From Vairimorpha ceranae (taxonomy: Eukaryota > Microsporidia > Nosematidae): DNA of 41,073 nucleotides. Every line of letters starts with the position of its first letter. Position 1 is the stretch's first letter. The stretch covers positions 1-41,073 of the forward strand of contig NW_020169332.1 in the NCBI RefSeq assembly GCF_000988165.1, given 5' to 3'. Under the pieces are notes generated by a model, which saw only the letters and a list, made by a program, of their open reading frames with translations, ran no database searches and was not told where the DNA came from. Positions 1 through 41,073 of the stretch are shown piece after piece. Both the position numbers and the translations under genes were made by a program.

Positions 1-486
1 TAGATGGATTAGGTATTAACTCCCCATTACAGATAGCAGTTTCGTCAAACTGCACCCCAATACCTTCTCCACCTATTTTAACCATTTCTGGCTCTTGTTC
101 AGAAGTTACTTGCAAAATCAAATCTTTGATTTTAATATAGGTAGTCTCCGAACAATCGCAGAAATCAATGGCCTGCGCTGGGGTATAATCATATACCCAG
201 CAATACATTCCCCTAAGAATTTTTACAAACTCCATATTCAGGGGGCCATTTTAAACCCCTTCTTTAGGCTTGCCTTTTATTTGCATGACTTTAAAGAGCA
301 TCTGTAAGCATACCCGCCTATATACGTGGCAGTAACCACAATCCTCATTCTGTTATCACATTTCACACAACCCATTTCTTTTTTTATAAGATTAAATTTA
401 CAAAAAAATTCTATTGTCTTGGTATTTTTTAGAAAAAAATCTTCACTATATTTAAAACATAAAATTATTTCTTCTGGCTGATCCAT
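1..486 (-). pseudogene. ISXO2-like transposase, broken and cut by window edge
   Basis: This is the N-terminal half of an ISXO2-type DDE transposase, read leftward from the ATG at 486-484. The first frame (486-277) carries a zinc-finger-like pair, CVKCDNR followed by YRCSLKSC, the usual N-terminal feature of the family. Coding sense then continues after a frame change and a stop near 255, giving CWVYDYTPAQ, then KIGGEGIGVQFDETA, which corresponds to the 'KIGG..VEIDES' start of the catalytic domain. The gene runs off position 1, so the rest is not visible. It was inactive at least in this part. A run of five G at 490-494 gives a CCCCC tract just upstream of the start on the gene strand, as in the cellular genes here. 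Family is fairly certain; whether the missing part is also broken is unknown. Confidence 0.75.
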
Positions 487-528
487 AATGGGGGTTAAAA
501 AATAATTCTTTTTTTACCTTTACTCAAT

Positions 529-604
529 CTTTCCACCCCCCTCCGAATAACTACGTTCACTTTAAAAAATTTTGTACGTAGTTATTCGGAAGGGGGGTGG
601 AAAG
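529..604. repeat. Imperfect palindrome between two transposase relics
   Basis: The left arm 529-556 begins CTTTCCACCCCCC and the right arm 576-604 ends with its reverse complement. The arms match over about 28 bases apart from one extra A in the right arm near 590. The spacer of about 19 bases is AT-rich. The arms are much richer in GC than the surroundings. The palindrome lies between the start of the left ISXO2 relic and the decayed 3' end of the right one, so it may be two terminal inverted repeats meeting head to head, or one foldback element. Confidence 0.85.
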
Positions 605-663
605 ATGAAGTAGCGCCAAAAAATTTATCTTTTTATTGTGACGAATGATATCTAAACATCAAT

Positions 664-1484
664 TTAAATAAGCATCCATCCCAAAAACCTTCTACTTGTT
701 AGATGATGCTTTTGTAGTTTAAATTTCTGATGACACCACATAATTTCTATATTCTGTATATGGATCAAAGGATCTTGAGGATTGATGGCAATTGCAAGAA
801 TGATTTATCTCAGAATGTTCGCATAAGTAATTATTATATAAAGATCTATAAGAGACTTACTGATCAGAAATAATATGAGAACCAGTTGCTATTTTATTGC
901 ATATTATTGGCATTAATACAGATCGTGATAGATTTTCCGCGATCACTGCAAAGCATTTACGAGTTTCCCTCTCAACCTTATCAGATACACAGGCCGGGTT
1001 ACCAATTCGGCCTCTGTTATTTTTTCTTTTAGAAAATTGAAGCTTGTCTATCTCAACAATAATGGGATTATTGTTCTCATCTAATCCGCCAATCGTCTCA
1101 AAAGATTCAGGCATATGTTTAGCTATAATATCTCGCAAAAATTCAAACCAATCACTAATTATATCAGCACACACGCTTGTTTCAATAACAACATCTTTTT
1201 GTTGTCTATCAGTTGCACAGTAATACATTATTAATAATATTTTTTCAGATGATAAAGCAGAGTTTTCAAATATAGAATTGCAACGAACGAAATTCACTTT
1301 CAGCAAGGTCGTTATAGTCCCACCAAAATTCAGCAGCTTTTCCTTTAGCAGCAATCAGCCTCATGGTATAACCATCGTCGCATTTCATTTTGTACAACTT
1401 TAATCCAGCACGCCGCACTAAAATATCATACTTGGCAATGTAACATTTAGAAATAAACATTCGTGCAGAAACTTTTATGCTCAT
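664..1484 (-). pseudogene. ISXO2-like transposase, multiply broken
   Basis: This is a second ISXO2-type transposase relic, read leftward. The segment 1484-1266 keeps the N-terminal piece MKCDDGYTMRLIAAKGKA. The frame then changes in the 1266-1354 overlap. The next frame holds the catalytic part: ETSVCADIISDWFEFLRDI, a VEIDKLQFSKRKNNRGR stretch, ERETRKCFAV and GSHIISDQ, followed at once by a stop at 857. After the stop, family-like sequence continues (VSYRSL, EINHS) and then shifts frame again to MWCHQKFKLQ and TSRRFLGWML, ending near 664. At least two frameshifts and one nonsense change make it inactive. The catalytic motif reads VEIDKLQF, where DES is usual. No copy of the 529-604 arm was seen at its 5' end. 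Confidence 0.8.
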
Positions 1485-1705
1485 AATTTCTCATCGTTAA
1501 AAAAACAATTGCAAATTTTTTATTTTTTCTTCTCTTCTTTCTATCATTCTAAGGGTATAATTTTTTGCCGCCCTCTACACCGAAATGCCAAAATTAATGT
1601 TTGTTTCTTTGTTTTGATCTTCGTTAGACGTATTTTTCACTACAATTTTTTTAACCCTTAATTTTTATAGATCCTATAAATTTGAAAAGCAATATTATTT
1701 TTAGT

Positions 1706-2140
1706 AGAGAATGTAATAAAAGAGGATGTACTGCGTATTTATGCATCCGTATGAATGACCATTTTTGTTCTTTGTCAAACCACAACCATTCTCAGGACAC
1801 TAAAAAATTTCTCACGTATTATTGGCAAATAAGGTAAAAAAGAGCGCTTGGAACCTTTGAAACACCCAGAGATGTTGTTTTTGATGTTATTAACAAAGAT
1901 GGATGCTCTTTGGAAGTATATAAATCAAGAACCCTTAAAGATCGGGTAAAGAATACTAGAATAAAGAATAGTTACGGTAAACGACCAGAATCCGACATTC
2001 CACCCGAATGTCAAAAAACCTTAGATGGCTGGGTATTAACGGAAAATGTGGCCAGCGGCGATGTACCTCTCTATAATGCTCATTGTTTTGCCGTTTGTTC
2101 CATCCGGTCCCTTAAAATAAAAGGTGTTTTTATTGTATAA
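1706..2140 (+). pseudogene. FLYWCH/MULE-type transposase relic
   Basis: Coding sense begins at 1706 with RECNKRGCTAYLC followed by SLSNHNHS, the C-x4-C and HxH pattern of a FLYWCH zinc finger, and stops after about 50 codons. A second frame from 1910 to a stop at 2140 reads IPPECQKTLDGWVL, matching the linker that precedes the MULE (Mutator-like) transposase domain, then runs out. The two pieces are in different frames and no catalytic DDE region is visible, so this is a truncated and frameshifted N-terminal remnant. FLYWCH plus MULE proteins are common mobile elements in transposon-bearing microsporidia. Confidence 0.6.
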
Positions 2141-3894
2141 AGATATATTTTTGTGTTTCTTGCTCTCGCTACCTAAGATGTTTTTTTAGCAAAATTTATG
2201 CGAATTTTCTTATTTATCAATATATATAAAAAGTTTGAATTTAAATATTAATTTATTTTTAATCTTTCTTTTTTCAAATTTTAGAAAACGTTTTTTTAAA
2301 TAAATAACAATCTTTCATGGTTGACTATATTATATAAAACTTAATTTTTTAAATATATTTTTCCTTTAGTTTTATTTAATTATTCAAACTGTAAAATGTG
2401 CACTATTGTCATTTTATAATTAAAAGTGTGCAATGTGTTATTTTTAAACAATACATACATGCATAAAGACATATATACATAATTTAAACAAAGAAAGCAT
2501 GTATCGTATTCAAGTCTTGTTTTAAATAAGATAGCGTTAGTTAGTTGATATATAAAAAATATTTATAATAAAAGAAAAAATAGATATAAGTCTAATTTAA
2601 TTAAAAATATTTAGCACGCATGGACAAAAAGTGCGTGCATTATGTTAGAAATGACATAAATATAGATGATAGTGTTTTAATAAAAAAGATTTTAACACCA
2701 AAAGTAAAACAAAAAAGTTAAAATAAAATTCATTTTATTTTACGATTAAAAAAGAAATCAAATTTTTAGCACTAATAGCATTAAAATTGAAAGTAATGAT
2801 GCTGAAAGAATTGTTTCAATGACTCTAGTAGAAAAAATGTTCTTTTTAATTAATTTTTTTTTCTTGCATGTTTACGCACCTACTCCTTATAGTGTTTTAA
2901 AAGTAAACTTATCTAGATTTGATATGCACATCACTCCTTGTATTTTGAATAGTAAAAGCACGTGTATAATTTTATTTTTTAATTTAAAATTACTGACGAA
3001 AAAATTAGCTTTGGCGGAATTTTCGCCAGCATATAAAAATATTTTTTTAAAAAAGCAGCCCTTAAAAGTGAAAATTAATCTTTAATTAAATGTAAAATAT
3101 CATTAAAAGTATATACCTCCGTAATTTCTTTAAATTTATGTAAACCATCTTCTTTTAAATTTTCTCTAGGCTTTGTTTAAATTTTAAAATTTCTTTTAAG
3201 ATTTTAATCTTTAATCTTAGTATTTTTGTTTTTACGATACTTACCCATTTCATTTAAATAGTCGCGATTGCACAAAATTATTAACAATTCTATTAAACTT
3301 GGTTGAGGACCTTTAGCTTCTTTTTTAACGAATAATTAAAACCACTATTATTAGTAAAAAGAATATCAAAGATAATTCTCTAATATAAATCATTATTTCT
3401 AAATATATACACAAATACCAATTATTATAATAATGATTTAAAAAATCGTCTACATTCTTTTGATCATACAGAAACTTGCTTTCCCTTACAATTAGTTAAA
3501 AAACTTTTCCCTTTCTTCTTCTACAATGAATACAAAGCAAAGTGAACATTTAACAAAAATCTAAATTTTTTATCTTCTCGATAAAGTTTACTCAATCCCA
3601 GCGCTTTTAATTTACGATATACTGCCCGAGAGTAATGAAAAATACAGAATCTTACTGTTTTTTTTCACTTATAACATTCTCAATTGATAAATCAAAATCA
3701 ATAATTAAATTATCTATATTATTTATGCTAGCATAATCGTACAAAATATTTAAACTGACTTATAAGAAGATTAACTTTTATCAGGAACAAGAAATATGCA
3801 AAAGGTAAATGTTCAGATTTGACAACAGTAAAAAATACCAAAAGTTGGTAAAATCCTTTAAACGGGTAAAAAATTATCATCTAATGCATAAAGT
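2141..3894. other. AT-rich stretch with no convincing gene
   Basis: This stretch is dominated by A/T runs and simple sequence. One open frame at 2819-3085 (+, 88 residues) starts MTLVEKMFFLINFFF and could be a small secreted protein, but it lacks a C-run upstream of the start and has no recognisable domain, so it is not called. A shorter frame near 2620 (MDKKCVHYVRND) is also left uncalled. The right part probably continues the decay of the ORF relic at 3895-4382. Confidence 0.5.
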
Positions 3895-4382
3895 TTATAT
3901 TTTTTTGCTTCTAAAACATTCTTTTGTGTCCAGAGTCATATATTCGATGTTTTGAAATAAAATAATTGTCAAAATTAACAAACTTAGTGTCTGATCGGAA
4001 AAACAGAGCTCGTCGGGTATGTGATGAATAAAAGAAAAAGCATAATTTTTAGTTTCAATTTGTAAATTTCCAAGTCTCCCTTTTAAATTATCAATAAAAG
4101 AGATTGTTCGTTGTTCTGAATCATCGAGAAGCACAGAGGCTGTACAAATAATATCATTTGTAATTTTTCTGGCAATTGTTGATTCTATTTGTACTCCTCC
4201 TCTAAAAAAAGAAATTTATTTTTTGGTAAAAAAGCTGCTATGTTTTGTTTTTTTTCTTCAGAAATAACATTATTTGCAATTGCAACCTTGTAAATTCCGA
4301 TACAATTTTTTAAAAAAACAAGACATTGTAATTTTATGTTTCCTTGTATATTTTCTATAGTATTTAAATCCTTATAATATTG
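3895..4382 (-). pseudogene. Unidentified decayed protein-coding relic
   Basis: Two adjoining open frames on the minus strand look like one protein broken by a frameshift near 4199. The upstream piece (4382-4199) includes CLVFLKNCIGIYKVAIANN and ISEEKKQNIAAFLP. The downstream piece (about 4199-3895) includes GVQIESTIARKITNDIICT, then SVLLDDSEQRTISFIDNLKG. The amino-acid make-up is that of a normal globular protein and not of AT-rich noise. I do not recognise the family. No start with a C-run is visible and both ends dissolve into stops, so this is a fossil of a gene or of a mobile element. Confidence 0.4.
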
Positions 4383-5086
4383 TTATTTATCTTTTTACAC
4401 TTATAATTACAATTGTTTCAAAATTTTGCCTAAAACTTTAGATTGATACTTCATTTTTAAGGGCTATTTTTTAAAAAAATTATTTTATAAGCTGGCAAAA
4501 AATGCCGCGGAGGCAAAATTTTTAAAGAATATACAACTTTTTTGTATAAATTAAAAAAGCTAAAACTTTAGATTAAATTTAAGATTAAAATAATGTTCAC
4601 TTTCGACTTTTTAAATTTAATTTATATTTTGTTTTTTAATAAATTGATCAAAATTTCCAACATGTTAAATCAATATATTAATAATTATAATTAGTGTATT
4701 TATTAATTAATCCTTGTTAAAGAAATGTAACTTCTTCAAGTTTTTATTAAATCGGTGTACAATTTTATAAATTATATTACATCACAGTCATATATAACTT
4801 TATAAATTAATATAAATTTTAAGTACATTTACTATTTTTTTATTAATAAATTTAAATGAACAATTACTATAAATAACTAATTTACTTTATAATTTGGTTA
4901 TATTATAAAAAAACGACATAATTTTATTCATTTACTTTTTAAATAAAACATTGTTTAATAAAAGTTGAATAAAGGCAAAAATTAAATTTATAGTATAAAT
5001 TAGTTATTTAAAGAATATATTAATATAAAACAGTTTTTTATATTAAAAAATATAATTGTATCTAATATTAAATATTTATTTACTTT
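4383..5086. other. Non-coding AT-rich stretch
   Basis: It is nearly all A and T with many stops in every frame. I see no gene, RNA or ordered repeat here. Confidence 0.6.
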
Positions 5087-5365
5087 TCAATACCAATACC
5101 AACGACAAATTAAATAGCAAATCACCCCAAGTCCAACCAAAAATAACCTTGTAATCGCCCTATTTAGAGCTTCTTGACTGGATCTATCACTTGCTATAAC
5201 CTGTAACCATTCAAAAAGAGTATATCCTACAAAAAATAAGATTCCTAATTTAAGCGATTTCAATACTAAATATTCTGGCCATGAAATTATTTGTTCTTCA
5301 GTAATCTGTTCTACTTTCGCATCAGAGCTATAAATTCCACTAATAAGATTTAATAAAGATAACAT
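5087..5365 (-). CDS. Small two-span membrane protein, unknown
   Basis: This is a 92-residue protein with two predicted membrane segments, about residues 36-56 (around GILFFVGYTLFEWLQ) and 71-88 (around LFLVGLGVICYLIC). Between them is a short polar loop with SDRSSQEALNRA, and the C-terminus is aromatic (RWYWY). The ATG at 5365 is preceded on the gene strand by a CCC run (GGG at 5369-5371), the signal found at most genes here, which supports it as real although it lies in decayed DNA. Before the first membrane span it has SWPEYLVLKS, closely matching NWAEFLLRKG at the same place in the 7876-8202 gene. The two may be diverged copies of one family. I do not know the function; localisation to an internal or plasma membrane is inferred only from hydrophobicity. 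Confidence 0.6.
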   Translation of the reverse strand: MLSLLNLISGIYSSDAKVEQITEEQIISWPEYLVLKSLKLGILFFVGYTLFEWLQVIASDRSSQEALNRAITRLFLVGLGVICYLICRWYWY

Positions 5366-6889
5366 TGAGGGTAAGAAAGAAAAGTATTAAATACTAACAA
5401 TTAATGATGGTAAATTACAACATTTGACAGGTACATTTTTAAAATGTAGAATGTGTGTAATTTCATGTTTTACCATTATTTATTTAATTTTAATAGTACT
5501 TAGAATTCATCAAACTTTAATTAATTTTTGTACATATAAAACTTGATTATTATTATTTACCAAATTTATAAAAAAAATCTTACATTATGCATGCATAAAT
5601 ATAAAATATATTCAAACAAGAAGCAATGTAATTAAAAAACGATTAACGGATTATAGTGACATAATCAATGAGCAAAATAATATTTGATTGACATCAAAAA
5701 ATTACTAAATATTTTGTGATATTTCACAAGGCAAAAAATTAAAATATAAAGTAAAAATGAAATAAAAGTCTCGTACACACGTTTTTTTGGGGATTACCCG
5801 TTTTTTTAATAATCTAATGTTTACAATTTATTTTATCATTTGTGTTTTAATTTAAAATTGTTTGTTTACAAAACAAAAAAATTATAAATTATTTTTTAAT
5901 TTATAGGGGCTGAATAGAGATAAGCATAAAGAAATCCGGCCTAAAAAGAAGCATAAAACTTTTTATATACAAAAATGTTGACAACACACATGAGACCTTT
6001 TATCAGTATTGCTACGTCATATTCTTTTTGTATCTTCAATTTATAAACCGCATATTTCCCCAAAGTTGGTTTTCGATATTTTTTAGGCCTTCATTTTTTA
6101 ACAAAATAATTATAAATTTGTGTGCAAGAACTTTCATTTGTAGACATTTACCAAAGAGGTTGATTTAATAGCATAGTAAAGTATTCTAAGATTTAATTAA
6201 CTCAAAAATTTTATTTGCAACTTTACATTGTCTAAAAATGTGAATATTGACAAGTAGAGTTAGACACTTTTACAATAATAATCTATGTGTAATATTTACT
6301 ACACCGTTATAAAATTCAATATCTTAATACACAACTTTTAGTATATGCTTTGCTTAGAATTGTCAAATAAAATCAAGGGGTTTGTTATCATAGTATTATT
6401 TAGACTTTTTTAAACTTAAAAGTAAAGAGCTAAAAATACCTGGTAATGTTTATAGCCAACAGTCCATTTCTTACATCGGGGGAGAATATAAAAAATGTAA
6501 AAAACTTTTTCTGTCAAGTAATGCAAGATTACAATAATATACTTTTAATTCAAACAATATGTTACACAATAGAGTATAAAGCATATTTTTAAAAGAAGAG
6601 TTGCAATTTTACAAGTACAAAAGACTGCTAAAACTCATTTATGGCTAATAAGAAAATTTTTTACAAAAAGTACAATCTAAAGAAGAAAGACTTTTTTTGG
6701 AGATATTGCTAAAAGCTTAAGCATAAACATTATACGATAATATTAAAATGATTTTTTAAACAAAAATTTGTATTTTGGGGTTGAAGGAAAAAAGACATCA
6801 GTAAAAAACTCGTCAACATGACTCATGAAAGAAAACAACCGAGAAAAGAGAGAAGTCACATTATATCACCTTAAGATTAAAAAATGGTG
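5366..6889. other. Decayed AT-rich stretch
   Basis: No intact gene is visible. A short open minus-strand frame near 6083-5960 (KYRKPTLGKYAVYK and onward) has protein-like composition and may be a fossil fragment. The stretch leading into 6890 may hold further worn parts of the retroelement relic, but I could not follow a frame through it. Confidence 0.45.
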
Positions 6890-7420
6890 TTGGGGTAAAA
6901 GAAAAATGTCCATACTATGGAGAGCTAGATAAATTAGATGTGAGAAAGTACATTTTTTGCGGAGACACAATGAAGTTCTAGATCTATTTATCTAATATTC
7001 TCCAATAAATTCAAACGTAAATTTTAAAAAATTGCAAAGTTATTCTGTCCAGGAGGTTTTCCCAAGCAAATAATTAAAATTCGTTTCAACACGTTTGTAA
7101 AAACCGATATTAAGATTAAAAATAACAGACAAAATTTGATAGTGATAGGTAAGAAAAAGAAAAAAATTCTTATCATGGAAATAAGCATAATGTCACTAGA
7201 AAATTTACAACAGACAGAGGCCAAAAAATGTATAGAAAATACGATCTCCCTGCGAACGAAATTACACTATTATACAAGTTTAAATAAATAATATACCATA
7301 CGTATCAACTTGGGATGAAATTGTTACAAATTATCATGAGATATACAGACAAATATTAAACCTCACAGAAAGCATCAAGGTTTACATTCAATCTATAATT
7401 TTAAAAGAAAATGTTTAAAT
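6890..7420 (+). pseudogene. Probable non-LTR retroelement C-terminal relic
   Basis: Successive frames give one interrupted protein. It begins with a zinc-finger-like piece KCPYYGELDKLD, then RRHNEVLDLF, then KTDIKIKNNRQNLIVIGKKK and KKILIMEISIMS. These are followed, in other frames, by YRKYDLPANE and TWDEIVTNYHEIYRQILNL, and the last piece ends at a stop near 7418. The order (a C/H knuckle, HNEV, a basic patch, 'xDIxVxDKKxKxxxxIEV', a KY motif) resembles the endonuclease-like tail found after the reverse transcriptase of some LINE-type elements. No reverse transcriptase domain was recognised upstream. Several frame changes and stops show it is dead. The assignment rests on remembered family patterns. 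Confidence 0.45.
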
Positions 7421-7875
7421 TATTCCTTTAGGTTGAGTTGAAATTTCAAATGGAGGATGTATAATTACGGCAATGTACTCGACTAGCAAAAAGTAGCGTA
7501 GAATCTTTTATAGAACAAAATAAACAACAAAAAAAGGCTTTGTTATTTATTTATGCTACAAAATATGAAATTTGTGTTTCTTGTGTCATGCAGTGCTCTT
7601 CTTGCTATATTTTTTATAATTTAAATACATTTAACTTAGATTTGTCTAACCCCTCCTTACCGACAATTTATATTTTTTATTTTCTATAAGTCAACTTTGG
7701 ATGGATATATACTTATCTTAAAGATTTAAATATACGTCTAACAATATTACTAGGATTTTAAATATTTATGTTTTAATAGTAAAATTTAAAAAAAGCTTTT
7801 TATAGATTTTTAATTACACAACTTTTAAAAAAATAAAGCGCAACTACTTTTTTCAAAAAAAATTTATTTCTGCAA
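7421..7875. other. Non-coding AT-rich stretch
   Basis: It contains only short frames. It may include the trailing end of the retroelement relic, since AT-rich homopolymer tracts follow. Nothing else is supported. Confidence 0.5.
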
Positions 7876-8202
7876 TTAGAAATTAAATCCAAAAAAACAG
7901 TGAAGTATAAAATATAAACTTGAACAAACTCCCGTAACAAAATACACTACATAATACCAATTTTTAGGACTACGGTCAACTTGTGATTCAATATTTTTAG
8001 CCTTTTTATATTTTTCTTGTAGTTTAAATAAATTCTGATCTTCGCATATAACTATTGAAATAGATGAGATAAACACAAAAACAGATACCCACATTCCTTT
8101 TCTTAGTAAAAATTCCGCCCAGTTGGCTAAATTTTCACAACCAGTAAGGTTATAATTTTGACTTAAAAATGCATCTTGAAAACATCGTACGATAAATGAC
8201 AT
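7876..8202 (-). CDS. Small two-span membrane protein, unknown
   Basis: This is a 108-residue protein with two membrane spans, about residues 37-55 (WVSVFVFISSISIVIC) and 83-104 (around YVVYFVTGVCSSLYFIL). They are joined by a charged loop with EKYKKAKNIESQ, and the end is FFGFNF. The ATG at 8202 has a CCC run just upstream on the gene strand (GGG at 8207-8209). The segment before the first span, NWAEFLLRKG, matches SWPEYLVLKS of the 5087-5365 protein, and the two share size class, orientation and topology, so a common family is likely. No family is recognised. The gene sits between retroelement debris and a repeat-containing spacer. Confidence 0.6.
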   Translation of the reverse strand: MSFIVRCFQDAFLSQNYNLTGCENLANWAEFLLRKGMWVSVFVFISSISIVICEDQNLFKLQEKYKKAKNIESQVDRSPKNWYYVVYFVTGVCSSLYFILHCFFGFNF

Positions 8203-9020
8203 AGAAGGGTTTTAAAAAGTCTTTAAATGTAAAAAAATTAATAAATTATACACAATAAAATTAAGAAAATGACAAATAATTGACATATATTAATTACATA
8301 TTATTTATTGTATATTTTATTTTAGATTTTATTATTATGTGTTACAAAGAACTTTATTGCGTAACGTTTATCAAAAAAATTAATTAAGGATCAATTTATA
8401 GAAAATATAAATTGTTTTATAGTTCTTATTAAATAACACATTTATTTATTGATGTTTTAAATATTATAATTAAAGATTTAATTGATAGATGTTAGGTCAA
8501 ATTATTAAAACTTGTATATAACTAATTATTTTTGCTCATTAATATAATAAGTCACGATTTAATATTCTTAAATACGTGATACATTCTAAGTATGTGCGTT
8601 TAAAGTTAAAAAATTTCGCTCTTGGTTTGTGAATCGTCATTTAGACGTAAAATATCGCTATAATACACTTAAATGTTTTAACTAATAGGATTTAGTACAA
8701 TAATTTACAAAGAAAACACATTTATTACACAGTCAATACACTTAAATGTTATAACGTAATAGAATTTAGCACAATAATTTACAAATAAGACATTTTTTTT
8801 GTATAGTAAAGTAAAATTAATTTTATAGCAAAGTTTTTAAAAAACCAATATATTATGCTAAGCATTACCTATTTTAATTAAATTAAAAGTACATAACAAA
8901 AAAACGAATTTCAAAATGACAGCGTAAAACTTTTCCAATAAACATTTATAAGCTATTTAATTGAAAAGTATTCTTGTATTGCCCTTGTACAGTTTTTATT
9001 TAAGTTTATTTGATTCATTC
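8203..9020. other. Spacer with a direct repeat, no gene
   Basis: This AT-rich spacer lies between the small membrane-protein gene and the 3' end of the threonine-rich protein gene. It contains the direct repeat described separately at 8662-8780. The plus-strand open frame that begins at 8961 runs antisense into the real gene and is a shadow. Confidence 0.6.
8662..8780. repeat. Direct repeat, two copies, period about 73
   Basis: A block beginning AATACACTTAAATGTT at 8662 recurs at 8735. Both copies continue through a TTTAGxACAATAATTTACAAA segment with a few differences. Two copies only; function unknown. Confidence 0.75.
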
Positions 9021-10898
9021 TTAAACATTATGATCTTCATTACAAATTTTTTCGTATTCCATAGGTTGACCTTTCTTGTCCGAACATTCTCGTTTAGGAT
9101 TGCACTTTCTTTTTTTTCTTTTTGCATAAAACGTTTTAAAAATTTTTCTATTGGATTTTTTAGGTTTAGCATGTTTTTGTTTTGCACTGGCAAGTGTAGT
9201 CTGAATAAGGTCCTTAAGCAAAGGTATAATATCTTCGTCACAATCTTCTTTAGATTTCAAAGGTGTTTTATCCTCTTTTTTCTTTATATCAGCAGTTTGT
9301 AAAATATCAAGTGCGGGTGCCTGATTTACAACTTGTGGAGTAGGAATTAAAACTGAAGTAGTAATAAAAACAGTGCTATATGCTTCTTGTGTGGCAGGAG
9401 TATTTGCGTTAATTAGGGTTGTTACAAGTGCAGTACTTACTTTATCTAAAATATCTTGATTTTTTGCTTCTAAAGATTGTGTTATAAAAACGGTTTTGGT
9501 TTTTTCTTGTTCGACATGTGAGTCTGTTGCAGGTGATGGTGGTGCTACGAAAATAGTAGTTGTTTTTTCATTAAATGGTGGTGTAGTTTCTAAAACTGTG
9601 CTAATATTTTCTTTTTCGGGTTCCCGTGTAATAAAAACCGTTGTAAGTTTTTCAACGGATGGTTCTTTTGTAATGTAAACCGTGCTTATCTTTTCATTTT
9701 CAAAGACAGCATCTTGTGATTTAGTATCAGAAATATAAACTGTTTTAATACTTTCTGATTTACAATCATTATCCGTTGATTTTTGATTATCAGTACAAGT
9801 AAATTCTCTCTTTTTTTTATCTTCTAAAAAAGGCGAAATACAATCGTAATTTTTAGACTTAGTATCACACAAATTCATTAATAAATTGTCTATGTCTTTT
9901 TTTAAGATTTTTTTAGATCTAAAACGCGCGAATTTATCTTCAATATCTTTAAATTGTCCTGGAAATTTATAATCGACGTCATATGTTGGAATTTTAGAGT
10001 TATTCTCATCATCTAGTTCGTTTTCTTTATGATCGTAGTCAGTAGTTTGCTGATTAATGACACTGACAGTAGTTGTTTTTAATATTTCTGTAGTCAAAGT
10101 TGTTGTTTCGAATATTTCACTTGTTACTGTTGCTGTTTTAAAGAATGTTTTTGTTGTTGTATCCTTCTCAGTAAATGTTGTTAGGGAATAATTTATAATT
10201 GGCACTTTTGAAATCGCTGTAGTTGTGTGCTCCCTAAAAAGGGTTAAAGGTACTTCTACTGTAACAGTAGTTGGTATTTCGCGTATAACAGTTGTAATAT
10301 CTTTTTCTTCATTGTCTTGTTTTTTATTGTTCTGTTCATTTTCGCCATTCTTTTTTCCTTTAGGTTTATTTTCAATATCATGGTGTTCACTTTTACCTTC
10401 CTTTTCTCCACCCACATCACCTTTTTTAACTTTACTTTGATGCTCACAATCTTTCTTCGTCTTTTCTCGCTGCTCATCCGTACTTTCTTCACTTTTTTTA
10501 CATTTATTCTGTGACTTATCATCTTTCACACTTTCTGAAATATCTTGTGTTTTTATAGATGCTGGTGGGACTGATATTATTACAGTACTTGTAGTAGTAC
10601 TTGTAAGAGTCATTGTATTTACTTGTGATGTAGTAGATTGAGCTGGCGTAGTTTGTGGACTGGGTGTCTGCTGCTGTACCATATTTTCATTATTAACAAC
10701 CGCCATACATTTATTCTTAGTACAGTAATCATCTCGTATTATTGGCATATTAAAACTCTTTAAATATCTGTTATATTCTGAACTTGGTATAAAAGAAGAG
10801 TTAATACAGTCACTGTCTTTTATATTAAATAATTTGCATTTATTAAGTAGCTCTGGAGATAATAAAGTATATGTTAATAAGCAGTATAGAAATAACAT
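9021..10898 (-). CDS. Secreted threonine-rich repeat protein
   Basis: This 625-residue protein starts with a hydrophobic signal-like segment (MLFLYCLLTYTLLS). Residues about 18-70 contain most N-terminal cysteines, then comes a S/T/P/Q-rich stretch with TSTTTSTVI, a long K/E/D-rich linker and a threonine-rich block (TTVTVEVP, ETTTLTTEILKTTTV). Later come about eight degenerate copies of a '(S/T/K)TVxIT' unit: KTVYIS, STVYITKEP, TTVFITREP, STVLETTPP, TTIFVAPP, KTVFITQ, STALVTT and STVFITT. The C-terminus is strongly basic with Lys/Arg clusters and a few Cys. No membrane anchor is visible. The design suits an O-mannosylated, secreted, wall-associated protein, so a spore wall or polar tube component is a reasonable guess, but no known family is matched. 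It is divergent from elongin C across 76 bases and lacks the C-run at its start. Confidence 0.8.
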   Translation of the reverse strand: MLFLYCLLTYTLLSPELLNKCKLFNIKDSDCINSSFIPSSEYNRYLKSFNMPIIRDDYCTKNKCMAVVNNENMVQQQTPSPQTTPAQSTTSQVNTMTLTSTTTSTVIISVPPASIKTQDISESVKDDKSQNKCKKSEESTDEQREKTKKDCEHQSKVKKGDVGGEKEGKSEHHDIENKPKGKKNGENEQNNKKQDNEEKDITTVIREIPTTVTVEVPLTLFREHTTTAISKVPIINYSLTTFTEKDTTTKTFFKTATVTSEIFETTTLTTEILKTTTVSVINQQTTDYDHKENELDDENNSKIPTYDVDYKFPGQFKDIEDKFARFRSKKILKKDIDNLLMNLCDTKSKNYDCISPFLEDKKKREFTCTDNQKSTDNDCKSESIKTVYISDTKSQDAVFENEKISTVYITKEPSVEKLTTVFITREPEKENISTVLETTPPFNEKTTTIFVAPPSPATDSHVEQEKTKTVFITQSLEAKNQDILDKVSTALVTTLINANTPATQEAYSTVFITTSVLIPTPQVVNQAPALDILQTADIKKKEDKTPLKSKEDCDEDIIPLLKDLIQTTLASAKQKHAKPKKSNRKIFKTFYAKRKKRKCNPKRECSDKKGQPMEYEKICNEDHNV

Positions 10899-10974
10899 CT
10901 CTTGTTTGTTTGTGTATCAAAAATTATAAACTATTTAAAACTTGATGTTTCAATAAAAAATTTTATCCCTGACA
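10899..10974. promoter_or_regulatory. Shared divergent promoter, 76 bases
   Basis: The whole spacer between the divergent starts of the threonine-rich protein (10898, minus) and elongin C (10975, plus) is 76 bases. Toward elongin C there is CCC at 10967-10969, six bases before the ATG. Toward the other gene there is an A/T-rich TATA-like stretch near 10923-10930 but no C-run next to its ATG. Confidence 0.55.
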
Positions 10975-11253
10975 ATGGAAACCATCAAGTTACTATCATC
11001 TGACGGTATTGAATTTACTATTAAAAGAAAGATTGCTTTATATTCTAAAACTCTTAATTTATTAATAAACACCAATCCAAATTATATAGAGCACGTAGCA
11101 GAAGCAATTGTTCTACCAATAAATAGCAAGTATCTTGCTAGAATTATTGAATTTTTAGAGTTTAAAGCTTCAAATAAAAATGTTGATGATTTTGAAATAA
11201 AAGATGATGAAACTGTTGACCTGCTTGATGCAGCAGCTTATTTAAGAATATAA
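10975..11253 (+). CDS. ELC1: Elongin C (Skp1-like POZ protein)
   Basis: This 92-residue protein has the elongin C/Skp1 BTB-POZ fold. It starts IKLLSSDGIEFTIKRKIAL, matching the family's 'VKLISSDGHEFIVKREHAL'. The middle has VLPINSKYLARIIEFLEFKA and the end DDETVDLLDAAAYLRI, matching the last helix ('LELLMAANFL'). Elongin C normally pairs with elongin B and substrate receptors in Cullin-type ubiquitin ligases, or with elongin A in handling stalled RNA polymerase II. Its length is close to the yeast Elc1 protein. Skp1 is the alternative, but Skp1 has an extra C-terminal F-box-binding extension that is absent here. The start has CCC at 10967-10969. The next gene is a tRNA. Confidence 0.85.
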   Translation: METIKLLSSDGIEFTIKRKIALYSKTLNLLINTNPNYIEHVAEAIVLPINSKYLARIIEFLEFKASNKNVDDFEIKDDETVDLLDAAAYLRI

Positions 11254-11366
11254 ATAAAGTGAAAAATTTTAAAATATACTTTATGTGTTTTATTGTTTGT
11301 TTTTTATAATTGATTTGACATGTAATTACTTTGAAACAACTAAACTATCTAAATTTTGTTAAATTA

Positions 11367-11438
11367 GGACATATAGCTCAATGGTAGAGCATCGGTCTTC
11401 GGAACCGAAGGTTGGGGGTTCGAGTCCTCTTGTGTTCG
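11367..11438 (+). tRNA. tRNA-Arg(UCG)
   Basis: A full cloverleaf of 72 bases can be folded by eye. The acceptor stem GGACATA pairs with TGTGTTC, with two G-T wobbles. The D stem is GCTC/GAGC. The anticodon stem TCGGT/ACCGA encloses the loop CTTCGGA, giving anticodon TCG, which reads CGA. The T arm is GGGGG-TTCGAGT-CCTCT with wobbles. The discriminator base is G and CCA is not encoded. No intron. Anticodon identity is read directly; amino-acid identity follows from the code. Confidence 0.93.
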
Positions 11439-11441
11439 ATA

Positions 11442-11445
11442 TTTT
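11442..11445 (+). terminator. RNA polymerase III T-run
   Basis: Four T residues start four bases after the tRNA, a minimal Pol III stop signal. A longer T-run follows near 11472. In DNA this AT-rich the assignment rests on position only. Confidence 0.4.
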
Positions 11446-11583
11446 ATGAATAAAAGATATTTATAATTTTTAACTTTTTTTATTATTACATAAATTTATA
11501 CACATGTTTGATTCTGAAATAGTGCACAACTCTTATATAATTTGTAATCTATTTCTCTAAAATAATAATTTTTATAATTACAT

Positions 11584-12552
11584 TTATTTATAAAGTTCTA
11601 ATTTTAATATTTTTTCATATCCACTCATTTCTGGACAATAAGGACATTTAAACACATCTACGGCCCCATACTTGCTAAGAATGTTTGCAGCACTGGAAGA
11701 TATAACATGATTACATTCTAATAGTACTGGTTTATTTTCTTCAGAACATACTTCTTTAATAACTGGACATACAAATAACGAGTGATATTGCTTTTTCTTA
11801 CCTAGAGGAATTTCTACGGGTAGTATAATATCTTCAAAATTTTTAAATGCATGTTCATGCTTACTTAAAAAATTAAATCCAATACAACCTTGTTCAAAAA
11901 CTATTGGTAAAAAATCCCCATTTACAAAATCTCTTAAATTGCAAAAATCTTTTATAAAAAGATGTTGTATTTTTAATTTTACATCTTTTTTTAAAATATT
12001 TGTATATTGTGGTAATACAAGACATTTTAAATATTCTTTTAGTTCCTCAGAAAAATTTGTAATAATTGGACTGAGGGTTTGTTGAAGTTCTTTAATACTT
12101 TGCTTTAAACTTTTTGACTCTAAAAATCTTAAAATATTGTATGCAAAAATTAACTCCTCTGATACACCGATTTGGTTTATAAAGTTTTTTAGCATAAAAT
12201 CATTTTCTTTAAATTTGTTTGTGTAATAAACAAATTCTTTATAATTATTTATGCAAATATTTAAGTATTTTTTGTGGTCTCCAGAATATTCGTTATAAAA
12301 TGTTTCGACAATATTATCACATCCAATATTGTATAAATGATATATAATCATATAGATAGTTGCCTCTTTACTATAGTTATAATCCCATTTATATAATGTA
12401 ATTGAATCTTCCTTCTCAATATTGGAAATAGGAATATTTTTCCATAATGCACTTATTTTTTCTTTTAAAGTTTCTTGATTTTTAGAATTCTTTAATTCTT
12501 CGAGTAAATTAATTGTTTGATCTCTTAGACATTCAAAATCAAATTCTTGCAT
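11584..12552 (-). CDS. RMD5: Rmd5/GID2-like E3 ubiquitin ligase subunit
   Basis: This 322-residue protein has the layout of Rmd5/RMND5, a RING-type subunit of the GID/CTLH ubiquitin ligase. A LisH-like helix pair lies at about 63-90 (MIIYHLYNIGCDNIVETFY), and a helical CTLH/CRA-like region at about 95-220. The C-terminal degenerate RING spans about 260-307, with FVCPVIKEVC, then LECNHVISSSAANIL, then KCPYCP. Likely zinc ligands are C262, C269, C280, H282, C303 and C306, which follows the shortened RMND5-type RING. In yeast the complex degrades gluconeogenic enzymes with its partner Fyv10/Gid9, which was not seen in this window. The start at 12552 has CCC upstream (GGG at 12557-12559). The LisH assignment is weaker than the RING. 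Confidence 0.8.
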   Translation of the reverse strand: MQEFDFECLRDQTINLLEELKNSKNQETLKEKISALWKNIPISNIEKEDSITLYKWDYNYSKEATIYMIIYHLYNIGCDNIVETFYNEYSGDHKKYLNICINNYKEFVYYTNKFKENDFMLKNFINQIGVSEELIFAYNILRFLESKSLKQSIKELQQTLSPIITNFSEELKEYLKCLVLPQYTNILKKDVKLKIQHLFIKDFCNLRDFVNGDFLPIVFEQGCIGFNFLSKHEHAFKNFEDIILPVEIPLGKKKQYHSLFVCPVIKEVCSEENKPVLLECNHVISSSAANILSKYGAVDVFKCPYCPEMSGYEKILKLELYK

Positions 12553-12643
12553 AAAAGGGCATAAAGAAAATTTACAAACCTTAAAATGTTAATAGAATAT
12601 TGCAAGAAATATTAAAGAAATTTATATTCTACGTATTTGTGAT

Positions 12644-12857
12644 ATAAAAGAGTAGCTAATTATTTATACAATTTTTTGTTTTTAAACATCAAAATGTATT
12701 TTTAAATAAGCATTTGTTTATAAATTGCATATTAACATATGCTACAATAAATAAAAGAGTAGCTAATTATTTATACAATTTTTTATGTTTAGACATCAAA
12801 ATGTATTTTTAAATAAGCATTTGTTTATAAATTGCATATTAACATATGCTACAATAA
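12644..12857. repeat. Tandem duplication, 107-base unit
   Basis: Two head-to-tail copies of a 107-base unit starting ATAAAAGAGTAGCTAATTAT lie at 12644-12750 and 12751-12857. They differ at only three positions, all in a small block near 12679/12786. The near identity suggests a recent duplication. The unit contains no gene, and the open frame running through the second copy is a by-product. Confidence 0.9.
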
Positions 12858-13423
12858 ATAGAAAAGGTCTAAGTTTATTTAACATCTTTTTTTCTAATCA
12901 TTTACCTATTAGAAAGAAAAATTATATCAATCTTTTATTCCGTGGATTTTTATTCATTTTTTTCTTAAAATTCATCAAATTTTAGTAGTCATTTATTTTC
13001 TCTTTTTTGTTAAATTTCTTATAAAATAACTTTGATAGTTACGATAAATCTTATCAAATCTCTACTTATTAGTTAGATAAGCATTAGAATTTATTTGATT
13101 TTAAAATTCCAATTTTAACCTTCTAACCATATTTGGTTAATAATTTTAATATTTTAAATAGTGCGGTCTTAAAACTTATTTAAATTTCTATTTAAAACAA
13201 TTTATTTCTGCAGGTGTTTATAAGACTGTTACAATTTTTATTCTATTTTTATAAAAAATAGAATAAAAATATTAAACATTTTTTGTATATTGAGGTATAA
13301 TTCTAATATGAATGATGTATACAGAATATAATATTTAATACTACTCCTCTATCTTTAGTGTCTACTAAGTAAACAAATAAAAACTAAAACTTTAAAATTT
13401 TGAAACAAAAAAAATATTTTTGT
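12858..13423. other. Non-coding spacer before the TBP gene
   Basis: It is AT-rich with short T and A tracts. There is a small inverted repeat near 13240-13270 (TTCTATTTTTAT and ATAAAAATAGAA). No gene is supported. Confidence 0.55.
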
Positions 13424-13439
13424 ATAAATAGTAACCCCA
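13424..13439 (+). promoter_or_regulatory. TATA-like box and C-run at the TBP start
   Basis: TATAAAT at 13424-13430 is followed by CCCC at 13436-13439, ending four bases before the ATG at 13444. The C-run fits the usual microsporidian start context. The TATA assignment is uncertain in AT-rich DNA. Confidence 0.5.
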
Positions 13440-13443
13440 AAAC

Positions 13444-14043
13444 ATGGACAGAAATTTTACAGACTATGACAATGCAATAGAAAGTACAGTAGAAAATAGG
13501 TCTGGTATAACACCAATACTACAAAATGTTGTAGCAACTGTAAATTTAAATTGTAAACTAGACTTAAAAAATATAGCATTACGTGCACGCAATGCGGAAT
13601 ACAATCCTAAAAGATTTGCTGCTGTTATTATGCGAATTAGGGAACCAAAGACGACTGCATTGATTTTTGCATCTGGGAAAGTTGTTATTACAGGAGCTAA
13701 ATCTGAAAAGCAATCAAAACTTGCTGCTCAAAGATACTCCAAAATTATCAATAAACTGGGATTTAATGCGGATTTTAATGATTTTAAAATTCAGAATATT
13801 GTTTCAAGCTGCGACACAAAATTTTCAATTAGACTTGAAGGATTAGCTTATTCTCATTCCAATTACTGTTCTTATGAACCCGAATTATTTCCAGGGTTAA
13901 TTTATAGGATGGTTAAACCTAAAATTGTTCTTCTAATCTTTGTAAGTGGTAAAATTGTACTTACAGGAGCTAAAGTAAGGGATGATATTTATCAGGCTTT
14001 TGAGAATATTTATCCTGTTCTAACTCAATACAAGAAAACATAA
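13444..14043 (+). CDS. TBP: TATA-box-binding protein (TBP)
   Basis: This 199-residue protein is the conserved saddle core of TBP with a short N-terminal tail of about 20 residues. Both direct repeats are visible. The first has [39 protein letters not shown] and [17 protein letters not shown]. The second has [19 protein letters not shown] and [15 protein letters not shown]. The four DNA-kinking phenylalanines of the family are all present, in RFAAV, ALIFAS, ELFPGL and LLIFVS. TBP starts transcription by all three nuclear RNA polymerases. It also joins TFIIIB, which acts with TFIIIC, part of which is encoded at the right end of this window. Start choice is supported by the C-run at 13436-13439. 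Confidence 0.98.
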
Positions 14044-14463
14044 AAATAAATAAATTACAATTAAGTCACTTGTATTTTGTAATTTAGAATAAATGTATAT
14101 TTTGTGATTTTATATGGTATTATTTATTTCTGAGTTGAATTTTATTTACAAATCACCAAAAATAAATTTTTTGTGTTATTTTTTTAAATATGTTTTACCT
14201 ATCACGTTAATTATCAATTAAAAATAATAACTTTTCTTGTCTTTCTTTGTATATTCATTATGTAAATATCTTTGTTAAGATTAAATATGAATTTATTATA
14301 ATTATTGAAATATTGACATGTTAAATAAATTGCATGTCAAGCAGTCATTTATACTTGATGTTTCATTAATACATCCTACAATCTCTATCTATATATCTTC
14401 TCTTTATTATTATTTATGCTTAAATTGATTTTAATAAAAATTAATTATCATTTTTTTTAGTTT
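14044..14463. other. Non-coding spacer after TBP
   Basis: AT-rich and without a supported gene. It ends in a T-run followed by AG at 14459-14460, immediately before the small ORF. This could be read as a splice acceptor, but no matching donor or branch site was seen. Confidence 0.5.
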
Positions 14464-14598
14464 ATGGGTTATAAATTTATGGATGATAAAGATCTTTTAC
14501 AAAAATTAATAAAATGTATAGACGATTTAGAAGTAGACAACGAAGAATGGAGTGAAAGTAAAATTGACTTCTTGAGAAAATATGGACACATAGAATAA
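14464..14598 (+). CDS. Small ORF, 44 residues, possible Dss1/Sem1-like
   Basis: This short acidic protein contains DDKDLLQKLIKCIDDLEVDN, EEWSESKID and a basic end FLRKYGHIE. It ends five bases before the stop of the convergent antiporter gene at 14604, a spacing typical of real neighbours in compact microsporidian DNA. The segment DDLEVDNEEW...LRKY loosely resembles the acidic C-terminus of Dss1/Sem1, a tiny proteasome-lid and TREX-2 protein, but the tryptophan-rich central motif of that family is missing. There is no C-run at the start. It could be the last exon of a spliced gene, because a T-run plus AG precedes it, or a chance frame. Confidence 0.4.
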   Translation: MGYKFMDDKDLLQKLIKCIDDLEVDNEEWSESKIDFLRKYGHIE

Positions 14599-14603
14599 AT
14601 TAT

Positions 14604-15785
14604 TTAATCAAAAAAATCTATATTTCTATTATTAGTCACTTTTTTTACTAATTTATAAACCAATATTGTCATTCCATGAAAACATACACTTAATAAGACT
14701 ATCTTACTAGTGTAATAATACAACCCATCTTTGTAATTAAGATCTACCATCATGCTGTAATAAATAGCCCCTACGCCAACAGGGCCAAACCACCCTATAA
14801 AAAGGCTTTCTTTACGATTACGTAAATCATTTATTATACCATTTAGTAAATAACAGATAGTAGGTCTTCTTATACAAATTATTATTAATCCTACAAGTAA
14901 TTCTTTAAACGAAAAGTAAAAATCTAGTGTAGATCCAAATATTACAAAAAAGGTTGTTGATATCAGCTGATCTATAGTGTCTTGCATATTTCTGTCGTAT
15001 TCTATCGATAAAAATTCATCAGATGAAAATTGTATACCACAAAAAAATATACATATAAATTCTGATCCGCCGCTTATTTCCATAAGACCTATTGAAACTA
15101 ATACTAGTAGGAATGTATGGATAATAAAAGAATCCATTCCTACCAATGCTTTTCTATAACAATATTTAAACAGACTTTTAGCTAATATGCCCAATACAAT
15201 TCCACACGTAATAGATAACATAATCTTTTGGTAAACAATATTTGCTAAAAATTTCCTAAAGATTGTATTATTAGGTATATTTAGTAAAACTATTCCTAAT
15301 CCGTCATTTATACCACTTTCCGCAAGTAATAGAAGTCTTAATCTAGTAGGGATTTTTAATTTACTTTTTATAATACTAGAACATAAAATGGGATCTGTTG
15401 GTGTTAAGGCCGCTGCTAATTGCCAACACTGAAGATATGTTATAGATTTAAAAACCAGTAGTAATATAAATGTAAATATACATTTTATAAAGCCTACTAC
15501 TAAAATTAATACACTTAATGACTTATAATGATGATATACATAATGCATTGGAAGTGTTAATGCAACATTCATAGTTTGAATACATAATATCATTCGTGCT
15601 ACAGAAAAAAGACCATAAGGATTGACTTTTAGGATATTTAAAAAATGTTTACCTATTAAAACTCCAAATATAAGGGAAACAAATGACTCTGGTAAGTAAA
15701 GCTTTTCTTTTGTGTATTTAGATATTAATGTAAAAACCAATACAAAAGTAGAAATAATAAGGATTTGTGTGTAAAAATCTGACAT
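14604..15785 (-). CDS. Nha1-type Na+/H+ antiporter
   Basis: This 393-residue protein has about 11-12 hydrophobic segments and belongs to the CPA1 cation/proton antiporters, closest in motif to fungal Nha1/Sod2. Key motifs are ALTPTDPILCSSII (T130, D131) and AESGINDGLGIVL (E156, N160, D161), the cation-binding parts of membrane segments 5 and 6. A further LPESFVSLIFGVLIGKH lies near the N-terminus. Fungal relatives carry a long cytosolic tail after the transporter core. Here the protein stops about 15 residues after the last span, so it is a bare transporter. It would move Na+ or K+ out in exchange for protons. There is no C-run at the start, unlike most genes here. Confidence 0.9.
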   Translation of the reverse strand: MSDFYTQILIISTFVLVFTLISKYTKEKLYLPESFVSLIFGVLIGKHFLNILKVNPYGLFSVARMILCIQTMNVALTLPMHYVYHHYKSLSVLILVVGFIKCIFTFILLLVFKSITYLQCWQLAAALTPTDPILCSSIIKSKLKIPTRLRLLLLAESGINDGLGIVLLNIPNNTIFRKFLANIVYQKIMLSITCGIVLGILAKSLFKYCYRKALVGMDSFIIHTFLLVLVSIGLMEISGGSEFICIFFCGIQFSSDEFLSIEYDRNMQDTIDQLISTTFFVIFGSTLDFYFSFKELLVGLIIICIRRPTICYLLNGIINDLRNRKESLFIGWFGPVGVGAIYYSMMVDLNYKDGLYYYTSKIVLLSVCFHGMTILVYKLVKKVTNNRNIDFFD

Positions 15786-15983
15786 ATATTTATTGTTAAA
15801 ATGTTTTTGTATAAAAATTGATGATCAGGTTTTGTCTTTTCAAAACAATCACATGTTTACTTTTAAAATTTAAAAATTTTTATACTTATATTGAATTATT
15901 AAACAAAATTTTTATTTGTATTTTAAACATAAAAATAAATTTTTTTAAATTTTTAGTATAATGTAACACTTTGTAAAATAATA

Positions 15984-16580
15984 TTACGAATTGACAAGAT
16001 AATGATGTACTTTTTCGTCATTAAATTCTTTTATATCACAATTTTGCATCTCATAAACCCCTTTACCAATCCTTCCCACTCTGCTAGACCCATCATTATC
16101 AATAATTTTCATATAAAAAACATAATCTTCTTTTATTAACTTGAAAATTTCTACCGTTTTTTTCATTTCTTGTTTATCTCCTATAATCGAGTTATTTTCA
16201 TTATCTAATGCTTCTATAGCCTGATCAATTATTCCTTCTACACTAATAACCAATGGTAAAGAGCTTTCATGTTCATATTTAATACCCCTGTATTCAATAA
16301 ATAGCTGAGAGTGCATATTAAGATTAATTTCTCGCTTAAAATCTTCTTTATCATTGAAATGACACTCTATAACAAGTTTTCTAGTATTAATTTTTTCATT
16401 AAAAAAACTCGTATCTTTAATATTACAATGTGTGCATTCAAAAACCACCAATACAATCTCTGGTTGTACATCTTCTAATTTAGTATATTTAAACTTTGCG
16501 TTTTGCTTACATCCTGGACATATTGTGTCTGTTTCTGTAGTATTTTTTATAATTAGCTCGTTATAATCTGTAAATGTCAT
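15984..16580 (-). CDS. ZPR1: ZPR1-type zinc-finger protein, single-domain
   Basis: This 198-residue protein carries one ZPR1 unit. The four-cysteine zinc finger is TICPGCKQNAKF ... VFECTHCNIKD, with about 30 residues between the CxxC pairs. After it comes the family's beta domain, including LPLVISVEGIIDQAIEAL, matching 'TTVEGLLxxxxxxL' in ZPR1. Canonical ZPR1 in yeast and animals has two such finger-plus-domain units and about 460-490 residues; this protein has only one. ZPR1 acts in the cytosol and nucleus, binds and helps fold translation elongation factor 1A, and responds to growth signals. The start at 16580 has CCC upstream (GGG at 16584-16586). The second half could be lost or encoded elsewhere; nothing follows it here. 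Confidence 0.8.
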   Translation of the reverse strand: MTFTDYNELIIKNTTETDTICPGCKQNAKFKYTKLEDVQPEIVLVVFECTHCNIKDTSFFNEKINTRKLVIECHFNDKEDFKREINLNMHSQLFIEYRGIKYEHESSLPLVISVEGIIDQAIEALDNENNSIIGDKQEMKKTVEIFKLIKEDYVFYMKIIDNDGSSRVGRIGKGVYEMQNCDIKEFNDEKVHHYLVNS

Positions 16581-17475
16581 AGAGGGTAAAAATATTAAAT
16601 TTTTAAAGGCTATAAAGATAACAAAGGCTTATGTAAGATAAATGGAATGAAATAAATCATTATATAGATTTAATTGTATTATATATAATTTCCTTAATAA
16701 ATATTAAATTTAAAAAAAATTATTATTCTATAAAAATATTTATATAATTTTAAATCTTTAAACAAAATTCCTTGTAATTAACAGTAAATTATTTACAAAG
16801 CAAATAATACATGAGTTATTTTTTATAACTTTGTGAATTAATATTATTAGGTACTATGAAGCCAAAATATAGATCTTATCCTTAAATAAACATTAAGGTA
16901 CTCTTTTAAAGTACTAGCACTTTTATTAAATATATTTTTACATAATAAAATCAGCAATATGTCTATTTTTAATTAGATTGCCAAATAACAAATAAAAAGC
17001 AGCCTTTTTAGAAAGCTTTATGCTATCCTTGTAATCCTATTTTCTAATCTTAAATGTATTTCTATTTCTACTTAGCTATGTATATACTTTATAATGTTTT
17101 AGCAGTACAAATCATTCTTAATTACTTTTTACTTTTTTGATAAATAAGATTAAATACAACTAGTTTATTTAATTTATTTATAAAGTAGAAACATATAAGA
17201 AATTTAACTTGCAAAACCAAAAGAAAAATAAATACTAATACCAATTGTAAATAAAAAGTAATTACAATTTATTTTATTGGTGTTTATTATTCAAATATTG
17301 CTAAATTTAAAGTACATTTGATTTTTAATTAAATTTTAATTTATGTAGAATTACAACAAACTGTTTAATTTCTAGTATTATTTCTTTAAAATGTTTATTA
17401 TGAAATGAAAACGTGTAAAATGAAAGCGTAATTAATTATTTATTATTTAAGTTTATTAAATTTTAATTTAAAACT
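16581..17475. other. Non-coding AT-rich stretch
   Basis: A long spacer between the ZPR1-like gene and the RNA candidate at 17476. Only short frames and A/T tracts are present. I see nothing else in it. Confidence 0.55.
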
Positions 17476-17569
17476 ACAAGCCTTCTCTGCCAGTTCGTAG
17501 ATGTAAAGTAAGTAATATTTACAATATACTGTGTTTCCACGTCAGGTAATGATTTTTTTGATGGCTTGT
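17476..17569. ncRNA. Possible structured RNA, strand uncertain
   Basis: In very AT-rich surroundings this 94-base piece is richer in GC and is closed by a perfect seven-base pairing, ACAAGCC at 17476-17482 with GGCTTGT at 17563-17569. Just inside the right arm is GATTTTTTTGA (17551 on), which looks like an Sm-protein binding site. Read on the minus strand it contains ATTACCTGACG and ATTACTTACT, similar in flavour to a U1 5' end, but no complete small nuclear RNA could be recognised. This is a pattern-based guess only. Confidence 0.25.
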
Positions 17570-17850
17570 TTGTTTACCTTCCAACAAAACACAAAATTAA
17601 TCTCATGATCAATAATATCAATATAATATTAAGGTAACAAATCTATCTAATATATCTTACTATAAGTCATTTATATATCTGGACTGTTAAATCAATATAT
17701 TTAGTATTTTTAATGTATTTATGCAAAAAAAATATTTAAATTTTTTTGGTGCATAAATATTTAGTGAAAAAAGTTTGAAAAATTAAACTTACATTCTGTG
17801 ATAGAAAAAAACACTTTTTATTATTTAATACCATTATTCTAGATTTCAAT

Positions 17851-17873
17851 ATCTATAAAAAACATTTTTACCC
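17851..17873 (+). promoter_or_regulatory. TATA-like box and C-run before the LisH/WD40 gene
   Basis: CTATAAAA lies near 17853-17860 and CCC at 17871-17873. The ATG follows at 17887, 13 bases after the C-run. This supports 17887 over the in-frame ATG seven codons later. Confidence 0.45.
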
Positions 17874-17886
17874 TTCATCAGATACA

Positions 17887-19404
17887 ATGAAAGATTACGT
17901 GTTTATGTCAAAGAAAAGAGAACAAAATATTTTAAATAGTCTAAATTTTTTGATATATGATTATTTAGTTAAAATGAAATATGAAAAAACTGCTAAAATA
18001 TTTGTAGGTGAAGCTTACTTAGAGGATGTTAAGTTAAATGAAGCACCTCCTATTTTATCACAGTGGTATTCTGCATTCCAAGATATTTCAAATGTTAGAT
18101 GTGGATTGTCAAATAATTTAGGAGATTTAGCAAGAATAGAAGGAATAATGTTAAAACTAGAGAATGAAAAAAAGAGGTATCAACAAATGGGTAAAATGGA
18201 TAATTTATCATATTTTAATATGACAAGAGGATCTAGTGAGACATACAAATCACCCAATAATATGCATTACACTTCTCCATATCATCCTGGTCCTTCTCCT
18301 GTTGTGGATCCTAGGAGACAGGTTGATATGAGAAATATGCATATTCCTGGAAGGCCAATATACAATGAGCAATTTCCTTTGAAGGCCAGAACTGCACAGA
18401 ATGAACCCATTCTATCAAAAGGTGTTAATAGATTTGAAGAACCAATCAATTTAAGAGGAGCAAATAGATTTGATCCAAATTCTGTTTCTATTTCACCAAA
18501 GATGTTTGAACAACCTAATGAAAGCAGTGATAAAAAGTTTTACTTAAGAAATATTAATTCTTTTAAAATAACAGATAAAAATGTTTTATTATCTGTCTTA
18601 TCTCAAAAACACAACATTCTTTTTAGTGTTTTTGATAACAAAACAGTTGGTTCTTTTAATTGTAATACTTTTAAAAATGAATGTATTGTAGAAACGAATG
18701 GTAAACAAATAATTAAAATGAGAATAAAAGATGATGTCAATTTTATTTGGTTAGTGGCTTCTTTTGATACTAATGATTTAATGGTGATACGTTATTTAGT
18801 CCAGGAAGTTAAATTTGAAATGGCGGGATATTTAAGAGGGCATGCCGAAAAAATTGCTTGTTTTGATGTTGCTGATTATATTTATTCGATAGATAATTCA
18901 GGTTCATTTAAAAAGTGGAATTTTAAAGGTATTTGTGAGAAAGAAGAAATTTTTAATGGAAATATAAAAAAAGTATATTATTTTGCAGAAAACTGTCTTA
19001 TTTTATCAGACGCAAATAGAACATATCTTTATAATTATACTATGAATATGGAAATTTCAGAGATTAGTAAAGGATTATTATTATCGCTTAAGAAACAGAA
19101 TAATTATTATTTGCTTGTATTTGCTGATAAGGCAGTAATACATGATAACAATCTTAATAAAATTAAGATTTTAACAGTTCCAAATAGCAGTATAAAAAAT
19201 GCAATTTTTTTAGATTCTGATGTAATTATTGGTTCATTGCAATGTCTTTGGTTTGAAACACAAGGCAGACTCAATAAATGTAAAATTTATGAACATAATG
19301 AAATTGTTACATTGAAGAATATTAGTAGGTACAAGCCGGGACACATTCTTGTTTTAAGCAATAAAGGAGAGTGTGTAATTATGAGTAAATGTTTTGATAA
19401 TTAA
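17887..19404 (+). CDS. LisH and WD40-like regulatory protein
   Basis: This 505-residue protein begins with a LisH motif at about 14-39 (NSLNFLIYDYLVKMKYEKTA) followed by APPILSQWYSAFQDI. The latter resembles the 'PPxxLxxWWxxFWDIF' segment of LUFS-type proteins such as LEUNIG, SSBP and Flo8. A low-complexity linker (about 105-210) is rich in Pro, Arg, Asn and Met. The C-terminal 290 residues form weak beta-strand repeats typical of a divergent WD40 propeller, for example LRGHAEKIACFDVADYIYSI then GSFKKWNFKG. LisH plus propeller suggests a transcriptional co-regulator or scaffold that dimerises through LisH. The GID subunit Gid7 also joins LisH and WD40, but the CTLH domain is absent here. Its stop is 12 bases from the convergent RCC1 stop. 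Confidence 0.65.
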   Translation: MKDYVFMSKKREQNILNSLNFLIYDYLVKMKYEKTAKIFVGEAYLEDVKLNEAPPILSQWYSAFQDISNVRCGLSNNLGDLARIEGIMLKLENEKKRYQQMGKMDNLSYFNMTRGSSETYKSPNNMHYTSPYHPGPSPVVDPRRQVDMRNMHIPGRPIYNEQFPLKARTAQNEPILSKGVNRFEEPINLRGANRFDPNSVSISPKMFEQPNESSDKKFYLRNINSFKITDKNVLLSVLSQKHNILFSVFDNKTVGSFNCNTFKNECIVETNGKQIIKMRIKDDVNFIWLVASFDTNDLMVIRYLVQEVKFEMAGYLRGHAEKIACFDVADYIYSIDNSGSFKKWNFKGICEKEEIFNGNIKKVYYFAENCLILSDANRTYLYNYTMNMEISEISKGLLLSLKKQNNYYLLVFADKAVIHDNNLNKIKILTVPNSSIKNAIFLDSDVIIGSLQCLWFETQGRLNKCKIYEHNEIVTLKNISRYKPGHILVLSNKGECVIMSKCFDN

Positions 19405-19416
19405 TTAAATAATTTT

Positions 19417-20505
19417 TTATTTAGTAACTACAATTGTAAAATTGCTACCAACTGCAAAATCTAAAATTTCAGGAAATTCAAAAGGTATTTTTCTAGGTGT
19501 TAAAATTTCAACTTCTTCAAATCCAGTGCCACCTAAAAAACTTATACCAAAAGAAAAAAGAGAATTGTCAATTTGACAAATACTGTAATTTTCATAAGAC
19601 TTTACTTTTTTAACATTTTCAATAATTAATTCTGGACTATGACAATTATTTTTACCTAAAATTCCTAATTGTCCCTGATCATTATTTCCTGCTCCGTATA
19701 ATTTTCCATCAAAAGTTAAAAATAATGAGTGATGCAAACCACCAGCAGCATCCATTACATTACTAATATTTATTTTGTGCTTATTTTTTGTTTCATGATC
19801 ATTTCCTATTCCCAGTTGTCCATAAATATTAGATCCCCAAGCATAAACTTCATTATCAGTGTTAATAGCTAAAGCGTGGTTTCTTCCGCACCTAACAAGT
19901 CTAAATTTGTGATTTTCGTTTTTTTTCCTACTTGAGAATATCTGACCAGGAAATAAAGATGAATCTTTAGATCTTAGACTAGATCGCCTACCTAATTCAT
20001 TAAAATCATTAGAACCGAATGTCCATATTATTTTGTTTTTATCAAGTAAACATACAAAATTTGATCCACATTCAATACTTGTAAATTTAAATTTTTCAAA
20101 TTTTGTTGTTATCTTTTTTGGTGTCTTTTGTATTTTAGTATTTTTATCAAAGCCGTAAACACCGTTGAAGTTTCTAAATGTACCCCATACAAATACATTA
20201 TTTTTTTCTGTAATACACGCAGATATTGATGTACCACATGCAATGTCAATTGGTTTCTCTGGTAGAATAACTTCTTGTGGATAGAACTCGTCACCTGATC
20301 TTCCCAAGGCGTATTCGTCATTACACCCCCATGAAAATAATTTATTATCTTCTGTTAAAACTAGTGTGTGTATTGTACCACATTTTACTTTTTTTATTTT
20401 TATATTATCAAAAAACGGTATTTGTTGAGGGATGTGTGTAGATGTATAATCTTCTCCTAATCCAAATTGTGATATAGCATTTGAACCAAAAACATAAACA
20501 GTCAT
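19417..20505 (-). CDS. RCC1: RCC1-type Ran guanine-nucleotide exchange factor
   Basis: This 362-residue protein is built of seven RCC1 blades. They are VYVFGSNAISQFGLGED, LFSWGCNDEYALGRSGD, NVFVWGTFRNFNGVYGF, WTFGSNDFNELGRR, EVYAWGSNIYGQLGIGND, LYGAGNNDQGQLGILGK and a worn last blade LFSFGISFLGGTGF. Between them recur CG-x-x-H/S-x-x-x-L strands such as VKCGTIHTLVLTEDNKLF and VRCGRNHALAIN. RCC1 (yeast Prp20) sits on chromatin and loads GTP on Ran, setting the gradient for nuclear transport. Ran itself is encoded at 27917-28552. The protein is shorter than vertebrate RCC1 and lacks its basic N-terminal tail. Other RCC1-fold proteins exist, but a stand-alone seven-blade form beside Ran favours this call. 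CCC lies before the start (GGG at 20508-20510). Confidence 0.85.
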   Translation of the reverse strand: MTVYVFGSNAISQFGLGEDYTSTHIPQQIPFFDNIKIKKVKCGTIHTLVLTEDNKLFSWGCNDEYALGRSGDEFYPQEVILPEKPIDIACGTSISACITEKNNVFVWGTFRNFNGVYGFDKNTKIQKTPKKITTKFEKFKFTSIECGSNFVCLLDKNKIIWTFGSNDFNELGRRSSLRSKDSSLFPGQIFSSRKKNENHKFRLVRCGRNHALAINTDNEVYAWGSNIYGQLGIGNDHETKNKHKINISNVMDAAGGLHHSLFLTFDGKLYGAGNNDQGQLGILGKNNCHSPELIIENVKKVKSYENYSICQIDNSLFSFGISFLGGTGFEEVEILTPRKIPFEFPEILDFAVGSNFTIVVTK

Positions 20506-20558
20506 AAGGGTAGTTATTTTTAAGTATAAAATTTAAAAATTATTTTTATCCTTTTTTT
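20506..20558. promoter_or_regulatory. 53-base divergent promoter, RCC1 and tRNA-binding protein
   Basis: Two divergent genes share only 53 bases. Facing RCC1 is GGG at 20508-20510 (CCC on that gene's strand). Facing the tRNA-binding protein is ATCC at about 20549-20552 followed by a T-run and the ATG at 20559. The core is AT-only sequence. Confidence 0.55.
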
Positions 20559-21386
20559 ATGTTGCTTAAATATTCGGACAAATATGAAGATATAAAATTT
20601 GGATTAGAAAAAACAGTTAGTAATTTAAAGACTGAAAAAATAGAAGAAGGAATAGAGATTGAATTGGATGCAGAAATATTAGATTCTTTTTATAGTGTAC
20701 TTCGTTACATTTTAAAGGATAGTAAATTTACTGTTAAAGACTTTGAGCGTATAAGAACTACACTAGAAAAAGTAGGGATTGATGGGTCTTTTATATCTTA
20801 TGTATCCCTTTATAACAATATGATTGATTTGCTAATGAAGACCAACTTAAAGAATATTAAGTATATTGAAGAAATGGTTGACAAATACAATTGTCAATAT
20901 ATGTTTTTTAATTTATTGAAAATACAAGTAGGACAGATCGTAAATATTGAAGAAGTAGACAATTCTGAAAATTTATTTATTGAGCATGTGGATTTTGGAT
21001 CTACTGTACAGATTGTCAGTGGTTTGCGCAAATATTACACTAAAGAAAATTTAATAAATAAAAAGGCACTTTTTATTACAAATATTAAGAAAAGTAAAAT
21101 AATGGGCATTGAGTCAAATGGAATGATATTATGTGGTAAAGATAATGGAAATGTAGAAGTGTTATTTGTTGATGATGATATAAAAATAGGTAGTATTGCT
21201 TATTTAGAAAATTTTGAAATATTTAAAAATATTCCGGTTAACACAATCGATTTAAAGAAAAGTTTTTATAAAAATTTATTTAATAAGCTTAACATTGTAA
21301 ATGGTATTGTGCATTTTGACAATTATTTAATAAATGTTGGAAATAAAAAAATAACTGCTAATATTAACAATGGTATTATTAGTTAA
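20559..21386 (+). CDS. ARC1: Arc1/EMAPII-type tRNA-binding protein
   Basis: This 275-residue protein ends in a tRNA-binding OB-fold of the EMAPII/Arc1/Trbp111 type, from about residue 118. The core reads LKIQVGQIVNIEEVDNSENL, then LFIEHVDFGSTVQIVSGLRK, ITNIKKSKIMGIESNGMIL and a C-terminal small domain (YKNLFNKLNIVNG). In the family this domain binds the tRNA elbow and delivers tRNA to synthetases. The N-terminal 115 residues are helical and may be a GST-C-like module, as in yeast Arc1, which docks on MetRS and GluRS. The lysine-rich middle segment of yeast Arc1 is missing. A C-terminal piece of a methionyl- or tyrosyl-tRNA synthetase is the alternative, but no catalytic domain precedes it. 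It shares a 53-base promoter with RCC1. Confidence 0.75.
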   Translation: MLLKYSDKYEDIKFGLEKTVSNLKTEKIEEGIEIELDAEILDSFYSVLRYILKDSKFTVKDFERIRTTLEKVGIDGSFISYVSLYNNMIDLLMKTNLKNIKYIEEMVDKYNCQYMFFNLLKIQVGQIVNIEEVDNSENLFIEHVDFGSTVQIVSGLRKYYTKENLINKKALFITNIKKSKIMGIESNGMILCGKDNGNVEVLFVDDDIKIGSIAYLENFEIFKNIPVNTIDLKKSFYKNLFNKLNIVNGIVHFDNYLINVGNKKITANINNGIIS

Positions 21387-21537
21387 TCTTGAGTAATCTA
21401 ATAAATTTTATTTATATTTTTTTATATTAAATGTAATTATATTCTTTAATTTAATTGTAATTAATAATTTGTTTTATCAAAATAAATCATATATTAAATT
21501 TTATTTCAATATAAATCATATATTAGAATATTTTTTA

Positions 21538-22233
21538 TCATTTTGTCCAACAATAATTATATCCTTTCATATATGCCTGATAAAAATAATTTACTACCAT
21601 TCCTATTATAAATATCAATAATAATAACCAATCTTTTTTGAAATTAAATCTGTTTCTAGTTCTAATATTACAATTAATCTTTAATTTATCTAGTATTAAT
21701 AATTTAATTAATACCACCATAAAGAAACTACTGTAATATAACAATACTAAATTAATAAATAAATTAAAATTTATATATGAAAAATATAAAGATAATAAAT
21801 AAAGAGATGTTGATATAAAATGTGAATAAATTGGTTTAAAATAAATAATAAAATCGTAAGTAAGATACGAATGATGAAATAGTGACGATGTTAGTATAAA
21901 AGGAAAATATATTCCTAATAGAATACTGACTAAGGATAGAATAATGTAAGTAGATAAATAGATAAAACCACTATTTTTTATCCTTAAAGGAAAATAATTA
22001 AAGATATATGCTTGTAACTGAATAAGATAAAATAAAAATAGTGCTATTATAGAAGATCTTTTAAACTTATAGCTAAAAAAAATTAAAAATATTGTGAATA
22101 TTGAACACATGCAAATATAAGATGATCGAGGTATCAAAGGCATAGCATCAGATTCAGATCCATAACTTAAAAATTCTGAAAAAATATCATCAACAGTTTT
22201 TACACATCTTAAATATAATATATAAGTAAACAT
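21538..22233 (-). CDS. Multi-span membrane protein, unknown
   Basis: This 231-residue protein has a soluble N-terminal tail of about 35 residues (VDDIFSEFLSYGSESDAMPL) followed by about six hydrophobic segments, near 36-53, 58-80, 88-115, 135-152, 153-178 and 201-220. It ends YQAYMKGYNYCWTK. The general shape (acidic N-tail, then a compact bundle of spans) recalls small Golgi/ER membrane proteins such as the Yip1 group, but no diagnostic motif was found, so no family is claimed. CCC stands before the start (GGG at 22235-22237), which makes it a credible gene. Confidence 0.6.
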   Translation of the reverse strand: MFTYILYLRCVKTVDDIFSEFLSYGSESDAMPLIPRSSYICMCSIFTIFLIFFSYKFKRSSIIALFLFYLIQLQAYIFNYFPLRIKNSGFIYLSTYIILSLVSILLGIYFPFILTSSLFHHSYLTYDFIIYFKPIYSHFISTSLYLLSLYFSYINFNLFINLVLLYYSSFFMVVLIKLLILDKLKINCNIRTRNRFNFKKDWLLLLIFIIGMVVNYFYQAYMKGYNYCWTK

Positions 22234-22732
22234 AGGGATAAGTACTTATTGAATGTACTTCTTAGAAAAAGGAGAGCATTAAAAATACACAATTTTATAT
22301 GAAATATAATTATTTATATGTATTATTATTTCTGTCTTATAATTATTTTGTTCTCCTTTTTAGTAGCAAAAAAATCAATAAAATAATAAATGTATTTAAA
22401 TATTAAGTTAATGTTCATTTATCTTAGGCTAGCTGTGCTATACATTTACTTTTTGGGTTTACTATTAATACTAGTTTATTTTCAATAAATAAATATAACG
22501 TCTTTATGCACATAAACAAAAAAAATATTTTAAATATTTTTGATGCAAAGAAATTTAAGTTGAATTTTTCTGATTATAAAATTTAAATTGTTTATTTTTT
22601 AATAATTTTTACATCTGCTTGGTCAATTTAATGATAGTCTATTATTATGTACAAACATTTTAATTTTTAAGTAAAAAATAAAATATAAAATAGTAAATAT
22701 TGGTGTTTTTATACATTTTAAACAAAAGATAT
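22234..22732. other. Non-coding spacer
   Basis: This is AT-rich spacer. A block near 22502-22560 (TTTATGCA, then A- and T-rich tract, then TGATGCAAAG) resembles one near 17718-17760, so there may be a dispersed AT-rich repeat. No gene is visible. Confidence 0.45.
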
Positions 22733-22890
22733 GATCCAACGGGTCTTATCCGATGACCAAAGATTCTCCTAGAGCCGAAGTTAATATGTACGGCGGAGCT
22801 TGATACACCATAGATAAGTGGATGTGGGTTGTGCAGGTTCGAGTTCCACAGTATTTGAATCAAATCGGTCTCATGGTCTGTGTGTAGATT
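22733..22890. ncRNA. GC-richer island, candidate structured RNA
   Basis: About 160 bases here have clearly more G and C than the flanks but no convincing reading frame; the frames across it on both strands are short and lack family matches. Local pairings can be seen, such as GGTC/GACC around 22742-22757 and a palindromic ATTTGAATCAAAT at 22853-22865. On the plus strand there is a tRNA-gene-like internal promoter pair, TAGATAAGTGG (22811 on) and GGTTCGAGTTCC (22836 on). They are too close for a tRNA and no cloverleaf forms. A Pol III transcript such as the SRP, RNase P or a spliceosomal RNA is possible, but no diagnostic motif was identified. Confidence 0.35.
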
Positions 22891-23109
22891 TCCCATCTTT
22901 AGACACGTTTTTAATATTTATAAGTAAAACATTCAAAAAGATAAAATGCATGCTTATAAAAAAGGCAGTTATAACAACTTTTTTAAATTTTTTAAACGAC
23001 CCACAAAAATAAAAAAACATTATATTTTATAGTTATATTAAATCCATGAAAACAATACTAATTAGTATCAAAGCACTATAAAAAAATTATTAACAAATCA
23101 TAAAATTTA

Positions 23110-24276
23110 TTAATTTTTTTTACCATGATGTATCCAGTTATTGTATTCTTTTAATCCTAAAATTAATAATACTCCACCTCCTATTACAAAAAGCCCTAAA
23201 GTCGTAAAACTTATCGATGTATGTTTTTTCTGTTCGCTATGTTTTAGTAAATGTAAAATATCAAATATATCTTTTTGTATTCCTTGTATTCTAATATCCA
23301 TATCATTAACCCTACTATTAATATGTTGATTTAGATCATTATTAATAGATTTATCTTGCTTTTTTGCTATACTGTCAATTTTTTCAATAATTTTATTAGA
23401 GTAGTGTCTAATACTAGGATCGTCAGTTTCGCCAAGAACAGATCTTGCATATTGCATAAAATGCGAGAAATTAGCGATAAAATGTCTCATTTCTTTATCG
23501 GGATGCATTATGTCATCGGGAGACATGGGTGTATTACTAACATTTTCTGCGTGTATTTTATCGGCATCATAATTTTCATGTTCTTCTCGTTTATACAACT
23601 GTGCACCAATTAATTTAAATGCTTTTTCAGCAGAAGTATAATTGTAATAAGATGTCAATGAAAATCTATTATCAGTACCTAGAATAATGTGCGGTTGAAT
23701 TGATACAAGTCTCATACTATCGTATAATATCTTATCTTTGTTGTACAACTCAATTTTAAAATTATTTTTTGTAACTATAATTTTTACTGTTAGATTTTTT
23801 ACGCCTTTAAGTCTGTCGGGACTGAATGAATCACGGTAAAGGTTAATGTGCACTTTATCATCCAAGTTTTCTCCGTTGTTAAAAGCGAAAACTAGCTCGG
23901 GGCTAGCACCTTTGAATTCTATACCTGCCATTAAACCGTGGAATGTTCCACTTCCTCCTCTAAATTCTCCTGGTTCTTGATCGTGAGAAGTGTACCATAA
24001 GTACACACCGCCTTCTTCAGGAAAATTAAGATTAATATCGGTAATAGTGTAGCTAAAGCTCCATTCGGGGTATTTATTATCTTCTAAGAAATACACAATG
24101 CCTCCTTGGTCTAGTGATCGTCTTAAAATTATTCCATCTTCAACAGCTTTTAGTCCATGTACACCTACAATTTCATTTGTAGCACCCGGTATGTATCTTA
24201 TTGTATCAGATGGTGTTTCTGTATACTGAGAATGTTGTTCTGCTAGCAACATATTAATAAAATAAATATATAACAT
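23110..24276 (-). CDS. L-type lectin-like ER/Golgi cargo receptor
   Basis: This 388-residue type I membrane protein has a signal-like start (MLYIYFINMLLAEQ). An L-type lectin-like domain follows at about 25-235: GGIVYFLEDNKYPEWSFSYT, GGVYLWYTSHDQEPGEFRGG, GTFHGLMAGIEFKGASPELV and FAFNNGENLDD, ending near KAFKLIGAQLYKRE. A helical stalk comes next (about 275-350), then one membrane span at about 356-373 (LGLFVIGGGVLLILGL) and a short tail ending HGKKN. Relatives are ERGIC-53, Emp46/47 and fungal Uip5, which carry glycoprotein cargo between ER and Golgi. The tail has a lysine at -3 but not the full KKxx retrieval signal. The start lacks a C-run, and a second in-frame ATG lies eight codons on. 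Fold assignment is good; sugar binding is unproven. Confidence 0.8.
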   Translation of the reverse strand: MLYIYFINMLLAEQHSQYTETPSDTIRYIPGATNEIVGVHGLKAVEDGIILRRSLDQGGIVYFLEDNKYPEWSFSYTITDINLNFPEEGGVYLWYTSHDQEPGEFRGGSGTFHGLMAGIEFKGASPELVFAFNNGENLDDKVHINLYRDSFSPDRLKGVKNLTVKIIVTKNNFKIELYNKDKILYDSMRLVSIQPHIILGTDNRFSLTSYYNYTSAEKAFKLIGAQLYKREEHENYDADKIHAENVSNTPMSPDDIMHPDKEMRHFIANFSHFMQYARSVLGETDDPSIRHYSNKIIEKIDSIAKKQDKSINNDLNQHINSRVNDMDIRIQGIQKDIFDILHLLKHSEQKKHTSISFTTLGLFVIGGGVLLILGLKEYNNWIHHGKKN

Positions 24277-26235
24277 TTATTTATTTACAAATTAATTTAA
24301 TTTATAATTATATTGAAACAATAATAAACATATGTTTAAAATACATAAGATATTAATTTTAGTTTAAGTATAGAAATTTAAAAATAAAATTTTGTGTGTA
24401 AGATGTATTAAAAATATCTATAAGACAATTTACTTTTAAAATTATTTAATTTTATTACAAACACTTATAAAACATCATTTTAGCAATATTTTTGTCAATG
24501 ACACTTTTATTTACTTTTTTAAAGTCTTGCATGAGGTCAAAATAATAAAATATTTCATATAATTAATTCTTAAGATAATAGGAGGTCCTCGACAATTTTA
24601 ACTTAAAAAATTTAAACAATTTCACTAAAGTTTAACATTTAGTAAAAAATAATAATATAATCAAAAATAGATATAAATACCAAACTATATCTAATCACCT
24701 ACATTTGTTTCTTTTTCTTATTTCTTGTGAAAATCTTTCATAATTAAGGGCAATATTTATTTTAAGATATAACATTACTTTTAATTATAATTATATATTT
24801 TTCTATTAATGCTTTATATAAATAACTTTTATGTTAAAATGGCAAAATTACATATTTTTATATAAAACTATCCTCAGGAGATCGGTAGTGAATCATCTAA
24901 AGGGATCAACCCCTTTAAACAATTATATTTAATATCATTACTTAGCATACATGTGTAAAGTAATAAATATATAAACATTTTATAAATTTAAAAGATTACA
25001 TTTATTTAATATATTAAAAGTAAATTTTATTTTATTTAAAAATGTTTTGTTAAATAATTAATTACAATATTTATATTGCTTGTTTTTTCTATATAAACTA
25101 CATTTTGATTTATTTTATTGCATAAAAGTAAAGTATTTTGTATATTATTTAGATGCTAAAAAATATCTTGTAAGTCAAGAGACAATTTTTATATTATTTA
25201 TTTCTCAACAATAGTATTGATATGTTTACATGAATATTATTGTTGTATTGATCTTAGAGGTTTTATTAAAAGGGTGATGGGTTTGACTTATCAGTCTTAA
25301 ATAATTTTTAAAATATATAAACTCATGTTTTCTAGTAACTATTCCTTTAAACACAACATTTTAAACTTAATATAAAATCAAAACTTTTTTAATTAATATA
25401 TTTTAACAAATATTCTTTTTTAACAAAAAATAGTATATGTACATTAAAATATAAAATGTTAATCTTTTTAAAGTAAAATTTTACTTCTTCTAGTAAATAT
25501 TTTAAAATATAGTATCTAAATGAAAGTTAATTTTTTGACAAAAATCAAGTTTTTTCGAATATACAGAAATATAATCTTCTTAATAAACATACGCAATGTT
25601 TTAATATATTGTGTAAGCCATTTATTTGAAATTTAAAAAATATTTTATAATTATTTCTCTTTACATTACTATTATCTTAAACATTTCTTTTAATTTTACT
25701 TCTACAATTCCTATTTAAAAATATTTATATCCTTTTTTTTGTCCTTCTAATTTAATATAATCAACTTTTGTTTTCTTGACACATTATTTATATTTTAAGT
25801 GCATAAACTATTATTTTAAAATTCAAAGCATTAAAAATAAATTGTATATTTTATTAATAATTTATTAATGTTTGTTTAAAATTATTTTAGATTAACTAAT
25901 TTTCTCAAATTTTTCATTTTTAATTGTTTATTTTTTTGTGTACAGGATTCGTTTGTAAACAAATCTAAAATATTGATGATATATTAAATAAACTTTTATT
26001 AGTTTTGTTTAAAAACATTTATAAAACCTTAAAAAATATTTTTGCATAAAAAAACTTGTTTTTTTAGGCGGGATTATTTGTTTTTTTTATTAAATTAAAA
26101 GTAAAAAAAACTTTATTGTACTAACAAAAAAAAAGTATTTATGAAAATAATAATTAATATTAATTAGATTGTACTCCTATTAAAAAGGAATACTCCTTAA
26201 TTAAATATAAAAGAAAATCTAATTTATTAAAGGGT
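24277..26235. other. Long AT-rich spacer, no gene
   Basis: Nearly 2 kb without an open frame of note. The only compositional interruption is near 24871-24917, described separately, plus a small GGAGGTCCTC piece at 24581-24590. The right part is dense in T- and A-tracts. Confidence 0.55.
24871..24917. other. Hairpin-forming GC-richer patch
   Basis: TCCTCAGGA (24871 on) is nearly self-complementary. TAAAGGG at 24898-24904 pairs perfectly with CCCTTTA at 24911-24917 across a six-base loop. In a 2 kb stretch that is otherwise almost pure AT this patch stands out. It might be part of a small RNA or a decayed element; its strand and role are unknown. Confidence 0.35.
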
Positions 26236-26802
26236 ATGTTATCTCTAGAACAAATCGAAAAATCCATTTTATTTATGGATGAGACTTATGATGCCAATTT
26301 TGGCGAATGGATTAGGAATGAAGATAATTGTAGGATAATAGCTTATAATATGAAAAAGTACATTGATAAATATTCTGTATCGAATATGATTGTAGTAATA
26401 AAATGGATTGTTAAAGATTGGACACTAAAATCAATAATAATTTTTACAAAAAAAATGTTATTTGAAGATATAAAAAATTTTATATTTAAAGAGTCAGATT
26501 TAGAAAGAAAAAAATTTCATAATAGAATTAAAATTGTAAGTGGTCTTATTTATACATGGAATTCTTTATTTATTTCTGAATTTATAATAGCTACTACTAA
26601 AATTTTTAGCATTGAAGAAAAATCTTATTTATTAAAAATGATGTTAGAAAGTTTTGACCAAAAAAAGTTTAGTGAAATTATGGAGCATTTAGATAATAAA
26701 ATGGAATTTAGTGTTAAAAGTGAATTATCTAATATTTGTGGTACTAAAAAAAGAAGACCAAAAAGATCTAGAAGTATAATAGAAGCTTATAATGTATCTT
26801 AA
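26236..26802 (+). CDS. Unknown protein with a basic nuclear-type tail
   Basis: This 188-residue protein has no recognised domain. It is mostly helical by composition, with aromatic-rich stretches such as YDANFGEWIRN and IVVIKWIVKDWTLKS, and repeated short helices. The C-terminus is strongly basic, with GTKKRRPKRSRSIIEA, which would serve as a nuclear localisation signal. There are no membrane spans or signal peptide. The start is preceded by GGG at 26232-26234 one base before the ATG; here the run is G and not C on the gene strand. It is convergent with the 27361-27729 gene across the 40-base tandem repeat. Confidence 0.6.
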   Translation: MLSLEQIEKSILFMDETYDANFGEWIRNEDNCRIIAYNMKKYIDKYSVSNMIVVIKWIVKDWTLKSIIIFTKKMLFEDIKNFIFKESDLERKKFHNRIKIVSGLIYTWNSLFISEFIIATTKIFSIEEKSYLLKMMLESFDQKKFSEIMEHLDNKMEFSVKSELSNICGTKKRRPKRSRSIIEAYNVS

Positions 26803-26960
26803 TTATTTATAACACAAAAATAAATGTATTTAAAACAATGATTTTTAAAGGTTATGTTTTTATAGCACCATATTTTTATAAAAAAAAGAATTACGATAAC
26901 TTAAAGTTATTTAAGTGAAATCTTACTAACTTTATAAAATTAGAAAATAAATTTAATACT

Positions 26961-27310
26961 GAATTTAAAAGTGTTAGAATACTAATTTTATTTAATACTA
27001 GAATTTAAAAGTGTAAGACCAATAAAAATAATTTTTTATTAAGATTTACTTTTATAGTATTAGAAAATAAATTTAATACTAGAATTTAAAAATGTTAGAA
27101 CACTAATTTTATTTAATACTAGAATTTAAAAATGTTAGAACACTAATTTTATTTAATACTAAAATTTAACAATATAAAATTACTAAAATTATTTAATACT
27201 AAAATTTAACAATATAAAATTACTAATTTTATTTAATATAACAAACTTTCTTAACAAAATAAGATTAGTAATTTTATTAAATACTAAAATTTAACAATAT
27301 AAAATTACTA
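26961..27310. repeat. Tandem array, 40-base period
   Basis: Exact 40-base spacing is seen for units starting at 27081, 27121, 27161 and 27201, each of the form (A/G)AAATTTAA...ACTAATTTTATTTAATACT. The first two are identical, and the next two form a variant pair. A related unit lies at 26961-27000 and partial units run on to 27310. The array fills the space between the 3' ends of two convergent genes. Confidence 0.85.
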
Positions 27311-27360
27311 ACTTTATTTTTTCAAAAAAATCCTAATTGCAATCTAAGAAAAAAATAAAT

Positions 27361-27729
27361 TTATTCAATACCAAGATATTTCTCAAGTTCAGGATTCTTC
27401 TCTACAAAATCCAAATTAAGATTTTCTACCGCCTTTTCAAAATCTAAAGGTACATCAGTTACAATTTTATTTTTTATTTCTGGAAATCCAGATACAAAAA
27501 ATCCTATAGGTTTTTTATTTTTATCAAATACTAATTTTATATTTTTTTTATATTTATAAATTTTATTGTTTCTTTCTATTGATAGTTCATCTACTACTGA
27601 TTTAGTAAAAATGTCTTTATTATTTTCTAAAATATTGTTTAATAATGTATTAGAAGAAGATAAAGATTTTTTAATAACCCTCCGTCCACCAACTTTTACG
27701 CAAGATAAAAGTTTCTTATCTCCATTCAT
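27361..27729 (-). CDS. Possible NAC-beta/BTF3-like protein
   Basis: This 122-residue protein starts with a basic segment, LLSCVKVGGRRVIKKSL, like the ribosome-binding 'RIGGKGTxRRKKK' of BTF3 (the beta subunit of the nascent-polypeptide-associated complex). A middle region with VVDELSIERNNKIYKYKKN and a strand-rich IGFFVSGFPEIKNKI could be the NAC domain ('FxNPKVQxSxxxNTFxITGxxExK'). The C-terminus is acidic. Length is slightly below the family's usual 150-160. NAC sits at the ribosome exit tunnel and guards new chains. The likeness is by eye and weak, and no invariant motif settles it. CCC lies upstream of the start (GGG at 27741-27743). Confidence 0.45.
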   Translation of the reverse strand: MNGDKKLLSCVKVGGRRVIKKSLSSSNTLLNNILENNKDIFTKSVVDELSIERNNKIYKYKKNIKLVFDKNKKPIGFFVSGFPEIKNKIVTDVPLDFEKAVENLNLDFVEKNPELEKYLGIE

Positions 27730-27916
27730 TAACCGTTAAAGGGATAAAATAAACTAGAAAAATAATAAAATAAATAAGGAAATAGCTTAAATACAAGCTG
27801 TAAGTTAAAGTTAATAAAAATTATTTACAAACAGACATGTTAAAGCCACCATCTCAAAATTACTGATTGACATGCTTTTATAACTATCCAATAGAAAATA
27901 GACCATAAATAATTAT

Positions 27917-28552
27917 TTATTCTTCAATTTCAGCATTTCTCGCAATATCATAATCTTCATTTACGTTCTTCGCATCATCATAATGCAACTCAGAAGGTTG
28001 TAAATTAATATTAGAAACAAATACAAGACTGTTATTATTATATAATCTCCTAGCAAGTAGTAAAAAAGGTTGAGCGAAGTTATAAGTAGTTTTAGCACTG
28101 ATCTCACAATAATCGTAATCATAATCCCTAGCTGATTGTAAAATAGACTTTCTATTGGCTTTTCTGTCAGTACAATCAATCTTATTAGCGACAATAACCA
28201 TTGGTTTATTTCCTACTACATTTTTAAAGTTACGCATCCAAGTAGATAAATTATTAGCAGAAACTCTACTTGTTACGTCATAGAAGAAAATAGCACCATC
28301 AGCTTCAAGATAATAAATATCTTTTAGAGCTGCATGCTTTTCTTGTCCTGCAGTATCCCAAACATCAAAAACAATAGATTCATGAGCTGATATCCAAAAA
28401 GTGGCGGGATGGCAAGCAACACCTATAGTAGCTATATATTCTTTACAAAATGTACCGTCTAAAACTCTATTAATGTAAGTTGTTTTACCTACACCACCAT
28501 CTCCTATTAAACAAATTTTGTATCTTTTTGAGGGGACTTGGACTCCACACAT
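27917..28552 (-). CDS. GSP1: Ran GTPase
   Basis: This 211-residue protein is the nuclear-transport GTPase Ran. All nucleotide-binding motifs are present: GDGGVGKTTYINR (P-loop), the switch I threonine in YIATIGV, WDTAGQEKHAAL (with the catalytic glutamine), NKIDCTDRK and EISAKTTYNF. The hallmark segments YDVTSRVSANNLSTWMRNF and AQPFLLLARRLYN match Ran and not Rab. There is no C-terminal prenylation cysteine; the end is acidic (NVNEDYD...AEIEE), as in Ran. Ran-GTP directs cargo through nuclear pores and is charged by RCC1, whose gene is at 19417-20505. CCCC stands before the ATG (GGGG at 28554-28557). Confidence 0.97.
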   Translation of the reverse strand: MCGVQVPSKRYKICLIGDGGVGKTTYINRVLDGTFCKEYIATIGVACHPATFWISAHESIVFDVWDTAGQEKHAALKDIYYLEADGAIFFYDVTSRVSANNLSTWMRNFKNVVGNKPMVIVANKIDCTDRKANRKSILQSARDYDYDYCEISAKTTYNFAQPFLLLARRLYNNNSLVFVSNINLQPSELHYDDAKNVNEDYDIARNAEIEE

Positions 28553-29226
28553 AGGGGTTATATTTTAAAAAATGATAAAAATTTTTTGAAAAAATAAATG
28601 CATAAAATAATAGAAAGAGATAAATAAAAAATATTATAAGTAAAGACTAAATTAAGACTTTTAATCAATAGAAATTTGTTATTAGGAATTTAAATATTTT
28701 AAAAATGGAAACAAATTAAGACTTTTATTTTGTGAAGCGAGATTTATCCTTATGAACTAAATTTTTTGAAAATGGAAACAAATTAAATTTAATAGTTTTG
28801 AAAGAGTTAAAAATTGAGCAAAAAAAATTAGAACAAATTAAATCTAATAGTTAATGAAGAAGGATTATTTAGATGAAGATTGTCTTGTTTTATTAAACAA
28901 ATAGAATTAAGATAGAGCTATGTAATATAAATTAATATTTTATGTAAAGATAGATACATAAACTATACGTACAAAAGCTTATAAAATGGCTGTTGTGAAT
29001 AAATAACCCTTAACTTATAAATCATAACAATTGCACTAGAAAGCTTAATTATATCAAACATGAAGTTACTAAATTAGTATAAGGGGTTTAACACATTAGT
29101 AATTTACATAACTAAGTTGAATTATAAAAACAAACATTTTACTGTTAATACATAGATGTTTACTTAAAAAACTTAGCTTAGATAGAAATAATATAATAGA
29201 GTTGATAAGGTTTATACAAATAAGTT
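28553..29226. other. Spacer with short direct repeats
   Basis: No gene. The block AAATGGAAACAAATTAA occurs near 28704 and again near 28769, and ACAAATTAAATCTAATAGTT-like sequence recurs around 28780-28850. These look like worn short repeats. Confidence 0.5.
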
Positions 29227-29844
29227 TTATTTTAAAATATTAATTTTAAAAAATGTATCTATAAAATCTTCCACTCTATAATTCATATCATCTACTTCTA
29301 TTTCTACTTCATAAGTCACTTCATTATTTGTTCTTACAACTGTAAAATCATAATTGAACCATTTATCAGTAAAAGTGTCTCTTTTCCTGTGTCGCACAAA
29401 ATCAACAGAACTCTGTGTCTGTCTTTGCATTTGTTTCTCCTCAGTCATTATACTTATACGTATATCATATTTGTACTGTGGTAGGTACAAATCCACTACT
29501 AATATTTTACGCTTTTTTTCACAAAATCTATATTCATTATTTACAAATCTTACTCTGTTACCATTTTTAAGATATTGAAATAGATCTTCTATGTGTTCTT
29601 TAAAATTTAGATTATTTTTTAAGGTTTTAAAATCCCACTGGTCTACGCCTGGCATAAATAGATGATTACGTGGAAGTTTAGTAAAAATAACAGGTGTTAA
29701 AGAGTTAATCTTTATTCTTGATTCTGTTTCCTTATTGTAGATTTTACCTATACGTGCTTCTATTTCATATTTTAGTGATGAATGTTTTAAAAGTAGTGAT
29801 TTTATAATTGATGTAAATTCTAGTTTCTCATTTAATGACAACAT
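29227..29844 (-). CDS. CET1: mRNA 5'-triphosphatase (Cet1-type, tunnel fold)
   Basis: This 205-residue protein is a metal-dependent RNA triphosphatase of the fungal Cet1/TTM family, which removes the gamma phosphate from new mRNA before capping. Motif A is YEIEARIGKI (metal-binding E27 and E29). A central basic strand is YKYDIRISIMTEEKQ, followed by RHRKRDTF, and motif C is VTYEVEIEVDDM (E179, E181, E183). The shared front end, INSLTPVIFTKLPR, is also present in the neighbour at 30154-30603. Microsporidian enzymes of this type are compact, near 220 residues, so it is full length. CCC precedes the start (GGG at 29848-29850). It acts in the nucleus with the guanylyltransferase, which is not in this window. 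Confidence 0.88.
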   Translation of the reverse strand: MLSLNEKLEFTSIIKSLLLKHSSLKYEIEARIGKIYNKETESRIKINSLTPVIFTKLPRNHLFMPGVDQWDFKTLKNNLNFKEHIEDLFQYLKNGNRVRFVNNEYRFCEKKRKILVVDLYLPQYKYDIRISIMTEEKQMQRQTQSSVDFVRHRKRDTFTDKWFNYDFTVVRTNNEVTYEVEIEVDDMNYRVEDFIDTFFKINILK

Positions 29845-30153
29845 AAAGGGATGTAATTTGTTATTGACAGTATTTAAATATGTTAATTTAATATTTTAGC
29901 ATAAATAGATGTTTTATGATGAAAGGACAAAAAAAGAAAAAATTATTTTTTTATATCAAAAACATTAGAAGTTAATTTAGGAAAGAAAATTTATTGTACA
30001 AGACTACTTATACAAAATAACAAATATATTGTAAGATATTACATAAAGTTAAGATATTACAAAACAACAAATATATTGTAAGATTAACAAAAATTGTATA
30101 TTATTTAATTAAGATATAAAAAACATGATATAATAACTAGTATATTCTACTTA
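29845..30153. other. Spacer between the capping-enzyme paralogues
   Basis: A 309-base AT-rich spacer. ACAAATATATTGTAAGAT occurs twice, near 30020 and 30068. No other feature is seen. Confidence 0.5.
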
Positions 30154-30603
30154 TTACTCTTTCTTATTAAGTTTATAATGTACATCCTCACACAATCCTG
30201 TGAGTAGTTGTAAAATATCATCTACCTTTTTATCACCCACTTCTAATACAAATTCTTTATCTTTTCCTACAGTAAAAGAATTACATGTTTTAGATTTAGT
30301 ACCACGATACTGATAAATCATAACATCGTAAATTTTATTAGGAAAATGTATGTATGTAATTGAAATGGGTTCTTTTATATCTGAAATATAAGTAGTGTAT
30401 TGATTCTTTATTAGATTATCATTACCTTTTATTTTAAATTTGTATAAAGAAGGTAATTTTGTTAAAATTATAGGATTTAGAATGTTAAGTGAATATCTGT
30501 GTTCAGTAATCTTGTGTACTATTTTACCAAAATACAAATTTAAAGAAAATTCATTTGAAATTAAATCAGAGAAAACTTCAGTAAAAGATCTAAGTTTCTT
30601 CAT
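30154..30603 (-). CDS. Degenerate Cet1-like paralogue, probable pseudoenzyme
   Basis: This 149-residue protein is a tandem paralogue of the RNA triphosphatase at 29227-29844, in the same orientation and upstream of it. The shared front end reads LYFGKIVHKITEHRYSLNI then LNPIILTKLP, parallel to the ARIGKIYNKETESRIKIN and LTPVIFTKLP of the neighbour. The catalytic glutamates of motif A are gone: YEIEARIG is replaced by FSLNLYFG. The basic strand YDIRISI becomes YDVMIYQ, and motif C keeps only FVLEVGD. It is some 55 residues shorter. The frame is intact and has CCC (GGG at 30604-30606) directly before the ATG, so it looks expressed. A regulatory or scaffolding role in capping is an inference. 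Confidence 0.7.
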   Translation of the reverse strand: MKKLRSFTEVFSDLISNEFSLNLYFGKIVHKITEHRYSLNILNPIILTKLPSLYKFKIKGNDNLIKNQYTTYISDIKEPISITYIHFPNKIYDVMIYQYRGTKSKTCNSFTVGKDKEFVLEVGDKKVDDILQLLTGLCEDVHYKLNKKE

Positions 30604-30638
30604 GGGTATTTACAAATAATTAAGATGTATAAACAATA

Positions 30639-31205
30639 TTATTTATTCTTAAATATATTTACAATAGAAATAACTAGATAACATATTATAAATGTAAGAA
30701 TACCATTTACTACACAACTTGGTACTTTCTCAATATAATCTGATAGATATTCTATAAAATAATAAAAGAGAAAATAAAAATAAGCATAAATCTTAGTAAA
30801 ATACGTAGTAGGATTAAATAATGCATAAAAGGGTTTTAAGTTTACCCACTTATTATTTTCTACTACATTAAATAATTCATCTACAGTAGTAGCTCTAATA
30901 ACATAAGATTTTAACTTGTGCCTGATTATAAAAGTAGGGAATTCAAAAATATACAAATGTGATGCAAGGAATGGTTCTGTAAAAAAGTTGATTTTTTTAA
31001 TAGGAATAGGTAATTCTGATATCTTTTCATTAAATTTCTTACACAAAGGGCAGTCTTGATCGGGCCGATTGTAGTAAACGTATATCATAAAAGTTGATGG
31101 ATCATAGAAATCAGATTTTGTAACAGTAGATAAATTATCAAAAGAAGTCGAAATAATAAAATTTGTGTAAAAATTTAACAGCATAAAAATATGAAATATA
31201 AACAT
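30639..31205 (-). CDS. ER thioredoxin-like single-span membrane protein
   Basis: This 188-residue protein begins with a signal peptide-like stretch (FIFHIFMLLNFYTNFII). A thioredoxin-like fold follows, with FMIYVYYNRPDQDCPLCKKF (active-site-type C52-P-L-C55) and the cis-proline strand IFEFPTFIIRH (P90). A hydrophobic region at about 136-152 precedes a clear membrane span at about 166-185 (VNGILTFIICYLVISIVNIF) and a short basic tail. The layout matches TMX-type ER oxidoreductases, or the Ost3/Ost6 subunits, which also pair CxxC with membrane spans; Ost3 has four spans, so TMX-like is preferred. It is predicted to face the ER lumen. CCCC is upstream (GGGG at 31210-31213). It lies 35 bases upstream of the Cet1-like paralogue. 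Confidence 0.7.
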   Translation of the reverse strand: MFIFHIFMLLNFYTNFIISTSFDNLSTVTKSDFYDPSTFMIYVYYNRPDQDCPLCKKFNEKISELPIPIKKINFFTEPFLASHLYIFEFPTFIIRHKLKSYVIRATTVDELFNVVENNKWVNLKPFYALFNPTTYFTKIYAYFYFLFYYFIEYLSDYIEKVPSCVVNGILTFIICYLVISIVNIFKNK

Positions 31206-31700
31206 TTAAGGGGTAAAAATATAGTTAAACGAAATGTAGAATTCTAATGATTATATTTGTGTTTGTAAAAAATTTAATAAATAACACTTAGTGAATATAC
31301 AGAAGAGAAAAATTAATTGTTGTAGTTAAATATGAGTTTAATTACTAGCAAATATTTAGGATGCCATATATCAAATATATCATATAATTTTTGATTGTTT
31401 GACACGTCATAATCTACTATTCCTACACAAATAATCTTTAGAAAGTTAAATTATGCTACATAGATCTATGGGATTTGTAAGCTGCGTGAAGTAGAGCCGA
31501 TAAGTTGATATTTAAGATTAATTCTTTGCATTTTTATTTCTAAAATAAAAAAGTGATCACATTCTATATTACAAAACAAATACTTTTCTTTTACACCACA
31601 ACTTATAATAATGCAATAAGTAATTAATTTACAATTTTAGAAATGTTTAAATATAACAAAGATAATATTTTGGTAATATTTTATGCTAAATAATACACCA
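31206..31700. other. Spacer with a small GC-richer patch
   Basis: No gene is seen. A slightly GC-richer patch near 31448-31500 (CTACATAGATCTATGGGAT and AAGCTGCGTGAAGTAGAG) contains a short palindrome around AGATCT. It may be a worn fragment or a small RNA, with nothing to decide between them. Confidence 0.4.
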
Positions 31701-32582
31701 CTACAATTTTTTACATTTATACAACCTTTTAGCTTTTTCTAGTATCTTCTCCACTTTAACACCCTTTCTATTATTCAAATCTTGTATCATCAACACATTA
31801 TCATTATATCCCTGTCTGATTATATCACTCTTTAAAATACTTAATATCCCCACTGCTATGTAAATTAAAATATTATTTATGTTTTTGTGTGCAAGAATAA
31901 AAGTAAATATTTTAAGATATTCTTCATATTTAAACTCTCTAAAAAACAAACAATTAAACCATCTAAAACTAAACACATGAAACTCTAGTCCTATTTCACT
32001 TAGATATGTACACAAAACTGGATCAATATTTTCCATTGTCTCTCTAAATCTAAGTATTAGATTTCCTTGTAAATTAATAATATTAAACTCGATTTTTTTA
32101 ATTAAATCAAGATATAAAAAATACGCTTGATATTCGGGACATGATTGTAAAAAAGGAACAAGAAAATCTGCCATCCCTTGTACATACCCTAAATTATATC
32201 TTCTATGTGATATAAGTAGTAAAATATTCTGATATGATTTTGAAATGTCTTGGTTCCCTATTTTCACATGTCTAGGGTTTAGTCTTTTAATGTCTATTTG
32301 TATTTGGTGAAAAATTTTTTTGTTTATTTCTAACTGATGGAAAAAAGGAAGATTGTTATTTTTGATAAAAATAAGAATATCTTCTGAAGGAGTGTAAGAA
32401 TTATTGTGATTAAAACTCATTTCTACGAGAGCAGTGTATTCATCAGAATGACCTCCTTTTAAAAAGACTGTCCATACCTCTGGACCAAGAGGAATCATTA
32501 ACTTCTTAATGTATTTTCTTAGCTTTACCTCGTCAATAAATTTATGCGATAAAATCTTTTTTATAGAATTTGTATGTGACAT
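31701..32582 (-). CDS. TBC-domain Rab GTPase-activating protein
   Basis: This 293-residue protein is almost all TBC domain. The start of the domain is KLMIPLGPEVWTVFLKG. The arginine finger is in FHQIQIDIKRLNPRH (IxxDxxR, R100), and the glutamine finger is in YNLGYVQGMADFLVPF (YxQGM, Q135). A later family segment is FHVFSFRWFNCLFFREF. Both catalytic fingers are intact, so it should speed GTP hydrolysis on a Rab protein and thereby control vesicle traffic. It resembles compact members such as yeast Gyp-type proteins; the target Rab cannot be read from sequence. No extra domains are present. CCC precedes the start (GGG at 32588-32590). Confidence 0.9.
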   Translation of the reverse strand: MSHTNSIKKILSHKFIDEVKLRKYIKKLMIPLGPEVWTVFLKGGHSDEYTALVEMSFNHNNSYTPSEDILIFIKNNNLPFFHQLEINKKIFHQIQIDIKRLNPRHVKIGNQDISKSYQNILLLISHRRYNLGYVQGMADFLVPFLQSCPEYQAYFLYLDLIKKIEFNIINLQGNLILRFRETMENIDPVLCTYLSEIGLEFHVFSFRWFNCLFFREFKYEEYLKIFTFILAHKNINNILIYIAVGILSILKSDIIRQGYNDNVLMIQDLNNRKGVKVEKILEKAKRLYKCKKL

Positions 32583-32896
32583 TTAGAGGGTGGAAAATTA
32601 ATGAAATATGGTTAGGTTTATTACAATTAGTAAAAACACTTATTTACTATATTTTAAAATATATTAGTGTAGAGAAAAAAAGAAAATTTTATAAATATCT
32701 TTTAACATTTAAAAATTAACAAACTTCTTTGACAAGACAGACACTGAAAAATGCTTGCTTGTAGAGAAGTAGTCTTTTAAGAAGGTGTATATAATGTTAA
32801 TTTATTTGCTCTTTATTTTCTATTAGATAGAAACATTCATTCAATGAACAATAGTCAACTACCAGATTTTTACAATAACATATTATTTTATAAAAA
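32583..32896. other. Spacer, no gene
   Basis: A 314-base spacer, AT-rich apart from a short mixed segment near 32725-32770. It lies between the start of the TBC gene and the stop of the Dph5 gene. Nothing specific is seen; the open frame at 32844 on the plus strand runs antisense into Dph5. Confidence 0.5.
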
Positions 32897-33649
32897 TTAT
32901 AATTTATTCCCATATAACTCTTCTACTAATTCTTTTTCTATTGTATCCATCTGTGCAGGTATCACTAAACTGTGTAAAGGTTTACCAAAATTTATTTTAA
33001 TTAATTCTTCAATAGTCCCATATTTAATAAATTGGTCAGGTGATCCAAATCTACATACAGCAAATACTTTGTACTTTTCATTTACAACATCATTTTTAAT
33101 AGATAAAATTTGATTAAGTGCTTCATTCACACTCATATACCTATTCTCATCAACTTTAATATCTAGTAAGCAGAGGGTGTGTAGACCACATTTAATATTC
33201 GTAAGAATATTATTGAAGAAAGATAAAGGCCTCCAATCTTCAGTAAAGTAAGGTATAGAGACTGTTTTACCGTGGTGATACGAGTAAAGGCCTAGACATC
33301 CGTATATATTCAAAATAGAAGCATTGTGAATAACTTCTACTGGTATATTCATCTCTCTACCTTTTACAAGAAGTCCTATATGTGTTGTAGCAAACAGGGG
33401 TGTACCTGCTACTAGTATTACAATAACATTATCTAGTGCTTCTTTAAAAAAGAAGTCTTCTGATTCAACACTATCTCTATTACAAATTACTATAGGTTTA
33501 CCAATATATTCTTCTAATTGACTTATAGGTTTCTGTTGTAGAGATGTATAGTTTTCAAAATATATTTTGTCTGCTTTCTTTAATATTTCTAGACTTCTTA
33601 ATGAGATGTCTTTATATGAATCTAATCCCATTCCAATAATATAAATCAT
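32897..33649 (-). CDS. DPH5: Diphthine methyl ester synthase (Dph5)
   Basis: This 250-residue protein is a SAM-dependent tetrapyrrole-methylase-fold enzyme that methylates the diphthamide precursor on a histidine of elongation factor 2. Family landmarks are the start MIYIIGMGLDSYKDIS, ADKIYFENYTSL, VAGTPLFATTHIGLLVK, EVIHNASILNIYGCLGLYSY, TVSIPYFTEDWRPLSFF and TLCLLDIKVDE. Usual eukaryotic enzymes are near 285-300 residues, so this one is trimmed, mainly at the C-terminus. One variation is AGTPLFATTH where the family usually has 'GDPFxATTH'. Diphthamide on EF2 would imply that the other DPH enzymes are encoded elsewhere. CCC precedes the start (GGG at 33654-33656). Confidence 0.95.
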   Translation of the reverse strand: MIYIIGMGLDSYKDISLRSLEILKKADKIYFENYTSLQQKPISQLEEYIGKPIVICNRDSVESEDFFFKEALDNVIVILVAGTPLFATTHIGLLVKGREMNIPVEVIHNASILNIYGCLGLYSYHHGKTVSIPYFTEDWRPLSFFNNILTNIKCGLHTLCLLDIKVDENRYMSVNEALNQILSIKNDVVNEKYKVFAVCRFGSPDQFIKYGTIEELIKINFGKPLHSLVIPAQMDTIEKELVEELYGNKL

Positions 33650-34081
33650 GAAAGGGTAGTAAATACATTTTTATAAAAAATACTTAGAATTAAAAATGAT
33701 CTATCTTTTTACAATCATTTAAATTTATGATGTATTATAAATCAAGATAATTAGTCAATTATAAATATAAACAAGTTCAATCTATCTACTAATTGTTATA
33801 AGATATTATAATTAGCATCTATTATTTCTAATAATGAACTATCTTTATTAATGTCATTAATTTGTTACAACTTCTTATGTAGTGTATTGAACATATCTAA
33901 AACACTTAATATTAAAATATAATACACATAATTATCTTATAAGTTTAATCTTTTACTAATATACTTGTGGTACTAACACACCATTTGTTATTGTTTATTA
34001 AATAAAAGCGTATGCAAATATATCTTTACCTATTATATATATCTATAGTAGAAATGTAAACTATTTTTATTTTACCCCGTT
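33650..34081. other. Divergent promoter region
   Basis: A 432-base AT-rich space between the Dph5 start (minus) and the tubulin-cofactor-like start (plus). Both ends carry C-runs facing their own genes, GGG at 33654-33656 and CCCC at 34075-34078. No other feature. Confidence 0.5.
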
Positions 34082-34309
34082 ATGCACAATCAAGATAATT
34101 TATCTAAAGCATCAATGTTAAGACTTAAAAAGGATGAGAAAATGTATATTGAAGAATTAAGAGAATTTGAAAGTCAGCTAAATAGTTTACAGAGCACTAT
34201 GGATGCTTATAAAGAAGCACTTCTTCTCAATCAAATAAAGGAGACAAAAGAAGCACTAAAGCATGTGCAAAGAAGATTAAAAGATTTTGAGGTGTGTGGT
34301 GACATGTAA
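34082..34309 (+). CDS. TBCA: Tubulin-binding cofactor A-like protein
   Basis: This 75-residue all-helical protein resembles tubulin-folding cofactor A. LSKASMLRLKKDEKMYIEEL parallels the family's 'KTGVVKRLxKExxxYxKE', and KEALKHVQRRLKDFE parallels 'MIPDxxxRLxxAxxxL'. Cofactor A holds beta-tubulin during folding as a short three-helix bundle. At 75 residues it is shorter than animal TBCA (about 108) but covers the core. A generic coiled-coil protein is the alternative, because heptad-like helices alone can mimic this family. CCCC lies at 34075-34078, three bases before the ATG. Confidence 0.6.
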   Translation: MHNQDNLSKASMLRLKKDEKMYIEELREFESQLNSLQSTMDAYKEALLLNQIKETKEALKHVQRRLKDFEVCGDM

Positions 34310-34884
34310 TAAACTTGATTAGTGTACTATATCTTTTATATCATTTAGTATTTCCTTTAACTCTCCTTATCTCCTTATTGTTGTATTTATAGAATACTTT
34401 TACAGGAGTTAATGAATGAGTGTGATGGTGGATTGAAGTTTAGAATAGTAAGAATACTGGTGATATTTCTGTTTAGTTTTATAGTATTATCTTTAAATTA
34501 GTAAATAAATTCTTTTTTCTTTTCTAATTTTCAATTATGCGATATTGCGAAATTTTAAGTTTATTTATAGAAAATTTGCATAAATTTGTTTAAAAATAAA
34601 TTAAATTTTGTTTTTAAAAATGTCATTTATATAAATAAAATAAATAGTGATTAATTGAGTCACAAATTGAATTTTAATGAATTAATGTAGGTATTATTTA
34701 CAGATTGTATTTCTTCACAGTTCATAGTATATTTATTGTACTAATAAGCTCTATCATCCTCTTATAACTTTTTTTGTACTAACTTCTTTTCCAGCACTTC
34801 CCTTTTCACTAGTGCACTCACAACGTTAATCACTTTTCCTTTTAAATACAATTTTAATTAATAATTCTTATTTATTTACCCTTT
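34310..34884. other. Spacer with promoter at its right end
   Basis: No gene is seen in this 575-base AT-rich space. A TTTGCATAAATTTG motif is near 34576. The right end holds TTTACCC (34875-34881) before the prenyl synthase ATG at 34885. Confidence 0.5.
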
Positions 34885-35790
34885 ATGTCTTCCTTCTATT
34901 TGAAAATATATGATGATTTAGTTAAGTTCACTGATTTTTGTGACTTAAATAAAATATTGTCTTTTATAACCTACAACACAGTAGGAGGTAAAGGATACAG
35001 GGCTGAATTATTTAATCTTATTATATCTGATATTAATAGTACAGAATTATCTCTTAAGACTAGTTGTGTTTACGAGTTGCTACAGAGTGCTTTTATTGTA
35101 GCAGATGATGTTATGGATGAATCTTGTATAAGACGGGGAGTAGAGTGCTACTACAGGAAGAAAGGGTTGATCTGCTTGAAATACGCACAGTATCTTATTA
35201 GTGCACTAGGTAAATATTTAAGGATGGTTAGAGGAGAAAATGAAAGATCACCGCTAAGAGCTACATATTATAATTGTATACTTGATACGTGCCTAGGTCA
35301 AATATTAGACTCTAAGAAGAAGAGTAAAGAAGAATATTCTGTAGAATTTTATAACCGTATTATTGAATACAAAACAGCAATATACACCTTTTATTTACCA
35401 CTAGTATCTGGATATTTATTTAGTGGTAGAAAAGAACCATCTTATTTGTATGAGTACTGTAAGATAATTGGGATGATATTTCAAATGCAAGATGATTACT
35501 TAAACTTCTTTCCAGAGCTCAGTAAAAAATCAGGTAATGATTTGGAAGAGAAGAAATTAACTTATTTTACCTGTAAATTAGTTAAAGAAGATTCAGATGA
35601 AGTTAATGAATATTTTAGAACTGGAATAGTAAGTGAAGAGATACTTAAAATAGTAAAGGGATATTTCAATATTTACAATGAAGAAATAAATAAACTTATT
35701 GCTAAGGCGGAAGAAATGAATGATGTAACTGACAGTAAGGTACATAATTTATTAATTTCTTTGTTAAAAAAGAGACAATTTAATAAATAA
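34885..35790 (+). CDS. Short-chain trans-prenyl diphosphate synthase (FPPS/GGPPS type)
   Basis: This 301-residue protein is an isoprenyl diphosphate synthase. It shows TVGGKGYRAELF (K36 and R39, family GGKxxR), the first aspartate motif VADDVMDESCIRRG (D74, D75, D78), CLGQILD, EYKTAIYTFYLPL and the second motif MQDDYLNFF (D203, D204). It joins isopentenyl and allylic diphosphates for sterol, dolichol or protein prenylation. Overall form is that of eukaryotic FPPS, although at 301 residues it is shorter than the usual 340-350. Two variations stand out: the second motif ends in N, not D, and the residue five before the first motif is Ala (A69) where FPPS has Phe or Tyr. The latter suggests a longer product. 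CCC is at 34879-34881. Confidence 0.92.
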   Translation: MSSFYLKIYDDLVKFTDFCDLNKILSFITYNTVGGKGYRAELFNLIISDINSTELSLKTSCVYELLQSAFIVADDVMDESCIRRGVECYYRKKGLICLKYAQYLISALGKYLRMVRGENERSPLRATYYNCILDTCLGQILDSKKKSKEEYSVEFYNRIIEYKTAIYTFYLPLVSGYLFSGRKEPSYLYEYCKIIGMIFQMQDDYLNFFPELSKKSGNDLEEKKLTYFTCKLVKEDSDEVNEYFRTGIVSEEILKIVKGYFNIYNEEINKLIAKAEEMNDVTDSKVHNLLISLLKKRQFNK

Positions 35791-35879
35791 TTTTAATGTT
35801 AATAGTATATATAATTAAATAATGCTATATGAATAAGAACTTTTATGATACATTTATAACATATTTCTATTTATTCATT

Positions 35880-36161
35880 TTAAAATTCTAAATTGTCATC
35901 AATAAATTTTCTAATTTCATAGTACAATTTCTCCTGCACTTCTTCAGGTAAATTTTTAGTCATAAAATCCATAATAATATCATAAGTCTCAGATTCAGAT
36001 ACATCTTCAAGTTTCTTGTGTTTTAATTTATTTTTAAGATGTGTATTTATTTTAGATTTAAAGTCATATTCTGTAAGCATGGCATCGAAACTATTTAAAA
36101 ATTTATCTTTAACTCCATATTTGTTTAGGATTTCTTCAATGTTTTCATCATTTTTTTCCAT
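35880..36161 (-). CDS. SUS1: ENY2/Sus1-like protein
   Basis: This 93-residue helical protein aligns over most of its length with ENY2/Sus1: AMLTEYDFKSKINTHLKNKL (family 'LIECGWKDQLKxxCKExI'), KKLEDVSESETYDIIMDF, then LPEEVQEKLYYEIRKFIDDN (family 'VPDSVKKELLQRIRxFL'). Sus1 joins the SAGA deubiquitinase module and the TREX-2 mRNA export complex, linking transcription with export at the nuclear pore. Length is near the usual 96-101. TREX-2 and SAGA partners are not in this window. CCC directly precedes the ATG (GGG at 36162-36164). Its stop is 89 bases from the stop of the convergent prenyl synthase. Confidence 0.75.
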   Translation of the reverse strand: MEKNDENIEEILNKYGVKDKFLNSFDAMLTEYDFKSKINTHLKNKLKHKKLEDVSESETYDIIMDFMTKNLPEEVQEKLYYEIRKFIDDNLEF

Positions 36162-36677
36162 GGGTGTTATGCGAAATAAAAAATTTATAAGTCATAAATT
36201 TACAAATAAAATGTAATGAACACTTTGCTAGGAGTGAAAGGAACACTTTTGGCAAATCTTATGATATTTAGAAGATAAATTTGACATGTCTATATTTAAA
36301 TAATTTATAATAATTAAACCTATGTTTTACTCAACAAGTTTTAAATAAGAACAAAGTGTTATTAAATATATAATAAAGAAATACATCAACGACTAGTACG
36401 TATACAACCTATACTTACATAAAATTAAGTTTAAAAGAAGTTTTATTGAATACAAAATTAAAACAATGTTATATGAAATACTTAATTTTTAAACATGTAT
36501 AGAAAAGCACAAGTTGTTTATAGGTACATATTAATAAAAAGACTTACTTGAATTTTATAGACAGATATTATAAAAATTAATACAATCTTACAGATGATTT
36601 AGACATAGAAAAATAAAAATAAGTTTAGAAATAGAGTATATATCAAAATTAAAAAGAAATTGTATACAAGAAGTTAT
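36162..36677. other. Spacer, no gene
   Basis: AT-rich upstream region of the ENY2-like gene. ATTTACAAAT occurs at 36198-36207, the same element that lies close to three other minus-strand starts in the window. No gene is seen. Confidence 0.5.
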
Positions 36678-37023
36678 ACAAGATAGCATTGATAAATTTT
36701 TTTTCCGTCTAACTCACGAAGATATTCCTGTTACATTAGAAGCTGTGTTTTGCTATTTATAGGATTATAATGTGTTTTTGGATCATTTTTATTTACGCAC
36801 TACAAGAAAAAAAATAAGACTGTCGATCGTATTAAAACATGTATAAAAAGTTATTTGTGTTTAATACAAAAGAAAACTTAATGAAGATTTACAACGCATC
36901 TGCTTATTATTATGCATATAATATAATATTATTTAAAAGAAAATGTATAGAGATCATTAGATGCAAAAAAGATTTAATAATTTTACTGGTATCGGAATGT
37001 GCAAAATTGTACATACGAATTTG
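36678..37023 (+). pseudogene. Unidentified decayed coding relic
   Basis: One frame from 36678 reads DSIDKFFFRLTHEDIPVTLE, then AVFCYL, a stop, DYNVFLDHFYLRTTRKKIRL and SIVLKHV, and stops at 36842. An overlapping frame from 36839 takes over with NIILFKRKCIEIIRCKKDL and ILLVSECAKLYIRI to 37023. After that stop it still reads protein-like (IQNTKIRFTNYQK). The composition and the single frameshift suggest one dead protein gene. I do not recognise it; a mobile element fragment is a plausible source given other relics here. No C-run at the 36839 ATG. Confidence 0.4.
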
Positions 37024-38074
37024 AATTCAAAACACAAAGATTAGATTTACGAATTATCAAAAATAAGTGTTTTTTATTGCAGAAGTAGTTTAATATTTTT
37101 TGAAAACTTCTAAAGTTTAAATAGAAAAGATAGTATTAATTGTTATAGCATATAATTGGTGGTATTGAATAATTTTAATATACAAAGAAATAAGCAGACA
37201 ATTCGAAATCAAATTTATGCTTATATTTTATCTTAAACGAAATTACTTTTTTTTTAAAAAAAACGACGTCAAGGAGATTTAAAGAAGTAAAACTTTGGTA
37301 AAGACATCATCAAAGAATTACACATTCCATGCAAGTTCAAAAAAATAAAATTCTGATTTTATAATTGAAAGTAACAAATTAATTTTCTTGTAGATACTGA
37401 TTACAAATAAATATACATTTATTTTTGTAATTTCTAATTTAGACTAAATAATTTTGGTCCGTGTTTGACATATTGTATAAAAAACCACAAAAAGTCAAGA
37501 AATATTATAAGTAAAAATAAAAATTTTTTAAACAATTTAAATGCATGTTATTGTTTTAAATACCTATTCTTTGCAATATTATTAGATTATTTTTTTTAGT
37601 TTATAACCAAAAGAACTTCAATAAAATTTTTGCGACTTATTTTATCAAATCATCATAAATTACATAAAACAATAATATTAAATTTAAAATATTTTTTTTT
37701 CAATTTATGATTCTATTTTTATTAAATATCATTAAAAAAGCAATAGAAATAAATAATACTAACTAAAAAAAAGTTTTAATAACATAAAAATTTTATATTA
37801 ATTTTTTTTTGCATAAAATATATTAAAAATTAATATATTTTTGAAATTTTTAGATTTTTAAAATTATTGTAAAAAGTTCGAATCTAAATTTTTAAATTCT
37901 AATAAGTATTTTATTTTGCAGTAATTAATTGAAATAAAATAGTTACATTTTTTATTTATTTAGATGCATAGATCGTTGTTTATATCTTATAATAAAATAT
38001 AATTATTTTTAAAAATTTATTTTATTTCAATTTAATACAACAAAGCAAGGCCAGTAATAAAAATGATTTTATAT
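37024..38074. other. Non-coding AT-rich stretch
   Basis: The left end continues the relic for some 60 bases. The remainder is A/T tracts; a TTGCATAAAATATATT segment near 37808 resembles similar GCATAAA sites elsewhere. No gene is visible. Confidence 0.5.
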
Positions 38075-38953
38075 TCATACACTATTTAAATAAGATAATA
38101 ATATTTTTATCTCATCAGATGTAAATATATTGTTAAGATATTGTAATCTAGATAAACTGTACTTTTTATAGTCAAACTCTGAATTATTGTTAGATTTTAT
38201 AATATAAACACTCCATACAAACCATAAAAAGTGACTGACTACTTCTAGATTATTAATTTTTTGTAATTCACATTTTACATCATTTTTATTAAAATATTTC
38301 CTTAAAAAAAGAATTCTTTCTTCTTCTGTGTATCCCGAACCTTTAATATAGACATTCTTCTCGTAGTCTATTTCTGTCTCACAAAATAAATTCGCAATAT
38401 CTACTAAATTATTTCCTATAGAACAGTATTCAAAATCTATAAATATTATTGTATTAGTCTTAAGGATATTATTAGGCTGTAGATCATTATGGCATAAAAC
38501 ATTCTTACCCTGATTATTTTTTATAATATTAAATATTTTTATTGATGCATTTTCTAATATTTCTGATATTTTTACATTAGTAATTTTATTTATTTCTGTA
38601 AGTAAAAGACATTTAAAATTTATAAAATCTTTTATTTCTGTTGTATGAAACTTTTTTAAAGCTACAGCTATTTCTTTACAATCATTTTTAAAATCTACTT
38701 TTTTATGTTTTATAAACCTCTCAATTCTATAATCATGTTCTGATACAAGAATCTCAGGTAGAGACATTTTTTCTAGCACTAGATTTTCAAATAAGTTTAA
38801 ATGTTCAAATTTTTTATATATAAAACTTTCATTTCCACTGTCTACTTTATAAACAAGGTTGGTGTAGGCATCTGACTGTTTTACAATTTTATCGATGTGA
38901 ATATTTAATTTTTTATTAAAAATATCAGCTATTAAAAATTTAATTGATTTCAT
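38075..38953 (-). CDS. Choline/ethanolamine kinase
   Basis: This 292-residue protein is a choline/ethanolamine kinase, first enzyme of the Kennedy pathway for phosphatidylcholine and phosphatidylethanolamine. The catalytic Brenner motif is NVLCHNDLQPNNILK (catalytic base D157, N162), followed by IIFIDFEYCSIGNNLVDIAN (metal-binding D173). Upstream, TNLVYKVDSGNESFIYKKFE is the nucleotide-binding front end. Its length is at the short end for the family, without an N-terminal extension. The sequence does not let me separate choline from ethanolamine as substrate. Cytosolic. CCC stands before the start (GGG at 38957-38959). Confidence 0.92.
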   Translation of the reverse strand: MKSIKFLIADIFNKKLNIHIDKIVKQSDAYTNLVYKVDSGNESFIYKKFEHLNLFENLVLEKMSLPEILVSEHDYRIERFIKHKKVDFKNDCKEIAVALKKFHTTEIKDFINFKCLLLTEINKITNVKISEILENASIKIFNIIKNNQGKNVLCHNDLQPNNILKTNTIIFIDFEYCSIGNNLVDIANLFCETEIDYEKNVYIKGSGYTEEERILFLRKYFNKNDVKCELQKINNLEVVSHFLWFVWSVYIIKSNNNSEFDYKKYSLSRLQYLNNIFTSDEIKILLSYLNSV

Positions 38954-39476
38954 TATGGGTAGAAATTTTAAATATTACTAAGTTTTATAAACTAAAATTT
39001 AAAATGAAATTTTACAATTTAAAAAACTTTAACTTACAGTAATTTTTTATTATTTAATAAATAATTTTTATTTTTTAATTATTCAAAGATTAAATTTTAA
39101 TAAATATTTAAGAAGGTAATTTCTATTTTAAAATACTAACAATGTAAATATTCTTTGATAATAAGTGATTAAAATAAAAAAGATATTAAGTTTATTTAAT
39201 TAAAATAAATTTATAATATTTACAAATTTTATGCATCTAATATTAATTATATTTGCAAAATAATTTAAAATGTATTTTGCATCATGGGAAAATGCAGTGG
39301 TAAACTAAAATGCTTTACTTTGAATGATAAAAACAAAATTTATAATATGAATATAAAGCGATAAAAATAATTATTTGCTAAAAACAATAAAGATTTAAAT
39401 ACTAGAAAAAGTATAAAAAATATTATAAAGTGCAATATTACAATATATCTTTTTAATCATTAGTTTTCATTATAAA
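38954..39476. other. Spacer, no gene
   Basis: AT-rich sequence between the kinase gene start and the stop of the next minus-strand gene. A slightly GC-richer patch near 39282-39315 (CATCATGGGAAAATGCAGTGG) has no frame of useful length. Nothing else is seen. Confidence 0.5.
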
Positions 39477-39815
39477 CTATTCGTTAAACTTACTCTTAAC
39501 ATCATCAAGTAATGTATTAATAGTATCACATGTCTTGTTAAAGAAAGGACACAAAATATCATCTTTACCAATAACTTCTTTTATGAGTTTTATTTGTGTA
39601 TTTTGTATTTCTATGATTTTAATAATCTTTTTTAAATTATCTTCATTGATCTTTGATTGCTTTAAATCACAACTTTTTAGATTAACAATAAATTTATTGT
39701 AATCTTTCACTACACAATCACTATAATCTTCTATAAGAAATCTTCCTTTTTTAGTAGTCCTAGCTCGGTATTGTGGATAGATATTTTCTGGTAGAGAAGT
39801 CATAGATGTATTCAT
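39477..39815 (-). CDS. Unknown small coiled-coil-like protein
   Basis: This 112-residue protein has a polar, Thr/Tyr-rich start (SLPENIYPQYRARTTKKGRF) followed by a helical, coiled-coil-like body (LKKIIKIIEIQNTQIKLIKE) and an end with CPFFNKTCDTINTLLDDVK, in which a CxxxxxC pair is visible. No family is recognised; the size and helix-rich build are those of small complex subunits. It has a strong start context, CCCC (GGGG at 39820-39823), and TTTTGCATAAATGCA just upstream of that, so it is likely a real gene. Confidence 0.6.
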   Translation of the reverse strand: MNTSMTSLPENIYPQYRARTTKKGRFLIEDYSDCVVKDYNKFIVNLKSCDLKQSKINEDNLKKIIKIIEIQNTQIKLIKEVIGKDDILCPFFNKTCDTINTLLDDVKSKFNE

Positions 39816-40458
39816 TTAAGGGGTGCATTTATGCAAAATAAATTGTTATTATTCTGAAACACCAAACACAAATGAGTCAAAAAAATGAAACTGTGGCAGC
39901 AATGGCAAAAAATAAGTTTAAATAATTTAAAAGCAAAATTTTTAATAACTATTATTAATACTATTTGTAAGAAACTGGGCTAGATTAATAAAAACTATAT
40001 AAATATTAGAATTAGTGTATTTTTATAGTTTTATAATTTGACTATGGCGTCATAAATAAAATCTTTTTAAATTATAAGACAATATAACTTGTTAATAAAA
40101 CAAAAAATAAGTCTTACAGTAGTATATTAAGTCCATTATTTGTAACATAATATTGATATTTTTTTGCACTGTAAAACAATATAACTTGTTAAAAATACAA
40201 AACATAAGTTTTTAAATAATAAAAATATTAAATCTCTAATTTATATAGCATAACACTGACATCCTAAAATTAAAACAAAATGTTAATAAATTAATGATCT
40301 TATAAATTTCCGTTCAACTTAAATCAAAACACTACCCTCGAAAATAGCTCTCAATGTACCTAGTCAAATATTTCAAAACAATCATTATCCTCTTTCGATT
40401 TCTTAAATTCTACATAATTCTGATACAAGACTAATTGACTGAGTGTTTTCTTAAAAAA
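39816..40458. other. Spacer with a short direct repeat
   Basis: ACAATATAACTTGTTAA occurs near 40079 and again near 40173, each followed by related A-rich sequence, so about 94 bases are duplicated in worn form. No gene is visible. Confidence 0.55.
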
Positions 40459-41073
40459 TCAATTCTTTATATCACAGTCATCTTTAACATACCATTCAAG
40501 ATTATTTTCTACCTCCTTAATTATTGTATCTTTTTCAAATAAATGGAAGAATGTTCCTTCTGCCCTCAAGTCTATAATTTGATATTTATAATTCTGTTTA
40601 TCTTTTTTAGGATCATATCCAAATGGTACCCAACATTTTCTAAATGGCCCATTTACAATGTAATATCTGTACATTGGTAGTATAGATTTAAGTCTATTAA
40701 TTTTTATATTTAATTTATGTTCTTTTTTATACTGTACAAATAATTGTACAATAATATTAATTTTAAGTACTGGTGAAAATAAATTATTGATAAAATTTTG
40801 TAAAATTAGATCATTTTCATCTACAAGATTATTACATATTTGATTATCTGGTACATCATCAGTAAAATACACTCTTATAGTATTTACATCAATATCATGT
40901 ACAACAGGGTTTTTTTTATATGACAATATTTTTGGCGACTTTTCATAATAATTTACAATTGGTGGTGTGAATGGTGGAAACTTATATGATACAACTTGAC
41001 TTACATCTAAAAGGTCTGTAATATTACCATCTAAGATAATATTACCTAAATTGTTATATAATGGTAGAGAATC
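40459..41073 (-). CDS. TFC1: TFIIIC tau95-like subunit, C-terminal part, cut by window edge
   Basis: The reading frame is open from the right edge of the window to the stop at 40459, about 204 residues, so the start lies outside. An in-frame TTG near 40926 is not the start, since coding continues upstream (PPFTPPIVNYYEKSPKIL). Core family landmarks are RLKSILPMYRYYIVNGPFRK then CWVPFGYDPKKDKQNYKYQ and IIDLR, matching the 'GPWRRCWVRxGYDPRxD...YQ' signature of TFIIIC subunit 5 (yeast tau95/Tfc1, human GTF3C5). This factor recognises the A-box of tRNA genes and recruits TFIIIB, which contains TBP. The C-terminus is trimmed, ending in KDDCDIKN. Confidence 0.85.
   Translation of the reverse strand, partial: DSLPLYNNLGNIILDGNITDLLDVSQVVSYKFPPFTPPIVNYYEKSPKILSYKKNPVVHDIDVNTIRVYFTDDVPDNQICNNLVDENDLILQNFINNLFSPVLKINIIVQLFVQYKKEHKLNIKINRLKSILPMYRYYIVNGPFRKCWVPFGYDPKKDKQNYKYQIIDLRAEGTFFHLFEKDTIIKEVENNLEWYVKDDCDIKN

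Follow-up and report, generated by a model that had tools for sequence, protein, structure and literature searches.

The capping RNA triphosphatase of the Cet1 type is different in kind from the animal enzyme. On a contig of the microsporidian Vairimorpha ceranae (NW_020169332.1; the whole stretch of 41,073 nucleotides analysed here is called the window), the gene for such an enzyme is preceded, as transcription runs, by a shorter neighbor whose product resembles the enzyme without its motif A glutamates. Microsporidian genomes are hard-cut, so if a capping enzyme, itself essential, has a catalytically dead copy that is kept, this copy must earn its place. A preliminary description, made from the sequence alone, took the two for tandem paralogues and suggested that the shorter one could form a heterodimer with the enzyme or control capping. 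Both open reading frames lie on the minus strand where that description had placed them, and the locus is laid out as follows.

29227..29844, minus strand: Cet1-type RNA triphosphatase of 205 amino acids, presumed active on the strength of a PF02940 match
30154..30603, minus strand: pseudo-triphosphatase paralogue of 149 amino acids, from its open reading frame and homology to the 205-residue enzyme
29758..29766, minus strand: motif A of the enzyme, E27-I28-E29, equivalent to Cet1 E305 and E307 (alignment to yeast Cet1, three MAFFT modes)
29296..29310, minus strand: motif C of the enzyme, E179-V-E181-I-E183, equivalent to Cet1 E492, E494, and E496 (alignment to yeast Cet1)
29848..29850, minus strand: CCC run that precedes the ATG of the enzyme by 4-6 bases
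30604..30606, minus strand: CCC run immediately 5' of the paralogue ATG
29845..30153, no strand: intergenic gap of 309 bp, with stops in 3/3 minus frames (also searched by tblastn)
30526..30549, minus strand: degenerate motif A strand of the paralogue (residues 19-26, FSLNLYFG), both metal glutamates gone
30436..30477, minus strand: best-conserved block of the paralogue by invariant-column count (residues 43-56, NPIILTKLPSLYKF)
30307..30369, minus strand: core hairpin of the paralogue (residues 79-99), with a P-x-x-x-YD turn common to the enzyme
30241..30255, minus strand: possible residual motif C of the paralogue, E117-F-V-L-E121, with a C-terminal helix predicted after it

The longer protein is an ordinary member of the fungal and microsporidian Cet1 type (PF02940; Cet1, Pct1, and the E. 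cuniculi enzyme). It matches PF02940 with an E-value of 1.3e-18 and 67.9 bits (curated cut-off 24), and its profile matches the structures 4pn0 (Pct1 of fission yeast) and 6l7v (another triphosphatase-domain protein). The glutamates of motifs A and C, which the preliminary description had read as retained (E27, E29, E179, E181, and E183), are indeed there, five of five in each of the five enzymes when these are aligned to the yeast protein, whichever of three MAFFT modes is used. A search of the genome (4.56 Mb on 116 contigs) for the RNA triphosphatase family returned one gene, the 205-residue enzyme in two pieces, and guanylyltransferase and cap methyltransferase each gave one match, all of these counts being lower bounds. 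Because the enzyme, the guanylyltransferase, and the cap methyltransferase are each represented by one gene, the short protein is not a substitute for a lost enzyme. No further triphosphatase paralogue beyond the pair was found by the family search, which missed the short gene too, and a third, equally diverged copy could therefore escape it. In Vairimorpha apis there are two enzyme entries, P0007 and P0008, on contigs of 12,816 and 21,504; P0008 is near-identical to P0007 except for a gap of 14 residues at the basic R-x-R-x-R strand. It may represent an allele or a second copy of the gene, or its gene model may include an intron that is not real.

The homology of the short protein to the enzyme is established by several kinds of sequence comparison, although its own score against PF02940 (16.8 bits) falls below the cut-off of 24 and the family profile matches no more than two of the three paralogues, even at an E-value of 1. 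BLASTP of the enzyme against the short protein gives 33.5 bits and 4e-7 as a single comparison, and hhalign of the two alignments gives an E-value of 1.1e-6 with a probability of 90.9% over residues 7-97. The Smith-Waterman score of the pair in the window lies above all of 2000 shuffles (2000/2000), and those of the nine paralogue-enzyme pairs are reached by 0 to 2 of 2000. These three comparisons rule out that the short protein is unrelated to the triphosphatase, which the preliminary description had named as the result that would overturn its reading, and the front end that it had pointed out (GKI-x-x-K-x-TE-x-R and TKLP) is common to both proteins. Solved structures searched with a single paralogue sequence gave four weak rows (E-value 0.21 or more), taken as unrelated, and the paralogue profile found no match among them by sequence. 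A first structure model of the paralogue, built with three sequences, reached a pLDDT of 41 and was too poor for use. The second, built with 8/10 distinct sequences, reached 52, which is low confidence, and predicts a helix at residues 127-141; it left out P0004 (one residue from the enzyme of the window) and the V. apis variant P0008, and depends heavily on the five enzyme sequences that were aligned for it. No Cet1 chain stands among the 28 rows listed for this model, and the comparison is uninformative on the fold.

Relatives of the short protein come from two further sources, and both are intact: P0002 from V. necatrix is 57% identical, and P0003 from a sequencing sample is 49% identical. 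The cluster to which the short protein of the window belongs holds 3 member sequences on 73 contigs, and a profile of the three paralogues recovered the same three proteins from 1175 candidates. Since paralogue and enzyme stand on equally long contigs in V. necatrix (P0002 and P0006, both 979,666) and in the sequencing sample (P0003 and P0005, both 1,551), the two genes are probably linked in both of these sources as well. Among the proteins of one database, and at the sensitivity of the profile search, no short paralogue was found from V. apis or N. granulosis, although the enzymes of both were, so that either the function is dispensable in part of the group or these two gene sets are incomplete. 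A 9-row tree separates the three paralogues from the rest by a branch with a support of 99/98 and a length of 2.76 changes per column; the tree was drawn with a midpoint root, the remaining five internal branches have weak support, and yeast sits on a very long one. Tip lengths are 0.17 to 0.84 for the paralogues and 0.04 to 0.84 for the enzymes.

What the short proteins have lost was read from an alignment to the metal-binding and basic residues of Cet1, as these are named in one article (PMC10201420). The motif A metal ligands (Cet1 E305 and E307) are without a glutamate counterpart in 3/3 paralogues, as the preliminary description had said of the one in the window. Residue 22 is N, I, or S in the three sources, where every enzyme has E29, and opposite E27 the paralogue alignments show a gap, an ungapped count by eye giving S, N, and N. 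None of the basic, phosphate-binding positions (Cet1 R393, K409, K456, and R458) is conserved across the three paralogues in any of the three MAFFT modes, in line with the earlier reading that the basic strand is lost. At K409 the three paralogues have K, V, and M, and there is no conservation at K456 or R458, whose strand is largely missing from the paralogues, less so in P0003 with its longer linkers, and an R stands in the R458 column in one paralogue in two MAFFT modes. R393 is absent from the paralogues, in a column that is unsettled and reads N in the enzymes too, and in the hairpin R129 of the enzyme corresponds to M95. The alignments also leave two internal stretches of the enzyme without a counterpart in the short protein, where P0003 again has longer linkers, and the total length is smaller by about a quarter (149 vs 205 amino acids). 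Set against the Cet1 type, the short protein is homologous, but without the motif A glutamates, without conserved phosphate-binding positions, and with a Pfam score below the cut-off.

Motif C is a different matter, and the claim that most of it had been lost was too strong. E117 and E121 are invariant in 3/3 paralogues, and the best-scoring register puts them opposite E179 and E183 with only the middle glutamate replaced; this register is weak, since 16 to 36 shuffles in 200 do as well, the number varying with the gap penalty, and MAFFT favors another one. The C-terminal strand aligned alone is not significant. Motif C is thus perhaps partly kept in the paralogues.

Where the short proteins have been conserved was examined by counting invariant columns in the trio of paralogues and in the trio of enzymes that come from their sources (three of the five enzymes aligned). 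Over the whole length 58/149 columns are invariant in the paralogues vs 123/205 in the enzymes. The paralogues are the more variable in the motif A strand (4/8 vs 8/8), at residues 27-37 (5/11 vs 9/11), in the first linker (3/22 vs 12/18), in the second linker (1/17 vs 8/17), and in the C-terminal part (9/31 vs 16/29), and the two trios are close to each other in the N-terminal helix (5/15 vs 6/15) and in the hairpin at residues 79-99 (14/21 vs 13/21). At residues 43-56 the order is reversed, with 12/14 invariant columns in the paralogues vs 6/14 in the enzymes. This clustering is equalled by 66 of 5000 permutations, each of which was allowed its best window anywhere, the segment bounds having been chosen after the alignment was inspected. 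Within the block, residues 52-55 (SLYK) are invariant in the paralogues and mostly variable in the enzyme.

The position of this block suggests a binding surface. Residues P44-I45-I46 of the short protein stand opposite Q329-C330-V331 of Cet1 in three of three MAFFT modes, a strand of the homodimer interface of the yeast enzyme. Work by Lehman et al. in 2001 reportedly made C330-V331 one of two essential facets of the homodimer. The second facet, made up of F272, L273, and D280, lies N-terminal of the point where both microsporidian proteins begin and has no counterpart in either. A binding surface at residues 43-56 is suggested because the best-kept block of the short protein aligns to this dimer strand of Cet1; these residues may also be conserved for folding alone. 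According to two articles, homodimerization of yeast Cet1 is important in vivo in a role that is not known (PMC3813497), and the Trypanosoma brucei enzyme is a monomer that can replace Cet1 in yeast in vivo (PMC4791841). Since a monomeric enzyme works in yeast and the second facet is absent here, dimerization of the Vairimorpha enzyme itself is hypothetical.

On this evidence we tentatively favor, somewhat short of an even chance, the reading that the short protein is a constrained pseudoenzyme that would belong to the capping apparatus as a subunit that binds protein and does no catalysis. By sequence, an old duplication of a Cet1-type RNA triphosphatase gene provided a second copy, which lost its catalytic residues together with two internal stretches that hold most of the phosphate-binding positions. 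It then came under a new constraint, as the intact and conserved relatives in three sources show. The conserved NPIIL/KLPSLYKF strand might pair with that of the live enzyme or self-associate, and this pairing might stabilize or place the live enzyme; the physical partner, the heterodimer, and the role are what we infer. A bolder version is less likely than not: the capping triphosphatase of the Vairimorpha lineage would consist of two subunits, one live and one dead, with the dead one standing in for half of the ancestral homodimer and governing how stably, where, or how fast caps are formed. If the two proteins do form a complex, such a natural pair of live and dead protomers would allow a direct test of the role of Cet1 homodimerization.

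Alternatively, the paralogue may have been recruited to a function unrelated to capping. It would then be a small alpha/beta protein with some of the old fold and with newly acquired partners, and we hold this to be possible at low confidence. The long stem branch in the tree, the paralogue-specific invariant SLYK, and the loss of about a quarter of the length are in its favor, but it fits less well with the tandem arrangement with the enzyme, probably repeated in two further sources, and with the persistence of enzyme-shared residues both behind motif A and within the hairpin.

Comparison with known systems bears on the preferred capping subunit and on a further alternative. Heterodimers of dead RNA triphosphatases are already known: RESC1-RESC2 (GAP1/2) of trypanosome RNA editing are likewise pseudoenzymes of the RNA-triphosphatase fold that have lost the metal glutamates, and they form an obligatory heterodimer, according to two articles (PMC10201420; PMC12936278). 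As these describe it, that complex is mitochondrial and domain-swapped, with both subunits dead, positively charged tunnel residues, and binding of 5'-triphosphates, whereas in the Vairimorpha pair one member has its catalytic residues and the other is without conserved phosphate-binding positions. A RESC2-like role, in which the short protein would bind 5'-triphosphate RNA without hydrolysis and hold or guard nascent 5' ends, is disfavored by this lack of conserved basic positions among the paralogues and is improbable. Yeast CTL1 is likewise a shortened and fast-evolving paralogue of CET1; it retains 14/15 catalytic residues in the account given in one article (PMC2704937), whereas the Vairimorpha short protein has no motif A glutamates. 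The same article describes yeast RNR2-RNR4, live and dead paralogues that form a heterodimer with the dimer surface kept (PMC2704937), but this is an unrelated enzyme and offers an analogy only. For microsporidia the preliminary description knew of no such case. In this it agrees with text searches on triphosphatase, capping, pseudoenzyme, duplication, heterodimer, and interface topics, in which none of the matches listed is a paper on such a paralogue, and with the main text of the V. necatrix genome paper (PMC10759460), where "capping," "triphosphatase," and "paralog" occur 0 times each. It has to be qualified in that NCBI already lists the V. necatrix protein P0002 under the name "mRNA-capping enzyme subunit beta-like protein."

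That the short gene is a decaying duplicate, open in this strain by chance, is very improbable. Its evolution is faster than that of the enzyme and internal stretches are missing, as would be expected of decay, but intact proteins with the same losses at 49-57% identity in three sources are not the lone decaying copy that the preliminary description had named as a possible outcome. Neutral simulation of the short gene left 0/2000 copies open near 50% identity and 11/2000 near 62%, and is conservative because it used substitutions only, with no indels; the absence of open frames near 50% identity strongly disfavors a decaying copy. The frame is intact, as described earlier, and a start-like CCC signal is in place directly before its ATG. 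Among the non-overlapping ATG open reading frames of at least 100 amino acids within the window, 15/23 have CCC within 12 bases 5' of the ATG, compared with 20/693 intergenic ATGs, which fits the microsporidian start signal.

An artefact of assembly or gene model, in which the short frame would be the end of some longer gene or a fragment split from it, is hardly credible given the stop-to-stop frame of 151 codons, the lack of a clear remnant nearby, and proteins of the same family in other assemblies. At the stop frequency of the local intergenic DNA the chance of 149 open codons is about 2e-6. With its own gene masked, tblastn of the enzyme against the window gave 11 rows, of which the paralogue is the best (1e-4), and none lies inside the 309-bp gap, where no triphosphatase remnant was thus found. 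A frame-shifted or truncated full-length copy was rejected, there being no clear remnant by tblastn. One of the other rows is a 19-residue match at 28689-28745 on the plus strand (53%, E-value 0.071) in AT-rich repetitive DNA; it corresponds to enzyme residues 89-107, a stretch mostly missing from the short paralogue. The other nine have E-values of 0.43 or more, and all ten non-paralogue rows are most likely background, the match at 28689-28745 being probably due to chance.

Other genes surround the pair on the minus strand. A Ras-superfamily GTPase, Ran-like by eye, lies at 27917-28552 (PF00071, 1.9e-39), a Rab-GAP TBC-domain protein at 31701-32582 (PF00566, 3.4e-28), and diphthine synthase Dph5 at 32897-33649 (TIGR00522, 2.1e-76). 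A protein of 188 amino acids with hydrophobic ends and a CxxC motif (DCPLCKKF) is encoded at 30639-31205 and ends 35 bp upstream of the start of the short gene. It gave no family above cut-off and no significant structure match; by eye, we take it to be perhaps a thioredoxin-type membrane protein of the ER, similar to Ost3/Ost6.
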